Shown here: positions 1 through 64,000 of the stretch, one piece after another
Layout of the letters: each line of letters opens with the position of its first letter
Numbering within the stretch: the first letter of the stretch is position 1
Assembly (NCBI GenBank): GCA_003009755.1
Contig: PXUB01000022.1
Span: 1 to 64,000 of the forward strand
Length of the DNA: 64,000 nt
Reading direction: 5' to 3'
Origin: Thermoplasmatales archaeon SW_10_69_26
Lineage (GTDB): Archaea; Thermoplasmatota; SW-10-69-26
Notes under the pieces: model-generated
Databases searched by the model: none
Seen by the model: only the letters and a program-made list of their open reading frames with translations
Told to the model about the DNA's origin: nothing
Program-made: the position numbers and the translations under genes

Positions 1-233
1 GGTTCGAGCAAGCGTTAAGCTCGTTGGTCTCGGCCAAGCCGGTGCGGTGGGAGGGGTTGGTCAGCGGGGTGAACTGAGACAGCTACACACCCTCCCCCTT
101 CGGGCATTCCTTCGTCTCGGCTCCGCGCTTTCACCGCCTGAGGGCGGCGAGAGCCTAACCCAAGCATCGCCGGCAGTCTAGGCAACCGCCGAGGAACGGG
201 TCCAACGGTCCGCCGGTCCTTCCGTCGGGCCCC
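1..233. other. Noncoding left edge
   Basis: No convincing coding frame is seen. The stretch holds two small inverted repeats: CGAGC/GCTCG near positions 5-23, and CCGCC/GGCGG around 136-149. They may be terminator or RNA-end structures of a gene outside the window. A T-loop-like GGTTCGA stands at position 1, but no tRNA can be folded around it. Confidence 0.4.
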
Positions 234-1859
234 TCAGCGTTCGATGACGTCGGGTTCGATCGCCTCGGACAGGTCCCAGGGCTCGGGCGCCGGCATCGGG
301 GCCTCGTCGTCGTAGGCGAACGTGACCAGGCCCTGGTCGCCGGCGGAGCCGACGAGCGTGCCGTCGGGCTGGCCCAGCACCTCCTCGAAGGTGGGGGCCC
401 AGCGGCCCGGCTCGGCCGGCTCGGCGGGACCATCGCGGTCCGGCAAGAACACGCCCTCCGAGTCTAGGGCGAGCACGCCGTCCTCTTCGGGTGGGCCGTC
501 GGCCAGCGGGGACAGATCGACCGCCCAGACGCCGCCGTGGTACATCGAGACGAACAGCGTCTCGTCGACGACGGTGAGGTAGTGGTTGCTGAACTGGAAG
601 GTGCCGTTCCAGTTGACCTGGGCGGGTAGCGTCCAGGCGCCCACCGGTTCGGGCTCGGTCGGGTCGGTGGTGTCCATGACCCAGATGACGCCCGTCGGGG
701 CGCCTTCGGGGTGGCCGGCGTGCTCGGGGCCGATCACCGTGTAGTGGGTGCCGTTCCACAGCTCCTCGAGCGGGTAGGCGCTGTGCAGCGTGCCCTCCTC
801 GGCCGGCGTCGCCGAACCCTCGACCTCCCAGCGGCCCAGCTCCTCGGGGTTCTCGGGGTTGGACATGTCCAGCGTCGTGAACCGGTCGCCACCGGCCAGG
901 TAGGCGATCTTCTCGTCCGTCTTCGGGTGGATCTTCATGCGGCCGTCGTGACCGCGCGGGCCCAGCTGGGCTCCGTCGTCGTCGGGCAGGCGCTTCCACG
1001 TCGCGACGTGCTCGGCGTGGCCGCGGTCGGCCAGATCCTCGATCCGGTAGAACTGGTAAGCGGAGAAGCTGTTCTCCGACAGCTCGGGCACGCCCATGAC
1101 GGGCACGCGCGTCGTCGTGACCATCGCCCAGTTCGTGCCGTCGATGTTGCGCGTGTAGACGCTGTGTCCGCTGCCGGCCAGCGGCTGCTGCTCCTCGATC
1201 ACCGGCTCCTCGGGATCGGAGATGTCGACGACGAGGAGGCTCATCGGGCGCGGGACGGGATCGTCGGTCTCATCCTGCTCGCCGGCGCTCCACACCGGGT
1301 TCACGGGCTCGTCGGTGCACGGCGAGTTCCAGGCGATGCCCTCGTGGCGGCGCTCGTCGGTGCCCGGGACGACGTCGAGCTGGTCCTCGCGCGCCTCGCT
1401 CGTCACCAGCACGACGTGCTCGCCGTCGGGGACGACGGCCAGGTCGTAGATCCTCGTCGTCTGCATCACGAGCTCGCCGAGGTTCTCGATGTCGGTCGGG
1501 TCGGTGACGTCGGCGATCGTGAACCCGACCTGGCTGCGGGATTCGAACACGGCCAGCCGCCGGTCGTCGTCCACGGGCTTGGCGTCGCCGCAGAAGTACG
1601 AGCCGGCCGGCTGCCCGTAGTAGCTGGAGTTCAGCTGATCGTAGCCCAGCACATCGAAGTTCGGCGTGGACAGGTTCGCGTGGTCGGTCGGATCGGTGTG
1701 GTCGTGCGAGGGGCCGAACGCCAGCGCCTGCTCGTGCCAGATCGGCACCGGCTCGTCCTGCTCGGTCGATGCCTCGCTCAACTCGTCGCTCCCGATGCAG
1801 CCCGCGAAGCCCATCGCGAGCATGAGCGCTGCCAGTGCAACGGCGCCAAGCCTACCCAT
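234..1859 (-). CDS. Secreted LVIVD-repeat beta-propeller lipoprotein
   Basis: Predicted extracellular lipoprotein of about 541 residues. The start at 1859 gives a clean signal peptide with a lipobox ending in FAGC (Cys at about residue 21); a longer frame to 1904 would only add a basic tail. The body has repeated blocks of the LVIVD type, a hydrophobic strand followed by D-(I/T)-(S/T)-(D/N)-P, for example VVDISDPEEP, TLDMSNPENP and VMDTTDPTEP, expected to form a beta-propeller. Such repeats occur in archaeal and bacterial surface proteins without an assigned enzyme activity, so function is unknown. An A/T run at 1884-1889 sits about 27 nt before the start, compatible with a leaderless transcript. 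The gene stands alone, downstream of argS on the same strand. Confidence 0.85.
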   Translation of the reverse strand: MGRLGAVALAALMLAMGFAGCIGSDELSEASTEQDEPVPIWHEQALAFGPSHDHTDPTDHANLSTPNFDVLGYDQLNSSYYGQPAGSYFCGDAKPVDDDRRLAVFESRSQVGFTIADVTDPTDIENLGELVMQTTRIYDLAVVPDGEHVVLVTSEAREDQLDVVPGTDERRHEGIAWNSPCTDEPVNPVWSAGEQDETDDPVPRPMSLLVVDISDPEEPVIEEQQPLAGSGHSVYTRNIDGTNWAMVTTTRVPVMGVPELSENSFSAYQFYRIEDLADRGHAEHVATWKRLPDDDGAQLGPRGHDGRMKIHPKTDEKIAYLAGGDRFTTLDMSNPENPEELGRWEVEGSATPAEEGTLHSAYPLEELWNGTHYTVIGPEHAGHPEGAPTGVIWVMDTTDPTEPEPVGAWTLPAQVNWNGTFQFSNHYLTVVDETLFVSMYHGGVWAVDLSPLADGPPEEDGVLALDSEGVFLPDRDGPAEPAEPGRWAPTFEEVLGQPDGTLVGSAGDQGLVTFAYDDEAPMPAPEPWDLSEAIEPDVIER

Positions 1860-1986
1860 CGACCCCCGAGGAGACCTCGCCGGTGAAAAAGGTGTGGGCG
1901 ACACTTCCCGGGGGAAGAACCGCTACACGGTCGCGGTTGACAGAACACGCAGAGGAGCCCAGATGCAGGGCAGCAGACCCGGTGCA

Positions 1987-3852
1987 CTACATGCTCTCGG
2001 GCGCGTCGATCCCGAGCAGCGCCAGAGCGTTGGCCAGCACCTGCCGGGTCGCGTCGACGAGCGCCAGCCGGGCCTCGCGCAGCTCGGGCGAGCCGGCCTC
2101 CAGCACGGGGCAATCGCGGTAGAACTTGTTGAGGTCCTGCGCCGTCTCCACGGCGTAGGCGGTGACCGGGTGGACCTTGCGGTCGTCGGCGCACTCGCGG
2201 ACCAAGCTGGGCAGCTGAGCCAGCCGGCGGACGAGCTGGATCTCGCTGTCGTGCATCAACGCTGTGAGATCGCCCGCGGGAGCCTGGCCAGGGTCGAGGC
2301 CGGCCTTCTCGAGGATGCCGCACGTGCGAGCGTGGCTGTACTGGACGAAGGGGGCGGTGGAGCCCTCGAAGTTCAGCGCCTTCTCCCAGCTGAACTCGAT
2401 CGGCTTCTCCGACTGGACGCTGACGACGTTGAACCGAAGGGCGGCGGGTCCGACGAGGTCGGCGATCTCCTCCATGCGCGCCTCGGACAGCTCCTCGCCG
2501 CGGCGCTCGCGCACCTCGGCCAGGGCTCGGGTCCGCGACTCCTCGAGCAGGTCGTCGAGGTAGACGACGCGGCCCGAGCGCGTGCTCATCGAGCCCTCGG
2601 GCAGGGACACGAAGTTGTAGAACACGACGTCGAGGGGGACCTCGATGCCGAGCGCGGACAGGGCCGCCTGGATCTCCGTCGCGTGGAGCTTGTGATCCTC
2701 GCCGAGCACGTCCACGAGCTCGTCGGCTCGCTCGAGCTTGTCGAGGTGGTAGGCGACGTCGCGGGTCCCGTACAGGGTCGTGCCGTCGCCGCGCGTGATG
2801 AACATCTGCGGCTTGTCGGTGTCGACGCCCAGCTGCTCCATGTCGAGGTACTCGGCGCCGTCCTCGGTCTGGCAGGCATCCAGCTCGCGCAGGTCCGCGA
2901 GCACGCGCTCGACGCTGCCGTCCAGCACGAGCTCGGACTCGAACACGACGTTGTCGTGGTGGACGTTGGCGTCCTCCAGCGAGGAGCGGATGCCCTTCAT
3001 CGCCCAGGTGACGATCTGCCGGAACTCGGTCGCCGTCTCCTCGTCGTCGGCCTCGAAGGCCTGGATCAGGTCGGCGATCTCGTCCTCGGGGTCGCGGTCG
3101 GGCAGCGCCCGTCCCTGGTCGTGCAGTTCGAGCGCGCGGTTGGCCGCCTGGTAGTACTGGACGAGCAGGCGGTCGAGCTTGCCCGCCTCGTCCGGGCCCG
3201 GGTCGAGCACGCGTTTCGATGCGGCATCGCGAGGCTGGGCGAGCAGGTCGAAGCTGAACGCCTCGGCCTCGTCGGGGTCGAGCTCGTAAGCGTCGCCGCG
3301 GAGGTCGACGTTCTTGGCGCCCCAGACCAGCGTGGCGGCTTGCCGACCCATGTCGTTGACGTAGTACTCGGCGACGACGTGGTGGCCGGCGGCGCGCAGC
3401 AGGCGCACGATCGAGTCGGCCAGCAACGGGTTGCGGGCCCGACCCACGTGCAGGGGGCCGGTCGGGTTCGCCGAGGTGTGCTCGACGAGCACGCTGGATC
3501 CGCGCTCGGGCAGCTCGCCGTAACCGGCCGAGCGCTCGCGCACGCTGTCCAGCGTGGTGGTCACGAGCGCCTCCGGCTCGACGTCGAAGTTGAGGTAGGG
3601 ACCCTCGGCCCGGACCGTCATCTCGTCGGTGGGCGGGAGAGCGTCCTCGAGGTTCTCGGCGATGTCGGCGGGCGCCGCCTGGGCCTGGCTGGCGAAGGCG
3701 TGGCAGGGGAAGGCGAAGTCCGCCAGCTCGGCGTCGGGCTCCTCGACGAGGTGATCGATCTCCTCGGCGATGCCGTAGGCTGCGTGCAGGGCCTCGCAGG
3801 TCCAGGCGATCGCCTCGTCGCGGAAGCTGCCCCACGGATCGGGCTCGACCAT
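1987..3852 (-). CDS. argS: Arginyl-tRNA synthetase
   Basis: Class I aminoacyl-tRNA synthetase that charges tRNA-Arg with arginine in the cytoplasm; 621 residues, a normal family length. The N-terminal Add-1 tRNA-binding domain covers roughly residues 1-110. The ATP-binding HIGH-type signature reads NPTGPLHVGRARN at about 129-141, and the KMSKS equivalent is SMSTRSG near residue 423, the form seen in many archaeal ArgRS. The C-terminal alpha-helical anticodon-binding domain (DALR) ends with ANALALLGI. Acidic residues are abundant, as in salt-adapted proteins. A TTTAAC element on the minus strand lies about 27 nt before the ATG. No operon partner overlaps it. Confidence 0.97.
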   Translation of the reverse strand: MVEPDPWGSFRDEAIAWTCEALHAAYGIAEEIDHLVEEPDAELADFAFPCHAFASQAQAAPADIAENLEDALPPTDEMTVRAEGPYLNFDVEPEALVTTTLDSVRERSAGYGELPERGSSVLVEHTSANPTGPLHVGRARNPLLADSIVRLLRAAGHHVVAEYYVNDMGRQAATLVWGAKNVDLRGDAYELDPDEAEAFSFDLLAQPRDAASKRVLDPGPDEAGKLDRLLVQYYQAANRALELHDQGRALPDRDPEDEIADLIQAFEADDEETATEFRQIVTWAMKGIRSSLEDANVHHDNVVFESELVLDGSVERVLADLRELDACQTEDGAEYLDMEQLGVDTDKPQMFITRGDGTTLYGTRDVAYHLDKLERADELVDVLGEDHKLHATEIQAALSALGIEVPLDVVFYNFVSLPEGSMSTRSGRVVYLDDLLEESRTRALAEVRERRGEELSEARMEEIADLVGPAALRFNVVSVQSEKPIEFSWEKALNFEGSTAPFVQYSHARTCGILEKAGLDPGQAPAGDLTALMHDSEIQLVRRLAQLPSLVRECADDRKVHPVTAYAVETAQDLNKFYRDCPVLEAGSPELREARLALVDATRQVLANALALLGIDAPESM

Positions 3853-3876
3853 CGCTTCCGGCAGGCCCCGCCCAGG

Positions 3877-3882
3877 GTTAAA
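3877..3882 (-). promoter_or_regulatory. TATA-like element of argS
   Basis: TTTAAC (minus strand), centred about 27.5 nt upstream of the argS ATG. This spacing predicts a transcript that starts at or within a base or two of the start codon. Confidence 0.5.
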
Positions 3883-3915
3883 CGGTTGGGCCGAGGGCCA
3901 AGCGCGGGCCTGGCC

Positions 3916-4509
3916 TCACTCGTCCCGCCAGGGTAGGTCGTAGGCCTCCGCCAGCGCCTGCGCCCACTCGGCGAGGATCTCGGTCGGATGGTACTCGACG
4001 GCGCGCCCGAGGCGGAGCCGTTCGACGAGGTCGCGCTCCAACAGGGAGCGCAGGTGGTGTTGGACGGTGACCTTCGTGAGGTTCAAGGCGTCGGCGATCG
4101 CCTGGCTCGAGCAGCCCGGGTGCTGGGCGACGTGAACGCCGACCAGGCGTACGGGCTCCCGGCCGAAGAGGATGCGCGTGGCTTCCTCCTGCCACAGGTG
4201 CTCGTCGCCCTGGACGAAGCACAGCACCTCGCGACCCTGGGGACCGTCGACGGTCCGCACCAGGCCCCTCTCCTCGAGGCGTTCGAGGTGGAAGGTGACG
4301 AGGCTGCTGCGCACGCCCAGCCGGTCGCTGAGCTGGTTTTTGTTCTGTCCGGGCGTCCTGCGTAGGGCCTGGACGATCGCTCGCCGGGTCTCGTCCTTCA
4401 AGAGGACGGACTGGATCTCGGTCAGATCCCGGTCCGACGAGCGCTCGCGCTCGAACCGCGAGCTCGTGGCCTGGCATTGGGTTGACCGCGAGCGGACCTT
4501 CTCAGCCAT
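3916..4509 (-). CDS. Tandem winged-helix transcription regulator
   Basis: Cytoplasmic DNA-binding protein of 197 residues with two winged helix-turn-helix units. The first, about residues 30-90, contains DETRRAIVQALRRTPG and a recognition-helix-like VRSSLVTFHLERLEERGLV. The second, about 115-170, contains HPGCSSQAIADALNLT followed by VTVQHHLRSLLERDLV. Tandem ArsR/MarR-like wings are common in archaeal regulators of membrane or stress genes. No sensor domain or metal-binding cysteine cluster is visible, so the signal is unknown. The ATG overlaps the end of the upstream envelope gene by 8 nt, so the two are almost certainly co-transcribed and translationally coupled; regulation of that operon is an inference. 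Confidence 0.85.
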   Translation of the reverse strand: MAEKVRSRSTQCQATSSRFERERSSDRDLTEIQSVLLKDETRRAIVQALRRTPGQNKNQLSDRLGVRSSLVTFHLERLEERGLVRTVDGPQGREVLCFVQGDEHLWQEEATRILFGREPVRLVGVHVAQHPGCSSQAIADALNLTKVTVQHHLRSLLERDLVERLRLGRAVEYHPTEILAEWAQALAEAYDLPWRDE

Positions 4510-6040
4510 GGCTCGTCCCTCCCCGGCCGCTTGCGCCTGTGCGCGGGTCCTGGGCCCAACCGCCGAGGTCGAGCAGATCGCGCAGATCCCGGGCTTGCGT
4601 GGGCGCGGTGCACGAGAGCTCGGCCAGAGCCCGGCGAGCTCTCGCCCGCTGGCCGGCCTCGACTGCGGCGGCGACCTCGACCTCCATCATGTCCACCGGG
4701 AGCGCAGGCAGCGATCGCTCGGCCGCCGCCAGCTCCGCAAGCGCCTCACCGTGCCGGTCGGCCTCGTGCAGGCACAGCGCTCGGCCGTACCAGCCGCGGA
4801 CCCGCTCAGGGTCGAGCCGGCGCAACCGGCCATAGAGGGTGGCCGCCCGATCGAAGGCACGGTCGTCCTCGGCCTCGATCGCGGCCCGCTTCCACCGCTC
4901 GTACAGGTGCTCGCGCACGGTGGCCGGCAGGAGGGCGACCAACCGCCAGCGCGCCAGGTACGCCAAGCACGCCATCGCGCTCGTGAGCAACAGCCCGCCG
5001 AGCCACGGCGTCGCAGCCTCGCCGTCGGTCGCCGTTTGCGCCGCGATCGCGGGTCCCTGGGCCACGGTGAACGTGTCGGAGCTTTCGGCCTCGACCACTG
5101 GGCCGCCCGCCTGTCCGGGATCGATCTCGGAGGTGAACGCCCCGTCGCCGGCCAGGCTCAGGGCCGAGCCGCCGAGGTCGACGGTGCCCTGCGGCGAGAA
5201 GAGCGACCCCTGGGGCGCATCGGCCTCCACCGAACCATCCACCTGCGTGGTCATCGAGGAGGCGTAGACCGAACCGCCGGTCAGCAGGGACAGGCTCCCT
5301 CCGCGGATCGTGACGGTGACGACCCGCATCTCGTACTGGGAGGTCGGGCCGGGCTGATCCGTGTGGCGGTGGCCCGCCCAGGTCGACCAGGTCTCGCCGT
5401 CGGCCGTCTCGACCGTCAAGGTCGCGTTGTTGTAGAAAAGCTCGACGGTGCCCTCCACCTGTGCCTGATCGAGCTCCCGGTGTTCGACGAGCGGGTCCGA
5501 GAGACGGTAGACGTATGACGGGTAGGATTGTTCGTCGCCGAGGCCCTCGGCGGCCTCGGAGTACCCGCCCTGCGCGAGCAGGGTGCCAGCCGGGACCGCG
5601 AGTTGGCTGGAGACCCCAGCATCCTCGCCGGTCACCTCGGCGCGGGCGGACGGCTCGGTGAAGATCTGCCCGCCGGCCGAGCGGGGCTCGCCGATCTCGG
5701 CCTCGACGTCCGAGAAGGATCGATGGATCCGCTCGCGGTCCTCGATGATGTGCGTTTCGTGGCCCGTCGGGCTCTTCGTGGCGATCCCGACCTCTCGCGT
5801 GAGGGTCACCTCGAGCCGATCGGCCGAGATCTCGGCGCCCGATCCGACCGACCAGGTCGCGCCGAGGCCGCCCGAACCGGTGACGGTGGTCTTCCCGCCG
5901 ACGTCGATCGGCTCGTGGGTCCACAGATCCCACGCGGTGGTGCGCGGAGCCTCGGCCTGAGCCGGTGCTCCGGCGAGGACGAGAAAACCCAAGATGACGA
6001 TCGCCAGCCCTGTGCGCAGCGGTCCTCCCAGTCGTGCCAC
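4502..6040 (-). CDS. Secreted envelope protein with C-terminal TM and TPR-like tail
   Basis: Unrecognised membrane-anchored protein. An N-terminal signal peptide (ending near APAQA) leads into a long exported region rich in Gly, Ser, Thr and acidic residues, which looks like beta-rich adhesin or S-layer-type sequence. A single transmembrane helix lies about 160 residues before the C-terminus (LLLTSAMACLAYLARW). The cytoplasmic tail has helical TPR-like repeats (FDRAATLYGRLRRLDPERV, YGRALCLHEADRHGEALAEL). I chose GTG 6040, which begins just before the signal peptide and lies about 28 nt from a TTTAGG element at 6066-6071; TTG 6049 is an alternative. Its end overlaps the winged-helix regulator. 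Topology suggests surface sensing coupled to a cytoplasmic scaffold, but that is inference. Confidence 0.75.
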   Translation of the reverse strand: MARLGGPLRTGLAIVILGFLVLAGAPAQAEAPRTTAWDLWTHEPIDVGGKTTVTGSGGLGATWSVGSGAEISADRLEVTLTREVGIATKSPTGHETHIIEDRERIHRSFSDVEAEIGEPRSAGGQIFTEPSARAEVTGEDAGVSSQLAVPAGTLLAQGGYSEAAEGLGDEQSYPSYVYRLSDPLVEHRELDQAQVEGTVELFYNNATLTVETADGETWSTWAGHRHTDQPGPTSQYEMRVVTVTIRGGSLSLLTGGSVYASSMTTQVDGSVEADAPQGSLFSPQGTVDLGGSALSLAGDGAFTSEIDPGQAGGPVVEAESSDTFTVAQGPAIAAQTATDGEAATPWLGGLLLTSAMACLAYLARWRLVALLPATVREHLYERWKRAAIEAEDDRAFDRAATLYGRLRRLDPERVRGWYGRALCLHEADRHGEALAELAAAERSLPALPVDMMEVEVAAAVEAGQRARARRALAELSCTAPTQARDLRDLLDLGGWAQDPRTGASGRGGTSHG

Positions 6041-6190
6041 GGTATCCAACGATGACCATCAGGGACCTAAACCCCTCGGCTGGCCGGATCCCGAGACGAG
6101 AGAGCCTCAAGGCTGTCGGCGTACTAGCTGAGATCGGGCCAGATGGACCGAGGAAAAGACTGAAGCGACGGATTATCCATCGAACTGTTG

Positions 6191-7768
6191 ATGGCGCCGG
6201 CCTGGGAGGCGGGAGCCCTCGCCGCGATGGCTCTCATCCAGTTCGCCGTAGGCTACTGGTGGTGGAAGGGACCCCACCTGAAGGGAACCCGGTATTGGAT
6301 TGGCGGTCTGTTTGCCCTCAACGGGATTTCGAGCGCCCGCAAATCCCTCATGCTCCTGCCCGGGATCGAGTCCACCGTCCTAGACGTTATCGGAGCCCTT
6401 TCCGACAAGTGGACCAACTTCTTCCTGTTCGGCTTCGTCCTCCTCGTACTGGCACGAAAGCGGAATCTCCCCTCCCGTTTGTTGCTGTCTGCCGTCGGAG
6501 TCCTGATGGCCGTGGCAAGCCCGTTCTTCTTTTGGGACGGACTGAGTTCAGCAGCCTCGTTTCCTCAGGCCAGCAGTATGATGCACTTAGTGCTGAACCT
6601 GGCCATCATCGTGGGCGCAGTCGCGCTCGCCCAAGAGGCGCAAACGACCTCAGAAGGCCAGGATGCGATCTGGCTTTTCGCCCTGAGCGTGATCGGATTC
6701 CGATTCGCAGAGCTCAGCGCCTGGCTCGTTGGGGTCGATCTACTCGTGGATCTCCGTCAAGGCTTACCGGGCCTGGCCTCGAGCCTGCTTCAGACGGCTA
6801 CCCTTCCCGCCTTGCTCATCGGGTTCGCTATCGTCGTGCGGGAAAGGTTCCGGACCACCGCGAGTCGGGATCATACGCTATTCGATATCAGCCTCCTCCT
6901 TCTCCTTGCGGGGTTCCTGTTCGGGTTCGCGAGGGCGATCTCGACCGGGAGGAGCTTTGCGGTCTTCTTCTCGATCGGGCTCGTCCGTCCTGCGGGCTTC
7001 CTGGTCACGCAGTGGAAGCTTGCTGATCGCCCGTTCCGCGACACGGCCCAGTGGCGCCAGCTCCGGCTCGGAGGCGCCGCTCTTTGCGGCGCTATCCTGG
7101 CTGTTCCCCTGGCCTCTCCCTTCGGCATGGGAACGGGTGGGACCGTGATCCTCGGCCTCACGCTGGCGGTCTTCGGTCTCGGCCTCGTCCGGTCTCTATG
7201 GTTTTCACGAGGGCCAGCGGCGGTTTCGGACTCCAACCCGACCCCGGAGGGCGACTGGCCTGTCGATCCCGAGAACGTCGCACTCCCGCAGGATTGGAAG
7301 GAGCAGTTCACGGAGAACCTGGCCGCTTTCGGGGACCTGCCGGAACCCGTCCAAGACGGTCTCGATCGGCTCTCACGATGGCAGCGCCTGGTCCTAGCCC
7401 TTTACGCGGCGCCCGAATCCGACCGCCTTCCCCCGTACGAACGGACTACACCGGGGCTGCACTTTCTGACCCACTGTCCGTACCCAAGCATCGGCGCGGA
7501 GATCGCGCGAACCAACGAGCGGTGGACAAAGATCCTCGAGGAGTTAGGGATCGACACCCCCTCCGCCCGCTCTCCCTCCGAAACCCCCCTCATCGAGTCC
7601 ACGACAGGGCGGGCGGAGGGGCTCGACAGTCCCAGGGCCAAAGCCTACCACCTGACCCCCTTGGGCAAGCGAGTCGCCAAGCGACTGGTCGAGGAGAACG
7701 GGTTCGGCACGTTGAACGTCGAGAGGCTCAGGCGCGTCATCGGCGAGGGGTACGCGGACAACACGTAG
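6191..7768 (+). CDS. Polytopic membrane protein with C-terminal winged-helix-like domain
   Basis: About 525 residues; no named family is certain. The first about 340 residues contain roughly eight to nine hydrophobic helices separated by short loops. After a Pro-rich linker the last about 170 residues are soluble. This tail contains LSRWQRLVLALYAAPES, THCPYPSIGAEIARTNERW and the ending LTPLGKRVAKRLVEE, which resembles a winged-helix domain with its wing and final helix. The architecture suggests a one-component membrane regulator that binds DNA from the membrane. The ATG at 6191 is preferred to TTG 6188. Base composition is visibly more A/T-rich than in the flanking genes, a feature shared with the next gene, so the pair may have been acquired. 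Confidence 0.7.
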   Translation: MAPAWEAGALAAMALIQFAVGYWWWKGPHLKGTRYWIGGLFALNGISSARKSLMLLPGIESTVLDVIGALSDKWTNFFLFGFVLLVLARKRNLPSRLLLSAVGVLMAVASPFFFWDGLSSAASFPQASSMMHLVLNLAIIVGAVALAQEAQTTSEGQDAIWLFALSVIGFRFAELSAWLVGVDLLVDLRQGLPGLASSLLQTATLPALLIGFAIVVRERFRTTASRDHTLFDISLLLLLAGFLFGFARAISTGRSFAVFFSIGLVRPAGFLVTQWKLADRPFRDTAQWRQLRLGGAALCGAILAVPLASPFGMGTGGTVILGLTLAVFGLGLVRSLWFSRGPAAVSDSNPTPEGDWPVDPENVALPQDWKEQFTENLAAFGDLPEPVQDGLDRLSRWQRLVLALYAAPESDRLPPYERTTPGLHFLTHCPYPSIGAEIARTNERWTKILEELGIDTPSARSPSETPLIESTTGRAEGLDSPRAKAYHLTPLGKRVAKRLVEENGFGTLNVERLRRVIGEGYADNT

Positions 7769-7868
7769 TGACGCGGCCACTTCTGGCTTCTCAGGCCGTT
7801 CACCTTTCACTACCTTGCAATCCAACTTAGGCGAGTTTTGAAACCTCTAACCGCGGACTCTGGTCTCG

Positions 7869-10800
7869 ATGACAGTCAGCCGATTGAGCGATGGACTTCC
7901 GACAGCCCCGAACGTCATAGTTTGTTTCATGGCCATGGTCGGTCTATCATTGGTTCTGTGGGCTCCGGGAGCGGAAGCCTCGGCTCAATTTCAGATCCAC
8001 ACGATTGCAGACGGCCTGGACGCTGCTTTTTCCGTTGACACCGGAGATATGGATGGAGATGGCGCGACTGATGTAGTCGTCGCGGAACGAGACTCTGATG
8101 CCATCCGATGGTACGAGAATGACGGTGGAGGGTCATCTACCGAGCACACCGTCACTTCTGACCTGACGAAAGCCAGGTCGGTGTCAGTCGCCGAGATCAA
8201 TGGAGACACTCACCCTGACGTGGTGGGAGTCTCCCGGGAAGACAACCTGGTGAATTGGTACAGAAACGACGGTGGAGGGTCATTTACAGAGCATACAATT
8301 TCAACCGCTCCCGACGAGCCCAAGTCAGTGGCTACTGGCGATGTGGACGAAGATGGAGATATCGATGCCCTAAGTGCATCGCGAGATGACAGTCGAATCG
8401 CCTGGTATGAAAACGATGGCAGCGGCTCCTTTGAGGCTCATACCATCACCACGGACGCCGATGGAGGGACATCGGTGACGACGGCAGATGTCGATTCAGA
8501 CGGGGATACCGACATTCTTAGCTCTTCCAAATTAGATAACCGGATCGCTTGGTACGAGAACGACGGCTCCGAATCCTTCACAACTCACACCGTCACGTCC
8601 GAGGCGAGTCACGCCAAAGACGTCACTACAGCAGATGTCAATTCTGACGGTCACCTGGATATCCTCTCTGCCGCCTCCGATGACAACGAAGTTACATGGT
8701 ACGAAAATGATGGAACCGAGTCATTCTCCACTCAGATAATCACAACCGAAGCGGAGAATGCGAATACAGTTCGCGCCACTGATATGGACAGGGACGGGGA
8801 TGTCGATGTCCTGAGCGCGTCCAACCAGGACGATACGGTCGCACTCTATGAGAACGATGGTTCTGAGTCCTTTACCACGCACATCCTCGACTCTAACCAG
8901 GAGAGCGTCAACGACTTGGCTTTGGTCGATTTGGAGGAAGAGGGGGACGTGGATGTCTTCGCACCCCCCGACGGACAAGTGACCTGGTTCGAGAATACCG
9001 TTTCGGCAAAGTTGCCGGATACCCCGCGAAACTTCGCAGTCGAACCCGGCCCCGATCCCACGGACATCGCCACGACCTGGGACCCGCCGGAAGACACGGT
9101 GTCGGTCCCGCTTGACCACTACAACATCTACCGTGGCAAGTCCAGCGACGGGCTCTCCAAGGTTACCGAAACCACGGACTCATCCTACCCCGACACGGAT
9201 CTGGACTGCTCGACCACGTACTACTACGAGGTCACCGCGGTCAACGAGGACGGTTTAGAAAGCGAACCCACGGATACGAAAAGCATCACCATCGACTGCT
9301 CTCCCACACCGCCGCGAAACCTGGACCTGGAACCCGGGATGCGGATGAATGCAATGAAGCTCTGGTGGACGGAACCCCAAGATAGTGGCTCAGCCCCTAT
9401 TGACCAGTACCCTGTTTATCGGAAGATCGGGGACAACCCGTTCGCGAAAGTCGGGACCGCTGAGGAGACATCCTTCATGGACAAGGGGTTGGAGTGTGAC
9501 CAGACCTACCACTACCACGTCACAGCAGTGAATGAGGATGGGTTCGAGAGCGAGCCCTCTGCCTCGACAACCACCCAGGAGTCCACCGCGAGCCTGGACA
9601 TTCCATGGGCGCCTGAAAACCCGAACTACGCACCATCCGCTCCCGCAACGCCGACCCTGGGGTACGAGGATTCCGCCAGTGCGGCAGAATTGAGCGAGTG
9701 TCCGGGTGAGGACAAGATGGTGGAGTTTTCGATTGACTCGGGCGCGTTCGACCATTACGACGCGGTGGACGCGAACACCGTCCCGCTGAACTTGGACTTG
9801 AACGCGCATCTCCGCATTCCCAGCGGGAACGTGACCTGGAACGATACGCCCCGGGACGTGGCCACGGTCCAGATCAACGACTCGGAGGAATGGACCACGC
9901 TGGAGACGCTAGACGCGAGGCCCGAAGACCCGAATCAGTCCACCACTGCCTGGAACGTGACCCGGCAGGATGTTCGCGTGCCGACGGAGTTCTTGTCGGA
10001 CGGCGAGAACGAGTTCCGGGTCGTTTTCGAGGACTTCCCCGAGGAGAACAAGACTGGGTGGAATGGGACCGTGGATGCGGCCCGGTTGGACTTGGTTGCC
10101 CCACCGACGTTCATTCTGCATGGGTGGGATGCGAGCCCAAACGCGGCGTTGACATGGAACAATGAAGACCAGCAATCGGACTGCGCTCAACGCCTGGACC
10201 TCAATGGATTAGCCCAGTGGCAGTGTGATTTGCACAACAAGCTCCTCATCCGTAGTTTGGCCGCTTTCGGGCAAAACCCGTGGACGTGGGCTGCCGACGA
10301 GGACCAATCATCGAGAGCCGCGATGCCGTTGTTCGGATACAACCCCAAGCAGGGTATCAACCAGACGGTCGCCGACTTGCACGAGAATGTGACCCAGCGG
10401 CTGGATCGCTTGGACTGGAACGGTCAGGCCAGCTTCGTCGGCCACAGCATGGGCGGATTGGTATCGCGAACTTATAGCGTGTCTGATTGCCCATCAAGTC
10501 CCAGGCTCCCGACATGTCCGCTTGCGAGTGACGGGACGGACTTCCGTGCCAACCGCATCGTCACGCTTGGGACACCTCACTTGGGCTCGCAGCTTGCCGA
10601 TATTTATACCTGTCAGCCAGAGCAGCTACCTTTCGGGATAGCGAACCACGACTATAGCTGGGGCCCCGCTGACTCGGATGCCGCACTGTTAGACTACCAA
10701 GAGGACAACGTGCTCCCGACAAGCGACTGCGGATGGCACGACTACTATGCCAGTGGGTTTGCGTATGATTCCCATTGCAGTGTGTTCGGCTGCGATATTC

Positions 10801-11327
10801 ATTCCAGTGAGGATGCGGGCGCGTACAAACATACCACGCCAGGCGGGGATGGGTTGAGCTACCTGGCGGATTTCCAAATCCGCACCCAAGGCCCAGACCC
10901 GGCAACCACCAACACGTTCCTCCGCTGGCTAAACAAGGAGTACGCGACTCTCGCCGAGAATCAGCGAACCAGCTATTACGCGATTGCTGGGGATTGTGAT
11001 GCCAACTGGCTGCTCCGGCAGTGTGATGGCTGGAAAAACGCGGAGGAAGCGCTCGGAACCAATAACGACGGCATCGTGCCCCTGGAAAGCGCCCTTAAGA
11101 CCGTGAAAGGGCCCACTCTCGAAGAGGAACACCCGCACCTTGCTCGGAACGCGGATTCCTCCACGATGCTGTCAGCAGTGTGCACGGGCAGCCAATACGA
11201 GCATAACAATCTCCACTCGACGGGGCCAATCCAAGCGTTGTCCTTGGCGGGACTTGCGGAAACCGTGGGCGAGACCCGAGCGCTTGAGAATACTTACGAC
11301 GAGGATTGCGGTTACGCGAGCACGTAG
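7869..11327 (+). CDS. Secreted mosaic hydrolase: FG-GAP/VCBS repeats, two Fn3 domains, lipase-like domain
   Basis: Exported protein of 1152 residues. After a signal peptide (ending near AEASAQ) there are seven tandem blocks of about 50 residues, each with a calcium-type Asp loop (such as DMDGDGATD) and a WYENDG-like strand; this is the FG-GAP/VCBS propeller pattern. Two fibronectin type III domains follow (about 378-470 and 476-566; both carry a YRG/YRK strand and a TYYYEVTAVNEDG-like strand). A beta-rich spacer precedes an alpha/beta hydrolase domain from about residue 755, with the nucleophile elbow GHSMGG near residue 858 and Cys pairs that may form disulfides. The role is probably extracellular ester or lipid hydrolysis. 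Codon use is less GC-biased than the neighbours. Confidence 0.85.
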   Translation: MTVSRLSDGLPTAPNVIVCFMAMVGLSLVLWAPGAEASAQFQIHTIADGLDAAFSVDTGDMDGDGATDVVVAERDSDAIRWYENDGGGSSTEHTVTSDLTKARSVSVAEINGDTHPDVVGVSREDNLVNWYRNDGGGSFTEHTISTAPDEPKSVATGDVDEDGDIDALSASRDDSRIAWYENDGSGSFEAHTITTDADGGTSVTTADVDSDGDTDILSSSKLDNRIAWYENDGSESFTTHTVTSEASHAKDVTTADVNSDGHLDILSAASDDNEVTWYENDGTESFSTQIITTEAENANTVRATDMDRDGDVDVLSASNQDDTVALYENDGSESFTTHILDSNQESVNDLALVDLEEEGDVDVFAPPDGQVTWFENTVSAKLPDTPRNFAVEPGPDPTDIATTWDPPEDTVSVPLDHYNIYRGKSSDGLSKVTETTDSSYPDTDLDCSTTYYYEVTAVNEDGLESEPTDTKSITIDCSPTPPRNLDLEPGMRMNAMKLWWTEPQDSGSAPIDQYPVYRKIGDNPFAKVGTAEETSFMDKGLECDQTYHYHVTAVNEDGFESEPSASTTTQESTASLDIPWAPENPNYAPSAPATPTLGYEDSASAAELSECPGEDKMVEFSIDSGAFDHYDAVDANTVPLNLDLNAHLRIPSGNVTWNDTPRDVATVQINDSEEWTTLETLDARPEDPNQSTTAWNVTRQDVRVPTEFLSDGENEFRVVFEDFPEENKTGWNGTVDAARLDLVAPPTFILHGWDASPNAALTWNNEDQQSDCAQRLDLNGLAQWQCDLHNKLLIRSLAAFGQNPWTWAADEDQSSRAAMPLFGYNPKQGINQTVADLHENVTQRLDRLDWNGQASFVGHSMGGLVSRTYSVSDCPSSPRLPTCPLASDGTDFRANRIVTLGTPHLGSQLADIYTCQPEQLPFGIANHDYSWGPADSDAALLDYQEDNVLPTSDCGWHDYYASGFAYDSHCSVFGCDIHSSEDAGAYKHTTPGGDGLSYLADFQIRTQGPDPATTNTFLRWLNKEYATLAENQRTSYYAIAGDCDANWLLRQCDGWKNAEEALGTNNDGIVPLESALKTVKGPTLEEEHPHLARNADSSTMLSAVCTGSQYEHNNLHSTGPIQALSLAGLAETVGETRALENTYDEDCGYAST

Positions 11328-12281
11328 GAGCCGATTCCCGGGGTCGAGGTGGAGATTCGTCGGCCCCGGGGAGCCCTTTCTCACCCACGATAGGTCTGTG
11401 TTGGGTGCTAACCGCTGGCTCTCAATAGACGTCACAGCATCCTCCGGTCGAACTCACACCACACGAAGACTGGCAATACTTGGGTTGGAGGCCTCGAAAC
11501 TCAGATGAGGAACTTCGAGAGCCCTCAGACCACGAGTTCAGCGGGAGGTGGCATCCGTGACCAGAGGACGACAACAGCTGCGATCGCCCTTGGCCGGATG
11601 ATTGGGGTGCCGATCGGCGGCACCGGCCGCCTGGCTGGTTCCCTGTCACGACCGCTTTCACGCCTGGCTTGATGGGGTAGATGGACTGGTTAGGGCTGGT
11701 TGGCCGCACGAAGCCCGAGTGAGACGCCGCGTTCAGGATCTGATGAAAATTCCCGCAGATGCCGCTCGTCATCGGCGTGCAGTAGCGGCGATCATGTGGG
11801 GGTATCGGGGATATCGCGACCCCCGTTTTGATGAAAGTTGCCGGCGATGCCGCGCGTTATCGGCTTGCGATAGCAGCGATCGTTCAGGGGCTACGACGGA
11901 GTTGAGGCCCCCCATTTTGACGAAAATTTCCTCGCCCACCGCGTGATGCGGCTACCGTGGAATCGGAAATTTTCTTCGCCATCGGCTCACGGTAGCGGCG
12001 TTCGTCCGGGGGGCTGCTGCGGATATCGAGGCCCCCCTTTTTAGTGAAAATTTCCTCGTCTACCGCGTGACGCAGACACCGTAGAACCGGAAATTTTCAA
12101 GGGGTGAGTCCCGGGCGCAGGTCGGCTTAGTGGGGCCCACGAGGGACCCGCACCATCCCAATCCCGAGTTCGTCCGCCGGCTCCCGCGAGGGAGCCCAGC
12201 AGGACATCGACCGGACTGGACAGGGCCCCTAAGCCGTTTTCTGCGAAAGCCTCAAGCCCCGTGAAATCGCGGTCCCAACGC
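11328..12281. other. Long noncoding region with repeat array
   Basis: About 950 bases without a convincing gene. The small open frames here (for example 11602-11946 plus and 11422-11772 minus) have no domain-like composition and cross the repeats. The first 400 bases are unremarkable. From 11742 to 12100 there is a degenerate tandem array with hairpins and T-runs, described separately. The region separates the A/T-rich hydrolase gene from trmY. Confidence 0.6.
11742..12100. repeat. Degenerate tandem repeats with G/C hairpins, T-runs and palindromes
   Basis: Units begin at about 11742 (88 bp), 11830 (89 bp) and 11919 (about 125 bp), with a partial fourth from about 12044. Each begins GA(T/C)GAAA or GTGAAA. 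The first three share an ATCGGC...TAGC(G/A)GCG core and end with a G-run...C-run hairpin followed by TTTT or TTTTT, as in a terminator. Units three and four also hold a 53-bp inverted repeat bounded by GAAAATTTCC and GGAAATTTTC, at 11922-11974 and 12046-12098. These two palindromes differ at eight positions, and one inner stem pair changes from C-G to T-A, which preserves pairing. Confidence 0.8.
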
Positions 12282-12287
12282 CTTTAG
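12282..12287 (+). promoter_or_regulatory. TATA-like element of trmY
   Basis: CTTTAG centred 26.5 nt before GTG 12311. The same hexamer and the same spacing occur before purA (42057-42062). It predicts a leaderless mRNA and decides the trmY start. Confidence 0.65.
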
Positions 12288-12310
12288 TGAAGAAGGTTCT
12301 CGTGGAGGGC

Positions 12311-12886
12311 GTGACCGGGTCGCGAACGCTCGTGCTCGTCGCCAACCACGCCCGCCCCGAGCCGGACCTGCCGCTCGACGATCTGCCTGGGCTCGGCGGC
12401 CGCTTCGACCTCGTGGCCCGCTTCGTGAACGCCGCCCTCCTCACCAGCCACGGCATCCGCGAGGACACCGACGCGATCGTCGTCTTCACCCAGCCCGGGG
12501 AACCGCTGGCGATCCGCGTCCGCGGCGACGAGGTCACCGGGGTCGGCCCCGACGAGCGCTCGACCGCCGCCCGCCTGCTCGGGGCCCTCGAGGCCACCCC
12601 GATGCCGGTCTGGCAGGCGGTCGCCGAAGGCATCGAGCTGCGCACCGGCGCCCTCTCGGACCTGTTGACGGATCTGGCCGACCCGCTGGTGCTCGTCCAC
12701 GGGGATGGCGAGCCCCTCGCAGGCGACCGCGGCGCGGGCACGTTCGTGATCGGCGACCACGCGGGCTTCACCCAGGCCCAGCGGGACCGGCTGGTCAAGC
12801 AGGCCGGGGGCGTCGCCAGCCTCGGGTCCACGGCACTGCAGGCCGACCACGTCGCCGCCGTGCTCCACCACGAGCTCGATCGCTGA
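12311..12886 (+). CDS. trmY: tRNA (pseudouridine-54 N1) methyltransferase TrmY
   Basis: SPOUT-class methyltransferase that uses S-adenosylmethionine to make N1-methylpseudouridine at position 54 of archaeal tRNAs. Diagnostic stretches are LVLVANHA at the N-terminus, DLPGLGGRFDLVARFVNAAL, the SHGIREDT loop, and a C-terminal SAM-knot region around LVLVHGDGEP and FVIGDHAGFT. The 191-residue length matches the family. I chose GTG 12311 instead of the upstream GTG 12287 because the family starts just before this strand and because the promoter hexamer ends at 12287. The family is restricted to archaea and a few bacteria, which supports the archaeal assignment. Confidence 0.93.
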   Translation: MTGSRTLVLVANHARPEPDLPLDDLPGLGGRFDLVARFVNAALLTSHGIREDTDAIVVFTQPGEPLAIRVRGDEVTGVGPDERSTAARLLGALEATPMPVWQAVAEGIELRTGALSDLLTDLADPLVLVHGDGEPLAGDRGAGTFVIGDHAGFTQAQRDRLVKQAGGVASLGSTALQADHVAAVLHHELDR

Positions 12887-12984
12887 GGGCGGCCGCGGCC
12901 CGTGGACGCGGCGGTCGAGCCGTGCGGTCGAACCCTAGGTTGTAGACTGGGTAGGCGTGTCGGAGATCGAGGTCGAGTGTCCAC

Positions 12985-13347
12985 ATGCCGCACGTCATCG
13001 TCGACGAGGAGCCGGATCTGCGCGCCGTTCTCGAGGCCTTCGAACCCGACGTCCACCAGGAGGAGGGCCGCGTGGCTCGGACGAAGGAGGCGTTCGTCAG
13101 CGCCGACGAGACCGAGCTCGTGATCACCGGGCTCGCGATCGACCAGGGCGACAAGGCCAACGTCCTGCTCCGCGTCACGCGCCGCGAGGGGGACGGCGTC
13201 GTCCGTCTCGACGAGCAGTTCCGCCCGGAGGTCACCGAGCCGGTCAAGCGCCTGGTGGCTCGGATCGCGGACCTCGTGCTCGAGGTGACCGGTGCCGGCA
13301 TCGAGCGCACCAACGTCCAGGCCCAGCTCGACGCCGTCCGGGCCTGA
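12985..13347 (+). CDS. Conserved-looking small acidic protein, unknown function
   Basis: A 120-residue soluble protein with even secondary-structure pattern: an N-terminal helix (PDLRAVLEAFEPDVHQEEG), a beta region with alternating hydrophobics (ELVITGLAI, ANVLLRVTRR), and a C-terminal helix (PVKRLVARIADLVLEVTG). The two-layer alpha/beta arrangement, acidic composition and strong GC3 codon use support a real gene. No family is recognised. It follows trmY by about 100 bp and ends 9 bp from the convergent epimerase gene. Confidence 0.65.
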   Translation: MPHVIVDEEPDLRAVLEAFEPDVHQEEGRVARTKEAFVSADETELVITGLAIDQGDKANVLLRVTRREGDGVVRLDEQFRPEVTEPVKRLVARIADLVLEVTGAGIERTNVQAQLDAVRA

Positions 13348-13356
13348 TCTCGCGCT

Positions 13357-14805
13357 TCAGCCAGGCGCGGCCTCGATCGGGTCCGCGTCGGCCGCCCGAG
13401 CCTCGGCCTCCTCGGCGATCGCCTCCGCCATCCGCGAGAACACTGGGCCGTGCAGCGGGTACAGGCCGTACCAGTACAGCGCCCCGGCCAGGCCCCGCGG
13501 AGCGAACAGCGCCTCCTGCACGAGGCGGGAGCCGCCGCCGTCGGCGGGCTTGGCTGTCCACTCCAACCACGCGCGGCCGGGGACCCGCATCTCGGCCCGC
13601 AACCGCAACCGTCGGCCGGGTTCGACCTCCTCGACCCGCCAGAAGTCGATGGCATCCCCGACGCGCACCTCGTCGTGGGCCCGCCGGCCGCGCGAGAGGC
13701 CGGGACCGCCGGTCAGCCGATCGATCCACCCTCGGATCTCCCACAGCGCGGACAGGCCCGGCCAGCCGCGCTCGCCGCCGAGGCCCGTGAACACGTCGAA
13801 CACCGTCTGGGGCGGAGCGTCGACGTCGACCGTGCGGGTCTCCCGCGCCAGGCCCTCGTCTTCGGTCATCTCGAAGGCCGGCGCCGGGCCTCGCGCCGAG
13901 CTCCAGCGCGTCGGCACCGAGCCGGTGTCCACGACGACGAGGGCCCGATGGACGGCTTCCCGGTACCCGATCGGGTCAACGTCGTACAGCTCGCGCGCCC
14001 TGGTCGTGTCCGCGACGACCGGCTTCACGATGCCCTTGATCAAGGGCAGCGCCAGGGCGTTCGGGATCGGCGTGACGAGACCGACCCACAACCCGGCCAG
14101 CCGCGGCGTGAGCACGGGGACGGGCTGGATGCGGCGCTCGAGGTCCCGCACGTCCGCGTAGACGAGCATCATGTCGCGGAACGAGAGCACGTCCTGGCCG
14201 CCGATCTCCACGATGCCGGCGGGGTCGTGTTCGATCGCCGCGGCCAGGTAGGCCTTGACGTCCCGGATCGCGATCGGTTGCACGTCGTTCAAGATCCACT
14301 TGGGCGCGACCATGACCGGCAGGCGCTCGGTCAGGTAGCGCACCATCTCGAACGAGCCGCTGCCGGACCCGATCACGGGGCCGGCGCGGAGCTCGGTCGT
14401 CGGCAGCGCCTCGCGCAGGATGCGGCCGACCTCGGCCCGGGAGGCCAGGTGCTCGCTCTCGGTGCCCTCGTCGGGCAGCAGGCCGCCGAGGTAGACGAGG
14501 TGGTCGATCCCCGCGGCAGCCTCGGCGACGTTGCGCGCCGCCTGCCGGTCGCGCTCCGCGAAGCCCTCCCCGGCGTGCATCGAGTGCACGAGGTAGTAGG
14601 CGGCATCGACGTCGTCGAAGACACCCTCGAGGCTCGCCGGCTCCAGCAGATCGCCCTCGTGCACCTCGACCCGGGACCCCCACGGCCGGTCGCGCACCCG
14701 CTCGGGTCCCCGCGTGAGGACGCTGACCTCGTGGCCGCGATCCAGCAGCTCGGGCACCAGGCGACCGCCGACGTATCCCGTAGCGCCAGTGACGAGGACG
14801 CGCAT
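13357..14805 (-). CDS. NAD(P)-binding NDUFA9-like epimerase with C-terminal DUF2867-type domain
   Basis: Extended-SDR-like oxidoreductase of 482 residues. The Rossmann motif TGATGYVG is at residues 7-14, with AYYLVHSM and a YLGGL strand typical of the NmrA/NDUFA9-like subgroup (which lacks the canonical YxxxK). Substrate-like residues include NDVQPIAIRDV. From about residue 320 a second domain begins (ETRTVDVDAPPQTVFDVF, then GDAIDFWRVEEVEPGRRLRL), a START/SRPBCC-like fold annotated as DUF2867 in such fusions. Actinobacterial and haloarchaeal relatives with this fusion are known as SDR family oxidoreductases of unknown substrate. It lies 49 bp downstream of the DUF7282 gene on the same strand and could be co-transcribed. 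Confidence 0.85.
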   Translation of the reverse strand: MRVLVTGATGYVGGRLVPELLDRGHEVSVLTRGPERVRDRPWGSRVEVHEGDLLEPASLEGVFDDVDAAYYLVHSMHAGEGFAERDRQAARNVAEAAAGIDHLVYLGGLLPDEGTESEHLASRAEVGRILREALPTTELRAGPVIGSGSGSFEMVRYLTERLPVMVAPKWILNDVQPIAIRDVKAYLAAAIEHDPAGIVEIGGQDVLSFRDMMLVYADVRDLERRIQPVPVLTPRLAGLWVGLVTPIPNALALPLIKGIVKPVVADTTRARELYDVDPIGYREAVHRALVVVDTGSVPTRWSSARGPAPAFEMTEDEGLARETRTVDVDAPPQTVFDVFTGLGGERGWPGLSALWEIRGWIDRLTGGPGLSRGRRAHDEVRVGDAIDFWRVEEVEPGRRLRLRAEMRVPGRAWLEWTAKPADGGGSRLVQEALFAPRGLAGALYWYGLYPLHGPVFSRMAEAIAEEAEARAADADPIEAAPG

Positions 14806-14854
14806 ATCTCCAACCGGCAGGTGATGGTGGATGAAGGCTTCGCCGTCGGCGCCG

Positions 14855-15403
14855 TCACCGGTAGCGGACGGCCCACAGCATCAGCGACGCCAGCGAGGTC
14901 AACGCGCCGACGAGCAGCGGGCTCACGCTGCCGGTCGTCGTGGCCGACTCACCGTAGGGGCGAACCTCGGCGTCGTCGCCGATCGTCTTCTCGCCGGCCG
15001 AGTAGGCCGCGTCCCGGGTCTCCGCATCGTGCTCGTGCCCGTGGCCGTGGTCGCCCACGTCGAGGGCCTGGTTCCCGTTCGTGTCCTGGTAGAGGGCCGC
15101 GATCAACGGCTGCGGCTCGCTGATCGGGGTGCCCATCGTGACCGGCACGTCCTGGTGGAAGCCCGGCCCCAGCAGGTTCGAGGCCCCGACGACGGGGCCG
15201 AGGGCGCCCCCCTCGGCCAGGCTGGGATCGTGCACGGCGACGAAGCCGCCGTCGGGGAGCTGGACCGCGTCGACGAGCAGGACCTCTCCGCTCGTCCGCT
15301 GGTCGTCGAACACGATCGCCGGATGCGGCTGGGCGCTGGCTGCCGGCACCACCCCGGCCCCGAGGGCCAGCCCGACCGCTGCAACGACGAGCACCCGTCG
15401 CAT
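14855..15403 (-). CDS. Secreted DUF7282-type protein with C-terminal membrane anchor
   Basis: About 182 residues. The start at 15403 gives a tight signal peptide (MRRVLVVAAVGLALG...AASAQ); an ATG 15 bases earlier is the alternative. The exported domain contains the DUF7282 hallmark pattern: a strand ending VLVDAVQLPDGGFVAVHD, a glycine-rich turn, then PLIAALYQDTNGNQALDVGD. A His/Asp-rich stretch (GDHGHGHEHD) may bind a metal. A C-terminal hydrophobic helix (LLVGALTSLASLMLWAV) followed by basic residues anchors it. The family is common in haloarchaea and related groups as surface domains. A TTTTGA element lies about 27 nt upstream. Function unknown. Confidence 0.8.
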   Translation of the reverse strand: MRRVLVVAAVGLALGAGVVPAASAQPHPAIVFDDQRTSGEVLLVDAVQLPDGGFVAVHDPSLAEGGALGPVVGASNLLGPGFHQDVPVTMGTPISEPQPLIAALYQDTNGNQALDVGDHGHGHEHDAETRDAAYSAGEKTIGDDAEVRPYGESATTTGSVSPLLVGALTSLASLMLWAVRYR

Positions 15404-15478
15404 CAACCCCACCATCACGGTCGGAGGTCAAAAGCTCTTGCTGGACACGCGCCATCGATACCGGCTGGCCAGGGAAGG

Positions 15479-15718
15479 CTATGGGGCCGCGGTCGGGGAG
15501 CCCCCGGGCGGGGACCGCACCCGGGCGACGAGCAGCACCACGGCCGCACACGTCGCCGCCAACGATCCCAGCGTGCCCATCCCGATCGCCCACAGGGACA
15601 GGCTGGGCCCGTCGGCGACAGCGCCCGGCACCCGGCGGCCGAGGCTCCAAGCAACGTACAGCGAGACCGAGGCCGCGATCGCGGCATCGGCCGGTCCCAG
15701 TCGCTCGACCCATCGCAT
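15479..15718 (-). CDS. Small two-helix membrane protein
   Basis: A 79-residue protein with two predicted transmembrane helices (ADAAIAASVSLYVAWSLG and WAIGMGTLGSLAATCAAVVL) joined by a short polar loop, and a basic Pro-rich C-terminus. The frame stays open up to 15964, but the upstream part is low-complexity Pro/Arg sequence, so I start at ATG 15718 (MRWVERLG). A GTTAAG element at 15963-15968 could drive a long leader. Not recognised. It sits 61 bp upstream of the DUF7282 gene. Confidence 0.5.
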   Translation of the reverse strand: MRWVERLGPADAAIAASVSLYVAWSLGRRVPGAVADGPSLSLWAIGMGTLGSLAATCAAVVLLVARVRSPPGGSPTAAP

Positions 15719-16084
15719 GGGTGTGGGGACCGACCGGACACGGTCGAAGGTGATCGAGGTGGTCTCCGTAGGGCTCGGGAACCTCCGGAGCCACGAGGGC
15801 CGCCGCTGACCGGCGACGAGGGAGTGGGGAGGGCCCGGCCCCGAGGCGAAGCACCACACACAGGCGAGGCGGAGGAGGGGAGGCAAGGGAGGCAGGGAGT
15901 CCATGTGGGGGCCGGGCGGGTTGGGGAGCGTCCTCCGCCACCTCCACTCTCGGTTGGAACCCACTTAACCGCTTTCGCGGAACCGTCGAAATGGCCGGCT
16001 GCCGGAGGCCAGCGCCCGGCCCAGCGGGGGTCGGCGTGGACCCTGGGCAACGTTCATGTGGCAGGTTCGCCTCCCTGAGCGTGG
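15719..16084. other. Divergent intergenic region
   Basis: Lies between the small membrane protein (minus) and the XPD helicase (plus). It is GC- and purine-rich. Apart from a possible minus-strand TATA (GTTAAG, 15963-15968) I see no clear RNA or repeat. No good TATA is visible at the expected distance from the helicase ATG. Confidence 0.5.
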
Positions 16085-18106
16085 ATGGCCACCTGCGACT
16101 CCTGTGGGACCCTTCTCGAGATGGTTCGCACGGGTGACAGCGTCGAGCATCGATGCCCCGACTGCGATCCAGGCTCGGCCACCGAGACCAGCTACGAGGG
16201 AGCGGTCGACGCCGACGTCGAGGCGGCCGGGGTCCGATCGGGCGATGCGCCCGCCGGCGCCGGCCGGTTCTTCCCCTTCGAGGACACCCGGCCCGGCCAG
16301 GCACGCTTCCTCTCCGACGTGCGCGACACGCTGAAGAGCGGCGACGTGCTCGTGGCCCAGGTCCCGACCGGGGTCGGCAAGACCGCCGGCGTGCTCTCGC
16401 CGGCGCTCGAGGTGGCCGCCCGCTCCGGCTCGACGGTGTTCTTCCTCACCAGCAAGCAGAGCCAGCACAAGGTCGCCGTCGAGACGTTGAGCCTCACCGA
16501 GCAGGTCTCCGGGACCGACATCGTCGTCTCCGACATGATCTCCAAGAAGGCGATGTGCCCCCGGCCCGAGTCCGAGCAGCTCGGAGCCCGAGCCTTCGGC
16601 GAGTTCTGCTCGAAAGCGATGGCGCAGGGCACCTGCGACTACTACGAGACCGACGAGGAATCGGTGTTCCGCGAGCTCGCCCGCGACATCCACCACGTCG
16701 AGGATGCCGTCGAGCTCAGCGAACGCGAGCACGTGTGCCCCTACAAGGCGCTCACCGAGGTCGCCCGCGTGGCCGACGTCGTCGTCCTCGACTACAACCA
16801 CTTCTTCTCCGACCTCGTCACGACCACGATGGATCGGTTCCAGATGGACCTCAGCGACGCCATCCTCGTCGTCGACGAGGCCCACAACCTGCCCGACCGG
16901 ATCCGCTCGCACCTCACCTGGCGCCTGACGCCGGGTTTGCTCGGCGAGGCTTCCGACGAGGCCCGCACCCACGGTGCCCACCCGCTGGCTCGGTTCCTCG
17001 ACCGCCTGGCCGACCTCGTGCAGCGCCACGATGGCCAGGAGGAGCAAAAGCTGGAGCCCGAGGCCCTGCTGGATCCGATCGACGAGCTGCTGGAGAAGGC
17101 CTTCCGCCTGGCCCAACCGGACCTCCACGAACTGCTCGACGAGCTGCACGACGTCGCCGAGGTCGTCCGCAAGGAGGAGGCCGTTAGCGCCTGCGGCGAG
17201 GTCACCGAGTTCCTCGAGCGCTGGCCCGGCAAGCGCGACCTCGACGAGGATGCCGTCCTCCGCATGTGGGAGCCCGAGGCGACCGCGTTCACGTTCAAGG
17301 TGCTCGACGCCGGCCGCCTGGCGGGCCCGATCCTCAGCCAGGTGCAAGGCGCCGTGCTCATGAGCGGGACGCTGTACCCGATGGGCATGTACGCCGGCAT
17401 CCTCGGCGTCCCCAACGACCGCGCCCGGCTGGAGCGCTACCAGAACCCGTTCCCCGAGGAGAACCGCAAGGTCGCCATCGATCCCGGCGTCTCTTCGAAG
17501 GCGACCGAGCGCGGGCCCCAGATGTACCGGCGGATCGCGTCCACGATCCAGGACGTGGCCAAGGCCACGCCCGGCAACGTGGCCGCGTTCTTCCCCTCGT
17601 ACAAGATGATGAGCAACGTCGAGACGAAGCTGGGCCGCTCGAGCCGGCGCCGCCTCGTCGAGCAGCGCTCCTTCGACAAGGAGGAGCGCGAGAGCCTGGT
17701 CAACCGGCTCGAACGCGCCGACGGCAACGCGCTCATGCTCGGCGTCCAGGGCGGCTCGCTGTCCGAAGGGTACGATTTCGAGGCCGACGGCGAGAACCTG
17801 CTCAAGAGCGTGCTCGTCGTCGGCGTGCCCTACGCCCCACCCACGACCGAGGTCGAGTCGCTCCAGTCGTTCTTCGACGAGCGCTTCGGCGACGGCAAAG
17901 GCTGGCAGTACGGGTACCTCGCGCCGGCGATCCAGCGCACGCTGCAAGCCGCCGGTCGCGCCGTGCGCGCCGCCCACCACGAGGCGTTCGTCGGCCTGCT
18001 CGACCGCCGATTCAGCCAACGCCAGATCCAATCGTGGCTGCCGCCGGACGTGAACCCCCACGTCGAGCAGGATCTGCCCGCCGCCGCCGAGCGGTTCTTC
18101 AGCTGA
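16085..18106 (+). CDS. XPD/Rad3-family Fe-S DNA helicase
   Basis: Superfamily 2 5'-to-3' DNA helicase related to XPD/DinG, probably acting in DNA repair. It has an N-terminal zinc knuckle (Cys-x2-Cys at residues 4 and 7, Cys-x2-Cys at 24 and 27), which not all XPDs carry. Walker A VPTGVGKT is at 93-100. The four cysteines of the Fe-S domain are C158, C175, C184 and C218. The Walker B/DEAH box VDEAHN is at 263-268. The second motor domain carries VLMSGTLYPM, the motif-V region GGSLSEGYDF and motif VI QAAGRAVRA. The length (673) fits archaeal XPD plus the extra zinc domain. All key motifs are intact. Confidence 0.95.
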   Translation: MATCDSCGTLLEMVRTGDSVEHRCPDCDPGSATETSYEGAVDADVEAAGVRSGDAPAGAGRFFPFEDTRPGQARFLSDVRDTLKSGDVLVAQVPTGVGKTAGVLSPALEVAARSGSTVFFLTSKQSQHKVAVETLSLTEQVSGTDIVVSDMISKKAMCPRPESEQLGARAFGEFCSKAMAQGTCDYYETDEESVFRELARDIHHVEDAVELSEREHVCPYKALTEVARVADVVVLDYNHFFSDLVTTTMDRFQMDLSDAILVVDEAHNLPDRIRSHLTWRLTPGLLGEASDEARTHGAHPLARFLDRLADLVQRHDGQEEQKLEPEALLDPIDELLEKAFRLAQPDLHELLDELHDVAEVVRKEEAVSACGEVTEFLERWPGKRDLDEDAVLRMWEPEATAFTFKVLDAGRLAGPILSQVQGAVLMSGTLYPMGMYAGILGVPNDRARLERYQNPFPEENRKVAIDPGVSSKATERGPQMYRRIASTIQDVAKATPGNVAAFFPSYKMMSNVETKLGRSSRRRLVEQRSFDKEERESLVNRLERADGNALMLGVQGGSLSEGYDFEADGENLLKSVLVVGVPYAPPTTEVESLQSFFDERFGDGKGWQYGYLAPAIQRTLQAAGRAVRAAHHEAFVGLLDRRFSQRQIQSWLPPDVNPHVEQDLPAAAERFFS

Positions 18107-18276
18107 CGATCAGCTGGGCCCACCCAGCTCGCCGGTGCCCAGTTCCTCCTCGGGCGCGTCCTCGTGCTCCGCGCTGGCCACGCCCGAAGCCCTCGGGACC
18201 CTGGACCGATCCGTGCCGGCGTCGGCGCTGCGAGGGCTCGGCCCCTGACGGGTTCCACCGGGGGGAGACATGTCGA

Positions 18277-18309
18277 CCCCCTGGAGATATGTTTAAGAGC
18301 CTCCAGGGG
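18277..18309 (+). promoter_or_regulatory. Palindromic operator around the TATA box of the ABC uptake operon
   Basis: A perfect 9-bp inverted repeat, CCCCTGGAG (18277-18285) and CTCCAGGGG (18301-18309), brackets the TATA element TTTAAG (18292-18297). The TATA centre is 26.5 nt before GTG 18321. A dimeric repressor bound here would block TBP/TFB. The regulator and ligand are unknown; a cobamide, heme or siderophore signal would fit the operon. Confidence 0.75.
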
Positions 18310-18320
18310 TGGGCCGGGGC

Positions 18321-19412
18321 GTGGTGGCCGCAGCGCGCCCGCTGGCGTTCGCCCTCCTCGTCGTCCTGACCCCCGTCGCCGGATGCATGGGGGACACCGG
18401 CGAGCCCGAGGGCGTCATCGTCACCAGCCAGCCCCTGGTCGACGCCTTCCACGAGCTCGATCGGGCCGACCAGCTCGCCGGCGTCCCCGATTGGGCGATC
18501 GTCGACGAGCCGCCCGCCGCCGACCGGGTCGGACGCCCGTTCGTGATCGAGGCCGAGGAGGTCGTCCGACGGGAACCGGCCCTCGTCCTCGACCAACCCC
18601 ATCCCCTCGTCACGGGGCCCTCGCGCGAGGCGATGGCGACCGGCGTCCAGCAGGCCGGCATCGGCTACGAGAAGCTTCCGAGCGAGCCCGCGCTGGGCAC
18701 CGTCGAGGCCACGCTGGCGGCCGCCGGCGAGGCTACCGGCACCGATCACACCGACGCCTGGCAGCAGATCCGATCGGACCTGGCTGACCTGAACGAGACG
18801 CTGGCCGACCAGCCGCGTCCCAGCGCGCTGTTCCTGTTCCCCGCCGGCCTCGTCGCGGGCACCGACACCGACGTCGACCTCATCCTCGAGCTGGCCGGCA
18901 TGGAGAACGCCGCCCGCGAGGCCGGGCTCACCGGCTACGCGCAGATCACCGACGAGGCCGTGCAACGCACCGACGTCGACCTCGTCATCGCGACGGCAAC
19001 GATGCACACCACGCCCGAGGAGATCGCCGGCCGCCCGATGTTCGCGGACACCGCGATCGAGGACAGCCCCGAGCGCGTGCTCGTCGTCGACCCCAGCCGA
19101 ACCACGCGCCTGGGCCCCCACGTGGCCGAGGCCGCCTCCCAGCTGGCCGCCTGGAGCCACGAGGAGATGCCCGGGCCGCGCGTGAGCCCGACGCTGGACC
19201 CCTACGAGGTCCACGCCTGCGAGCCGGTCGACGTCGACGTCGACGCACCGAACGCGACCGTCACCCTCCTGGGCGAGACCCACGACCCCGGCACGGTCAC
19301 CGTGCCCGACGTCGCGGAGGGCCACTACCGCCTGACGGTCGAAGCCCGCGACGACACGGGCACGGCCACCACGACGACGATGCTCACCGTGGAGGGATCG
19401 GATTGCGCCTGA
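18321..19412 (+). CDS. ABC transporter substrate-binding lipoprotein (BtuF/FecB type)
   Basis: Extracellular solute receptor for a type II ABC importer of vitamin B12, heme or a siderophore. The signal peptide ends with the lipobox VAGC. The body follows the class III binding-protein pattern: a first lobe with VIVTSQPLVDAFHELDRADQLAGV, a long helix region (DAWQQIRSDLADLNETLAD), and a second lobe with VDLVIATATMHTTPEEI. An added Ig-like beta domain closes the protein (CEPVDVDVDAPNATVTLLGE onward), which is unusual. GTG 18321 is preferred because it lies 26.5 nt after the TATA centre and starts right at the signal peptide. The stop overlaps the next gene by 10 nt. Confidence 0.8.
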   Translation: MVAAARPLAFALLVVLTPVAGCMGDTGEPEGVIVTSQPLVDAFHELDRADQLAGVPDWAIVDEPPAADRVGRPFVIEAEEVVRREPALVLDQPHPLVTGPSREAMATGVQQAGIGYEKLPSEPALGTVEATLAAAGEATGTDHTDAWQQIRSDLADLNETLADQPRPSALFLFPAGLVAGTDTDVDLILELAGMENAAREAGLTGYAQITDEAVQRTDVDLVIATATMHTTPEEIAGRPMFADTAIEDSPERVLVVDPSRTTRLGPHVAEAASQLAAWSHEEMPGPRVSPTLDPYEVHACEPVDVDVDAPNATVTLLGETHDPGTVTVPDVAEGHYRLTVEARDDTGTATTTTMLTVEGSDCA

Positions 19413-21040
19413 CGCCGCTCGTGCTCGCCTGCCTGCTCGTCTCCCCGCCCGCCCTCGGCCAGGCCTGGTCGCAGGAGAACGCCGACCCGGCCAACACCGG
19501 CCGCCTGGACAGGGCCGGCCCCACGAGCCTGGAGGACGCCCAGTTCACGCCCGTCGACGACCAGGTGCTCACCCAGGTCACCGAGGGCCCGGCCGGGCTC
19601 GCCCTGGCCGGCTCGCTGGGTGGGACCGTCTACGCCGTCGACGCCAGCGGCGAGGTCGTCTGGCAGGCCGACGTCGCCGACGAGATCCGCACCGCGCCTC
19701 TCTGGACCGGCGAGGTCGTCGTCGTGGTCCCCCGCGGCGACCGGGTTCACGCCTTCACCCCCGAGGGCGAGGAGGCCTGGACGGTCCCGATCGCCAACGA
19801 CCGCGGCGCCACGCTCGTCCGCATGGCCAGCCCCGTCGAGCACCCCAGCGGCGACGTCATCGTGGGCACGATGGACGGGACCGTCTACCGCCTCACGCCG
19901 CAGGGCTCGACCGTCTGGACGACGACCATCGGCGAGGACGACGCCGTCGAGGCCACTCCCGCCATCACGCCCGACGGCGACGTGATCGCCGCCGCCTTCG
20001 AACCCGGGCGAGAGGGGCGAGGCTTCCTCGCTCGCCTCGACGCCGACACGGGCGAGCGCACCTGGCAGCTCGACATCGGGTCCCAGGTCGTCGGCGCCCC
20101 CGCCGTCGTGGCCGACACCGTGCTCGTGCCCCTGCGCGACGGCAACGCCGTGCAGGCTCGCAGCCTCTCCGACGGCTCGCTGATCTGGGAGACGGCCTTC
20201 GACTCCCGCGTCCCCGCCTCACCCTCACTGCACGAGGGGCTGGCGATCGTGGGCGACATCCGCGGCACGGTGCGCGCCCTGGAGGTCTCCGGCGGCAAGA
20301 TCGCCTGGGAGTTCAACCCCCTCAGCGACGATCCCGACGTCGAGCTGGGCGGCAGCGGCCGCTACACGATCGCCGACAGCCTCGCCGTCGACGACGAGGG
20401 CGTCGCCTGGGTTCCCTACTGGGTGTTCGAGGCCGGCTGTTGCCCCCCCTCCGACTCGGTGCGCAGCCCCATCTACCGCCTCGACGCCGACGACGGCGAG
20501 ATCCTCGACCGGCGCTCGGACGCCAAGGCCAACCACGGACCCGCCCTCCACGCCACCGGCGTCTGGACCGGCAGCGACGAGCAGGGCGTCCGCTCGTTCC
20601 CGCTGGATCCCAGCCTCCAGCTCGACGCCCGCACCGACGCGGGCCAAGCCCGGTTGATCGTCAACACCGACGCGACCGGCGACTGGCGGGTCGCGACCGG
20701 GGACCGCTCGCTGGACGAGGGCCAAGGCCGCCCGCCGACGGTCTCCGGCTACGATCTCGACCCCGGCCAACACAACCTGACCGTCACCGTCGACGACCTC
20801 GCCAGCCAGGCCACCGTCGAGATCGAGGCCGACGACGGCGACGACGATCCCGCCCGCCCCGAGGACCAAGACCCCTCGGCGCCCACGGACGATGCCGAGC
20901 CGGAGCCCGAGCCCTCAGGCGAGGACGAGGAGCCCAACACCTCCGAGGGCGGCGCCGAGGACCCCCAACCGGCCCCGCTGGCCGCCTGGGCCGCCTGGCT
21001 CGCCATCGGGCTCGCCGCCGGGGTGCGACAACGTGCGTAG
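19403..21040 (+). CDS. Secreted PQQ-type beta-propeller protein with C-terminal anchor
   Basis: Exported protein of 545 residues starting at TTG 19403, preceded by a GGAGG-like ribosome site in the end of the upstream gene. It has a signal peptide, then about seven propeller blades of the PQQ/quinoprotein-like type: repeated GTVYAVDASGEVVWQADV, GTVYRLTPQGSTVWTT and GTVRALEVSGGKIAWEF. A beta domain (TVSGYDLDPGQHNLTVTVDD) and a long acidic Pro/Glu linker lead to a C-terminal hydrophobic helix that anchors it to the membrane. There is no sign of catalytic PQQ ligands, so a scaffold or ligand-capture role next to the binding protein is likely (inference). It overlaps both neighbours in the ABC operon. 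Confidence 0.8.
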   Translation: MRLTPLVLACLLVSPPALGQAWSQENADPANTGRLDRAGPTSLEDAQFTPVDDQVLTQVTEGPAGLALAGSLGGTVYAVDASGEVVWQADVADEIRTAPLWTGEVVVVVPRGDRVHAFTPEGEEAWTVPIANDRGATLVRMASPVEHPSGDVIVGTMDGTVYRLTPQGSTVWTTTIGEDDAVEATPAITPDGDVIAAAFEPGREGRGFLARLDADTGERTWQLDIGSQVVGAPAVVADTVLVPLRDGNAVQARSLSDGSLIWETAFDSRVPASPSLHEGLAIVGDIRGTVRALEVSGGKIAWEFNPLSDDPDVELGGSGRYTIADSLAVDDEGVAWVPYWVFEAGCCPPSDSVRSPIYRLDADDGEILDRRSDAKANHGPALHATGVWTGSDEQGVRSFPLDPSLQLDARTDAGQARLIVNTDATGDWRVATGDRSLDEGQGRPPTVSGYDLDPGQHNLTVTVDDLASQATVEIEADDGDDDPARPEDQDPSAPTDDAEPEPEPSGEDEEPNTSEGGAEDPQPAPLAAWAAWLAIGLAAGVRQRA

Positions 21041-21929
21041 GCGCTGGCTGGCCGGCCTCGTCGGCCTCGCCATCGTGACCGTCGGCACGCTCGTCGCCCG
21101 CGTCGTCGTCTTCCCTCGGCCCCTCTCGATCGAGGTCGCGGGCACGATCGTGAACCTACGAGCCCGCATCGCCGTCGCCGGGCTCGTGATGGGTGCCGGG
21201 TTCGGGCTCGCCGCCGTCGGCGCCCAAGCCCGCGCCCGCGAGATCCGCATCGACGCGACCCTCGCCGGTCCCGCCTGGGGCGCCCTGCCCGGCCTGTTGC
21301 TCCCCGTGCCGGTCGCCGGGCAAGCGATCGCGTGCCTGGTCGGCGCCGGCCTCGTCGCCTGGCTGACGCGCCGCTCGGCGGGCCTGTCGGCCACGCTGAC
21401 CCGCGGCGTCGCCGTCGCGGGCGCCGTCGTCGGCCTCGCCGCGCTGGGCCTGTTCGTCGGGCCCGGGCTCACCCCGACGACCGCGACCGCGTTCCTGCAC
21501 GCCTCCCTGGGCGGCGCCCTCACCCAAGCGACCTGGCTCCGCACCGCGATCGGGGGAGCGCTCGTGCTCGGCGCGCTCGGCCTCGCCTGGGCGCGCTGGC
21601 GCCAACTGGCGCTGGCCCGCGCCGGCCTGGACGAGGAGGCCTCCGCGGCCGCACTCGTCACCGTGCTGGCCTCCGCCGGCGCCGTGCTCGTCGCCGGCGT
21701 CGTGGCCGGGCTGGGCCTCATCGCGACCGCGATCGCCCGCCCCATCGTCGGCGAGGATCCCCGCTTGGCGGCCCCAGGCGGCCTGGCCGCCGGCGCCGGC
21801 GTGGGGTTGGCCCTCGACGGGATCGGGCAAGCCCTCGCCTGGCCGGGCGAGCTGCCCGTCGGCGTGTTGACCTTGATCGTCGCGAGCCTGCTGCTGGCTC
21901 GGGAGGTGGTGCCCGCTGATCCGCGTTGA
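21033..21929 (+). CDS. ABC transporter permease, FecCD/BtuC family
   Basis: Integral membrane permease of 298 residues, somewhat shorter than the usual 330. It starts at GTG 21033, overlapping the propeller gene by 8 nt. About nine to ten hydrophobic helices are visible. Family-like stretches include LRARIAVAGLVMGAGFGLAAVG (BtuC: LRLPR...G..LA.aG) and GLGLIATAIARPIVGEDPRL (BtuC: FVGLvvPhivR...G.dhr), which is the coupling region that contacts the ATPase. It probably dimerises and carries the ligand handed over by the binding lipoprotein. Confidence 0.88.
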   Translation: MRRRWLAGLVGLAIVTVGTLVARVVVFPRPLSIEVAGTIVNLRARIAVAGLVMGAGFGLAAVGAQARAREIRIDATLAGPAWGALPGLLLPVPVAGQAIACLVGAGLVAWLTRRSAGLSATLTRGVAVAGAVVGLAALGLFVGPGLTPTTATAFLHASLGGALTQATWLRTAIGGALVLGALGLAWARWRQLALARAGLDEEASAAALVTVLASAGAVLVAGVVAGLGLIATAIARPIVGEDPRLAAPGGLAAGAGVGLALDGIGQALAWPGELPVGVLTLIVASLLLAREVVPADPR

Positions 21930-22578
21930 GGAGCTGGGCGTCCGCCGCGGCCACGAACCCGTCCTGTTCGCCAGCGAGCTGACCGTCGGCGACGAGGTCG
22001 TGGCCCTCATGGGCCCCAACGGCGCCGGCAAGACCACGCTTTTGCAGACGCTGGCCGGTCAACTGAACCACAGCGGCACCCTCGAGCAGGGTCCGACGGC
22101 GTTCCTGGGAGCTCGCCCGCCCGAGCCCGTCGACATGCAGGCCGTCGAGCTCGTGCGCGCCCACGGCGCCGAGGACCCGCAGGCGTGGCTGGATCGCGTC
22201 GGGTACGAGGGCCCCGAGCTCGTCTCCCGCGGCAGCGCCGGCGAGCGCGCGCTCGTGGGTCTGGCCGGCGCCCTCAGCCGCGCGCGCGACCTGCTCCTCG
22301 ACGAACCCTTCGGCCCGCTGGACCCACCCCACACCGCCCGCGTGTGGCCAAGGCTGGCCGACCACGCCGAGGACCACGCCGTCCTGCTGGCGACCCACGA
22401 CCCGACCGTCGCCGCCCGCGCCGACCGCGTCGTGCTCCTCGCCGGCACGATCGTGGCCCAAGGCCCGCCCCGCGAGGTGCTGGCCGAGGAGCCCTTGTCC
22501 GACTGCTATGGCGCCCCGGTCGACGTCGCCTGGACCGATCTGGGGCCCGTCGTGCGGGGCCGAGAGCGCTCCCATTGA
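21916..22578 (+). CDS. ABC transporter ATPase (BtuD/FecE type) with non-ATG start
   Basis: Nucleotide-binding subunit of the upstream importer. Walker A GPNGAGKTT is at about residues 33-41, a degenerate signature SAGERALVGLAGAL replaces LSGGQ, Walker B is LLLDEPFGPLD and the switch His is in LLATHD. The frame is closed by stops at 21868 and 21874 and has no ATG, GTG or TTG before the internal GTG 22000, which would cut off the first strand and leave Walker A almost at the N-terminus. Translation therefore probably begins at CTG 21916 (or the ATC after it), overlapping the permease stop by 14 nt. The protein of 220 residues is short for the family. Confidence 0.85.
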   Translation: MIRVEELGVRRGHEPVLFASELTVGDEVVALMGPNGAGKTTLLQTLAGQLNHSGTLEQGPTAFLGARPPEPVDMQAVELVRAHGAEDPQAWLDRVGYEGPELVSRGSAGERALVGLAGALSRARDLLLDEPFGPLDPPHTARVWPRLADHAEDHAVLLATHDPTVAARADRVVLLAGTIVAQGPPREVLAEEPLSDCYGAPVDVAWTDLGPVVRGRERSH

Positions 22579-22917
22579 CGAACCCGACCACAGAGGCACA
22601 GAGGCTCAGAGAACACACAGAGGATGGAAGGTAGCGGTGGGAAGGGGGAAGACGAGAGGAGGGAGGGAAAAGACAAGATCGAGGAGAGGGCATGAGGGGC
22701 CGGTGGGGTCACCGGTCACCGGGATCACCCCAGGTCGACACCACGCCCACCGCATCGAAGGAGGCGGGGAGGGATCCGCCGGTCGGCGGGCTCGGCCCCA
22801 GCCCTCCTGTTGCCTGCGCCTTCACGGCGCCGATCGTCGGTCGTCTGCTCCGAGCGGCCCGATCGGCCCCTTCTCCTCTGCGTGTTCGCTGCCAACCGCG
22901 ATCGTGCCGTCTCCGGT
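22579..22917. other. Noncoding region between convergent operons
   Basis: Convergent intergenic region with purine-rich sequence after the ABC operon, including the CACAGAG repeat at 22588-22623. I see no gene, no clear terminator hairpin and no RNA. Confidence 0.5.
22588..22623 (+). repeat. CACAGAG-type purine repeat
   Basis: Direct reiteration of ACAGAGG/CAGAG words. Related tracts lie at about 36986-37008 (plus) and 37259-37295 (inverted). All three are intergenic. Confidence 0.6.
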
Positions 22918-24945
22918 TCAGTCGAGGCGGGGCTCGAAGGGATCCACGTCCCACCAGACGTGCGTGGCGTGCGTGGCCGACCCCAGCGGGACCGGGCTGG
23001 CGGGCACGGCGGCGTCCCCGCCGCCGAGCTGGTCGTCCGCGACCGTGACGATCGCGGCCGCCGCCAGGCCGTCGCCCTCCAGCGGCTCGCCGGCGATCTG
23101 CCAGCTGCTCGTGAAGCCGCCCGTCGGCTCCCCGCACTGCGGCTGGAAGGCGTCCTCGATCGCGACGACGGGTCGGTCACCGGCGGCTCGGTCGATCGCA
23201 TCCTGGACCACCGGGTCGGCCTGGTCGAGACCCTCGGAGAGCATCACGACGGCCGTCGGCTCGGCCACGACCCGCGTCTCGCCGGTCTGCGGGTTGGACA
23301 GCACACCGTCGGTGAGGCGCAGCGTGATGGCCAACCCGGTCGGGTCGGCGTAGCCGGCCCCGGTCGCGAGGTCGCCGATCGTGGTCCCCGACCGGAACGA
23401 GCAGCCCTCGCCCGCGGCGTGGTGGTCCCACAGGATCGGGTAGGCGCCGTGGTCCTCGATCGAGAAGACCTCCGAGCCGGGCGCCTGCTCGTAGTCGCCG
23501 TCGTCCTCGACGTCGGTGAACAGGCCCACGTGCCCGGTGACGCGCATGCTGGGGCGCGGCTGGTGGTCGGGCTCGGGCTCGGCGCCGGCAGGCGTGCCGA
23601 ACCCGGCCGCGGTCCGGGTGACGTGCGCGTCGATCACGTTCACCCACGGGTCGGCCTCCTCCTCCCCGGTGGCCAGCGTCTGGCAGTCGGTCAGCGTGCG
23701 GTTCTCGGAGACCTCGTGGCTGGATTCGAGGATGCCCATCCACTCGTCGGCGTTGGGCTCGGGCTCGTGCGAGGTGACGGCGGGGCTGGCGGTCACGTTC
23801 TCGCCGGCCGGCGTGTCGGCCACGTCCGGCGCGCGTCCATCGCGCAGCGGACCCAGGCCGGGCACGTTCTCGGAGGCCTCGTCCCAGACGAAGGGCACGC
23901 CTTGGGCCGGCGTGTCGTCGCTGGGCGGCTCGTAGATGTCGAGATCGTGGGCGAGGAACGCAGTGGAGCTCGTATCGAAGCCCGGTTCGGCGGCGCCGCA
24001 CTTGTCCGGCGGGCTCGGCGCGACGACGCCGTGCCAGACGGCGAAGTGGTGGGCGCTGTTCCAGGCGTCGGACAGATAGCAGGCGGCGTGCCACATCGGG
24101 CACATCGTCGTGCCGCGCCAGGCCGGCTGCGCCTGACCGCAGACGTAGGTCTCGGCCTCGCAGGGCTCGTTCTCGTCCTCGCCGGTGCCCATCCAGTCCA
24201 GCTCGACCTCGCAGCGGCCGGCGTCGGGCGCGTGCGTGCCGAGGTGGGCCTCGGGCGTGAACGCGCACACCTTGGCGGTAGCCGTCGGGTCGAGGCCGCC
24301 GCCGTTCTTCTCGTCGGTGACGATCGTCGACAGGCGGTCCTCGTCGACCGGGTCGCCCTCGTCATTGGTGACGAAGGCGACGAAGCTCGTGTCGGTGACC
24401 GGCAGCAGCCAGCCTTGGCCGGCCGCGTCGTAGGCCTGCATCGGCGAGACCGCGTACAGGTTGCCGCCGTAGGCCTGCGTGCCGCCGTCGTCGACCTCCC
24501 CGGGAGTTGGCGTCAGGCCGACGCTGGCGCCGGCCTCGTGCACGGCGTCGTAGGTGCCCGGGCTGTTGCACCAGGGCTCGCACGCCGTCGTCCCGTACAG
24601 GCCGACGTAGGTGGCGAACTGCAGGTCGACGGTGATGGCCTCGTCGGCGCCCGCCGCCTGGTCGGGCGGACTCGTCGTATTCATCTCGGTGCCCTGGTTG
24701 TACACGAGCTCGCCGCAGAACCCGTCGGCGGTGAGCGTTCGGGCGCCCTCGGGCTCGGCGCAGCCGGTGTCCGTCCCGCGGTCCCAAAGCTCCTCGTCGG
24801 TGTCGGCCGGCGGCTCGGCCTTCGAGAGACCGGCGGTGTCCTCGGCGCCGGCGCTGAGGTGGAAGGCCACGCCGGTGGGGGCGAGCAGCGCAGCGACGAT
24901 CGCAGCCAGCAGCGCGAACCGGATCGGGGATCGGTCTCGGGGCAT
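22918..24945 (-). CDS. Secreted Cys/His-rich protein of the iron operon
   Basis: Exported protein of 675 residues with a signal peptide (FALLAAIVAALLAPTGVAFH). It is acidic and contains many Cys residues, likely disulfide-bonded, and His clusters such as MCPMWHAACYLSDAW and NSAHHFAVWHG that could bind a metal or heme; no CxxCH heme-c motif is present. No known family is recognised. Its ATG overlaps the stop of the FTR1 fusion gene (ATGA), so the two form one operon under the same iron-type box. A role as extracellular partner of the permease, for example a metal-binding or oxidising subunit in place of EfeO/EfeB, is inferred from position only. Confidence 0.75.
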   Translation of the reverse strand: MPRDRSPIRFALLAAIVAALLAPTGVAFHLSAGAEDTAGLSKAEPPADTDEELWDRGTDTGCAEPEGARTLTADGFCGELVYNQGTEMNTTSPPDQAAGADEAITVDLQFATYVGLYGTTACEPWCNSPGTYDAVHEAGASVGLTPTPGEVDDGGTQAYGGNLYAVSPMQAYDAAGQGWLLPVTDTSFVAFVTNDEGDPVDEDRLSTIVTDEKNGGGLDPTATAKVCAFTPEAHLGTHAPDAGRCEVELDWMGTGEDENEPCEAETYVCGQAQPAWRGTTMCPMWHAACYLSDAWNSAHHFAVWHGVVAPSPPDKCGAAEPGFDTSSTAFLAHDLDIYEPPSDDTPAQGVPFVWDEASENVPGLGPLRDGRAPDVADTPAGENVTASPAVTSHEPEPNADEWMGILESSHEVSENRTLTDCQTLATGEEEADPWVNVIDAHVTRTAAGFGTPAGAEPEPDHQPRPSMRVTGHVGLFTDVEDDGDYEQAPGSEVFSIEDHGAYPILWDHHAAGEGCSFRSGTTIGDLATGAGYADPTGLAITLRLTDGVLSNPQTGETRVVAEPTAVVMLSEGLDQADPVVQDAIDRAAGDRPVVAIEDAFQPQCGEPTGGFTSSWQIAGEPLEGDGLAAAAIVTVADDQLGGGDAAVPASPVPLGSATHATHVWWDVDPFEPRLD

Positions 24946-27224
24946 CAGGTGTCAGTCTCCGTCTCGAAGAGGGGGTCCATGGCGTCGACGATCGTGTCGA
25001 CTTGGGCCTGAGCGCGCGTCTCGTGACCGAACGCGCTCGAGGTGATCGTGATCTCCACGTTCTGCCGGGTGAGGTGGGTCTGGTAGTCGGCGTCGTAGTG
25101 GGGGGCCTGGCGGGGATCGAGGTCGTAGCTGAGCCGGTGGTTGACCAGGTTGTCGAACCCGTCGCCGGGCAGCTCGTAAGGCACGTCGAGCAACAGCTCG
25201 TGGCCCTGCTTGCTGGCGTTCTCGACCGCCTCGGTCGGCGAGTAGATGCCGTCGTCGGGGTCGTCGGCGCCGGCACCGTACACCTGGTGGATCGAGGTGT
25301 TCGGCGCCAGCGAGCGGTTGTCGAGCGCGGCCTCGACGTTGGCGAACATCGCCATCGTCTGGTTCACGTAGGGATCCTTGCGGTCCCGGCACTGGCTGTC
25401 CAGATCGGGGTCGGCACCGTGATGGGTGAGGGACAGCCAGACGTCCTCGCTCTGCGGGTAGGCGGTCAGCTTGTCGGCGATCGCGTCGGCCATGCCCTGG
25501 GCGAAGGTGTCCGTCAGGCCGCTGGGGCCGGCCTCGAGCACGCGGCCCTCGTAGCCGTGCTCGTCGAGGGCCTCGTGGAAGGCCTTCTCCTTCATGCACT
25601 CGTTCATGATGTCGCTGTGCAGGTGGCTGGTGTAGGCGTCGACGATCACGTCGACGTCGGCCTCGACCAGCTGCTCGGCGCTGGCGGAGACGCTCTCGTC
25701 CCTCGGATCGACCATCGGGCGGATGTGGTGGGCGCGCTCGACGACGAGCTCGCCGTCGAAGCGCTCGTCCAGCGTCTGCTCGATGCGGTCGAGCACCTCG
25801 GTCTTGGCCTCGTGCATCTGGCTGGCGTTCTCCATCTGCCGGTAGTCCTTCCACGCGCCCAGACCGGCCGCCTCGAGGATGTCGGGCTCGCCCAGCCCGG
25901 GGCCGCCGGGCATCACGTACATGCCGTCCACGGCGGGCACCTGCTGACGGTCGGGGACCGGGCTGCCGACGTAGGTGGCCGGCCCGGCGTGGTGCTCGAG
26001 CCAGGCGTCCATGTAGTCCGGCATCGGGCGCGGCTCGTTCGCGTGGGGACGGTCCTCGTCGACGAGCACCGTGCCCTGGTCGATCGCGAGCAGCTCTTCG
26101 AACCCGAGCTGGATCAGCAGGTTGCGGGTGAACTCGGCGAACTCCACGTACGTCGTCGCGTTGTACTCGAGGGGCTCGCCGTGGGAGCGAAGCATGACGC
26201 CCACGGTCGCGTCGTCGGGCAGCTCCTCGCCGGTCGGCGCCTCGTCGCCGTGGGCGGAGGGACCGTGGTCGTGGCCGGTCGCCGCCGTGCCCAGGCCCTC
26301 GACGGGGTCCTGGGCGGCCATGCCGACCGTCGAGAAGGCGAGCACGAGCGCGAGCGCGACGGCGCCGACGCGGCCGGGCCGCAGCTGGCGGCCCTGCGTC
26401 GTCGCCGTGGTGAAGAAGCCCTGCTGGTAGAGGAAGGCGCCGCCGGCGATCGCGAGGTACCCAAGGTAGGCCAGCGCCTGGTACAGGGTGGGCGCGGCCG
26501 TGTAGCCGACGGCGGCGTGAAGGATGCGGCCGAGGACGGAGTCGGGCGCCAACAGCCACGAGGTGTCCCACAGGGCCGCCTGCGGGGCCAAGAAGCCGAG
26601 CTCGGTGAGCGCTTCGACGGCGTGCGTGAGCAGCATCGCCGCGACGACGAGCAGGAAGGCGCCCGTGACCTGGAAGAACCGCTGCAGGTTCACGTGCCGG
26701 CTGGCGCGCAGCACGAGGTACACGAGGCCGGCGCTGACGGCGAAGCCGACCGCGCCGCTCCACAGGAGGTCGAGCATGGCGTGCTCGGTCGCCAGCGTCG
26801 CGTAGAACAGCACGGTCTCGAGGCCCTCGCGGACGACGCTCAGGAACGTGATGGCCACGATCGTGGCGACCGATCCCGCCGTCAAGGCCTCGCGGACCTG
26901 CTCTTTGGCCTCCGAGAGGACCTGGGTGGTGTGGCTCCACATCCAGAAGACCATGTAGGTCAGCGTGCCGACAGCCAACAGGATGGCCACCAGCTCGAAC
27001 CAGGCGCCGTAGCCGCCCTCCTCGAAGGCCGTGAACAGGTGCTCGTAGATCAGCCAGCCCGCGCCCACGCTGGCGATCACGGCCGCGCCGAACCCGGCCC
27101 AGACGTGCTTGCGGACGTCGGGCCGACCCAGCCGTGACACCAGGCCGAGCAGGATGCCGGTGATCAACAGCGCCTCGAGTCCCTCGCGGAGCGCGATGAG
27201 CGCGGCCTCGGTGACGAACGCCAT
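24945..27224 (-). CDS. FTR1-type iron permease fused to an extracytoplasmic ferrochelatase-like domain
   Basis: 759-residue membrane protein. Residues 1-305 form an FTR1/EfeU permease: about seven helices and the two REGLE iron-binding motifs at 13-17 and 132-136. A His-rich linker (GHDHGPSAHGDE) follows the last helix, so the C-terminal part should lie outside. Residues 341-755 match the ferrochelatase pattern in order: VGVMLRSHGEP (family LLMxHGTP), a VDVIVDAYTSH strand, LTHHGADP at 599-606 followed by DRKDPY at 614-619 (family AHGLP...GDPY), then the LLLDVPYELPGDGF strand (family VVPxGFxSDH). Some catalytic residues look degenerate. Only FTR1 is certain; the chelatase-like assignment rests on motif order. 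Confidence 0.88.
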   Translation of the reverse strand: MAFVTEAALIALREGLEALLITGILLGLVSRLGRPDVRKHVWAGFGAAVIASVGAGWLIYEHLFTAFEEGGYGAWFELVAILLAVGTLTYMVFWMWSHTTQVLSEAKEQVREALTAGSVATIVAITFLSVVREGLETVLFYATLATEHAMLDLLWSGAVGFAVSAGLVYLVLRASRHVNLQRFFQVTGAFLLVVAAMLLTHAVEALTELGFLAPQAALWDTSWLLAPDSVLGRILHAAVGYTAAPTLYQALAYLGYLAIAGGAFLYQQGFFTTATTQGRQLRPGRVGAVALALVLAFSTVGMAAQDPVEGLGTAATGHDHGPSAHGDEAPTGEELPDDATVGVMLRSHGEPLEYNATTYVEFAEFTRNLLIQLGFEELLAIDQGTVLVDEDRPHANEPRPMPDYMDAWLEHHAGPATYVGSPVPDRQQVPAVDGMYVMPGGPGLGEPDILEAAGLGAWKDYRQMENASQMHEAKTEVLDRIEQTLDERFDGELVVERAHHIRPMVDPRDESVSASAEQLVEADVDVIVDAYTSHLHSDIMNECMKEKAFHEALDEHGYEGRVLEAGPSGLTDTFAQGMADAIADKLTAYPQSEDVWLSLTHHGADPDLDSQCRDRKDPYVNQTMAMFANVEAALDNRSLAPNTSIHQVYGAGADDPDDGIYSPTEAVENASKQGHELLLDVPYELPGDGFDNLVNHRLSYDLDPRQAPHYDADYQTHLTRQNVEITITSSAFGHETRAQAQVDTIVDAMDPLFETETDT

Positions 27225-27256
27225 GTGGGGGTCCTCCCGGGATCCATGCTCCCGGC

Positions 27257-27270
27257 TTAGGCTGACCTAA
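27257..27270 (-). promoter_or_regulatory. DtxR/IdeR-like iron box
   Basis: TTAGGCTGACCTAA, an inverted repeat TTAGG-4-CCTAA, matches half-sites of DtxR-family iron-repressor boxes. It overlaps the transcription start predicted from the TATA at 27281-27287, an ideal site for repression when iron is replete. Confidence 0.7.
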
Positions 27271-27280
27271 ACCACGGGCC

Positions 27281-27287
27281 GATATAG
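27281..27287 (-). promoter_or_regulatory. TATA box of the iron operon
   Basis: Minus-strand CTATATC lies about 60 nt upstream of the FTR1 ATG. It predicts a start near 27258 and a leader of about 34 nt. Confidence 0.6.
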
Positions 27288-27328
27288 TCTTTGTGGACGA
27301 ACGCGGTCCTATTTGGGTCGCCCTCGCT

Positions 27329-27339
27329 AGGGTGACCCT
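27329..27339. promoter_or_regulatory. Second palindrome upstream of the iron operon
   Basis: AGGGTGACCCT is a short palindrome sharing the GGxTGACC core with the box at 27257-27270. It may be an auxiliary iron-repressor site, or serve the divergent crotonase gene. Confidence 0.4.
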
Positions 27340-27470
27340 CACGCCCGTCGATCGCCGCCAGTGCCTCATCGCACTGCCGACGCATCCCCCCGCCTCGGCA
27401 AATATGTAACCTCTTAGCGTCGACATGTGTATCCCAGGGGTCTTGGTCGAGTGGCTCCCTGGGCATAGCG

Positions 27471-28253
27471 ATGGGCGAGACCGTCCGCACGGAGCGTCGG
27501 GGGCCGGTGCTGGAGATCGTGCTCTCACGGCCGGACAAGCGCAACGCGATCGACGGCGAGATGGCCGCCGAGCTCTTCGAGGCCTGGGCCCGCCTCGGTG
27601 ACGACGACGTCCGCGCGGGGGTGCTCGCCGCCGACGGTCCCGCCTTCTGCGCTGGCGCCGACCTCGAGGCCCTCGAGACGCTGGGTCCCGGGGACGGCTT
27701 CCAGTTGGGGGACCCCGAGCGCGAGGCGTTCGTCTCCGGCGAGGAGGGCTATTTAGGCCCGACCCGCCAACCGTTCCCGCCCGTCCCCGTGATCGCGGCC
27801 GTCCAGGGTCCAGCCCTGGCCGGCGGTCTCGAACTGACCTGCCTTTGCGATCTCCGCGTCGCGGGCGAGGAGGCGACCTTCGGCGCCACCAACCGCGAGT
27901 GGGGGGTCCCGCTCGTCGACGGCGGCAGTCAGCGACTCCCGCGCATCGTCGGCCTCGGTCGCGCGCTCGAGCTGGTGCTCACCGGCCGGGTGCTCCGGGC
28001 CGAACATGCCGCCCAGATCGGCCTCGTCAACGATCTCGTGCCCGAGGGCGGCGAGCGCACCCGGGCCGGCAAGATCGCCGACCGGATCACCCAGCTGCCC
28101 CAAGACGCGCTGCGAGCCGACCGCCGGTCGGTCTACGAGGGCATGGACCGTCCGATGGCCGACGGGTTGGAGATCGAGGCACGCAACGGGCAAGAGGTCG
28201 TCGAGGCCGAGGGCTTCGAGGCCGGCCCGCGCCGGTTCGCGCTGGACGAGTAG
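27471..28253 (+). CDS. Enoyl-CoA hydratase/isomerase (crotonase) family protein
   Basis: Cytoplasmic CoA-thioester enzyme of 260 residues. The crotonase pattern is clear: LSRPDKRNAID, the oxyanion-hole segments FCAGADLEAL and GPALAGGLELTCLCDLRVA, then ATFGATNREWG and SQRLPRIVGLGRALELVLTGR. Acidic residues at both positions expected for hydratase catalysis are present (REWG and ALELVLTG), so a hydratase role in fatty-acid or branched-chain CoA metabolism is plausible, though the exact substrate cannot be read. A TATA-like AAATATG at 27400-27406 predicts a start near 27430. It is divergent from the iron operon. Confidence 0.9.
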   Translation: MGETVRTERRGPVLEIVLSRPDKRNAIDGEMAAELFEAWARLGDDDVRAGVLAADGPAFCAGADLEALETLGPGDGFQLGDPEREAFVSGEEGYLGPTRQPFPPVPVIAAVQGPALAGGLELTCLCDLRVAGEEATFGATNREWGVPLVDGGSQRLPRIVGLGRALELVLTGRVLRAEHAAQIGLVNDLVPEGGERTRAGKIADRITQLPQDALRADRRSVYEGMDRPMADGLEIEARNGQEVVEAEGFEAGPRRFALDE

Positions 28254-28257
28254 ATCC

Positions 28258-28629
28258 TCAGATCGACTGCGCCCCCCAGCGTCCGATCAGGGCGCCGGCG
28301 AGGCAGGCGACGAGCGTGAGCGCGAGGTACCCGATCGCCCAGCCGAGGCTCCCGTCGCTGCCGAGGGCGACCGTCTCGTAGCTGAACGTGCTCATCGTCG
28401 TGAACGAGCCCAAGAACCCCACGCCCACGGCGGCGGTAGCGGCCGGCGTCACCCACTCCGTGCCGGGCTCGGTACCCAACAGCAGGCCGAGCAGGAAGCT
28501 GCCGAGCACGTTCACCGTCAACGTCCCCCAGGGCAGATCCCCGCGGGTGAGGAGCTCGCTGATCCACCAGCGGGCGAGACCGCCGCCCGCCGAACCGGTC
28601 GCAACCCAGGCTGCCACGTGCCAATCCAT
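28258..28629 (-). CDS. crcB: Fluoride channel FluC/CrcB
   Basis: Small four-helix membrane protein (123 residues) that works as an antiparallel dimer to export fluoride. Diagnostic motifs are GSAGGGLARWW near the N-terminus, GTLTVNVLGSFLLG, and the pore signature GFLGSFTTMSTFS. ATG 28629 gives the canonical length; the frame stays open further upstream but without family sequence. No second crcB copy and no convincing fluoride riboswitch is seen in the 181 bp upstream. It follows the ars operon on the same strand. Confidence 0.93.
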   Translation of the reverse strand: MDWHVAAWVATGSAGGGLARWWISELLTRGDLPWGTLTVNVLGSFLLGLLLGTEPGTEWVTPAATAAVGVGFLGSFTTMSTFSYETVALGSDGSLGWAIGYLALTLVACLAGALIGRWGAQSI

Positions 28630-28810
28630 CGTCGTCTGCCTCGTGCCCTGCGGGGTCGGGCCTCGGCCGGGCCGGCGGTTCCCTCGGCCCCATCGCCCGA
28701 CTCGTCGAGGCCGAGCAACGGCCTCAACGTTGCGGTCTCCGACGAGCTGCCCCGGTGGGTGACCGAGGCCGACACGCCCTGTCCCTGCTTCGTCGGAGGT
28801 GGCGGTCCGG

Positions 28811-29227
28811 TCAGCCGTCCTCGGCCAGGGCCTCGTGTTCGGCGAGCAGCGCGCGGACCCGCCCTCGGATCTCGTCGCGCGTCTCGCGGTACTCGTCCAG
28901 CGAGTCCGGGTGGTCGAGGCTCCAGTCCGCCACGTCGTAGGGCTCGAACACCGGCATGGCGGCTTGCCCGCAGCCCATCGTGGCGATCGCGTCGGCGGCC
29001 TCGAGGTCCTCCTCGTCCACGGGTGTGCTCGCGTGGTCGGAGAGGTCGAGGCCGATCTCATCCATGACGGTCAGGGCCTTCTCGCGGACCCGACCCAGCG
29101 GGTCGGTGCCGCCGCTGAGGCACTCGACGTGGTCGGCGCCCACCTCCTCGCAGAACGCCTGCGCCATCTGGCTGCGCGCGCTGTTGCCGACGCACGCGAA
29201 GTACAGGCGGACGGGTTCGGGGCTCAT
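28811..29227 (-). CDS. arsC: Arsenate reductase, low-molecular-weight phosphatase family
   Basis: Cytoplasmic protein of 138 residues with the P-loop C-V-G-N-S-A-R at 12-18, the Cys-x5-Arg active site of LMW-PTP-type arsenate reductases, and the later Asp-Pro region DVADWSLDHPD. Such enzymes reduce arsenate to arsenite. Thioredoxin-coupled members use two further cysteines; here only one is in the expected place (ATMGCGQAAMP) and the second is replaced, so the resolving thiol may differ. The ATG overlaps the aquaporin stop (ATGA). It is the last gene of arsR-aquaporin-arsC. Confidence 0.9.
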   Translation of the reverse strand: MSPEPVRLYFACVGNSARSQMAQAFCEEVGADHVECLSGGTDPLGRVREKALTVMDEIGLDLSDHASTPVDEEDLEAADAIATMGCGQAAMPVFEPYDVADWSLDHPDSLDEYRETRDEIRGRVRALLAEHEALAEDG

Positions 29228-29964
29228 CCGGCCACCTCCGGCTCGGTGTCGGCGGCGGTCTCGCTCGGTCGGGCCCGCGGCGTCCGCACGTCCTCGTAGT
29301 CGACCGTCCGCACAAGCTCGTAGCCGAACATCGCCGCGATCGATCCCACGACGGGGGCCGCGAGGTAGATCCACACCATCGACCAAGTGCCGGAGACGAC
29401 GGCCGGTCCGAGGGTGCGGGCCGGGTTCATGCTGCCACCGGTCAGCGGACCCGCGAAGAGGGCGCCGATCGTGACGGCCAAGCCGATCGCCAGCCCGCCG
29501 GCGGCCTCGGGCACGCGGTCGTCGGTGGCGACGGCCGCGATGACGAACGCCAGCAGCGCGGTTGCCAGCGTCTCGGCCAGCACGGCGCCGGTCACCGAGA
29601 GCTCGGCGGCCGGCACGGTGGCGCCCAGCTGCCCCACCGGCCCCACCATGACGAGGAGCGTGCCGGCCGCGGCGGTGGCCCCCGCGAGCTGGGCCCCGAT
29701 GTAGGTGGGCACCCGCCGCCAGGGGAAGTGCCCGATGGCGGCGAACCCGAGCGTGATGGCCGGGTTGAAGTGGGCGCCGCTGACGTGACCGAGCGCGTAA
29801 ACCATCACGGCGATCGTCAACCCGAAGGTCCAGGCGACGCCGACGTGGGAGACGCTCGCGCCCGCCACGAAGCCATCCGCCACGATCGCCCCGCAACCGG
29901 CGAGCACGAGCGCGAACACGCCGATCGCCTCGGCCAGCTCGGCCCGCGGGTGCCGGCCGCCCAT
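29224..29964 (-). CDS. Aquaglyceroporin of the ars operon (AqpS-like)
   Basis: MIP-family channel of 246 residues with six transmembrane helices and two NPA motifs: HFNPAITLG (NPA at 67-69) and GGSMNPARTLG (NPA at 180-182). In rhizobial ars operons an aquaglyceroporin (AqpS) replaces an arsenite pump and lets arsenite leave down its gradient after ArsC reduces arsenate. The same gene order here suggests the same job. ATG 29964 overlaps the arsR stop by 3 nt; the upstream open frame is low-complexity shadow sequence. No ArsB or Acr3 gene is nearby. Confidence 0.93.
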   Translation of the reverse strand: MGGRHPRAELAEAIGVFALVLAGCGAIVADGFVAGASVSHVGVAWTFGLTIAVMVYALGHVSGAHFNPAITLGFAAIGHFPWRRVPTYIGAQLAGATAAAGTLLVMVGPVGQLGATVPAAELSVTGAVLAETLATALLAFVIAAVATDDRVPEAAGGLAIGLAVTIGALFAGPLTGGSMNPARTLGPAVVSGTWSMVWIYLAAPVVGSIAAMFGYELVRTVDYEDVRTPRARPSETAADTEPEVAG

Positions 29965-30275
29965 CAGCAACAGCCCTCCGCGCGGCAGGCCTCGGGGTCG
30001 CTGGCTTCGATGTGGTCGACCAGCCAGGCCCCCTCCTCGAGGAGATCGGCCAGCCGAGGGTGGGCCAAGCGGTACAGCCGCCGCTTGCCCTCGCGGTCGG
30101 CGACGGCCAGCCCGCAGTCCCGCAGCTCGGCCAGGTGGTGGCTGAGGTTGCTCTGCTCCTGGTCGGTGGCGTCCGCCAGCTGGGACACCGAGGCCGGGCC
30201 CTCCCGGGCCAGGTGGTGGAGCACCGCCAGCCGGGTCCCGTCGGCGAGGCACCGATAGAATGAGGCCTCGTTCAT
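29964..30275 (-). CDS. arsR: ArsR-family metalloregulator
   Basis: Winged-helix repressor of 103 residues: FYRCLADGTRLAVLHHLAREG, then the recognition segment EQSNLSHHLAELRDCGLA and a wing DREGKRRLYRL. Cysteines at positions 9 and 54 and the C-terminal CRAEGCC cluster (three Cys) are candidate arsenite ligands, a layout unlike the CxC helix of plasmid ArsR. It is the first gene of the ars operon. An imperfect inverted repeat CATATCA...TGGTATG spans the start region (30273-30303) and may be its own operator. Confidence 0.93.
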   Translation of the reverse strand: MNEASFYRCLADGTRLAVLHHLAREGPASVSQLADATDQEQSNLSHHLAELRDCGLAVADREGKRRLYRLAHPRLADLLEEGAWLVDHIEASDPEACRAEGCC

Positions 30276-30344
30276 ATCAACGGGTATTCATTCGTCTGGT
30301 ATGAGTGTACCGGCGGGGGATCGCTCCCCGCCGGACCGGTCGGC

Positions 30345-31496
30345 CTACAGCTCGCCCAGCAGGCCCAAAAAGCGCGGGTGGTCGCGCAGGTTGGCCATCT
30401 CGTCGTCCTCGCGCAGCCGGTCGCGCAGCTCGGGGACGCGGGGGGCCAGGCGCTCGAGGGCGTCGAGGGCCTGGCTACAGCGGCCCAGGCGGGCCAGCAC
30501 GCTGGCGTGGGCGTAGGCGGCCATCGGATCGTCCTCGAGCTTGCGAGCCTGGCGCAGCTTTCGCTCGGCATCGCCGAGCCGGCCCTGCTCGTCGAGGCAA
30601 AGGCCCAGGCAAAAGCGGGCCACCTGCAGGCCCGGCGCCAGCTCGATCGCGGTCTCGAACCAGCCGATCGCCGCCTCGATCTCGCCCTCGTCGAGGGCCT
30701 GCTGGCCGGCCGTGATCACGCCCACGATCCCGCCCTCGGTCGCCGCCGCGTCCATCGTCGCCCCCCGATCACCGTCGCCGGCATCGGTGCAGGTCGTCGG
30801 CTCGGGCTCCTCGAGCTCGTCGACGGGCTCGGCCGTTTCCGGCTCGGGGTCGGGGGCCTCGGGTCGTCGCCGGGTCCGGTGGGGCTGGTGGTGGACGGCC
30901 AGCGCGAGCACGCCGATCGCACCGATCAACGCCCCCGGCACGAGGCCGGTCACGGAGGTCGGCGCGGTGGCGTCGTTGGCGGTCGCCTCGTTCGCCGAGC
31001 CGCCGGAGGACGGGTCGACGTCGTCGCCCGCCAGCGGCCGGTCCACCTCGTCCTCGGGCGCCGGCTGCTGCTCGACGGTGGCCTGGACGGCCAGGCGGGC
31101 GGCCGGCTCCTCCCGGTCGTGCGTCAGGTCCTCGACGCTCTCGTCCGCGGTCCTCGTCTCCGTGGCGTCGGAACCGCCGGCGGTGTCGTCCCTCGTCCCG
31201 GAGCTAGCGACGTCCTCGGCCGTCGACGGTTCCGGTTCGCCCGTGTCGGATCCCTCGGCCGTGGCGGCCTCGCTGCTCGTGTCCGCCGCCGATTGGGTGG
31301 GATCGTCGCCGCTTTCCCCCTCCTCGGTGGCCGCCTGCGAGCTGGCGGCGTGGGCCGGGGACCCGCGCTCGGGTCCCGGATCGGGCGGACCGTTGCCCGC
31401 CGCGTGCTCGGGCGGACCCCCCTCGGCGAGGGCGGTCGTGGCGGCGGCTCCGAACACGAGCACGAGGGACGCGACGACGAGGCAGCTTGTCCGCAT
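30345..31496 (-). CDS. Membrane-anchored TPR protein
   Basis: 383 residues. A signal peptide or N-terminal helix precedes about 150 residues of low-complexity Ala/Glu/Ser/Thr sequence, a transmembrane helix (VPGALIGAIGVLALAV), a Pro/Glu linker and a C-terminal domain with three TPR-like helix pairs (GWFETAIELAPGLQVARFCL, DAERKLRQARKLEDDP, CSQALDALERLAP). The topology, exported disordered region plus cytoplasmic TPR, resembles the envelope protein at 4502-6040. Function unknown; protein-protein contact at the membrane is likely. Confidence 0.75.
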   Translation of the reverse strand: MRTSCLVVASLVLVFGAAATTALAEGGPPEHAAGNGPPDPGPERGSPAHAASSQAATEEGESGDDPTQSAADTSSEAATAEGSDTGEPEPSTAEDVASSGTRDDTAGGSDATETRTADESVEDLTHDREEPAARLAVQATVEQQPAPEDEVDRPLAGDDVDPSSGGSANEATANDATAPTSVTGLVPGALIGAIGVLALAVHHQPHRTRRRPEAPDPEPETAEPVDELEEPEPTTCTDAGDGDRGATMDAAATEGGIVGVITAGQQALDEGEIEAAIGWFETAIELAPGLQVARFCLGLCLDEQGRLGDAERKLRQARKLEDDPMAAYAHASVLARLGRCSQALDALERLAPRVPELRDRLREDDEMANLRDHPRFLGLLGEL

Positions 31497-31699
31497 AGCG
31501 GCGACGCAGACGGTGGGAAGCGGTGGGAGGGGCCCGGCGTTGGGGTCTCGGTCCTCTCCCGCGAGCGGCCAAGGCCCAACGTGGACCTTCCCGAAGGTTG
31601 AACCGACGGTCGGCTTCGCCGGCTGGTCCTCCCGACCCCGTCGACCGGCCGAGGCCGAGGGCTTGATGAACCCGCCAGGCGTGGTCGACCGCGCCGGGC

Positions 31700-33244
31700 A
31701 TGTCGGCCGACAGCGATCGCCCCGACCCCCGACCCGCGTCGAGGTGGGCCCAGCTGCGGGCCCGCCTGGCCGGGCTTTGGGCCGGCGTCCGCCGCCGGTT
31801 CAGCGTCGACCTGCGCGCCCTCGCCGTGATGCGCATGGTGCTGGGAGCGGTGATCGTCGGCGATCTGATCCACCGCGCCCAGCACCTGCGGTTCTTCTAC
31901 ACCGACGAGGGCGTCTACCCGCTGGCGGCCTTCACCTCGACGTACGTCAAGTTCAACGACCTCTCCCTGCACGCCCTCTCCGGCGAAGCCTGGGTCCAAG
32001 CGTCCTTGTTCGTGCTCGCCGGCGCCCTCGCGGTCGCCTTCGCCCTCGGGTACCGCACCCGGTGGACCGGTCTGGCGTCCTTCGTGTTGCTGGTCTCGCT
32101 GCAGGCGCGGAACCCGCACGTGCTCAACGCCGGCGACCGCCTGCTGCGCATCCTGTTGCTCGTCGCGCTCGTCACCCCGCTGGGCGAGCGATGGTCGCTG
32201 GATGCCCTCCGCCGCGAGGACACGCGCCAGACGGTCGCGAGCCCGGCGACCGCGGCCCTGCTCGTGCAGCCGATCGTCGTCTTCACGGCCAACGCGATCC
32301 TCAAGCACCCCGGCGACCACTGGTACGCCGGCGACGGGCTGCAGATCGCGCTGGCCAACGACGCCGTGACGCTCCCCCTCGGCAAGCTCCTCGCCCGACA
32401 AGAGCTGGTGACGACCGCGCTCACCTACGGCTGGGTCGGCCTGCTCGCCGGCTCCTCCCTGCTCCTTCTGGCCACGACCGGCCGCCTGCGCGCCGCGGCC
32501 GCCCTGGCCTACGTGGGTGCGTTCGTCGGCATGATGGCCACGATGGCGGTCGGCCTGTTCCCCCTCGTGCTCGTGGCTGCGCTGGTCCCCTTCCTCACGA
32601 CGCCGGTCTGGGAGGCAGTGACCGCGAGGGTTCCCCCACGCTGGCGGGACCGGTGGCCCCCGCCGGCGCTCGTCGACCCATCGAGCAGGCCCTGGCTGAG
32701 GGACCGGCTGGCGGCTCGCCTCCCGGTGGGCGACCGAGGCCATGTACAAGGGGGCCTGGCCCGCGTCGGTCGACGCCTCTGCGCAGCCGCCGGCCTCGCC
32801 TTGTTGGCCTGGATGCTCGTGTTCAGCGGCGCCCACGTCACCGACACCGACCTGCCGGACGCGATCGACGACCCCAACCTCGACGTCCAACGATGGGGCG
32901 TGTTCGCGCCCGACCCCGCCACCGCCTACAGCTGGTACGAGACCGAAGCCCAGCTCGCCGACGGACGCTCGGTCGACGCCCACGACGGCGGTCCCCTCGG
33001 CTTCGAGCGGCCCGCGCACGCCGGGGAGGCCTTCGAGACGTTCCGCCACCGCAAGTACATGGGCCACGTCAAGGACAGCGAGGTGCTCCCCGGCCCCTAC
33101 GTGGACTGGGCCTGCCAGCACGCCCAGCAGGTCGTCGACGGCGACGTTGAGCGTGTGCGCCTGCACCGGTCCTACCAGCCCAGCCCGCTGGATGGGACCT
33201 ACGAGGACCCGACTCGGAGCGTCGTCGCCGAGCGGGCGTGCTAA
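31700..33244 (+). CDS. HTTM-domain membrane protein
   Basis: Polytopic protein of 514 residues related to the HTTM (vitamin K-dependent gamma-carboxylase-like) family. Family features: DLRALAVMRMVLGAVIVGDL in the first helix, FFYTDEGVYP, the helix with LLVSLQARNPHVLNAGDRLLR, and VFTANAILKHPGDHWYAGDGL. A soluble exported domain with WGVFAPDP and FRHRKYMGH follows the last helix. Haloarchaea and other archaea carry many such proteins; the enzymatic role is unproven. It ends overlapping by 4 nt the convergent low-GC islet. Confidence 0.88.
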   Translation: MSADSDRPDPRPASRWAQLRARLAGLWAGVRRRFSVDLRALAVMRMVLGAVIVGDLIHRAQHLRFFYTDEGVYPLAAFTSTYVKFNDLSLHALSGEAWVQASLFVLAGALAVAFALGYRTRWTGLASFVLLVSLQARNPHVLNAGDRLLRILLLVALVTPLGERWSLDALRREDTRQTVASPATAALLVQPIVVFTANAILKHPGDHWYAGDGLQIALANDAVTLPLGKLLARQELVTTALTYGWVGLLAGSSLLLLATTGRLRAAAALAYVGAFVGMMATMAVGLFPLVLVAALVPFLTTPVWEAVTARVPPRWRDRWPPPALVDPSSRPWLRDRLAARLPVGDRGHVQGGLARVGRRLCAAAGLALLAWMLVFSGAHVTDTDLPDAIDDPNLDVQRWGVFAPDPATAYSWYETEAQLADGRSVDAHDGGPLGFERPAHAGEAFETFRHRKYMGHVKDSEVLPGPYVDWACQHAQQVVDGDVERVRLHRSYQPSPLDGTYEDPTRSVVAERAC

Positions 33245-33825
33245 GTAGGACGATATTCCTCCCAGTGTTCCTCAAACTCTGCCTTCGCCTTGCGGAGCTG
33301 TTGAACGTCCCCGACCGGTTTCGTCACTGCCGCTCCCACGAGGGCCGCCGAGAGGACAACGGCATTTTCCGGGATAGCAACCTGGGAAAAGAGGATTCCG
33401 AGGGCGAAGGAGAGGATTCCCAGCCCGAGCATCCATCTCCTCAATGAGACATTCTTTTCCCTTATTGTCTCCTCCAGAGACGTTATCTCCTCCCTCGCCT
33501 GAAACTCCTCAACGAAATCACCAAGCCTTTGCGGCTCGTGGTCAATCTCGATGAGGTTAACAATCATCTCTTCTTGCCCGGCGTCTTCGAGGTCGGCTCC
33601 GTCCTCGATCTCGTTCGTGATCTTGTCGCCCCAGTCGTTGATGGTCTGACTGACATAATGGCCAAGCTGTTCGCTGACGTTGCTCCATCGCCAGTTACGG
33701 AGCGTTTCGCTACGATCACCTATCTCATTATGGTGGTTATCCACTCTGTTTTGAAAGTAAAGGAAGGAAGCGAAGCAGGCTGCCGTGAGGGTGAAAAAGA
33801 GCTGGCTTGGCAATTCTACAGACAA
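33241..33825 (-). CDS. Two-helix membrane protein of the low-GC islet
   Basis: 194 residues. An N-terminal hydrophobic segment (LFFTLTAACFASFLYF), a charged coiled-coil-like middle (about 40-125) and a hairpin of two hydrophobic stretches near the C-terminus (WMLGLGILSFALGILFS, ENAVVLSAALVGAAV). Start TTG 33825. No family recognised. It lies 9 bp after the YwgA/Panacea-like gene, in the same A/T-rich composition, so the two probably arrived and work together; a membrane-acting toxin or effector paired with that protein is a hypothesis. Confidence 0.7.
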   Translation of the reverse strand: MSVELPSQLFFTLTAACFASFLYFQNRVDNHHNEIGDRSETLRNWRWSNVSEQLGHYVSQTINDWGDKITNEIEDGADLEDAGQEEMIVNLIEIDHEPQRLGDFVEEFQAREEITSLEETIREKNVSLRRWMLGLGILSFALGILFSQVAIPENAVVLSAALVGAAVTKPVGDVQQLRKAKAEFEEHWEEYRPT

Positions 33826-33834
33826 GGGAAGTCC

Positions 33835-34323
33835 TCAGGCGAGATAATCGTCCGCGATTTCCGAGTTAGTGGCCATTGACGGGTACTCATTATAAACAAA
33901 ACTGAGTAAACTATGAAGAGATTGGGATATATGGCGATATTTCAGCCAGGTCACCATTTCCCTAACCTCGGAAGCGGTGTCTCGCCATAGCTGTCTAGCT
34001 ATATCCGTGCCTCTGTTGGTAAGCTGTATTTTCTCTACGGACTGTTCGGGTTCTTCGCCTTCAACGATGACCAACAGGCCTTTCTCAGAGAGGTCTAAGA
34101 CAGTCTGCCAAAGTTCATCCGCGTAAGGGCCGTATTTGTGGGGTCGGAAATCGAAGCCGGTCTCTCTTCCAAATTCTTCCTTTAGGTGCCGGTCTAGCAG
34201 GAAGACTGCCTTCATGAGTCGGGTCCGCCCGTAAATCCAAGTGTCGTGATCTCTCGAAGGGTTGTTGGGGGCGTAGATTAGGCGTAAGACCCATTTTTCT
34301 TCCTTCGAGAGGTTCTCTGGCAT
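33835..34323 (-). CDS. YwgA/Panacea-like protein (possible antitoxin or phage-associated regulator)
   Basis: 162 residues, soluble, with the pattern of YwgA/DUF4065-related proteins: GRTRLMKAVFLLDRHL, then FDFRPHKYGPYADELW (the KYGP motif) and LDLSEKGLLVI, LTNRGTDIARQL. Panacea-type proteins neutralise many unrelated toxins, and relatives are often linked with phages. The gene is clearly A/T-richer than all neighbours except its downstream partner. A TATA element at 34362-34367 predicts a leader of about 16 nt. Family membership is probable at superfamily level; the antitoxin role is inference. Confidence 0.75.
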   Translation of the reverse strand: MPENLSKEEKWVLRLIYAPNNPSRDHDTWIYGRTRLMKAVFLLDRHLKEEFGRETGFDFRPHKYGPYADELWQTVLDLSEKGLLVIVEGEEPEQSVEKIQLTNRGTDIARQLWRDTASEVREMVTWLKYRHISQSLHSLLSFVYNEYPSMATNSEIADDYLA

Positions 34324-34361
34324 CTCTTTTCACCACTTCGCAGGCGGGAATGACACAACTC

Positions 34362-34367
34362 TATTTA
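34362..34367 (-). promoter_or_regulatory. TATA box of the low-GC gene pair
   Basis: TAAATA on the minus strand, about 40 nt before ATG 34323. A palindromic ATTTAAAT at about 34379-34386 lies just upstream. Confidence 0.5.
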
Positions 34368-34427
34368 CCTGCTTGAGCATTTAAATTCGACGACATGGGG
34401 TGGAAGTACTGACGGCGCCATTTTAGA

Positions 34428-36074
34428 TTAGACCTCGACGACGGCCTCGCCCCGCGCCGCCTCGGCGAAGCCTTTGCCCTCGAAGAGGACGACGTCCTTC
34501 TGCACGTCGTGGAACGCGCGCGGCTTCTCGGTGTGGATCGGCACGATCCGGTCGGCCGCCATCGAGCGGTAGAACTCGGCCAGGTCGGGGCCGGCCGCGT
34601 GCCCGCTCACGTGGGTGAGGCCCGTCAACGCGCCCGGCGGACCGCCCGGCGTCTCGGGCAGATTGTGGTCGAGCCCGAAGCGATCCAGCCAGTTGCGCTG
34701 GCGGTCGATGTTGAGCGCCATCTCCTCGTTGAACGGCTCCGTGAGACACCGGATCCAGCGCGACCCCGGCGGCGGATCGACATCGATCAGGTCCTGGATC
34801 GACCAGTACGACAAGTGCAAGAGGTAGTCCTGCGGGTTCTCGCGGATGTCCGTGGCGCGCACTCCCCCCTGCAGGTGAGCCAACGGATCCCTCAGCGTCA
34901 CCTGGTCGTTGGCCTTCCAGGCGGGCTTGATCGTGTCCCGATCCCACTTCGTCTTGTAGCCGGCCTCGTGCTTGCGGCGGGTGTAGTCGCTGGGGTTGTA
35001 GCGCATCGTGCCCCGGCGCAGCAGGTAGGGCTCGACGTGATCGTAGCGCTCGGGTGAGCGCGAGGGCACGTCCTGGCGGTGGTCGAGCTGCTTGAGCAGG
35101 TAGGCCAACCGCGGGTCGACGACGAGCGTGCGGTCGGTCTTGGCGGCGACCTGCTGCATCGTGTCGAAGCGCGTGGTGTCCTTCCAGCCGAACTCGACGA
35201 CGCCGAGCCCGGGGCAGTTCTCCAGCAGTTCGGCCACGTCGCGCTCGACGCCGGCCTCGTCCTCGGCGGCCGCGTCCGTGATCCGCGTGCCCTCGGCGAG
35301 CAACAGGTCCGGCTCCAGGCCCTCGGCGTACTCGCGCAGGCGCTGGGTTCGGGTCGTCAAGCGTCCGTGGAACCGGAGATCGCCGGTGTAGAAGATGTCG
35401 GCGCCGCTCGGCGTGCGGACGTGGAAGGCGACGGCGCCCGGCACGCTGTGGTCGACCGGGACGGCCGTCACGTCGAAGGGCCCGATCGTGAACGCGGTGC
35501 CGACCGGGCACGTCTCGATCGTGCGCTCGCGCCGCTGGGTCTTGACGTCGTCGTCGCCGGGGAAGTAGGCGCCCGAGCCCAGCTGTTCGATCGAGCGCTC
35601 GCGCACCTCGACGATCTCCTCGCCGATGCCGCCCGAGCCCAGGTGGTCGATCGATTCGAGCATGCGTTGCGTCGTCGCTGTGCAGTGCACCGGGATGTCC
35701 GGGTCCAGGAACGCCATGTCGCCGAAGTGGTCCAGGTGGGCGTGCGTGAGCAACGCGCCGTGCACGAAGGGCTCGCCGGTGCGCTCCTCGTAGGCCTTGG
35801 CGCTCTCCGGCGGCTCGCTGTCGAGCTCCTCCCACGCCAGATCGACCAGATCCTGCCGGTAGAGCCCGTCGACGTCCGGCAACAGGTCGAGATCGATCAG
35901 GTCGGTGAGGATCGTCGTCGTACGCGGCTGCAGGTAGGAGTCGAAGTACGTCTTGCGCGCGCCGAAGCTCATCCCGAAGTCCAACAGGACCCGGTCGTCG
36001 CCGTCCTCGACGAGGAACTTGTTCCCGCCAATCTCGTTGAGGCCGCCGAGCAGGTGGACGCGGACGGAGGACAC
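34428..36074 (-). CDS. Beta-CASP ribonuclease, RNase J family
   Basis: Metallo-beta-lactamase fold nuclease of 548 residues, probably a 5'-to-3' exoribonuclease or endonuclease in RNA decay and processing. The zinc motif THAHLDH is at 110-116, with VDHSVPGAV and [10 protein letters not shown] giving later ligands. The beta-CASP region follows, and the C-terminal motif C segment reads [18 protein letters not shown] then [12 protein letters not shown], as in RNase J. It starts at GTG 36074, which is 26.5 nt from a CTTAAT element, so the mRNA is probably leaderless. Divergent from dcd. Confidence 0.92.
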
Positions 36075-36097
36075 GGTCGACCAACGCCTCGCTCGGG

Positions 36098-36103
36098 ATT
36101 AAG
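36098..36103 (-). promoter_or_regulatory. TATA-like element of the RNase J gene
   Basis: CTTAAT (minus strand) centred 26.5 nt upstream of GTG 36074, the same spacing as at trmY, btuF-like, dcd and purA genes. Confidence 0.6.
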
Positions 36104-36336
36104 GATGCGGGCCCCGTCCCGGGTGCGAGCCCGAGAGCCGCCCCTCGCGGCGGCAACGGCGCGCACCCGTGGCCCCTCCCAGGTACCCCACAGGCTTCCG
36201 AGGACGCCCTCGGGCGGGGCCTCCGTTCGAGGGGGCCTCGGCCCGTGCACGGACCTCCCGGCCCCCGACCGTGATCGAAGCACGCTCTCCACGCCGGTGC
36301 ACGGGCCCTCCGCTGGTCTCCGTCTCCCCCTACCGA

Positions 36337-36342
36337 TTATAA
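36337..36342 (+). promoter_or_regulatory. TATA box of dcd
   Basis: TTATAA centred 26.5 nt before ATG 36366, predicting a leaderless transcript. The 230 bases between the two divergent promoters are very GC-rich and hold no gene. Confidence 0.7.
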
Positions 36343-36365
36343 CGAGAGGCGACGGTGCCCCGCTG

Positions 36366-36947
36366 ATGATCCTGTCCGACGGGGACATCCGCGAGCGCTT
36401 GGCGGAGGGGGACCTGGTCGTCGATCCGCTCGACGACCCGGAGCTGCAGATCCAGCCCTCGAGCATCGACCTCCGGCTGGGCCACGAGTTCGTCACGTAC
36501 CAGACGACCCACGTCCCCTACATCGACCCCGAGGACGCCAACACCCAGAACGAGTACACGAACCGCGTCGAGATCGAAGAGGGCGAACGCTTCATCCTGC
36601 ACCCCGGCGAGTTCGCGCTCGCCTCCACGCTGGAACGCATCGAGCTCCCGCCCGACCTCGTCGCGTTCGTCGAGGGACGCTCGAGCCTCGGCCGTCTGGC
36701 CATCGTCGTGCACGCCACCGCCGGCCTCTGCGATCCCGGGTTCGAGGGCAAGATCACGCTCGAGCTGTCGAACCTCGGCAAGGTGCCCGTCGCCCTACAC
36801 CCCCGGATGCGGATCTCGCAGATCGTCGTCCACGAGATGAAAAGCGAGGCCGAGGTCCCCTACGGCGCCGACCGCGGCTCCAAGTACCAGGGCCAAGACC
36901 GGCCCGAGCTCACCCGCATCGACCAAGACTTCGCCGACGGGGAGTAA
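36366..36947 (+). CDS. dcd: dCTP deaminase
   Basis: Trimeric enzyme of 193 residues that deaminates dCTP to dUTP, feeding thymidylate synthesis. The family fingerprint is complete: [11 protein letters not shown] at 29-39, [26 protein letters not shown] at 101-111, and [17 protein letters not shown] with the catalytic Glu at about 127. Some archaeal members are bifunctional dCTP deaminase/dUTPases, which cannot be excluded. The ATG is fixed by the TATA box 26.5 nt upstream. The gene stands alone. Confidence 0.96.
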
Positions 36948-37375
36948 CGGTCGACGCAGGACCGGTGGGCGCCGAGCACCCAAGCTACAGAGGCCCACAG
37001 GCCCAGAGGATCGACCTGGGCAGCGATACCCTCTGGAGGGGCCGGCGGACGAGGGGAAGACGACGGACGATCTCGACCGGGCGAGCGGGCGACATGGTTC
37101 GACGATGGGTGCCTCGACACCCGACGATGAAAGGGGTCCCCACATGGGCTTCGTGGGCCGGTTCTCTCGACCCTCGCCCCCGGACGCCATAGCTACATCG
37201 TCGCCATCCTGGTCCACTCAGCGCTCTGGGCGGCCTCCGAGCCTCAGCCGGATGCCCGGCTCTGTGGCTCTGTGTCTCCGCGTCTCTGTGTGCCCAGCTC
37301 CCACCGCGCTCGCGGAGCCCCGCCGTTGGCCCGTTCCCCTCGGGATTGAAGAAGGACCCCCACCGTGGCCTGGAC
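36948..37375. other. Noncoding region with CACAGAG-type repeats
   Basis: About 430 bases between dcd and the His-rich lipoprotein gene. It contains ACAGAG-type tracts at 36986-37008 (plus) and 37259-37295 (inverted). No coding frame, RNA or strong terminator is recognised. Confidence 0.5.
37259..37295 (-). repeat. CACAGAG-type repeat, inverted copy
   Basis: On the minus strand this reads as reiterated CACAGAG/GGAGACACAGAG words, similar to 22588-22623. Confidence 0.55.
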
Positions 37376-38749
37376 ATGTTCGACGGCGGGAGAGCGGCCG
37401 GGCTCGGCATCGTGCTCGTGGCTGCCGCGTTCGCGGGCTGCGCCGGCACCGGCCCCTCGGACGCCGAGCACGCCCGGTCGATCGCCCGCGAGGCCGCCGA
37501 CGGCCTCACCACGCCCGACGCCGCGAAGGCCGCCGGCTACGAACCCGATCCCTTCTGCGCCCCCGACGAAGGCGTGCACTGGATCGACCACGACCGCGTC
37601 GACGGCGAGCTCGATCCCACCGATCCCGAGGCGTTGGTCTTCCTGCCGACGACCGACGACATCGAGAGCACCGCGCCCGGCGACCAGCGGTTCCTGGGCG
37701 TCGAGTACATCCAGGCCGTCGAGGATGCCGACGCCGAGGCGCCCAGCCTGATGGGCGTCCCGATGAAGGGTCCGATGCCGGGCCACACGCCCGAGATGCC
37801 CCGCCACGCCGAGCTGCACGTCTACCAGGCCGACGAGGCCGACGCCTCCGACACCTTCGCATCCAGCGTCGCCGGGATCGACTGCCCCGCCTCCACCACG
37901 CCCCCGGGCGTCCAGGACGAGGGCAACGGCGACACCCAGCGAGCGCAAACGGAGCCGGCCTCCTGCAGCGAGACGCTCGACGGCCAGCGCACCCACGACC
38001 ACGCCCGCATCGAGCTGTACCTGGACAGCGAGCGCCCCTTCGACCTCTCCCCCGAACGCTACCAGCTGGCCGACCGTAGCATCCACTTCGAGGCCGGCGA
38101 CCGCGACGCCGGCGGAGCGATCGTGCACCTGCACGAGGGCGGCGCCACGATGGGCTGCATGCTCGAGGCCCTGGGCTGGAACGTCGACCACGATCGGCTG
38201 ATCCTCGACGACGGCACCACGTACCAGACGACCGACGACACGCCCTTCGAGGTGTTCGTCGACGGCTCACGCAGCCCCGACGGCTTCGACACCCGCCTCG
38301 AGCACGGACGAACCTACGTGCTCCGCTACAACAGCACCGCCGCGGTCTCACCCTGCCCGGACGTCGGCGGGACCGCCGTGCACGAGCACGCCGAGCTCGA
38401 CGTCCGGCTCAACAGCTCCGAGCCGTGGGACTTCTCCCCGTCCCGCTACCAGGACCAGTCCAGCGCGGTCCGCCTCGAGGACGGCTCGGCGGACGCCGAC
38501 GGCGCCCGCATCCACGTCCACGAGGACCGCCCCTCGCTGGGCTGTTTGTTCGCCACGCTCGGCTGGGAGACCCACGAGCAGCGGATCGAGACCGACACCG
38601 GCGACATCTACGAGGCCGCCAACGGCACCGAGATCGAGGTCCTCGCCGACGGCGAGCCTCTGCAGGAGGGCTTCGATGCCCCGATCCAGCAGGCCAGGAC
38701 CTACGAGATCCGCTACAACGCGACCCCGGCCAATGCCTCGGCCGAGTGA
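37376..38749 (+). CDS. Secreted lipoprotein with duplicated His-rich domain
   Basis: Lipoprotein of 457 residues starting at ATG 37376 (lipobox AFAGC). After an N-terminal domain there are two homologous domains of about 115 residues. Each has a HDHARIEL / HEHAELDV strand, a (L/F)SP.RYQ turn, an HLHE / HVHE motif, a GC(M/L) motif with a Trp soon after, and ends with RYN(S/A)T. The repeated HxH and HxHE motifs plus a conserved Cys suggest a metal site in each domain. The family is not identified. Possible roles are copper or other metal capture at the cell surface (inference). Confidence 0.8.
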   Translation: MFDGGRAAGLGIVLVAAAFAGCAGTGPSDAEHARSIAREAADGLTTPDAAKAAGYEPDPFCAPDEGVHWIDHDRVDGELDPTDPEALVFLPTTDDIESTAPGDQRFLGVEYIQAVEDADAEAPSLMGVPMKGPMPGHTPEMPRHAELHVYQADEADASDTFASSVAGIDCPASTTPPGVQDEGNGDTQRAQTEPASCSETLDGQRTHDHARIELYLDSERPFDLSPERYQLADRSIHFEAGDRDAGGAIVHLHEGGATMGCMLEALGWNVDHDRLILDDGTTYQTTDDTPFEVFVDGSRSPDGFDTRLEHGRTYVLRYNSTAAVSPCPDVGGTAVHEHAELDVRLNSSEPWDFSPSRYQDQSSAVRLEDGSADADGARIHVHEDRPSLGCLFATLGWETHEQRIETDTGDIYEAANGTEIEVLADGEPLQEGFDAPIQQARTYEIRYNATPANASAE

Positions 38750-38849
38750 CGCTGGGCCCGGCCGGTCTCGAGAGTCTCTGCAGGGAGACGGAGATATCCG
38801 GGCCAGCATCTATGCCCGATCGCCGGGTCCAGTTTCCCCGGAGACCGCG

Positions 38850-39179
38850 ATGGAAGCGTTGCAGACGTGGGAGGAACGAGCCCTCTCGCAGGGCGCCCAC
38901 CAAGAGGTGCGGATCCGCCCGATCCCCGAGGCCCACCTCGTCGACCTCGGCTACCGGCGCTCCCTTGGCACCCCCAAGGGCCAGCGCGCCGACTACCGCA
39001 AGCCGCTGGACGACGGCCGCGGCCTCCACGTCCGCGAGTACGAGGACCACATGCGCGTGCACTGGGACCGGACCGCCCCCTCGGTGGACCTCGTGGGCCA
39101 CCTCGTCGACGACGCGCGCGGCGTGACGCTGACCGGCGGCCTGACGCTTGTGGCCCTCCTCGTCTGGCCGCTGCTTTGA
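38850..39179 (+). CDS. Small protein with C-terminal hydrophobic anchor
   Basis: 109 residues from ATG 38850 (MEALQTWEERALSQG). A soluble beta-rich part (QEVRIRPIPEAHLVDLGYRR, HVREYEDHMRVHWDR) is followed by a hydrophobic C-terminal helix (GGLTLVALLVWPLL), so it is probably tail-anchored. Not recognised. The codon pattern supports coding. Confidence 0.6.
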   Translation: MEALQTWEERALSQGAHQEVRIRPIPEAHLVDLGYRRSLGTPKGQRADYRKPLDDGRGLHVREYEDHMRVHWDRTAPSVDLVGHLVDDARGVTLTGGLTLVALLVWPLL

Positions 39180-39253
39180 CTCGCGCGGCCGGCCGGGACC
39201 TCGGCCATTCTTGTCCCTCAACCGTGAAACCGCCACCGAGGGCTCGGCCGACC

Positions 39254-39673
39254 ATGGCTGCCCGCGAGCTCCGCCACGTCACACGGGAGACCCGCGAGGT
39301 CCTCGACCGATACCTGAGGGCGGCGATGGCCGCCGAAGACGCGCTCGACCTCTGCCTGGATGAGGATGGACCCGAGGGTGCCCAGGCCGCCGCGGTCTGC
39401 CGGGACGTCGCCGCCCTCGCCACGACGACGGCCCGACTGATGGCTCGAGGCTCGCCTCACCTCACCGGCGTGGCGGCAGCCTGCGCCGACGCGTGTTGGG
39501 TGGCCAACGACGCCCTCTCTCGGATCGACGCCGAGGAGCTGGACTGGTACGACGAGGTGTTCGGGCGGTGCGCCCACGCCTGCGAGACCCTCGCCGGGCA
39601 GGGCCCGGCCCGCGTCGACACCTCCGGAGACGTCCCCGACGAGGCCCCGCCCTGGTCGGGCGCCGGCGGCTAG
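39254..39673 (+). CDS. Four-helix copper-storage-like (Csp/DUF326) protein
   Basis: 139 residues, alpha-helical. The pattern matches DUF326/Csp four-helix bundles: CRDVAALATTTARLMARGSP, then VAAACADACWVANDALSR and FGRCAHACETLAG, with CxxxC pairs on the helices. Typical Csp proteins carry many more inward-facing Cys; here about six remain, so copper capacity would be low and another ligand is possible. No signal peptide, so cytosolic. It lies near the His-rich lipoprotein gene, which hints at metal handling, but the genes are not overlapped. Confidence 0.7.
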   Translation: MAARELRHVTRETREVLDRYLRAAMAAEDALDLCLDEDGPEGAQAAAVCRDVAALATTTARLMARGSPHLTGVAAACADACWVANDALSRIDAEELDWYDEVFGRCAHACETLAGQGPARVDTSGDVPDEAPPWSGAGG

Positions 39674-39754
39674 GGAGACGATCGATCCCCCGCGGCGGCG
39701 GGCGAGGGAAACCCTCACGCCTTTCCCTCACCTCTCCTGTCGAGTCACGCAGCC

Positions 39755-41024
39755 GTGGACGAGAGCATCGTCGACAGCGACGAGACCCTGCGCCATCCGC
39801 TCACGGCGCTGACCCTCGTCGTGGCGTTGACGATCCCGTGGACCGTCGCCCGCCTGACGGGAGCCGCCGGCAGCCTGCCGACGGTCGCGGTGATCGCGCT
39901 CAGCGGCACCGCCGTGCTCGGCGCCGCCTTCGTGCTAACCTGGGCGGCCGAAACCGCCGAGAAGGACGTCCCGCGCGCCTTCGCGCTCGCCGTCCTCGCC
40001 GTCATCGCGGTGGCGCCCGAGTACGCCGTGGACGCGCTCTACGCCTGGGAAGCCGGCCTCGTCCCCGGCTCGCCGGCCTCGGAGGCCGCCGCCGACCTCG
40101 CCGTCGCCAACATGACCGGCGCCAACCGGATCCTGATCGGTCTCGGCTGGTCCGGCATCGCGCTGTACGCGATCTACCGCGCCATGAAGAACCCCGACCA
40201 GGCCGTCGAGCGCCGCGAGGGCCTGCTTACCGACCAGGTCCGCCTCAACGACCGGATCAGCATCGAGCTGATCTTCCTCGCCATCGCGACGGTCTACGCC
40301 TTCTTCATCCCGTTCAACGACGGCATCGACGTCTTCGACGCCCTGTTCCTCGTCGGGCTGTACGTCACCTACATCGCCGTCATCTTGAAGGGCGACGCCG
40401 GCGAGGAGACCCACCTGGGCGTCCCCGGCTACCTGCAAGGGTTAGCCCGGGGTCCACGCATCGCCTCCGTGCTGGCGCTGTTCGCCTTCTCCGCGTTCGT
40501 CATCCTGATCGCCGTCAAGCCCTTCGCCAAGGGCCTGGAGACGTTGGGGCCGATGATCGGGCTCTCCTCGTTCTTCATGATCCAGTGGGTCGCCCCGCTG
40601 GCCAGCGAGAGCCCCGAGTTCATCGCGACCGCCTACCTCGTCCGCAAGGCCCGCACCACCGCCTCGTTCAACACGCTGATCTCCTCGAAGCTGAACCAGT
40701 GGACGCTGCTCATCGGGACGCTGGTCATCGTCTACAGCTTCTCCCTGGGCTACTACGACTCCCTGTCCTTCAGCGCCCGCCAGGCCGGCGAGATTTGGCT
40801 GACGGCCGCCCAGAGCTTCTTCGCCGTCGTCCTCCTCGTCGACCTCACGATCAGCATCCCACCCGTACTTCCACACCTACGAGGGCCTGCTCGTCGTCTC
40901 GGGCATCTACCTCGTCATCGGGCTGGGCCTGCTCGTGGCCCGCCTGGGCCACCTCCCGGACCTGTGGGCCAAAGCCCGAGATCACGCCAGCGAGGACCAG
41001 AGCTCGCCACCCCACGAAGGCTAA
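39755..41024 (+). CDS. CaCA-family cation exchanger, frameshifted near the C-terminus
   Basis: Polytopic membrane exchanger (Na+/Ca2+ or Na+/H+ type). The two alpha-repeats are visible: VAPEYAVDALYAW in the first half and PLASESPEFIATAYLV in the second, with a cytoplasmic loop rich in charged residues between them. After DLTISIPP (near 40862) the frame breaks: the original frame runs into Arg/Pro-rich shadow sequence, while the next frame continues naturally as YFHTYEGLLVVSGIYLVIG and ends at TAA 41022-41024. Removing one C from the CCC run at about 40861-40863 restores a normal protein. Either a sequencing error or a recent mutation. Confidence 0.85.
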
Positions 41025-41079
41025 CCCGGCGAGTTCGACCCCACCTTGATGCCGGCTGAGCCCCTACGTCGAGGCAACC

Positions 41080-41751
41080 ATGGCCGAACGAACGCCCACG
41101 ATCCACGTCTTCTTCGACTACGTGTGCCCGTACGCCTACATCGGCAAGCACCGGGCCGATGCCCTCCAGCGCGAGTACGACGTCGAGATCAACTACCTGC
41201 CCTGGGAGATCCATCCGAACGCCATCCCCGAGGGCCGCGAGATCGATCACGAGCCGCCCGAGGCCAGCCGAGACTACCTGCAGCGGCTCGCCGACGAGGT
41301 CGACACCGACATCGAGGGGCCCGACGTCTCGATCAACGCCAACCTGGCGCTACGCGGCGCCCTGTACGCCCGGGACCAGGGCGACGACGTCTTCCAAGCC
41401 TACCACAGCGAGGCCTTCGAGGCCGTCTGGAGCCGCGGCGAGAACCTCGGCGACCGCGACGTGCTCGCCGACGTGGTCGACGAGGCCGGCCTCGAGGTGG
41501 AGACCTTCTTCGAGCAGATCGACCACCACAGCTACCAGTGGCGGCTCGACCGCATCGACGATGTCGCCCAGAACGACGTCGGCGTCACGCGCGTACCCAC
41601 GTTCGTCTTCGGCGACCAGCGCATCGTCGGCAACGACCCCTTCGAGCCCTCCCTCAAGCGCCCCCTCGAGGCCCACCTCGAGCGCCGCAAGACGCTCGGC
41701 GAGGGGACCTCGACCCTCGAGGCCGATCTCGGCATCGGCCGTCTCGGCTAA
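41080..41751 (+). CDS. DsbA/FrnE-family thioredoxin-fold oxidoreductase
   Basis: 223 residues: HVFFDYVCPYAYIG carries the active-site region, with a single Cys (CPYA) where DsbA has CPxC. The alpha insertion contains DDVFQAYHSEAFEAVW and the cis-Pro loop reads GVTRVPTFVFGDQRIVGNDPFEP. It is a cytosolic member (no signal peptide) of the 2-hydroxychromene-2-carboxylate isomerase/FrnE group. The loss of the second Cys points to a monothiol or glutathione-transferase-like role instead of disulfide formation. Followed by a G/C hairpin at 41798-41825. Confidence 0.9.
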   Translation: MAERTPTIHVFFDYVCPYAYIGKHRADALQREYDVEINYLPWEIHPNAIPEGREIDHEPPEASRDYLQRLADEVDTDIEGPDVSINANLALRGALYARDQGDDVFQAYHSEAFEAVWSRGENLGDRDVLADVVDEAGLEVETFFEQIDHHSYQWRLDRIDDVAQNDVGVTRVPTFVFGDQRIVGNDPFEPSLKRPLEAHLERRKTLGEGTSTLEADLGIGRLG

Positions 41752-42085
41752 GCGGCGCCGAGGTTGCCGACGGGCGGTCCGTGAGAGGTGAAGGGAACCG
41801 CGGGGCCCCACCAGGGACCCCGCGGGTGGTGGTGTCGTCGCCATCACGGGTGCCCGAGCCGACGGCAGGCTGGCGGTCTCGCCAGCAGGCCGCTCCGCTC
41901 GAACCCCGCGCCAGCGCCGCCACCCCCGACCGTGGAGCCCGGCGCCCGCTGCGTGTGCGACGACACCATCCCCAACTTCGTGCCCGGTCGGTATCAAGCA
42001 TTGTGGTGGCGCGCGTGGAACCAGCCCCGAGCGCGCAGCTCGAGCCACGCGGAAGCCTTTAGGTCACCGTCGCCTTGCTGGACGC
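41752..42085. other. Intergenic region with G/C hairpin
   Basis: A perfect 8-bp stem CCGCGGGG (41798-41805) / CCCCGCGG (41818-41825) after the DsbA-like gene may end its transcript. The rest is GC-rich without a gene; the purA promoter lies at its right end. Confidence 0.5.
42057..42062 (+). promoter_or_regulatory. TATA-like element of purA
   Basis: CTTTAG centred 26.5 nt before GTG 42086, identical in sequence and spacing to the trmY element. Confidence 0.65.
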
Positions 42086-43354
42086 GTGACGGGGACCAGC
42101 GTCATCATCGGCGCCCAGTACGGCGACGAGGGCAAGGGCAAGATCACCGACGTCCTGGCCGCGGACGCGGACGTCGTCGCCCGGTTCCAGGGCGGCAACA
42201 ACGCCGGCCACACCGTCGTCGTCGGGAACACCGAGCACAGCCTGCACCTGGTGCCCTCCGGCATCCTCCGCGAGGACGTGACCGCCGTCCTCGGCAACGG
42301 GACCGTGATCGACCCGGTGGCGCTCGTCGAGGAGATCGAGGGCCTGCAAGCAGACGACGCGCTCAGCGGCGAGCTCGTCGTCGCCGACAACGCCCACGTC
42401 GTCTTCCCCCACCACCGCGAGCTCGACGCCGCCCACGAGGAGGGCGAGGACGCGATCGGGACCACCAAGCGCGGCATCGGGCCCACCTACGCCTCCAAGA
42501 TGTCCCGCTTCAACGCCCGCATCGGCGACCTCGTCCGCTCCGGGCCCGACGGCGGGACGATGGAGCGCGCCCTGCGCGGCCTCGAACGCCGCTGCAAGGC
42601 CGAGGGCGTCGAGGCGCCCAGTCGCGACGAGATCCGCGAGTGGTTCGACAGCTGGCGCGACACGCTGGCGCCCCACATCGACAACGCCAGCGCCCGCCTG
42701 CTGGATGCCGCCGAGGGCGATCAGACCCTCGTCCTCGAGGGCGCCCAGGGCTCCCTGCTCGACATCGACCACGGCACCTACCCCTTCGTCACCTCCAGCT
42801 CGACGACCGCCGGCGGCGCCGCCACCGGCACCGGGCTGCCCCCGACCGCCATCGACGAGGTCGTCGGCATCGCCAAGGCCTACGTCTCCCGCGTCGGCGA
42901 CGGCCCGTTCCCGACCGAGCTCGACGACGAGGTGGCCGACCACTTGGTCGAGGTCGGCAACGAGTACGGCACCACGACCGGGCGCCGACGCCGCGTCGGC
43001 TGGCTGGACCTCGTGTCCCTGCGATGGACGGCCCGCGTCAACGGGTTCACCAGCCTCGCGTTGACGAACGTCGACGTGCTCGAGGGCCTCGACGAGGTCA
43101 AGGTCTGCACCGCCTACGAGCTCGACGGCGAACGCCGCACGCGCCCGCCGCCGTCCGCCAGCCAACTGGCCGAGGCCCAGCCCGTGCTCGAGGCGATCGA
43201 GGGCACCTTTGCCGACGCCGGCGAGGCCGACGCCTTCCGCGAGCTGCCGCCGGGCGCGCAGAACCTCGTCGAGCGCGTCGAGGAAGCCATCGACGTGCCC
43301 GTCGACATCGTCTCCAACGGTCCCCACCGCCGGGACACGATCGACCGTACGTGA
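42086..43354 (+). CDS. purA: Adenylosuccinate synthetase
   Basis: Purine enzyme that joins IMP and aspartate using GTP, the first committed step to AMP. The P-loop-like QYGDEGKGK is at 11-19 and NNAGHTVV at 38-45; the GTKRGIGP-type loop reads TTKRGIGPTYA, and the C-terminal base-recognition region contains LTNVDVLEGLDEVKVC. At 422 residues it is the long, bacterial-length form; many archaea have a shorter one, so the gene may have come from bacteria or belong to an archaeal clade with the long form. The GTG start lies 26.5 nt from the promoter hexamer (leaderless). Confidence 0.97.
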   Translation: MTGTSVIIGAQYGDEGKGKITDVLAADADVVARFQGGNNAGHTVVVGNTEHSLHLVPSGILREDVTAVLGNGTVIDPVALVEEIEGLQADDALSGELVVADNAHVVFPHHRELDAAHEEGEDAIGTTKRGIGPTYASKMSRFNARIGDLVRSGPDGGTMERALRGLERRCKAEGVEAPSRDEIREWFDSWRDTLAPHIDNASARLLDAAEGDQTLVLEGAQGSLLDIDHGTYPFVTSSSTTAGGAATGTGLPPTAIDEVVGIAKAYVSRVGDGPFPTELDDEVADHLVEVGNEYGTTTGRRRRVGWLDLVSLRWTARVNGFTSLALTNVDVLEGLDEVKVCTAYELDGERRTRPPPSASQLAEAQPVLEAIEGTFADAGEADAFRELPPGAQNLVERVEEAIDVPVDIVSNGPHRRDTIDRT

Positions 43355-43395
43355 GCGAGCCGCGCGCGGGGAGCCCCCGCGCTTGGATGAGGCTG

Positions 43396-43411
43396 TGTCA
43401 CGGTCGTGACA
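43396..43411. promoter_or_regulatory. TGTCACG-GT-CGTGACA palindrome
   Basis: Perfect 7-bp arms with a 2-bp spacer. The same arms with a 6-bp spacer recur at 50709-50728. Candidate binding site of a dimeric regulator, or a terminator stem after purA. Confidence 0.5.
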
Positions 43412-43441
43412 GGCCACCCTTGATGAGGGGCTAGATATAGC

Positions 43442-43489
43442 GGGGGGTCAGCGGGAGACGTCAGGCGCCGCACGTCCGCTCAGCCCCCC
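43442..43489. other. Strong hairpin (possible terminator or small RNA)
   Basis: G6 (43442-43447) pairs with C6 (43484-43489), and AGCGG (43450-43454) with CCGCT (43476-43480). A GATATAG element directly precedes it. Confidence 0.45.
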
Positions 43490-43686
43490 ACCCTTTCCCC
43501 CCGCGGCACCGATCGGCTTTCCCCCGCCGAAGCCCTGGCGTCTTCCCCTTCTCCCTCTCGTCGACCAGGGTCGGTGCCGGCACCTCAGCATCTAGGAGAC
43601 GCGGAGGGGTTGAGGGTCTGTCCATCCGCCGGGAAGCGTGGGATTCATGCCGACACGGGGTGAACCTTTTGTACAGCGGCAAAATG

Positions 43687-43694
43687 CTTAAATA
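43687..43694 (+). promoter_or_regulatory. Promoter of gar1-tfb
   Basis: CTTAAATA is a good TATA box, predicting a start near 43717 and a leader of about 32 nt. A second candidate, GTTAAA at 43710-43715, would give a leader of about 10 nt. The surrounding 60 bases are unusually A/T-rich. Confidence 0.6.
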
Positions 43695-43748
43695 CAACCT
43701 GTTTCTTATGTTAAAGATACCCCGAACCGTCCCCGGGCGAGCCCTCTC

Positions 43749-44012
43749 ATGTCCACACACACCACCCGTGACCTGCCCCCTGTCGGCACCGTGCTACGCC
43801 CTGCCCCCGACGGCGACCTGCTCGTCGAATCCGACGGCGAGCCGGTCGAACCGGGCACGCGGTGCGAGACCGACAGCGGCCGGATCGCAGGAACCGTGGA
43901 GGACGTGATCGGGCCCGTCGACCAACCCTTCCTCGTGGTCTCCCTCCCGGGAGATGCCGAGGGAGCCTCTGATCTCGAAGAGCTCGCCGGTACGCGGCTC
44001 TACCCAAGGTGA
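43749..44012 (+). CDS. gar1: H/ACA RNP component Gar1
   Basis: Small beta-barrel protein (87 residues) of the H/ACA ribonucleoprotein that guides pseudouridylation of rRNA. Key segments are [19 protein letters not shown] and the family core [22 protein letters not shown]. Gar1 next to tfb is a widely conserved archaeal gene pair, which supports both assignments. The stop lies 4 bp from the tfb ATG; its end carries the AAGGTG ribosome site of tfb. Confidence 0.9.
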
Positions 44013-44016
44013 TACC

Positions 44017-44964
44017 ATGAGCCAAGAAGAGCAACCCGCTGACATGGACGACGTCGAGGAGATCAACGAGTGCCCGGAATGCGGATCCGAGCACCTCACC
44101 CAGGACTACGAGCGAGGTGAGCTGATCTGCGAGACGTGTGGCCTCGTCCTCGACGAGACGTACATCGACCAAGGGCCCGAGTGGCGGGCCTTCGACGCCG
44201 AGCAGCGGGAGAAACGCGCACGCGTCGGTGCGCCGATGACGTACACGATCCACGACAAGGGCCTGTCGACCGAGATCGGCTGGCGTAACAAGGACTCCTA
44301 CGGGAAGAACATCCCCACGAAGTCCCGCGCCCAGCTGTACCGGCTGCGTAAGTGGCAACGCCGCATCCGCGTCTCCAACGCCACCGAGCGCAACCTCGCC
44401 TTCGCTCTGTCCGAGCTGGACCGCATGGCCTCGCGGATGGGGCTCCCGCGCAACGTGCGCGAGACCGCCGCGATGATCTACCGCCGCGCCGTCCAGAAGA
44501 ACCTGATCCGCGGCCGCTCGATCGAGGGCGTCGCCGCCGCGAGCCTGTACGCTGCCTGCCGGCAGTGCAACGTGCCGCGCACCCTCGACGAGATCGCCGA
44601 GGCCTCGCGCGTCTCGCGCAAGGAGATCGGCCGCACCTACCGGTTCATCGCCCGCGAGCTCAAGCTCAAGCTGTTGCCCACGAGCCCGACGGACTACATC
44701 CCGCGGTTCTGCAGCGAGCTCAAGCTCTCTGGCGAGATCCAGGCCAAGGCGGTCGAGATCCTCAAGCAGGCGGCCGACAAGGAGCTCACCAGCGGCCGAG
44801 GCCCCACCGGCGTCGCCGCCGCGGCCCTCTACATCGCCTCGATCCTGTGCGGTGAGCGCCGCACGCAGCGCGAGGTCGCCGACGTCGCCGGCGTGACCGA
44901 AGTGACGATTCGGAACCGCTACAAGGAATTGGCTGAGAAGCTGGACATTGACATCATCCTGTAG
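44017..44964 (+). CDS. tfb: Transcription initiation factor B (TFB)
   Basis: Archaeal TFIIB homologue of 315 residues that joins TBP at promoters and recruits RNA polymerase. The N-terminal zinc ribbon uses C19, C22, C38 and C41 (CPEC and CETC). The B-reader/linker contains PEWRAFD and RARVGAP. Two cyclin folds follow, each with a [17 protein letters not shown]- or [14 protein letters not shown]-type helix, and the last helix reads [20 protein letters not shown] 44017 has a good Shine-Dalgarno sequence. The last 50 bp recur intact 166 bp downstream. Confidence 0.97.
44914..44963 (+). repeat. Direct repeat copy 1: 3' end of tfb
   Basis: 50 bp ending in the first two bases of the stop codon. 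Copy 2 at 45080-45129 is identical except for one silent base (Ile ATT versus ATC). Confidence 0.95.
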
Positions 44965-45005
44965 AGGGATCACAGCTTCGAAGCCTCGGCGGTAGCGGTT
45001 CCGAA

Positions 45006-45345
45006 GAGTACGGGTCCGTCAGGACCCGTACGAATCTGGAGACGACCAGGGTCAGCCGTGTCAAGGTCGTCTCCAGAGTAACCGCTACAAGGAATTGGCT
45101 GAGAAGCTGGACATCGACATCATCCTGTAAGCGCGACGACGACCGCACGCGCTTGCAGGAGAGTACGAACGGCGCGACGTCCACGAGCGCGCGCCGTTCG
45201 TACGAATCGCCAGCGTCGTTAGCCCGGGAGCTACCGTGCGGGCTCGACGCTGGCGAGAGCCCGAACCGGCACCGGAGGCACGGTTCGGGCGAATCGCGGG
45301 CATCGCTAGCTCGGTCGATACCGTGCGAGATCGATGCTCGCGCCT
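45006..45345. repeat. Array of three GAAT-linked hairpin pairs
   Basis: Six strong inverted repeats in three pairs. Pair 1: stem 10 bp (45008-45017/45022-45031), then 12 bp (45036-45047/45065-45076). Pair 2: 14 bp (45163-45176/45190-45203), then 12 bp continued by 6 bp (45207-45218/45245-45256 and 45221-45226/45239-45244). Pair 3: 10 bp (45259-45268/45281-45290), then 11 bp with one G-T (45295-45305/45332-45342). In each pair the members are joined by GAAT (or GAA plus the first stem T), and each first hairpin is preceded by GA. Stem sequences differ completely, so structure and linker are conserved but sequence is not. Confidence 0.85.
45080..45129 (+). repeat. Direct repeat copy 2: displaced tfb tail
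   Basis: 49 of 50 bases match the tfb 3' end, in the same orientation, followed by TAA rather than TAG. It keeps the reading of the last 16 codons but has no start. It lies between two sets of hairpins, so it looks like a duplicated target or a tandem duplication of tail plus hairpin module. Confidence 0.95.
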
Positions 45346-45537
45346 TGGTTCTCCTCGTCACCGGGCCCGCATCGTCGGCCAACGACGGTTCTCGCAGTGG
45401 TCGGCACCCCTGGCCTGGCGGGCAGTCCCCACCGGGCGGAGTGAGGTCGGGGCCGAGGACGCGTCATCGGTCGGCGATCGGCACCTCCACGTTCCCGGCG
45501 GAGAGAGCTTAACGGTGAGCCCGCCGGCACGGGAACC
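45346..45537. other. Intergenic region before a small membrane gene
   Basis: GC-rich, no gene seen. A CTTAAC element at 45508-45513 lies about 27 nt before GTG 45538 and is the likely promoter of the next two genes. Confidence 0.5.
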
Positions 45538-45843
45538 GTGGACATCGCCATCCTCTCGCTTCACGTGGAGATGTGGATCGCCGTAACGGGCAGCATCACG
45601 CTGGCGGTGTTCAGTGGCATCTTCGCCGCGCTCGGTTACGGCGTCCACGAGATCCGTAAGGTCAGGAACCTCATCCACGAACGGAAGATCGAGCACGAGT
45701 CGCTGCGTCGAGAGATCGAAGGCGAGCTGGCCATCCGAGATCTGGAAGAGCCACCGGGCGAGCCGAACGTTGAAGATGGAGGAGCAACAACCGTAGGGGG
45801 AGATGGTCCCCCGCCCGAGGGGGACGACAGCGAGGGTCCCTGA
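45538..45843 (+). CDS. Small single-pass membrane protein with coiled coil
   Basis: 101 residues from GTG 45538. An N-terminal helix (WIAVTGSITLAVFSGIFAALGYG) spans the membrane, then a charged helix (KVRNLIHERKIEHESLRREI) and an acidic Gly/Pro-rich tail. No family recognised. The stop overlaps the next start (TGATG), so the pair is co-translated. The promoter hexamer CTTAAC lies about 27 nt upstream. Confidence 0.65.
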   Translation: MDIAILSLHVEMWIAVTGSITLAVFSGIFAALGYGVHEIRKVRNLIHERKIEHESLRREIEGELAIRDLEEPPGEPNVEDGGATTVGGDGPPPEGDDSEGP

Positions 45844-46046
45844 TGGCGTACCGGTTGCAACGAGAGGAGTTGGACCGGGTCCGCGAGCTCCTCGACCAAC
45901 TGCGTCGGCGGGAGGGTTTCGGGGAACGTGAGCGACAGGAGCTGCGGTCGCTCCTTTCCAAACGAGATGCTCGCGTCGAGTCCATGCGTCTCCACACGCT
46001 CGTCCGCTTCGCGAAGAAGCTCCTCGATCAGCGCGAAGCAAGATAG
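45843..46046 (+). CDS. Small charged helical protein
   Basis: 67 residues, almost entirely charged alpha-helix (LQREELDRVRELLDQLRRRE and RLHTLVRFAKKLLDQ), with no membrane segment. It probably pairs with the coiled-coil membrane protein encoded just upstream, with which it overlaps by one base. Function unknown. Confidence 0.6.
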   Translation: MAYRLQREELDRVRELLDQLRRREGFGERERQELRSLLSKRDARVESMRLHTLVRFAKKLLDQREAR

Positions 46047-46056
46047 AAGCGGACCG

Positions 46057-46435
46057 TCAGCTCCATCCCAGGCCGCCAGCGGGCCACCGCCTGGCCTGCC
46101 AGCCCGCAGGCCGTCCATCCGCGTCCTGGTCATCTTCCGGTCTTGATCCCCGCCACGCCTTGACGTCCGTGAAAGTCGGCTCCTCGGTGCAAAGCGGGTA
46201 GAGCGTGTCGACGAAGGCCTCGACGTGGTCGCTGGTGCGGGGGGCCTCCTTGGCGGCTTCGTTCTCGAACGCCATCACGTGGGTGAACCGGGTCGGCGTC
46301 TGCTGATCCTGGTAGGAGGTGTAGGTGAGGGGTCCCCGGCTCCTCCTCGACCGCGTCGACGAACGTGCGGATGGCAGCCACCGCCTCGTCGATCGCCTCC
46401 CCCCGGACCTCGAAGCGGGCGATCTTCCGGATCAC
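46057..46435 (-). pseudogene. Frameshifted antibiotic-biosynthesis-monooxygenase-like gene
   Basis: From GTG 46435 one frame reads MIRKIARFEVRGEAIDEA and AIRTFVDAVEEEPGT; the continuation LTYTSYQDQQTPTRFTHVMA and FVDTLYPLCTEEPTFTDVK is in the next frame. Together they make a normal small ABM-fold domain (dimeric ferredoxin-like monooxygenase or quinol-oxidase family). Removing one C (CCCC on the minus strand, about 46331-46334) restores the frame. It may be a sequencing error rather than decay. The C-terminus is uncertain because the second frame runs to 46057. Confidence 0.7.
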
Positions 46436-46554
46436 ACCGCCGGGGATGGCAGAGCCGGTGGGAGAAGCTTGCCCCCGACGCAGACATGCGCCTCTTCGCG
46501 AGGCCCGCGAGCGGAGAGCCGGAGACGTCGAACGCTGGCCCTTTCCCGGGGTCG

Positions 46555-47525
46555 ATGCAATGTCGGCGCGTGGACGGCCAGGCCTCCCGCTCCGTCGCCA
46601 TCGTCGGCGCCAACCGTCCCCTTCGCTCGACAGAACACCGCCTACCACGACCTGTCGAACCAGGAGATGCCGACCGACACCCTGCAAGGCCTCGTCGACC
46701 GCTGCGGGCTCGAGGGCGAGCGCCTGGGGGAGGTCGCCGGCGGCACCGTGATGAAGCACGCCCGCGATTTCAACCTCGTCCGCGAGTCCGTGCTCGGGAC
46801 GACCCTGGACCCGCACACCCCGGCCTACGACGTCCAGCAGGCTTGCGGGACAGGGCTCGAGACGGCGGTCCTCGTGGCCAACAAGATCGAGCTCGGACAG
46901 ATCGAGGTAGCCGTCGCCTGCGGCACGGACACGACCAGCGACATGCTGGTCAGCGTCAGCGAGGACAGCAGCGGGCCCTGATGGACCTCGCCGACGCGAA
47001 GGGTCCACGACAGCAGCTGAAGGCGCTCGCGGGCGTGTTGAACCCGGCCCACCGCCTCCCGGAGATCCCCGAGAACGCCGAGCCACGCACCGGCATGTCG
47101 ATGGGCGAGCACGCCCAGCGCACCGCCGACGGCTACGGCATCACGCAAGAGGAGATGGGCGAGCTCGCCGTCGCCAGCCACCACAACCTGGCCGAGGGCT
47201 ACGACGAGGGCTTCTTCGACGATCTGGTGATGCCCTACGAGGGCCCGGCACGCTCACGGCCGCCAACTCCTCGCCGCTCACCGACGGCGCCAGCTCGGTG
47301 CTGCTCGCCAGCCAGGCCTGGGCCGAGGAGCACGACCGGCCGGTGTGGGCCTGCCTCGTCGACGCCGAGACCGGCGCCAGCGACTACGTCGACGGCGAGG
47401 GGGGCCTGCTGATGGCGCCCGCGCTCGACGCCGTGCCCCGGCTGCTCGAGCGCAACGACCTCACGCTGGAGAGCTTCACCCTCGTCGAGGTCCACGAGGC
47501 CTTCGCCAGCGTCGTCCTCTGTCCC
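46555..47525 (+). pseudogene. Decayed thiolase (acetyl-CoA acyltransferase)
   Basis: Pieces of a FadI-like thiolase occur in three frames: SVAIVGANR, then PFARQNTAYHDLSNQEM through AYDVQQACGTGLE (with the nucleophile Cys) to CGTDTTSD, next ALMDLADAKGPRQQLKAL to SHHNLAEGYDEGFFDDLVMP, then GTLTAANSSPLTDGASSVLL to FTLVEVHEAFASVV. The first break is fixed by removing one C of CCCC near 46617. About 50 residues are missing between FFDDLVMPYEG and GTLTAANSS, and the C-terminal catalytic part after HEAF is lost. Several independent lesions make real decay likely, although misassembly is possible. The GNAT gene follows. Confidence 0.85.
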
Positions 47526-47627
47526 CGCGATCCTCGAAGCCAAGGGCCAGGCCCGCCGCTCCGCCGCGCCCGCCGCGGCCCGCTCGCGACCCCCACATTC
47601 TTCTCCCCGACCCTCCTCGCCTCGCTG

Positions 47628-48164
47628 ATGAGCTCGGCCCGCATCGAGCTGCGCTCGGCCCGCCCCGAGGAGACCGAGGCGATCGCCTCGCTCGTCAACG
47701 ACGCCTACGGCCGCACGCCGACCGAGAGCGGCTGGACCAGCGAGGACGACATCCTCGAGGGCCCGCGCGTCCAGGCGGCGGACCTCGAGGCGATGATCGA
47801 CGAGGACGACGCTCGGCTGCTCGTCGCCGAGAGCGACGACGGCGAGGAGCTCGTCGGCTGCGTCCACCTGCAGCGGATCGACGGGGGCGCCGTCGAGCTG
47901 GGGCTGTTCTGCGTGCGCCCCCACCGCCAGAACGGCGGCCTCGGCCAGCAGATGCTCGCCGCCGCCGAGGAGGCGGCCATCCGCGAGTTCGGCGCCGAGC
48001 GCATCGTGCTGAAGGTCATCACCGAGCGGACCGAGCTGCTCGACTGGTACGACCGCCGCGGCTACGAGCGCACCGGCGAGACGAAGACGTTCGAGCCCGA
48101 GGCGCCCCAGCGGTCGCTGGTCGGCGAGCTGGCGTTCGAGGTGTTGGAGAAGCGCGTGGCCTGA
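47628..48164 (+). CDS. GNAT-family N-acetyltransferase
   Basis: 178 residues from ATG 47628 (SSARIELRSARPEETEAI). The acetyl-CoA-binding motif A reads LFCVRPHRQNGGLGQQML, with the strands VGCVHLQRI and RIVLKVITERTELLDWYDRRGY typical of the fold. The open frame extends into the thiolase remnant upstream, but the domain begins here. Substrate unknown. Confidence 0.9.
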   Translation: MSSARIELRSARPEETEAIASLVNDAYGRTPTESGWTSEDDILEGPRVQAADLEAMIDEDDARLLVAESDDGEELVGCVHLQRIDGGAVELGLFCVRPHRQNGGLGQQMLAAAEEAAIREFGAERIVLKVITERTELLDWYDRRGYERTGETKTFEPEAPQRSLVGELAFEVLEKRVA

Positions 48165-48358
48165 CGACGGCAGCCGGAACGATCGCAGGGCATCGAAGAG
48201 AAGCTGAGGGAGAGCGAGATCCAGAGAGTCCGGCGCCGGGACGCCCGCCCGGGGGATAGAGCGCGGGCCCCGTGCGCCGTCGCCCCTGGTACGCGGTGGC
48301 ATGGGTGGGATGGAGGAAAGGGTTGCGTTGTCACGGGCGGGAGAGGCTCGTAGCCCAC

Positions 48359-48709
48359 CTATCCGCGGGCCAGGTCCTCCCCGAAATACCGCTCCCAGTG
48401 CTCCTCACACCCCTGGTTGAAGCTTTGCCCGCACTCTGGACACGCGTGCTCGCTCCCGACGTATTCCTCGATGCTCATCGTCGCATGACACGCGCCGCAC
48501 AGCACGGCGTGCTCGTCGACCTCGCCTGACCCCCAGGTCTCCGTGGCGTGGTCGGTCGACTCGTCGTGGCAGGCGCGGCACGGGTACCAGTCGCCGCAGC
48601 AGGCGAACTTGAACGCGACGACGTCGCGCTCGCTGGCGTAGTGCTCGCAGCGCGTCTCGTCGTCGATCGTCGCGCCCTGCACCTCGATGTCGTCGCCGCG
48701 TTCGCTCAT
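48359..48709 (-). CDS. CHY zinc-finger protein
   Basis: 116 residues with the CHY signature: GATIDDETRCEHY, VAFKFACCGDWYPCRACHDE, STDHA, and the CxxC pairs LCGACHATM and HACPECGQSF that ligate zinc. The family binds several zinc ions; the cellular role in prokaryotes is unknown. Cytosolic. It is followed by a short GC-rich gap to the GNAT gene. Confidence 0.93.
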   Translation of the reverse strand: MSERGDDIEVQGATIDDETRCEHYASERDVVAFKFACCGDWYPCRACHDESTDHATETWGSGEVDEHAVLCGACHATMSIEEYVGSEHACPECGQSFNQGCEEHWERYFGEDLARG

Positions 48710-48752
48710 CGTCGCTCCTGCTCGGCGCGTTTGCGGTGCCCGCTTTCCTGCG

Positions 48753-50159
48753 TTAGTCGCTCGCCGGTCGGATGTTCTGGTTGACCGAGAAGCGGTTGTC
48801 GGGGTCCCAGTTGGCCTTGACCTGGCGCAGGCGCTCGTAGGTCTGCTTGCCGTAGGCGGCCTCGATGCGGTCCTGGTCGTCGCGGGCGAGGTAGTTGACG
48901 TAGACGCCCTCGCGCACGTGCTCGGCGACGTCCTCGAACAGCTCGCGCACCCAGGCGATGTTGGCCTCGTCCTCGGCCGGGTCCTCCCAGCGGCCGTTGA
49001 TCTTGAAGATGTGCTCGGCCCAGCGGCCGCTGAAGGCGCTGGCGTGCTCGTCGACCTCGGCCATGGCTCCGCCGGCGTGCTCGAGCTTGACGTCCATGAT
49101 CGTCGAGGGCATCTCGTGGACGCGCTCGACCATCGCCTCGAGCACCTCGTCCGGCAGCTCGTCGAGGTAGCAGGACTTCCAGTAGTCCCGGTAGCCGGCT
49201 TGCCAGGCGTCGTCGCTGCTGGACTGCCACTCCGTGAACGGGCGCTCTCGCACGTCCTCGTGGATCGGGTCGCCGAAGCTGGTGAGCGGCTCCAGCACCT
49301 TGCGGCCGCGGTCGGGGTCGCCGGCGTAGCAGGCGGCCAGGGCCACGACCGGCTCGCCGCGGTGCTCGGCGGGGATCTCGCTCGTTTCGGGCGCGGTCTT
49401 GACGATGGCGGCCGTGACGACCTCGGTGGGGGCCCGGGCCGTCCACTCCTCGTAGAAGTCGAGGACCTCGCCGGCGTCCCGAGCCGGGTGCAGGTTGGCG
49501 CCGGCGTAGACGGTGGGCCCGAGCTCGACCGTGTCGTACGTGAACCGGGTCACGATCCCGAAGTTGCCGCCACCCCCTTGCAGCGCCCAGAACAGGTCCG
49601 CGTTCTCGTCCTCGCTGGCGCGCACCAGCTCGCCCTCAGCCGTGACGACGTGGGCCTCGGCGAGGTGATCGCAGGTGAGCCCGTGCTCGCGCATCAGCCA
49701 GCCGACGCCGCCGCCGAGCGTGAGCCCGGCCATGCCGGTCATCGAGACGACGCCGCTGGGGACGGCGAGGCTGAAGGCCTGGGTCTCGTGGTCGACGTCG
49801 CCCAGCGTGGCGCCGGGCCCGACGTGGACGCGCTCGGTCTCGGGGTCCAGGCGCACCTCGTCCAGCGCCCCCAGGTCGATCACGATGCCGTCGTCGGTGG
49901 TGCCGTCGCCGGCGACGCTGTGCCCGCCGCCGCGCACGGCGACCGGTCGTTGGTGCTCGCGGGCGAACTCGACCGCCGCGATCACGTCGGCGGTGCCGGT
50001 GGCCTCGACCACGAGGTCGGGGCGTTGGTCGATCATGCCGTTCCAGACGCTGCGCGCCTGGTCGTAGTCGGGGTCCGTCGGTCGGACCAGGCGGCCGCGC
50101 AGATCGTCGGCGAGCTCGTCCACGGCGGGGGCTGGGGGGTCGGCCATCAGCCGAGCCAA
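48753..50159 (-). CDS. FAD-linked oxidase, berberine-bridge-enzyme type
   Basis: 468 residues. The PCMH-type FAD domain has RPVAVRGGGHSVAGDGTTDDG (its His is the usual covalent FAD site), the AGLTLGGGVGWLMREHGLTCD segment and DLFWALQGGGGNFGIVT. The C-terminal BBE motif appears as VYVNYLARDDQDRIEAAYG and RFSVNQNI. Such enzymes oxidise sugars or alkaloid-like substrates with oxygen; the substrate here is unknown. No signal peptide. The start is uncertain by four codons (MARL at 50159 or MADPP at 50147). Confidence 0.92.
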   Translation of the reverse strand: MARLMADPPAPAVDELADDLRGRLVRPTDPDYDQARSVWNGMIDQRPDLVVEATGTADVIAAVEFAREHQRPVAVRGGGHSVAGDGTTDDGIVIDLGALDEVRLDPETERVHVGPGATLGDVDHETQAFSLAVPSGVVSMTGMAGLTLGGGVGWLMREHGLTCDHLAEAHVVTAEGELVRASEDENADLFWALQGGGGNFGIVTRFTYDTVELGPTVYAGANLHPARDAGEVLDFYEEWTARAPTEVVTAAIVKTAPETSEIPAEHRGEPVVALAACYAGDPDRGRKVLEPLTSFGDPIHEDVRERPFTEWQSSSDDAWQAGYRDYWKSCYLDELPDEVLEAMVERVHEMPSTIMDVKLEHAGGAMAEVDEHASAFSGRWAEHIFKINGRWEDPAEDEANIAWVRELFEDVAEHVREGVYVNYLARDDQDRIEAAYGKQTYERLRQVKANWDPDNRFSVNQNIRPASD

Positions 50160-50204
50160 GCGGGATGGGGTCCTTGGCGTTAGGGTTCAACGGATGGAAA
50201 GCGA

Positions 50205-50400
50205 CCGCGGGCCGGGGGAGCTACCCCCGGCCGCGGGCTTGCCTCCCCGCAGGGCACCGCGGTGGACGCGATCTCGCGCCCGACGGCACCTGCGAGCGTC
50301 AACAGCGTCCCATAGCGACCTTGTCAGGCCGCATCCCCACCGTCCGCGAGTGTCCTTAAAAACCTCATCGTGAGGGTGGCTTCGCGACCTGTGTCACGCG
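50205..50400 (+). repeat. About 200-bp direct repeat, copy 1
   Basis: Starts with a hairpin (GCCGGGGG 50211-50218 / CCCCCGGC 50224-50231), then a GCTTGCCTCC box, then a nearly identical core of about 75 bp from about 50301 that includes CAGCGTCCCATAGCGACC and a TATA-like CCTTAAAAA (50354-50362). Confidence 0.85.
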
Positions 50401-50520
50401 TGGGTGGTGAAGGCCGCTCTCGCTCGGCGTGACGGCCAAGCGAGCGCTTGCAACGCCTCCGCGTCCGGTGGACGAGGGTGGGGCGATCGAGGGTGTCGGA
50501 CGGGAGAAGATGAAGGGCCA

Positions 50521-50720
50521 CCGGCCGGGGCCTCGAGCCCGGCCGGCGGCGCGTGCCTTGCCTCCTCGCCGTCAGCCGCGATGGACACCCGATGGCGTCC
50601 GACGGCACCGGCGAGACGAACAGCGTCCCATAGCGACCTTCTCAGGCCGCATCCCCACCGTCCGCGAGTGTCCTTAAAAATCTCATCGTGAGAGCGGCTT
50701 CACGTCGCTGTCACGGGGCG
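50521..50720 (+). repeat. About 200-bp direct repeat, copy 2
   Basis: Same order as copy 1, offset about 318 bp: hairpin CCGGCCGGG (50521-50529) / CCCGGCCGG (50538-50546), CCTTGCCTCC box, then the conserved core with CAGCGTCCCATAGCGACC and CCTTAAAAA. The core is nearly identical to copy 1; the hairpin differs in sequence but is kept. Confidence 0.85.
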
Positions 50721-50728
50721 TCGTGACA
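50709..50728. promoter_or_regulatory. TGTCACG...CGTGACA palindrome
   Basis: Seven-base arms identical to those at 43396-43411, spacer 6 bp. It lies at the end of repeat copy 2; copy 1 keeps one half-site (TGTCACG near 50392). Confidence 0.5.
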
Positions 50729-50778
50729 CGGCGCCGGGGAATCGCTCGCACCTCCACGCTGCGGGGCGAGGCCCTAAC

Positions 50779-50930
50779 CGGCAGAGACCGCCTTAAGCGG
50801 TTCCCCTGCCGCGTTGGGGTCCGAGAGGTCGTCGGAGTGCCAGCATGTGCAGGACCTCTCCCCTCCCCGGTACGCGCTCGTCGCCGTTCCACTGTTCTCA
50901 ACCCGAGGCAGCGCTCGGACTGGCACTCCG
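50779..50930. other. Nested inverted repeats
   Basis: Three structures: CGGCAG (50779-50784) / CTGCCG (50806-50811), enclosing ACCGC...GCGGT (50787-50801) around CTTAA; GAGAGGTC (50823-50830) / GACCTCTC (50853-50860); and CGGAGTGCCAG (50833-50843) / CTGGCACTCCG (50920-50930), a perfect 11-bp arm pair. The second and third overlap and could form alternative folds. Confidence 0.6.
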
Positions 50931-51160
50931 GCGGCGGCCGAGCGTTTACCCCTCCCGCGGACGCGGATCCTGGCCGGGCCCTGGAAAGGCTCTTGGATGG
51001 GATGCCTCCGCGGGAGGATCCCCTTCACTCGATCCAGATCCCCACATCGAAAAGCAGCCCACCGTGCCGGCGAGCCCCTGCGTGGGCGGGGGCGATGACC
51101 CGGCCTCATGTTCATCCCCTGCTGCTCCCGCGATCACTCCGCGGGACCTCCATCCATCTC

Positions 51161-51229
51161 CGCCCGCCGGCTTGCCTCGCAGGTACCCACCTGTCCCTCT
51201 TGAGCGAGGGTGCATCCTGCCGGCGGGCG
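51161..51229. repeat. Long inverted repeat, related to the 200-bp repeats
   Basis: Perfect 11-bp arms, CGCCCGCCGGC (51161-51171) and GCCGGCGGGCG (51219-51229). The left arm is followed by a TTGCCTCGC box, resembling the box after the hairpins in the two 200-bp repeats, and AGGT...ACCT forms an inner hairpin. It ends 10 bp before the first provirus gene. Confidence 0.6.
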
Positions 51230-51239
51230 CATCCACTCT

Positions 51240-51422
51240 ATGGGTGTACACACCTTCGTCATCGAGACCGATAGCACGATCGCGGACACCGACGCCCTCG
51301 AAGACCTCGTCAAGCTCCTCGAGGACCACGACGACGTCGGCGCGATCAAGGACGCCGGCGACTTCCACGACACCGTCGCCGGTCACCTGCTCGGACGCGA
51401 CGGACCGCCCGAGCTCTCCTGA
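51240..51422 (+). CDS. Small acidic protein, first gene of the provirus
   Basis: 60 residues from ATG 51240 (MGVHTFVIETDSTIADTDAL), very acidic, alternating strand and helix pattern. No family recognised. Support for coding comes from the strong codon pattern and from a perfect terminator-like hairpin 17 bp after the stop. Confidence 0.55.
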   Translation: MGVHTFVIETDSTIADTDALEDLVKLLEDHDDVGAIKDAGDFHDTVAGHLLGRDGPPELS

Positions 51423-51438
51423 CGGTCCCGGTCCTAGC

Positions 51439-51458
51439 CCCGGCCCGACCGGGCCGGG
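51439..51458 (+). terminator. Hairpin after the first provirus gene
   Basis: Perfect 8-bp stem CCCGGCCC / GGGCCGGG with GACC loop, followed by a pyrimidine-rich tract. The rest of 51459-51752 shows no gene. Confidence 0.55.
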
Positions 51459-51752
51459 AGCCTTCCCCTCCTGCTCACACAAGCGGGATCGCGTAGCCGT
51501 GCCCGCGGATTGGACGCCGCGGCAGGCCACGCGCAACCGGTCCCGCATCGGCCGCTTCCACCCTCGATCGTCTTACTCAGTCTACGGGAACCTCGACGGT
51601 GGTCTCTCTCAGATCGCAATCCACGGGAGCGGCCCCTCCCCCCTCTCACACGTCACGACCCGGGTGCCCCCTGACCTTCTCCAACAGCCTCCCAAGCCTC
51701 CACACTCAGGGGCGCCCGGGTCCGACCCTCACCCCTCAGAGGGAGGCTCGCC

Positions 51753-52157
51753 ATGACGAAACCCGGCCCCGACCCCGGGCACGGCGGACGCCCACGCCTA
51801 CCCTGCGAGATTTGCCACCGCCCGAGAGACAGCGACCGCCCGGCGCGAGCCCTCCGGATGAACCGTCACGGTCACGAGATCCGCGCCTGCGAGCGCTGCC
51901 TCGAGGCCGCTGAGACCACGCGAGACCGCCGCCGGGCCGACCCCAGCGGTCTCGGCCCTGACTCCTCACGAGAGGAGATCATCGCCGACCTGCGAGCCAG
52001 AACCCCCATCACGATCGCCAGCGGCGACGCCGAGACGATTACCGTTCACGAGGCCGATCACGACGCCGTCACCGAGACCGACGACGGCGTCCTCGTCGAT
52101 CCCAGTCCTTCCCATCACGACAGGAACGGACAGGAGGTGAACGGCGGAGCGCCGTAA
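51753..52157 (+). CDS. Zinc-knuckle protein of the provirus
   Basis: 134 residues from ATG 51753, with a GGGAGG ribosome site. CEICHRPRDS and ACERCLEA give two CxxC pairs about 30 residues apart, a treble-clef or zinc-ribbon pattern. The C-terminal half is acidic and contains ITIASGDAETITVHEADHD. Unknown function; a viral transcription or DNA-binding factor is possible. A hairpin at 52173-52195 follows. Confidence 0.7.
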   Translation: MTKPGPDPGHGGRPRLPCEICHRPRDSDRPARALRMNRHGHEIRACERCLEAAETTRDRRRADPSGLGPDSSREEIIADLRARTPITIASGDAETITVHEADHDAVTETDDGVLVDPSPSHHDRNGQEVNGGAP

Positions 52158-52172
52158 CGCCCAACGAACGCG

Positions 52173-52195
52173 TCACACCCATCCGTAGGGTGTGA
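52173..52195 (+). terminator. Hairpin TCACACCC / GGGTGTGA
   Basis: Perfect 8-bp stem with a 7-base loop, 15 bp after the stop of the zinc-knuckle gene, followed by an AAGAAGAA tract. Confidence 0.5.
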
Positions 52196-52357
52196 AGAAG
52201 AACGAGGGAGGGAGCGGGCACCGGTCCCCTACCCGGGACCGGAGCAGAGAAGGCCCGCCCCATGCCCCCTGCCATCCGGGGCGTAGATGAGCGTATGCAG
52301 CCCGAAGGTAAAGAAGTTGCGATGCGCGCGCACGCGCGCAGAAAGCGCTCGGCCCTC

Positions 52358-52380
52358 GTTACGCGTTCGTTACGCGTAAC
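52358..52380. promoter_or_regulatory. Palindromic operator before the main provirus operon
   Basis: GTTACGCGT (52358-52366) is repeated at 52369-52377, and the second copy is part of the perfect 12-bp palindrome GTTACGCGTAAC (52369-52380). It lies 20-40 bp before the first start codon of a run of overlapping genes, as expected for a repressor site. Confidence 0.65.
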
Positions 52381-52400
52381 GTGCCACAACGCCGCATACG

Positions 52401-52823
52401 ATGTTCGTCGACGATCGAGACAACACACCGAACCAGGAGACGAAAGCCGCGCGCGCCTACGAGACCGACCTCGAGAACATGGCGGAGGAGATGCCGAACA
52501 TGACGACCTCTGACCGGATCCGCGCCGCCTGGCGAGCCTACCAGAAGCAGGAGGCCGACCACCCGTACGCGGGCGCGGTGAAGAACCTCGAGGACCGGAT
52601 GCGCCAGCAGGGCTACACCGAGGAGGCCGACGTGTTCGACCTCCTGTTCGCTCTCTTCCAGCAATGGGCGCGGAACCCGGGGCGGCGCGAGCACGCGGTC
52701 GGCATCGTGACGGAGGCCATCATCGACGCGATCGAGCACGAGAGCGAGACCAGCTGCGACGACGCTGGGGAGGGTTCGTCCCTCAGCATCCGGCCGAACC
52801 CTGCGGCGGAGGTGGACTCGTGA
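52401..52823 (+). CDS. Provirus helical protein, unknown
   Basis: 140 residues, mostly alpha-helical and acidic (TSDRIRAAWRAYQKQEADHP, EEADVFDLLFALFQQWARNP). First gene of the long overlapping operon, directly behind the GTTACGCGTAAC palindrome. Not recognised. The end overlaps the next GTG by 4 nt (GTGA). Confidence 0.65.
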   Translation: MFVDDRDNTPNQETKAARAYETDLENMAEEMPNMTTSDRIRAAWRAYQKQEADHPYAGAVKNLEDRMRQQGYTEEADVFDLLFALFQQWARNPGRREHAVGIVTEAIIDAIEHESETSCDDAGEGSSLSIRPNPAAEVDS

Positions 52824-53044
52824 CCTCGTGCGTCGCGTGCGAGGACGGCGACGGGACCGAGGTCCCGGCCGAGCTCGGGTTCCTCGAGGTCCCGTTCCTG
52901 TGCGCGGACTGCCGGCAGGCAGCCCAAACGCCACCCATGGATGGGTCCACGTTCACGCTTCCTCGGGAACGCGAGGCGTTCCTCGAGCATCGCGAGAACG
53001 TTCTGGGCGTCCAAGACGAGACGGACGCGGAGGTGGCCGCCTGA
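52820..53044 (+). CDS. Small zinc-ribbon protein
   Basis: 74 residues from GTG 52820. CVACEDGDG and CADCRQA form two CxxC pairs; the rest is helical. Overlaps its neighbours by 4 nt and 1 nt. Function unknown. Confidence 0.65.
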   Translation: MTSCVACEDGDGTEVPAELGFLEVPFLCADCRQAAQTPPMDGSTFTLPREREAFLEHRENVLGVQDETDAEVAA

Positions 53045-53322
53045 TGCCCGTCTGGCGGCGCCGCATCAGTCCCGGTGAAAGCCCAAGCCGCAAGCTGCCC
53101 GGTCCCGAGGAGAGCCTCGAGAATCAGGACATCCCGCGGCACCGGACGTGCAGCACGACCGACTGCTACGAGATCCCCGTCATCCCGACGGAGGACGGCT
53201 ACCGATACAAGCGCGAGGGCGAGACCCGGTACTGCGAGGGTTGCGAGACGGCAGCCGACCAGGCCGAACGCGACCACGATCGCGCCCAGCACCTCGAGAT
53301 GACGCAGGGGGACTCATTGTGA
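53044..53322 (+). CDS. Small four-cysteine protein
   Basis: 92 residues from ATG 53044. Cys in RTCSTTDCYEI and RYCEGCETAAD make a probable zinc site. Overlaps both neighbours (TGATG before, GTGA after). Function unknown. Confidence 0.65.
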   Translation: MPVWRRRISPGESPSRKLPGPEESLENQDIPRHRTCSTTDCYEIPVIPTEDGYRYKREGETRYCEGCETAADQAERDHDRAQHLEMTQGDSL

Positions 53323-53591
53323 GCCTGGTTCCGCCGCAGGATCAGCGCTCGCTCGCCGAGCTCCGGGAGACCTGCGGGAATAGGCTGGACAAGCAGAAGA
53401 TCGCCGTGCTCGTCCTCGACGAGCATGACGATCCCGTGCCGGCCCGCGTCATCGCCGACCAGGTCCACAGGTACGGTGGCATCAGCTCCTGCGAGGCCGC
53501 GACCGCGCTCCGCACGCACCCCAGCGTCGAGCACGAGACCTGCCCAGACCGGGGCGTCCACGTCTACTGGACCACGGAGGGGGAGACGTGA
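53319..53591 (+). CDS. Small winged-helix-like protein
   Basis: 90 residues from GTG 53319. A helical segment (DKQKIAVLVLDEHDDPVPAR) is followed by VIADQVHRYGGISSCEAATA and a strand (VHVYWTTEGE), which fits a small winged helix. Overlaps both neighbours by 4 nt. Possible viral regulator. Confidence 0.55.
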   Translation: MSLVPPQDQRSLAELRETCGNRLDKQKIAVLVLDEHDDPVPARVIADQVHRYGGISSCEAATALRTHPSVEHETCPDRGVHVYWTTEGET

Positions 53592-54160
53592 CTCTCCTCG
53601 GCATCGACCCCAGCCTGCGGAACACCGGCGTCGTCAGCCTCGACCCGTCGATGGGCACGATCACCCGCGTCGAGGTTATCCGCACAAGCAAGCAGGCCGA
53701 CCGGAAGAACCTGCGCGTCGGCGAGGACGATCTCCGCCGAGCCCGACGCATCGCTCGCGAGCTCGAGCAGCTCGTCGACCAGGAGCAGCCCGTCGCCGTG
53801 TTCGGCGAGCTTCCCGGCGGCTCCCGATCGAACCGCGCGTCCAAGGGCTTCGGCATCGTGCTCGGCGCGATCGGCGCCGTCACCGAGCTGCGCGACCTCC
53901 CCACCGGATGGGAGACCCAGTTCGCGCTGAAGAAAGCCTGCACCGGCGACGGGCAGGCGACCAAGACCGCGGTCGCCGACCACGTCCAGGACCACTACGC
54001 CTGGGAGGACGAGCTCCCGGACGCGAAGACCCGCCGGCAGCACGTGTTCGACGCGGCCGCGGCCCTGTACGCGAACCGCGAGTGCGACCTCTACCGCATG
54101 GCCGTCCAGCAGTCCACCCCTCACGCTTCAGCCGCTCAGCAGGAAGGTGAACACACGTGA
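53588..54160 (+). CDS. RuvC-like Holliday-junction resolvase / RNase H-fold nuclease
   Basis: 190 residues. The first strand GIDPSLRNTG (5-14) carries the first catalytic Asp; later acidic residues are in VFGELPGG and in the C-terminal HVFDAAAALY helix, as in RuvC and viral resolvases. The middle VLGAIGAVTELRDLPTGW fits the fold. Probably resolves branched viral DNA before packaging. GTG start overlapping the previous stop (GTGA). Confidence 0.85.
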   Translation: MTLLGIDPSLRNTGVVSLDPSMGTITRVEVIRTSKQADRKNLRVGEDDLRRARRIARELEQLVDQEQPVAVFGELPGGSRSNRASKGFGIVLGAIGAVTELRDLPTGWETQFALKKACTGDGQATKTAVADHVQDHYAWEDELPDAKTRRQHVFDAAAALYANRECDLYRMAVQQSTPHASAAQQEGEHT

Positions 54161-56067
54161 CCGAACAGACCGACCAGCGCGGCCTCGGCGCCTACGCGCC
54201 CGAGCTCGCGCCCGACCTACCCGACGCGACCACCGTCCGGATCAGCCTCAACGAGCTGCATCCGGGCGACGAGAACCCGAGAGAACAACTCGACGACATC
54301 GAACCCCTCGCCCAAAGCATCGCGAGCGAGGGCCTCCAGAACCCCATCGCCGTCCGCCCGAACGGCGACGGGTTCGAGATCGTTCACGGCCACCGCCGCT
54401 ACGCTGCCCTCGACCAGTTAGGCGTTGAGGACGCGCCTTGTCTCGTGCGCGAGGACCTGGACGATGAGGGCACCGCGCTGGCGCGCACGATCGAGAACCA
54501 CCAGCGCGCCGACCTCACCCCCTACGAGGAAGCCCACAGCTTCCAGGTCGCGCTCGACACCGGCCTCACCCAGGCCGAGCTCGCCGAGCGCGCCGGCGTC
54601 AGCCCGGACACGATCCGCCGACGCCTCAAGCTGCTCGACGTCCCCGAGGACGTCGCCGAGAAGGTCGGCACAACGACCGGGTACTCGATGGAAATCGCCG
54701 ACCTCGTCCGCGACCTGATCCTGGCGAAGGACGACGTCGACGACGGGTTCCAGGACCACGTCGACACGATGATCGAGCACACGATCGAGAAACTGCCCGC
54801 CGTCAACCACAACGGCCACACCCAACGCGTCGACAGCTGGGCGCGCAACGTCTCCCACAAATGGGCCCAAGCCGGCCTGGTGGTCGGTCACTCCTTCAAA
54901 CGCGACGTCGGGCTCAGCCACCAAGAGAAAGCGTGGTTCAACGAGACCGACCACCCGCGTGTCCAGGAGCTCCACGAGGAGCTCGACGAGCTCGAGTCCA
55001 TCTCTTGGATGGACCACCAGGGCGAGGAGTACCAGGAGGTCATCGACCTCGACGGTTACGCCCGCATCATGGGGGAGGCCGCTGGCCTCTACGAGGACGC
55101 CCACGAGGACGATGACGACGACGGGAAGACTCTAAGACAGCGCCGCAACCGACTGAAGCGAAAGCAGCGAAGCGCCGTCAAGAGCGCCACGAAGCAACGC
55201 GTCCGCGACACCGTGAGCGAGAAACTCGCCGGGCGTGTAACCACGTTCGACCAAGCCCGAGACAGCCTCGCCCGCATCCGCCTTCGCTCCGCGTCCTGGT
55301 GGAACCCGGACAAGCGCGACATCGCCACGATCGCCGAGACCGTCGACGTCGATGTCGCCCGCCTCGAAGACGTGTTCGGGGGTCGAGCTGGGAACGAGGA
55401 GGCGATGGACGAGCTCGTCGACGGCCTGCTCGAGAGCGATGATACGGGCGCCGCCTTGGCCCGGTTCTGGCTGAGCGTCGAGATTCTCCGCCAGGAGCCC
55501 GCGGACCCGACTACGCCCGAGGTCAACACCTGGTCCGAGATCGCGAAGGAGTGGCTCGGTGGAACGCCTGCCCAGCTGGCACAGTGGAGCCGTCAAAGCC
55601 TCGAGGCCAACGGCGAGCTACCGCCGTCGTCGCCGACGGTCCGCCTCGCCCGCGAGTCCACGCCGAACGAGGACGGCGAGATGGAGCACCTCGCGCAAGC
55701 CGTCTCGAAGGGGTCCCGTGCCTTGTGCGGGCACCGGTTCGAGGACGTCGAGACGGCGGACGAGACCCAGGCCGGCCAGTGCGAGGCGTGCTGGGACATG
55801 GCCGACGAGTACGACCTGACCATCCTCACCGGCGAACGCGCCACCAAGGAAGACCTCGAGGCTGTGCTCGACACGCTCGGGGAGTACGTGGACCCGGGCA
55901 TCCCTCTCGATCGGACCCTGCCCGACCTCGCGCCGAGCGATCTGCGGGACCTGGCCGACGACCTGGGCGTCCCCGACGACGTCGACGACGAGGACATCAT
56001 CGTCGCCGTGAAGGAACAAATCCCCGCGGAGGCCGACATCGGGGAGGAAGGTGGCGACGATGGCTGA
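54157..56067 (+). CDS. ParB/Spo0J-like protein with long C-terminal extension
   Basis: 636 residues. The ParB nuclease/CTPase domain has the DENPRE box at about 38-43 and GHRRYAAL at 78-85. RADLTPYEEAHSFQ (117-130) and the helix-turn-helix AELAERAGVSPDTIRRRL follow. This core is ParB-sized; about 300 further residues include helical regions, a zinc-like CGHRFED...CEACWDM element near 530, and a C-terminal SAP-like helical motif (LAPSDLRDLADDLGV). In viruses such proteins may act in partition, transcription or DNA modification. Overlaps PCNA by 8 nt. Confidence 0.88.
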   Translation: MTEQTDQRGLGAYAPELAPDLPDATTVRISLNELHPGDENPREQLDDIEPLAQSIASEGLQNPIAVRPNGDGFEIVHGHRRYAALDQLGVEDAPCLVREDLDDEGTALARTIENHQRADLTPYEEAHSFQVALDTGLTQAELAERAGVSPDTIRRRLKLLDVPEDVAEKVGTTTGYSMEIADLVRDLILAKDDVDDGFQDHVDTMIEHTIEKLPAVNHNGHTQRVDSWARNVSHKWAQAGLVVGHSFKRDVGLSHQEKAWFNETDHPRVQELHEELDELESISWMDHQGEEYQEVIDLDGYARIMGEAAGLYEDAHEDDDDDGKTLRQRRNRLKRKQRSAVKSATKQRVRDTVSEKLAGRVTTFDQARDSLARIRLRSASWWNPDKRDIATIAETVDVDVARLEDVFGGRAGNEEAMDELVDGLLESDDTGAALARFWLSVEILRQEPADPTTPEVNTWSEIAKEWLGGTPAQLAQWSRQSLEANGELPPSSPTVRLARESTPNEDGEMEHLAQAVSKGSRALCGHRFEDVETADETQAGQCEACWDMADEYDLTILTGERATKEDLEAVLDTLGEYVDPGIPLDRTLPDLAPSDLRDLADDLGVPDDVDDEDIIVAVKEQIPAEADIGEEGGDDG

Positions 56068-56833
56068 GACGGTCAAAACGGTCAAGACGGTGCACTCTGA
56101 GCGCGAGCCGGTGGCCTCGTGCAAGATTTCGAGCGCGAACCTCCAGTACCTCCTCGACTGGGTGTCAACCATCAACGGGGAGGTGAAGCTTGAGCTCGAC
56201 GGTGGCACGCTGTCGTATCGGGAGATCGGCGCGGCGCACGTCTGCATGGTCACCGGCAGTGCGCCCGTGCTTGAGCAGGAGGGCGAGGCCGAGATCGGGG
56301 TCGACGTCGACCTCGTCACGGACCTGCTCAAGCCGGTGCCGATCGCGGCGCCCGACCCGTTCCGGCTCGAGGTGTACGAGGCGGGCCCGCTCGTTCTCGA
56401 ACACGCTCGCTATGAGTACGAGCTCCAGGTCCTCGACACGAGCGGCATGACGGATCCGAAGGACCCGGACCTCGAGCTCCCCTGCCGGTTCACGATCACG
56501 GCGCGGGACTGGAGCAACTTCCTCCGCCGCGCGGACAAGGCCAGCTCCTACATCAAGCTCGCCGGGCACCCGGACGGCGTCACAGGGACTGCCGAGGGCG
56601 ACCAGGTGTCCCTCACGCACAAGCTCGACTGTGACGAGCACGAGTTCGACAGCGGGCACGAGGACCAGGTCGCCAGCCTGTTCAGCCTGGACTACCTGGA
56701 CAGTTTCCGAAAGGCGCAAAGCTTCCAGGGAGACGTCCGCTTCCGGCTGGGGAACGACTACCCGATCGACTGGGAAGCTCGCCCCGGCGAGTGCGTGCTG
56801 ACGGGTCAACTGGCGCCGCGCATCGAGGACTAA
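56060..56833 (+). CDS. Viral PCNA-like sliding clamp
   Basis: 257 residues. Archaeal PCNA features: VDVDLVTDLLKPVP (interdomain region), FTITARDWSNFLRRADKAS, LFSLDYLDSFRKA, VRFRLGNDYPI and the diagnostic C-terminal LAPRIED. PCNA forms a trimeric ring that tethers DNA polymerase and other enzymes. ATG 56060 has a GGAAGGTGG ribosome site; GTG 56051 is an alternative. Haloarchaeal tailed viruses can carry their own PCNA; here it is next to ParB rather than a polymerase. Confidence 0.9.
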   Translation: MAETVKTVKTVHSEREPVASCKISSANLQYLLDWVSTINGEVKLELDGGTLSYREIGAAHVCMVTGSAPVLEQEGEAEIGVDVDLVTDLLKPVPIAAPDPFRLEVYEAGPLVLEHARYEYELQVLDTSGMTDPKDPDLELPCRFTITARDWSNFLRRADKASSYIKLAGHPDGVTGTAEGDQVSLTHKLDCDEHEFDSGHEDQVASLFSLDYLDSFRKAQSFQGDVRFRLGNDYPIDWEARPGECVLTGQLAPRIED

Positions 56834-56835
56834 CC

Positions 56836-56880
56836 ATGTCGGACGTCACCGACGAGGACGAGGACGGGGGTGAGGCGTGA
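56836..56880 (+). CDS. Possible 14-codon leader peptide
   Basis: ATG 56836 to TGA 56878-56880, encoding MSDVTDEDEDGGEA. It lies between PCNA and the next gene, and its stop overlaps that gene's ATG. Its GGGGGTGAGG serves as the ribosome site of the next gene, so it may be a coupling leader or chance. Confidence 0.35.
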   Translation: MSDVTDEDEDGGEA

Positions 56881-57368
56881 TGGTGGGTGGCCTGTCGAAT
56901 AGCTTCCAGGAGCACGTCAGCGTCGGCGAGGCCGCGTTCGGGCTATTCCAAGAGCACCTGCCCGTCGACGAGTGGGCCAAGGAGGCCGCCGACCGCCCCG
57001 CCAAGCGCGAAGCCGAGGGCGAGGACCACGAGCCGGACGAGCTGTACGAGGTCGCAGAAGACCATCGGCACGTGTTCATCGAGGCGTGGAGCGAGGTCCG
57101 CGCACTCCTCGAGGAGGAGGGCTACGAGACGAAGGAGTTCCACGAGCAGGTGATGGGCCACTCGTCAGGTGCGACGTGCGCGTGGTGCCACCCCGACCTC
57201 GACGGCACCTGGCAGATCGTCGGCCCCGACGGCGACCCCTGGTTCGGCGAAGGCAGCCCGAACCCGGTGTTCCAGGCGTTCTTCGACCAGGCGCGCGAGC
57301 AGCTGCCGCAGCCGGTGTTCGAGGCCGCGTTCCCGATGAGCGACTACGAGACGGACGGTGAGGCGTGA
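56880..57368 (+). CDS. Provirus protein, unknown
   Basis: 162 residues from ATG 56880. Acidic, helical first half (AAFGLFQEHLPVDEWAKEAA, FIEAWSEVRALLEEEGYETK) and a second half with TCAWCHPDLDGTW (CxxC) and aromatic residues. No family recognised. The stop overlaps the next ATG (TGATG). Confidence 0.65.
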   Translation: MVGGLSNSFQEHVSVGEAAFGLFQEHLPVDEWAKEAADRPAKREAEGEDHEPDELYEVAEDHRHVFIEAWSEVRALLEEEGYETKEFHEQVMGHSSGATCAWCHPDLDGTWQIVGPDGDPWFGEGSPNPVFQAFFDQAREQLPQPVFEAAFPMSDYETDGEA

Positions 57369-57724
57369 TGGCCAGCCGACCGAAGACACTTGAGGAACTC
57401 CTCGACCTCCTCCACGAGAGGGCCGGCGCGGACGGGCTCGACGTCCGCATCGAAGCATCAACGGAACACGACGAGTTGAGCGAAGTCACGCCCGTCGAGG
57501 TCACCGTCTCCCTTCCCGCTGGTGGGAGGACTGTGGCTGAGGAGTCCAATCCCTGCCGGGAGATGGATCTCAGCACGGCGCTCTACCGCGTCGTCCGTCG
57601 CGTCCTCAGAGAGCGCGAGCGGGGACACTACGAGGACTGGCAGCCCGACGGAGACGACGTCCAATCCGTCGAGATGGGAGCCCTGCTTGAAGAGGACGAG
57701 GACGGAGGCGAGGCGGATGGGTAG
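57368..57724 (+). CDS. Provirus protein, unknown
   Basis: 118 residues from ATG 57368: TLEELLDLLHERAGADGLDV, a beta region (VTPVEVTVSLPAG), a helix STALYRVVRRVLRERERG and an acidic tail. Not recognised. The tail overlaps the next small gene by 8 nt. Confidence 0.65.
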   Translation: MASRPKTLEELLDLLHERAGADGLDVRIEASTEHDELSEVTPVEVTVSLPAGGRTVAEESNPCREMDLSTALYRVVRRVLRERERGHYEDWQPDGDDVQSVEMGALLEEDEDGGEADG

Positions 57725-57839
57725 GACCATCCGCATGGCCTGCCGCTGCCCGACCGGGAGCAGCGCCATGCTCCAGGACCACATGGACCGAGAGGGCGAA
57801 TGGCAGGTCCGGCTCTGCCGCTACGGAGGTGACGCCTGA
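57717..57839 (+). CDS. 40-residue Cys-rich protein
   Basis: ATG 57717 to TGA 57837-57839; contains MACRCPTG and RLCRYGG. Too short for most gene finders. It is supported by start/stop overlaps on both sides and by a GGAGGTGACG ribosome site for the following gene inside its end. Confidence 0.5.
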   Translation: MGRTIRMACRCPTGSSAMLQDHMDREGEWQVRLCRYGGDA

Positions 57840-58033
57840 TGGATCTTACCGGCGCCGAGACCGACGGGGACCGGCCGGGCGTCTGCGATACCGACGGTTG
57901 CGGGCGCCCGGCAGCGTTCGGGAGATGTCGACCCTGTCAGCGCGCCTGGAGACGCGGCAAGGAGTACGCGACCGACCGCATCGAGGCGCGGATCCGAGAG
58001 AAACTGCTCGGCGGGGTGGTCGACCGTGCCTGA
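57839..58033 (+). CDS. Small zinc-finger protein
   Basis: 64 residues. GVCDTDGCGRPAAFGRCRPCQR carries four Cys in a zinc-ribbon-like arrangement, followed by a basic helix (AWRRGKEYATDRIEARIREK) suited to nucleic-acid binding. Overlaps neighbours by 1 and 8 nt. Confidence 0.65.
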   Translation: MDLTGAETDGDRPGVCDTDGCGRPAAFGRCRPCQRAWRRGKEYATDRIEARIREKLLGGVVDRA

Positions 58034-59027
58034 CGGCGAGCCGCGCCCATCTCAGGCCCCGCCGCGCGTCCAGCCGGCGCCCGAGGGCGACTACGAGACG
58101 ACCGAGGACGACGCGCCCGGGAAGCACGTGTGCCCGTTCTGTCCCGAGGACAGCCAGTACAGCAGCTACGCGAAGGCGAAGATCGTGCAGCACGCGACGA
58201 CGTGGTGCGAGCACGCGTCCGACGAAGTGACGCGCGCCGATGTCGAGGCGATCCTCGACCCCGACGACGAGACCACGGTCGACCAGATCCTCGCCGAGTA
58301 CGACCCTGACCACGAGCCCTCGCCGGACGCCGTCGACGAGGACACTTCCCACGAAGACGACGAGCCCGCCGAAGAGTCCATCCTGGCGAAGGGTCAAAAC
58401 GAGCCGCCGCACCCCGTCGACGAGGATCCCGACCAGGACGACGGCGAGGCGGACGATCTCGACCGGGCCGACCTGCCCGCCCTCCCCAAGGACCTCGAGC
58501 AGCACGTCAAAGAGCAGTCCTACCAGGGCGACACGGTGCGCGCCATGCTGCACCTCGCAGACCGGGGAGAGCCCGTCTCCACGAGCGATCTCGATGACGT
58601 GCTCGGCCAAGTCTGGGACCTCGACGACCCCAGCCAGCGCCGGTCCGACGCGGTCAAACTCGTGAACAAGAAGGGCTGCCTCGAGGATGAGGGCTGGGGA
58701 GAGTGGAGCCTTGCCCGGCGACACCAGCGCCGGCGGCGACGTCGACGATCCGGATCCCGGGGACCCCCCTCCTCCGAGCCCTCCTCCCCAACCGAGGACA
58801 CCAAGCCCGACCCGGAACCCGTGAGGGAGACGACCACCACCAACGAGGACTCCCCCGACAAGGACGAGCGGGCGGTCAGGCTCGAGCTCGACTCCGAGGA
58901 GGCCGAGCTCGCCGAGCAGGCGCTACGCGAGATGCTTGCCGGCATGAACCAGACGCCGTCCGGGCAGCGCACCGTCCTGAAGCTCTGGCACCGCTTAGAC
59001 GAGCAGCGACAGGAGGCCGAGCCATGA
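58026..59027 (+). CDS. Provirus zinc-finger protein with acidic linker and C-terminal basic region
   Basis: 333 residues from GTG 58026. A possible C2H2/C2HC finger stands near the N-terminus (HVCPFCPED then IVQHATTWCEH, residues about 38-66). A very acidic linker (about 75-150) leads to a helical domain (VKEQSYQGDTVRAMLHLADR, SDAVKLVNKKGCLEDEGWG) resembling a winged helix, then a run of Arg, a disordered Pro/Ser part and a final helix. Not recognised. It may bind DNA and recruit a partner. Confidence 0.65.
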   Translation: MPDGEPRPSQAPPRVQPAPEGDYETTEDDAPGKHVCPFCPEDSQYSSYAKAKIVQHATTWCEHASDEVTRADVEAILDPDDETTVDQILAEYDPDHEPSPDAVDEDTSHEDDEPAEESILAKGQNEPPHPVDEDPDQDDGEADDLDRADLPALPKDLEQHVKEQSYQGDTVRAMLHLADRGEPVSTSDLDDVLGQVWDLDDPSQRRSDAVKLVNKKGCLEDEGWGEWSLARRHQRRRRRRRSGSRGPPSSEPSSPTEDTKPDPEPVRETTTTNEDSPDKDERAVRLELDSEEAELAEQALREMLAGMNQTPSGQRTVLKLWHRLDEQRQEAEP

Positions 59028-59338
59028 CCCCCGACACCGTCACCCACGAAGATCTCCTCATCGAGGACAACGCGGACTGGTCGGAACCGCGCACGGTCAC
59101 TCAGGAGGACTGCGCGGCATGCGGCACCACGCACGAGATCCGATACTACCCCATCGAGGACGCTCCCGTCCCCGTCGGTGAAAAGACGATCAACGGGCGT
59201 ACCGGAGAGTGCTACCTCTTGGCCGCGGGACCGTGCCCGGAGGCCGACCGGCTCGTCCACGTCTACGCGACCCGGGATGGGTGGGACTGCCCGCCCGAGT
59301 GCAGCATCGACCACGTGCAAGACGGTCCAGACCCATGA
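59024..59338 (+). CDS. Small Cys-rich provirus protein
   Basis: 104 residues from ATG 59024 (ATGA overlap with the previous stop). CAACGTTHE gives a CxxC pair, with later Cys in GECYLLAAGPCPEA and WDCPPECSID. Probably zinc-binding; unknown role. Confidence 0.6.
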   Translation: MTPDTVTHEDLLIEDNADWSEPRTVTQEDCAACGTTHEIRYYPIEDAPVPVGEKTINGRTGECYLLAAGPCPEADRLVHVYATRDGWDCPPECSIDHVQDGPDP

Positions 59339-59351
59339 GACGGTGACACCC

Positions 59352-59807
59352 ATGAGCCAGGACGCAGACCTCCCGCCCGACGACCGCCGCTGCACGGCCA
59401 CGAACAACCGCGGCGAACGCTGCCGCAAGTACGCCATCAAGGGCGGGAACGTCTGCGAGGTCCACGGTGGTAGCGCCCCCCAGGTCAAGAAGAAGGCCGG
59501 GGAGCGGATGAGAGAGGCCGCCGCCCCCGCAATCCACGACCTCGACACCACACGGCAGGAAATCCGCGACATCCTGGCAGACCTCCTCGACGGTCTCGAC
59601 GCCGCCGACCTACTCGAGAGCGAGGACGTCGACGACGAGGACCTCCTCCACCTGGCGATGAGCCTCAGCGGCCACCACGAAGACCTCACCGCTGACATCC
59701 TCGACCGCGCCGGATACCCGAAGGCCGAACGCCGCGAGATCGCCAGCGACGAAGCCAACCCGCTCACCCTCCTGATCGACAGCCTCCGCGACGATGAACC
59801 AGCTTAA
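59352..59807 (+). CDS. Terminase small-subunit-like protein (HGG motif)
   Basis: 151 residues. The N-terminus has RCTATNNRGERCRKYAIKGG and CEVHGGSAPQVKKKAGERM, the Cys-Cys-Cys-HGGxAPQV pattern found in small proteins just upstream of large terminases in many tailed phages, where it is taken as a zinc-binding DNA-recognition subunit. The rest is helical and acidic. The stop overlaps the large terminase start by 14 nt. Confidence 0.75.
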   Translation: MSQDADLPPDDRRCTATNNRGERCRKYAIKGGNVCEVHGGSAPQVKKKAGERMREAAAPAIHDLDTTRQEIRDILADLLDGLDAADLLESEDVDDEDLLHLAMSLSGHHEDLTADILDRAGYPKAERREIASDEANPLTLLIDSLRDDEPA

Positions 59808-61248
59808 GACCGCAGCCGAGCACCTCCAACGCCTCCGACACGAGCGCGACGTTCGCGCCCTGTGCCAGCACCTCCTCGGCTTCGACCCCAGCCCCCGCCA
59901 ACAGGAGATCATCGAGGCCATCGCCTACGAGGACCACGACCGCCTCGCCATCACGGCCCCGACCCGATACGGGAAGACGCTCGCCGTCGCCGCCGGCCTG
60001 TGCCTGCTCATCCTCCTCAACGACGAGCCGATCGGGATCGGCGTCATCAGCGCCACCAAGGGCCAGGCGAAGAAGATGCGCGACTACGTAGCCGAGTTCG
60101 TCGTCGCCTGCCCGTTGCTCGAGGAGCTGCTCGAGCTCGATGTCGGCCAGAAGGACGTCGAGCGCCTCACCAAGGAGGTCAGCCGCGAGAAGCTAACCTT
60201 CCAGGACGGCAAGACCTTCGAGATCCACTCGGCGCACGGTAAGGCCAACCGCGTCATGGGCGAGGGCGAAGAGGTGCTCGTCATCGAAGAGTGCGCCCTC
60301 ATCGACGACGACACCTACCGCGAGAAGGTGCGCCGCATGGCCGAGGGCGCCCTCTACGAAATCAGCAACCCCTGGAGCAAACACTCGGAGTTTTTCAACA
60401 GCTGGCAGAGCGACCGCTACCACAACATCCAGGTCCTCCTCGAGGACGCCCTCAAGGAATACGAGACGAACGAGGACTGGGGCGTTGACCCGGACCTCGT
60501 CGAGGAGCAACGCGAGCGCCTCGACGAGATCACGTTCACCGTCCAATACGAATCCCGATTCCCCGACGACGTTGAGGATACCCTCGTCAAGTGGAGCTGG
60601 ATCGTCGACGCCGTCGAGGCCAGCCCGCCGGACCCCGACGATCACCCTGTGGACCAGGTCCAGTACGGCATGGACGTCGCCAACGAGGGCACGGACTCGA
60701 CCGTCCTCATCCGCGTCGAGTGGCGCAACAGCGTCGCGACCGTGACGCACGTCTGGTCGTGGCAGCGCGCCGACACGCAGGAGAACGCTGACCGCGCGGA
60801 GAAACGGATCCGCGAAACCGACGGCCTCGAGGACTGGGACCTCGGCGTCGACGCCGTCGGCGAAGGCAAGGGAACCTACGACGAGATGGCCGACCGGTTC
60901 CCCGACCAAGTCCACGACTTCAAAGGCTCCCGGAAGCCGTCGAAGAAGGAGCGCCGGGAACGCGAGAGCCTCGACGCGGACGAGTACCGGTTCAAGAGCA
61001 TCAAGCACGAGGCGCACTGGCACACGCGCGACCTGTTCGAGGACGGCGCCATCCGGATCCCCGACCACGCCGACCTGAGGCAGGACTGCTCGCGGTCACG
61101 CTACGAGATTAAGCGCGGCAAGGTCCACGTCCACTTCGAGGACGAGGACAACGACAGCCCCGACCACTTCGACGCCCTCACAATCAGCCTGTTCCCCACC
61201 GACCGCTTCGCGAGCGGGATCCAGGTCGAGCCCGCCTGGACCGCCTGA
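59794..61248 (+). CDS. Terminase large subunit
   Basis: 484-residue DNA-packaging motor. The ATPase domain has the Walker A-like APTRYGKT at 55-62 and Walker B VLVIEE at 161-166, followed by the coupling segment YEISNPWSKHSEFF. The RNase H-like nuclease domain begins with YGMDVANEGTDST (catalytic Asp near 294) and continues with LGVDAVGEGKGTYDEM and DHFDALTISL. The motifs are intact, so packaging should be functional. This places the element among tailed viruses (Caudoviricetes). Confidence 0.93.
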   Translation: MNQLKTAAEHLQRLRHERDVRALCQHLLGFDPSPRQQEIIEAIAYEDHDRLAITAPTRYGKTLAVAAGLCLLILLNDEPIGIGVISATKGQAKKMRDYVAEFVVACPLLEELLELDVGQKDVERLTKEVSREKLTFQDGKTFEIHSAHGKANRVMGEGEEVLVIEECALIDDDTYREKVRRMAEGALYEISNPWSKHSEFFNSWQSDRYHNIQVLLEDALKEYETNEDWGVDPDLVEEQRERLDEITFTVQYESRFPDDVEDTLVKWSWIVDAVEASPPDPDDHPVDQVQYGMDVANEGTDSTVLIRVEWRNSVATVTHVWSWQRADTQENADRAEKRIRETDGLEDWDLGVDAVGEGKGTYDEMADRFPDQVHDFKGSRKPSKKERRERESLDADEYRFKSIKHEAHWHTRDLFEDGAIRIPDHADLRQDCSRSRYEIKRGKVHVHFEDEDNDSPDHFDALTISLFPTDRFASGIQVEPAWTA

Positions 61249-61265
61249 CTTACAACTCCCACTCC

Positions 61266-61625
61266 ATGTCTATGAACAGCGTGCTCTACCGGGCCCGCGT
61301 CTGGCTCGCCCGCCTAGCAGCCCGTCTCCTCTTCCTTCACCCGAACGAGGTCGCGCTCACGCCCTACGAGGTCGTCCCGGACCTCGAGGACGAGCCCGAC
61401 CAGGTCCACGTCTGGGTGTGCCCCGACGCCACTGACGAGCAAGAGGTGGACCTGCTCGAGGCCGTAGAGCGCGCGCACCGTGCCCACTTCGGGCGTGAGT
61501 CACGAGCGTTGAACATCGTGACGAACGAGGCCGCTGAGGTCAGCGAGCTGCGGCGGGAGGAGGTCGAAGCCTACGTGGACCCCTGGACCAAACGCACCCC
61601 TCAGCAACGGAGGAACGGACGATGA
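61266..61625 (+). CDS. Small provirus protein between terminase and portal
   Basis: 119 residues. An amphipathic or membrane-like N-terminal helix (ARVWLARLAARLLFLHP), then a beta/helix region (DQVHVWVCPDATDEQEVDLL). Unknown. Overlaps the next gene by 4 nt. Confidence 0.6.
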   Translation: MSMNSVLYRARVWLARLAARLLFLHPNEVALTPYEVVPDLEDEPDQVHVWVCPDATDEQEVDLLEAVERAHRAHFGRESRALNIVTNEAAEVSELRREEVEAYVDPWTKRTPQQRRNGR

Positions 61626-61813
61626 CGACCTCAGCATCGACATCGACGAACTCGCGCCCCAACCCCCGCTGCCCGATGCACGGCGACGACGAAGAGCCCA
61701 TCATGGGGATTCGCGTGGATGCCGACCTGACCGAGGACGAGCTCAACCAGCTCCGCGAAGAGCACCGCCAGATGAACGACGACGTCGACGTCACGCTCCA
61801 GGAGGATCGCTGA
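61622..61813 (+). CDS. Small acidic provirus protein
   Basis: 63 residues: CPMHGDDEEPI then IRVDADLTEDELNQLREEHR. Its stop overlaps the portal ATG by one base (TGATG). Unknown. Confidence 0.55.
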   Translation: MTTSASTSTNSRPNPRCPMHGDDEEPIMGIRVDADLTEDELNQLREEHRQMNDDVDVTLQEDR

Positions 61814-64000
61814 TGCCCACGACCACGCTGAAGAAGCAGGCCCAAATGGCCGCGGCGAACGCAGACCCCGAAGCCCCGAAGGCTCTCCGCAACACGCACC
61901 TCTGGGACACACAAGGATACGGCAGCCCGCGCTACCAGGACCTCGTCACCGCGCGAACGCTCGAGCAAACCCACACCTTGCAGATCCCGATCGGGACGAT
62001 CAAGGAGCAGATCGCGACCACGCCCATCACGGTCCGCCCCACCGTGGACGACCCGACGGACGCGCACTGGGACGCCGCCGAGCAGGTGCTGGAGTGGCTG
62101 CAGGGCAACTTCAATCCGAACCGCGAGAGCTTCAGCCACTTCCTGAAGCAGATCACGAACGACATCCTGAGCATCGACGCTGGCGTCATCGAGCTCATCC
62201 CCGACAGCGAGGGCCTCCTCTGGGGGATGAAGGCCCGCGACGGCGCCGCGTTCACAAAGGACCCTGACGAGCACGGGTTCCTCCCGGAGCCCGGCAGCGA
62301 CGACACCGCCTACTGGCAGTTCGGCGCCGGCATGGGCCACCTCGCTATCGACCGGGACAAGACCTTCCGCGAGGCTCTGCTTGAGCAGCAGCAGGTGTTC
62401 AGCCAGGCCGGGATGCAGAAACCGGTCGCGTTCACGCGCGACGAGATCTGCTGGATCGAGACGAACCCGCGCTCCTGGCACGACTACGGTCTCGGGCGCG
62501 TCCAAATCGTGCAGCGCGTCGTCGAGATCATCGCGAACCAGGACGTCGAGAACAAGCGCTTCTTCACGAGCGGTGAACTCGCCGACCTCATCATGTCGCT
62601 ACCCGGCTTCAGCGACAACGACCTGGAGAACTTTAAGGAGTTCTGGACGGACGAAGTCGTCGGGCAAGAGCACGTCGCGCCCATGGTGAACCACGAGGTC
62701 GACGTGAACCGCCTGCGCCCACCCCTGCAGGACCTGCAGTTCCTCGAGAGCCAGGAGTGGTATCACAAGCTCGTGTGGTTCGCGTTCGGCGTCCCCGTCG
62801 GCGAGGTCGGCGAAAGCGCCGAGGTCAACCGCGCCACCGCCGAGTCCCACCGAGGCACGATGTGGGAGAAGACGACGCGCCCACTCATGCACTCGATCGA
62901 GCAGGAGATCAACGACACCGTCCTCATCTTCCACCCGGCCTGGCACGAGGTCGACGGCGAGCTTGAGTTCGCGTTCGACCCCGACTTCACGCCCAAGGAC
63001 GCCGAGCGCCGGCGCCGCCAGACCGAGGACCTAGCGAACGGCTTGGCCACGATCAACGAGGTCCGCCAAGAACGCGGCGAGGAAGAGGTCCCCTGGGGCG
63101 ACCTCCCCGACCCCTTGCTTCAGGCCGTCGCACGGAACCATCCCGAATGGGCGCTCGAGCACTGGGCCGACGTCGACGACCCGCCCGAGAGCGATCCCGG
63201 CATGGGGTTGCTCGGCGCCAACCCCAATGGCGGCGGCCCCCACGACCCCGACAACGATGATGGCGCCGCCGCCACCCAATCCCGGCCCCGGTCGCAAGCG
63301 CCGACCATGCAGGCGCTTGCGACGGAGCGCGACGCGCTGCGCGACACGGACGAGGGCGAGGGCGACGAGATCCCCCGCCAGGCACGGCGAGTCATCAGCC
63401 TCGCCAGCCAGCTGGGCACGATCATCGAGCGCGAGCTCACACTCGTCCTTGAGGACTTGCAGGACGAGTGGCCCAACCAGGACGAGGCCCAGCCTGACCG
63501 GAAGGCGTTCGCCCCCGACCTCGAGACGCTGGTCGGAACCATTCGGTTCGCGCCCGCTATGAAGGCCGCGGCCGTCGCCGCTGGCGAGGACGCACTCCAG
63601 GAGAGCGTCGACACGCACGCGGAGAACCTCGAGGAGGAGATCAACGACCTCGTCGAGGACGAGCCTGAGCTTGAGCTCGACCTGGACGTGGAGGACACGG
63701 CCGCACTCAAGCGCCTCGAGGAGAACGCCGGCTGGCGCATGGAGGAAGTCGAGGACACCGTCAAGGAGCGCATCAATCGGACCTTGTCGCGCGTCGCCGA
63801 GGGGGATGGCACCGTGGGCGACATGACCGAGGCGTTGCGCGAGGAGATCGACGCGATCACAAGCGAGCACGCCCGCACGGTGGCCCGGACCGAGGTCATG
63901 GACGCCAGCCGCGAAGGCTCACAGGCCTTGGCAGAGAGCACGAGCGTCGTCAATCGGAAGGAGTGGATGGCGACCAGCGACGCCCGCACGCGTCCCTGGC
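61813..64000 (+). CDS. Portal protein fused to a phage Mu F-like head morphogenesis domain (incomplete)
   Basis: Open frame of at least 729 codons from ATG 61813, continuing past the window. Residues about 1-440 fit a phage portal: helix-rich with ITNDILSIDAGVIELIP, EICWIETNPRSWHDYGLG and the C-terminal clip/crown-like FGVPVGEVGESAEVNRATAE. A Pro/Asn/Gly-rich linker follows (about 455-495). The last part ends with EHARTVARTEVMDASREGS and KEWMATSDARTRPW, the Mu gpF/MuF signature. Portal-MuF fusions let one polypeptide build the connector and carry an internal head protein. The C-terminus is missing because the window ends. Confidence 0.88.
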   Translation, partial: MPTTTLKKQAQMAAANADPEAPKALRNTHLWDTQGYGSPRYQDLVTARTLEQTHTLQIPIGTIKEQIATTPITVRPTVDDPTDAHWDAAEQVLEWLQGNFNPNRESFSHFLKQITNDILSIDAGVIELIPDSEGLLWGMKARDGAAFTKDPDEHGFLPEPGSDDTAYWQFGAGMGHLAIDRDKTFREALLEQQQVFSQAGMQKPVAFTRDEICWIETNPRSWHDYGLGRVQIVQRVVEIIANQDVENKRFFTSGELADLIMSLPGFSDNDLENFKEFWTDEVVGQEHVAPMVNHEVDVNRLRPPLQDLQFLESQEWYHKLVWFAFGVPVGEVGESAEVNRATAESHRGTMWEKTTRPLMHSIEQEINDTVLIFHPAWHEVDGELEFAFDPDFTPKDAERRRRQTEDLANGLATINEVRQERGEEEVPWGDLPDPLLQAVARNHPEWALEHWADVDDPPESDPGMGLLGANPNGGGPHDPDNDDGAAATQSRPRSQAPTMQALATERDALRDTDEGEGDEIPRQARRVISLASQLGTIIERELTLVLEDLQDEWPNQDEAQPDRKAFAPDLETLVGTIRFAPAMKAAAVAAGEDALQESVDTHAENLEEEINDLVEDEPELELDLDVEDTAALKRLEENAGWRMEEVEDTVKERINRTLSRVAEGDGTVGDMTEALREEIDAITSEHARTVARTEVMDASREGSQALAESTSVVNRKEWMATSDARTRPW

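Follow-up and report, generated by a model that had tools for sequence, protein, structure and literature searches.

Genetic context of the fusion gene

The window, by which we mean the whole stretch of 64,000 nucleotides that was analysed, contains a gene in which an FTR1-type permease is joined to a ferrochelatase-like domain; the genome that carries it (G000) is 95% complete. The reading frame was recovered exactly where an earlier sequence-only reading had put it, and lies on the minus strand, which that reading had left unstated. The gene and its neighbours are:

18309-22578, plus strand: ABC importer set of the heme/B12/siderophore class, convergent to the fusion operon
22918..24945, minus strand: gene for a secreted-type protein of 675 aa, downstream of the fusion gene, with an ATGA overlap
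24945..27224, minus strand: FTR1 permease-ferrochelatase-like fusion gene, an open reading frame of 759 aa
28258-30275, minus strand: consecutive genes for an ArsR-type regulator, an MIP aquaglyceroporin, a protein of the low-molecular-weight phosphatase/arsenate-reductase type and a CrcB-like protein

The codon-position GC of the fusion gene (.71/.43/.96) is like that of the neighbouring genes. The 675-aa gene is probably co-transcribed with the fusion gene and encodes a Cys- and His-containing protein that has no Pfam match. A role of this protein as an iron component is unsupported: its family (G000 loci L037-L044) has paralogues at seven further places in G000, they have mixed neighbours (as read from the translations), and none was found in the 139 other genomes that were searched. 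The convergent importer set consists of a Peripla_BP_2 binding lipoprotein, a PQQ-propeller protein, a FecCD permease and an ATPase, whose best NCBIfam matches were to heme and corrinoid importers, all under cut-off. The row of genes at 28258-30275 resembles an arsenic/fluoride resistance cluster, the arsenic part being our own reading.

Architecture and predicted topology of the fusion protein

The following features were located within the fusion gene:

26430..27206, minus strand: FTR1/EfeU permease domain (residues 7-265; PF03239, 6.9e-33), with seven predicted helices
27174..27188, minus strand: first REGLE motif (residues 13-17), from the sequence
26817..26831, minus strand: second REGLE motif (residues 132-136), from the sequence
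26313..26369, minus strand: added eighth membrane helix (residues 286-304), from hydropathy and the K/R counts of the loops
26211..26312, minus strand: linker (residues 305-338) with His318, His320 and His325, from the sequence
24963..26210, minus strand: ferrochelatase-like domain (residues about 339-754), from homologues, profiles, fold and alignment
25419..25421, minus strand: codon of H602, aligned with the ferrochelatase catalytic His and invariant in 11/11 homologues
25152..25154, minus strand: codon of D691, which takes the place of the active-site Glu in ferrochelatase

The PF03239 profile scored 114.6 bits on residues 7-265 (cut-off 25.3) and the EfeU equivalog NF041756 scored 178.4 bits, under its cut-off of 255; judged by these profile scores the permease is a member of the FTR1 family and was not filed as an EfeU orthologue. 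Its two REXXE-type motifs lie inside the seven-helix core. The N-terminal 305 residues had been taken for a normal FTR1: the family assignment and the two REGLE motifs stand, but the family match stops at about residue 265, and residues 286-304 appear to be not FTR1 proper but an added helix, owing to which the C-terminus points outward. Since EfeU and Ftr1p have seven helices according to the literature (PMC9174327), an eighth one should bring the C-terminus of the fusion protein to the outer side. An equivalent of this helix was found by hydropathy in the fusion protein of G076 and, by reading of the sequence, in the permease of G002.

The K and R residues counted in successive loops (0, 4, 0, 2, 1, 3, 1, 3, 0) predict an outer location for the N-terminus as well as for the C-terminal domain, and the G076 fusion shows the same pattern. 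The homologue of G142 has a hydrophobic segment at its N-terminus and a membrane helix at its C-terminus, that of G093 has an N-terminal segment, and that of G151 has a lipobox. On the basis of the loop charges and these exported homologues the ferrochelatase-like domain is predicted to lie outside the cytoplasm; the loop charges thereby agree with the outward-facing orientation that had been proposed before. Six homologues (in G359, G411, G426 and G439) contain no signal segment, lipobox or membrane helix and look cytoplasmic.

Identity and fold of the C-terminal domain

The domain of about 415 residues gave no direct match to Pfam or NCBIfam up to an E of 10, barring the unrelated CysD (0.081), and phmmer against the PDB returned nothing but an aldolase (E 0.24), so that the relationship to ferrochelatase is founded on homologues and fold. 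PF00762 was above its cut-off in 8 of the 11 full-length homologues (the G000 domain, G076 and G151 were missed), a profile of six homologues matched the B. subtilis ferrochelatase at 2.1e-4, and a profile-profile match to seven archaeal HemH sequences had a probability of 97.3 (E 1.9e-11). The HemH equivalog TIGR00109 had no match in the fusion protein, and among eight homologues that were tested it matched six under its cut-off and two not at all.

An AlphaFold model of the G000 domain was built from three sequences (pLDDT 58.6, pTM 0.60); residues 20-142 of the modelled domain, its N-terminal third, are of low confidence and the fold of that region is not established. Foldseek with this model listed a ferrochelatase first (5.1e-9), VIA-align matched it to ferrochelatase/CpfC (Z 19.7, 284 residues, rmsd 4.0), and the somewhat better model of a homologue (pTM 0.69) matched ferrochelatase with a Z of 21.5 over 292 residues (rmsd 3.7). 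The ferrochelatase-like character that had been suspected from motifs is thus borne out in the fold search, where ferrochelatase/CpfC came out on top and CbiK, SirB and FetB ranked behind. According to these models, the predicted extracytoplasmic domain has the class II chelatase fold of ferrochelatase, its N-terminal part being modelled with low confidence, and we are highly confident of this fold and of the outward location taken together.

Active site

Over the 11 full-length homologues 24 positions were invariant, including H602-G603, which aligns with the motif that holds the catalytic His in HemH. Of the motifs on which the ferrochelatase assignment had first been based, HGEP (348-351), LTHHGADP (599-606), the DRKDPY stretch (D617, Y619) and PYELPGDGF (682-690) aligned with conserved HemH or family positions. 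With respect to the two active-site residues of ferrochelatase, compared by alignment, the His is retained as the invariant H602 but the Glu position is occupied by Asp (D691), in keeping with the earlier remark that some catalytic positions looked changed. This position holds Asp in 7/11 homologues (G000 included), His in 4/11, and Glu in 7/7 archaeal HemH sequences. The residue numbers used for the B. subtilis and human enzymes presumably correspond to the positions of H602 and D691, and our alignments support this. According to a review, every variant of human H263 that was studied is inactive, and in human ferrochelatase E343D a step after chelation is impaired (PMC9133952). The invariance of H602, combined with the human variant data, makes it plausible that the domain could perform chelation chemistry.

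Distribution and history of the family

Whole-genome searches within the same phylum recovered homologues in 6 of 145 genomes (two weak matches dropped) and in 8 of 389 (one weak match dropped); at the class level, homologues were found in 5/80 genomes of the class of G142 and in 4/150 of that of G359. Over these overlapping sets ten genomes carry the domain: G000, G076, G093, G142, G151, G239, G359, G411, G426 and G439. The weak matches that were excluded from the counts were those in G058 (E 7.5e-4, 59 aa), G100 (E 0.0099, 79 aa) and G144 (E 5.1e-4, 68 aa); from G239 there is an incomplete homologue (132 aa, lying where a contig ends), which was used in the gene-order count and left out of the 11-sequence conservation analysis and the tree. 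No homologue was found on viral contigs or plasmids. A scan of contigs from 84,980 species with short peptide patterns from two close homologues returned two genomes, both already known; distant members may thus exist elsewhere.

In the tree the domain family forms a single clade separate from HemH (100/100), within which the G000 domain groups with those of G076 and G151 (91/94). A fusion to FTR1 occurs in two genomes, G000 and G076, which belong to different classes of one archaeal phylum. As the same architecture recurs in G076 (35% domain identity), it did not arise through an error of assembly. The recurrence of the fusion elsewhere among archaea, which the sequence-only reading had suggested looking for, was therefore observed, and in two more genomes homologues turned up in FeoB clusters. 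Among the open-access literature in PubMed Central, we found no paper whose title or abstract describes this fusion.

FTR1 itself was present in 17/243 genomes searched. In the FTR1 tree the permease of the G000 fusion is sister to the G002 permease (95/94) and that of G076 falls outside both (87/87). The G002 permease (L064 1231-2304, minus strand) shares the extra helix and ends in an outward tail that contains His, but it has no chelatase domain, which fits the capture, or the loss, of the domain on an existing outward stub. The tree agrees as well with one gain of the fusion followed by a loss in G002 as with two separate gains. An enoyl-CoA hydratase-like gene follows the G002 permease, and an enoyl-CoA hydratase gene (27471-28253, plus strand) adjoins the fusion gene. 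Two other FTR1 proteins carry an extra domain at the N-terminal side (L079 1433-2818, plus strand, on contig C38 of G000; L078 306-2444, plus strand, in G006); the extra part of the G000 copy has no Pfam match.

Gene neighbourhoods of the homologues

In G142 the homologue lies downstream of FeoB, from which it is separated by a single gene for a small membrane protein, and an iron-dependent repressor is found upstream. The intervening gene (L016 6613-7143, plus strand) encodes a membrane protein of 176 aa that belongs to no Pfam or NCBIfam family. In G239 a contig ends within a homologue, and after the C-terminal part of this homologue come the genes for FeoA, FeoB, an iron-dependent repressor and a flavodoxin. 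The FTR1 fusions in two genomes and the FeoB clusters in two others tie the domain to two unrelated iron permeases: what the partners in these four genomes have in common is that they are iron permeases, while their type differs.

Reading of the neighbouring translations revealed no recognisable iron-transport gene near the G093 homologue or at the six cytoplasmic-type loci, and the G151 homologue is located on a contig of 4.4 kb. As six homologues look cytoplasmic and lie away from recognised iron permeases, uptake is not the only role of the family. The cytoplasmic-type homologues (L073, L074, L075, L076, L077 and L018) include one group beside ABC-transporter genes and another beside a Band_7 (SPFH) gene, and four of them have His at the HemH Glu position.

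Tetrapyrrole metabolism of the host genomes

Neither HemB nor HemC was found in the 95% complete G000, while a heme-copper oxidase is present, and therefore the organism probably has to take up tetrapyrroles. PF00762 also had no match in this genome, in a search that misses the fusion itself. Among the domain-bearing genomes HemB was detected in 2 of 7 tested, HemC in 3 of 10 and a heme-copper oxidase in 3 of 10, and neither HemB nor the oxidase was found in G142, G093 and G239. The loss of tetrapyrrole synthesis was considered as a strong and specific signal and rejected as such, given that HemB is rare anyway (4/79 genomes of the class of G142); the absence of HemB and HemC is for that reason context, not proof. 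The missing HemB and HemC together with the oxidase weakly support the removal of iron from a tetrapyrrole.

Proposed function and alternatives

The ligand of the domain is likely to be a tetrapyrrole, and the genomic context favours extraction or binding above insertion. Our preferred reading, to which we give just under an even chance, is that the domain removes iron from heme outside the cell and hands this iron to the permease. The domain would bind heme or another iron tetrapyrrole at the outer side of the membrane and run the chelatase reaction backwards, with His602 giving protons to the pyrrole nitrogens so that the ring would let go of its iron. The tether, and the linker with its His residues, would then hold this iron close to the entrance of the FTR1 channel, and the two REXXE-type motifs of FTR1 would carry it inward; in this scheme we infer the substrate, the catalysis and its direction, the source of reducing power, and the hand-over. 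The broader formulation, in which the fusion protein would be a single-polypeptide heme-iron importer based on reverse ferrochelatase chemistry and the free relatives would serve FeoB likewise, is put forward with more reserve. Among the points against iron release are that i) the active-site Glu is an Asp in the fusion domain; ii) the close G002 permease does without the domain; and iii) the usual direction of the ferrochelatase reaction is toward heme, for whose formation these enzymes have been called biased (PMC12583661). No electron source for ferric heme was identified, the flavodoxin of G239 being a hint only.

The same Asp speaks for a non-catalytic receptor that concentrates heme, porphyrin or iron at the permease while any removal of the iron is left to another protein, an alternative that we consider rather unlikely but likelier than the two that follow. 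In its favour, too, the fused clade is less HemH-like and misses PF00762, with the G000 and G076 copies among the most divergent, and FTR1 partners of the EfeO/EfeM type are described as binding metal, with no enzymatic role known for them (PMC9174327). A protein that merely binds, however, has no need of the catalytic His and its motif, which are invariant in 11/11 homologues.

That His and the ferrochelatase fold would also suit a forward chelatase that puts metal into scavenged porphyrin outside the cell, or exchanges metals, as proposed for FetB, which is reported to put manganese into protoporphyrin on the surface of the cell, the removal of iron being given just as a possibility (PMC13402209). 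G000, moreover, needs heme for its oxidase, and HemB and HemC were not found there. Fusion to or clustering with an iron importer would nevertheless be senseless for a reaction that consumes iron outside, and by these searches G142, G093 and G239 have neither HemB nor a heme-copper oxidase, which makes insertion improbable.

Equally improbable is that the fold was recruited to bind free metal or an iron chelate, in the manner of a periplasmic binding protein and without any tetrapyrrole, for which the invariant family motif without a recognised HemH counterpart (D382, G384, T385; G441, G443, G445, E446, D448, E451), the poorly modelled N-terminal part and the sugar-type binding proteins lower in the Foldseek list may be cited, but against which stand the HemH porphyrin-site motifs that occur in order (M464, S468, H602-G603, D617/Y619, P682 to D691) and the position of the chelatases far above other folds in the structure searches.

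Relation to known systems

The domain resembles HemH/CpfC (PF00762, TIGR00109) in fold (Z 19.7), motif order and catalytic His. It differs in its predicted location outside the cell, its fusion to a permease, the Asp at the Glu position and a longer N-terminal insertion, and it forms a separate clade; TIGR00109 has no match in the fusion protein, and all eight tested homologues stay below its cut-off or do not match.

The EfeUOB/FepABC systems of E. coli and S. aureus likewise combine an FTR1 permease with an extracytoplasmic partner, and EfeB/FepB is reported to free heme iron, which is released outside with the ring left intact (PMC3577903); in the fusion the partner is instead part of the permease polypeptide and folds like ferrochelatase, whereas EfeO and EfeB have cupredoxin/M75 and DyP folds (PMC9174327). 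In B. fragilis heme iron is said to be released in the periplasm for FeoAB (PMC6460266). HmuS is presented as a membrane-bound de-chelatase in a model with FeoB as the importer (PMC12583661; also PMC13227078). HmuS/BtuS (CobN-like, from Bacteroidota) are similarly membrane-anchored and outside the cytoplasm, with Feo taking the iron in the published model, but are of the CobN/ChlH type, count 1469 residues and are described as structurally unrelated to ferrochelatase (PMC12583661).

FetB/IhtB of Porphyromonas gingivalis is an exported protein that has a class II chelatase fold and has been discussed as a heme de-chelatase (PMC13402209, PMC6460266); its structure (PDB 9b86) matches the G000 domain model with a Z of 14.5, but it is CbiK-like, has no permease fusion, and is given a function in metal insertion or exchange (PMC13402209). 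The periplasmic CbiK of Desulfovibrio vulgaris is, by its PDB title, another class II chelatase outside the cytoplasm (2xvx, 2xvz; Z about 14); it is named a cobalt chelatase, is a weaker match than ferrochelatase and has no permease domain in the match.

Implications

Iron uptake from heme that spares the ring is an unsettled matter, and proposals have been made for EfeB, for HmuS and for FetB. In these archaea, the fusion and the arrangement of genes link a domain of the ferrochelatase fold, on the predicted outer side of the membrane, to two unrelated iron permeases. Being small and soluble, of known fold and with a catalytic His predicted, such a domain offers a direct test case for iron being extracted outside the cytoplasm and passed on to a channel. 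If the proposed function is true, this would be a ferrochelatase relative that serves iron acquisition and not heme synthesis, and it would constitute a general archaeal module for stripping iron from heme that needs neither heme oxygenase nor DyP peroxidases nor the CobN-type de-chelatases.

Follow-up and report, generated by a model that had tools for sequence, protein, structure and literature searches.

The hairpins that follow the tfb gene of Thermoplasmatales archaeon SW_10_69_26 probably belong to a family of miniature integrative cassettes that is specific to this genome; the cassettes carry no genes and would be mobilised in trans by a site-specific recombinase. The family is real and high-copy, and its miniature hairpin cassettes, in which gene ends are restored, are apparently new; no published description of such cassettes was found in the open-access literature. 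The sequence itself shows the anatomy of the units, their copy number, their sense orientation at gene ends, the synonymously diverged duplicate gene tails and the target-matched hairpin arms. The source genome is a 2.8-Mb draft that is 95% complete and contains some masked stretches, and the window analysed here is a stretch of 64,000 nucleotides of it.

The hairpin array at the 3' end of tfb

The host gene tfb, which encodes archaeal transcription factor B, is an open reading frame at positions 44017-44964 on the plus strand (as are all features of the array), and its orthologues in class relatives are 91-94% identical. An earlier note on this DNA had described three modules of paired hairpins after the gene, and all of them are present where it placed them, at 45008-45342. 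The modules are real, but the array proved to be larger than described, beginning inside tfb and including a duplicate of the tfb tail. The first hairpin (hairpin 0, 44909-45005) is a perfect stem of 14 bp whose left arm lies within tfb (44909-44922) and whose right arm (44992-45005) is the exact reverse complement; the stop codon sits in the loop, and the same layout is repeated at other genes. Hairpin 0 is followed by a GA spacer (45006-45007; GA in 25 of 31 units), by hpA of the first unit (45008-45031), by a GAA linker (45032-45034; the commonest linker, 17 of 31) and by hpB (45035-45077).

The working copy of the duplicated tail comprises the last 17 codons of tfb (44914-44964), and the second copy stands at 45080-45130. 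The two differ only by ATT/ATC and by the stop codon (TAG/TAA); the 50-bp duplicate at 45080-45129, between modules 1 and 2, is 98% identical to the 3' end of tfb. The end of the displaced tail and its reverse complement form hairpin 0 of the second unit (45123-45160; arms 45123-45135 and 45148-45160, 12 of 13 bp paired), after which come hpA (45163-45203, E = 7.9e-15) and hpB (45207-45256), both of them covariance-model matches. The third module, matched by the model in both halves as well, consists of hpA at 45259-45290 (E = 5.1e-14) and hpB at 45295-45342, and its last stem contains one G.T wobble. At least two insertions would be stacked at tfb. Five perfect hairpins of at least 10 bp were counted in 356 bp at this locus, far above chance: 1000 dinucleotide shuffles yielded 0.04 on average and never more than 2.

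The 3' end of tfb carries no array in the class relatives compared or in the family relative. One class relative has a tetraloop-hairpin cluster of its own downstream of tfb (L025 1320-1472, G003), the sequence of which is unrelated to the present family. Elsewhere in the otherwise GC-rich window, two similar AT-armed palindromes with related loops (GAAAATTTCC ... GGAAATTTTC) were seen at 11922-11974 and 12045-12099, and three perfect hairpins of 10-12 bp are clustered at 63228-63470 without the GA/GAAT pattern.

Unit architecture and pairing

A unit opens with the gene tail and a loop; next come the reverse complement of the gene end, which closes hairpin 0, and then GA, hpA, GAA(T) and hpB. 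At no fewer than ten loci the old tail of the gene stands behind the unit. When the extracted loci were scanned for a perfect hairpin separated by two nucleotides from hpA, 31 matches were obtained, two of them possibly in coding DNA. Their arms were 9-18 bp long, the dinucleotide was GA in 25 of the 31, and the arm usually began with T and ended with A. In tandem arrays, hpB stands in for hairpin 0 of the next hpA. The units are about 100-250 bp in size (all <300 bp), non-coding and nearly all hairpin, with hairpin spacers that span 12-105 nt. The GAAT linker reported earlier is indeed seen in all three tfb modules, but is better written as GAA plus T, as hpB often starts with T and ends with A. 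The stems had been called entirely different, which did not hold genome-wide: hpA stems fit GNMCGR, and most hpB stems fit CGCSAGCRTCG.

The proposal that pairing is under selection, or is otherwise maintained, was strongly supported. Over 71 matches, 96.9% of the cells were paired, and double-sided changes numbered 339 against a mean of 82 after shuffling. Of the paired cells, roughly 1,500 in all, about 25 were G-U (about 2%, a hand count from the table). Because the pairing is almost purely Watson-Crick, DNA is favoured over RNA as the paired form; the strict exchange fits DNA hairpins, cruciforms or palindrome correction better. A structured RNA, as the earlier note had suggested, or a 3'-UTR terminator or stabiliser with its fold selected at the ends of highly expressed genes, would agree with the sense orientation at gene 3' ends and with strong folds that carry compensatory changes. 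We nevertheless regard this explanation as very unlikely: G-U pairs are nearly absent, units lie inside or after tRNA genes together with tRNA-tail copies, synonymous gene tails are repeated, the family is absent from all relatives, and there was no Rfam match at the gathering level.

Near-perfect arms that lack G-U pairs would also result from snap-back replication or template switching at gene ends, in which no mobile enzyme takes part and hairpin-templated correction keeps the palindromes perfect; the succession arm, reverse arm, arm is the classic product of such events. This process alone appears improbable as the source of the arrays, and it leaves unexplained both the hpA and hpB sequences common to about 35 unrelated loci and the tail copies that differ only synonymously.

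Displaced gene tails, hosts and copy number

When working and displaced tails were compared across eight loci, leaving aside the codon cut by the junction, all 24 of the 24 codon differences were synonymous. AspRS contributed six of these (including CGA/AGA, AGA/CGG, AGG/CGT and CTG/TTG), COX3 four, rhodanese, thermosome and GuaA three each, and TFB two, none of these genes having a non-synonymous difference, and FBPase contributed one synonymous difference. In rpS2 one tail reads GCC TCG and the other GCA AGC, each paired with a reverse arm that fits it. The synonymous swaps include Ser TCG/AGC and Arg AGG/CGT, and stop codons are interchanged among TAG, TAA and TGA between tail copies. If a dead copy had drifted in place, the probability of no non-synonymous change would be about 3e-6, assuming that 27% of random changes are synonymous. 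Both tail copies must have served as working gene ends. The differences between them are nearly exclusively synonymous, and the two tails therefore come from different, diverged lineages, which in turn makes the units look like mobile, gene-end-restoring insertions; two-lineage tails are the expectation if an insertion carries its own tail. The oldest tail copies (HtpX and the Cys/Met PLP enzyme) contain non-synonymous changes, as decay predicts.

Three tails are stacked at COX3 and three at GuaA. At COX3, a single synonymous position (GTG vs GTC) separates the reverse arm from the host arm, as if the reverse arm kept a memory of a donor gene. Stacked tails would be a record of past exchanges of essential-gene ends between archaeal lineages. 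Third-position GC in the last 10 codons was 0.84 in array genes and 0.88 in other genes (p = 0.10), and we make no claim of recoding or of foreign codon use in the gene tails.

The arrays lie in sense at the 3' ends of conserved protein genes or tRNAs, some 20 of the former and about a dozen of the latter in one genome. Pfam identified the immediately upstream hosts, all in sense, as Spt5, CDC48, FBPase, rpS7, FttA, rpS2, aldehyde dehydrogenase, the Cys/Met PLP enzyme, transketolase, a GMP synthase C-terminal protein, an OB-fold protein, COX3, AspRS, an M48 peptidase, Cdc6, rhodanese, thermosome and MCM. TFB is a further host, and two additional host genes had no Pfam match. Among the tRNA hosts are three Gly, three Arg, two Leu, Asn, Pro, Ser, Phe and Glu, and no clear host could be assigned to some of the small or divergent arrays. 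The T-loop of tRNA-Arg(CCT), and likewise a T-loop at the far end of the integrase-bearing element at tRNA-Gly (C2), is cut exactly (GGTTCA^AATCCC) by a hairpin-GA-hpA-GA unit. Around tRNA-Ser(TGA) on C1 (L103 3700-4500), nested partial self-copies were observed, broken up by hairpin units near the D-arm, the anticodon loop and the T-loop.

Further copies, which the earlier note had proposed to seek with a covariance model, were found by the dozen in the same genome. The model, built from 14 modules, gave 53 matches in the source genome at E ≤ 0.01, BLAST of the tfb region against its own genome found about twenty additional sites, and the hairpin cassettes form about 35 clusters across the genome. 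This count of arrays may be incomplete, the perfect-hairpin scan having added two that the model missed. In 59 relatives, among them one family member and five other class members, the same model found no copy, nor did it find one in 389 other genomes from the phylum. The DNA pattern of the hpA-hpB junction gave five unrelated, near-chance matches only among 84,980 genome species, and no match in viral contigs.

Relation to known elements and the candidate mechanism

At TFB, AspRS, COX3, rhodanese, thermosome, GuaA and other genes, a direct repeat of the gene 3' end flanks the insert and an intact gene stands upstream. Gene-end-restoring integrative elements of archaea (iMGEs, PMC6563490) are likewise inserted in the 3' ends of tRNA or protein genes, with the tail as a direct repeat and the end re-supplied, but the present units are only about 100-250 bp, geneless and mostly hairpin, and a single family of them has over 30 different targets in this one genome. 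The array units encode no integrase of their own, and they have no constant att core, the arms differing at every target. The cassettes act like a target-repairing integrative element, yet they cannot be filed as one because they are without an integrase and a constant core. Phage 21 and e14 in the icd gene of E. coli reportedly also insert at a 3' end and restore the gene, leaving two tails that differ synonymously. Integrative elements are not known to use more than a few targets for each integrase; in this genome a single hairpin family stands at the ends of many genes and tRNAs, each copy fitted to its own target.

REP/BIME elements with their RAYT proteins (PMC3733652, PMC8266576) share with the cassettes the form of small, high-copy hairpins in composite arrays between genes. 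The earlier note had thought of hairpins recognised in single-stranded form, as in REP/BIME and IS200/IS605-like systems, and many short hairpins at gene ends, with constant flanks (GA, GAAT) and pairing of DNA type, would fit movement by an IS200/IS605 or RAYT transposase of the Y1 (HUH) class. We consider such an origin highly improbable. In the 95%-complete source genome we found no Y1_Tnp match, whereas 10 of 14 control genomes were positive, and the tetranucleotide tags at the hairpin foot (GTAG or CGTC; PMC3733652) are replaced by GA and GAA. The tails and arms of the cassettes are also gene-derived. REPs with gene tails are not known. The broad idea of mobile hairpins survives, in a form other than the IS200/IS605 or REP/RAYT one, which is unsupported.

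Arrays of palindromic sites with variable loops, possibly a tyrosine-recombinase substrate, also recall integron attC sites and CALINs (PMC8946536; archaeal integrons, PMC9668308), but the cassettes have near-perfect stems and lack R'/R'' boxes and cassette genes. The attC boxes (RYYYAAC ... GTTRRRY) were absent in four of the six arrays tested, with one or two matches at most in the others. Casposons can likewise target protein-gene 3' ends, such as ef-2 in thaumarchaea (PMC6563490), but no Cas1 was found in the source genome. Neither a reverse transcriptase nor intron RNA, as expected of a group II intron or retroelement, was found there.

Only three tyrosine recombinases are present in the source genome, and all lie in elements at tRNAs: Gly (C2), Phe (C19) and Glu (C1). 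The far end of each element is a copy of the same tRNA's tail inside a hairpin array, and at tRNA-Phe the integrase att repeat starts at CCGGCCTG, exactly where the arm of the array starts. Of the three integrase genes only that of C19 is intact, the C2 and C1 genes carrying frameshifts. In other genomes, relatives of the C19 integrase (best 39% identity, most 25-31%) adjoin tRNAs without arrays, and the tie to this enzyme is circumstantial for that reason; searching viral contigs for the integrase gave nothing, and no PDB relative was found by sequence. We only infer that a tyrosine recombinase is responsible. A serine recombinase lies at C7:55821 with no array nearby. Against the cassette reading count the facts that no unit encodes a recombinase, that neither an excised circle nor a presence/absence difference between strains was seen, that two of the three integrase genes are frameshifted, that the hairpin spacers are unlike the classical 6-8 bp overlap and that the oldest tail copies have non-synonymous changes.

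The arrays could alternatively be scars or attachment-site remnants of lost larger tyrosine-recombinase elements, and not independently moving cassettes. All three integrase-bearing elements do terminate in tRNA-tail copies with arrays, and archaeal integrated elements use 3'-distal parts of protein genes (PMC6563490). We find this unlikely, however, as 25 of 31 units share the same junction of reverse-complement arm, GA and hpA, a uniformity that independent deletions would not produce, and the integrase elements examined lack hpA-hpB beside their own ends (the C19 attL has none).

According to the preferred reading of mobile cassettes, a unit would enter either the T-arm of a tRNA or a conserved gene, the latter right at its 3' end or immediately ahead of it, and would leave the working tail, the reverse complement of the junction, GA, hpA, GAA(T), hpB and then the displaced tail. 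Successive insertions at one gene would build arrays. The units would move as DNA between lineages by site-specific recombination, with catalysis supplied in trans, probably by a tyrosine recombinase of the kind encoded in this genome's tRNA-integrated elements. The role of the units is likely selfish: the gene keeps its end, and the host acquires a 3' end rich in hairpins.

Unit loops were homologous (z 4.3-5.9) in three comparisons: tRNA-Phe with tRNA-Leu, two tRNA-Gly genes with each other, and CDC48 with a second gene. The arms of these units match their own, different targets. Such arms were either written from the target at insertion or corrected afterwards. Because homologous loops carry differing target-matched arms (tRNA-Phe/tRNA-Leu; CDC48/second gene), we tentatively raise the possibility, itself rather doubtful, of retargetable mobile DNA, whose machinery would write the reverse complement of the target end so that one family could adopt any conserved end. 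Arms written from the target, if that is how they arise, would amount to a new way for mobile DNA to choose its sites.

Two of the integrase-bearing elements carry restriction genes. In the 13.4-kb element at tRNA-Phe (C19, L122 5990-19400), the intact tyrosine recombinase is accompanied by a restriction pair, made up of a methylase and a ResIII-type protein, and by SIR2-like and HerA-like genes that lie next to each other and resemble a defence pair. The 4.3-kb element at tRNA-Gly(CCC) (C2, L084 3350-7680) contains a DNA methylase and a BamHI-family restriction enzyme, and its integrase is split by a frameshift.
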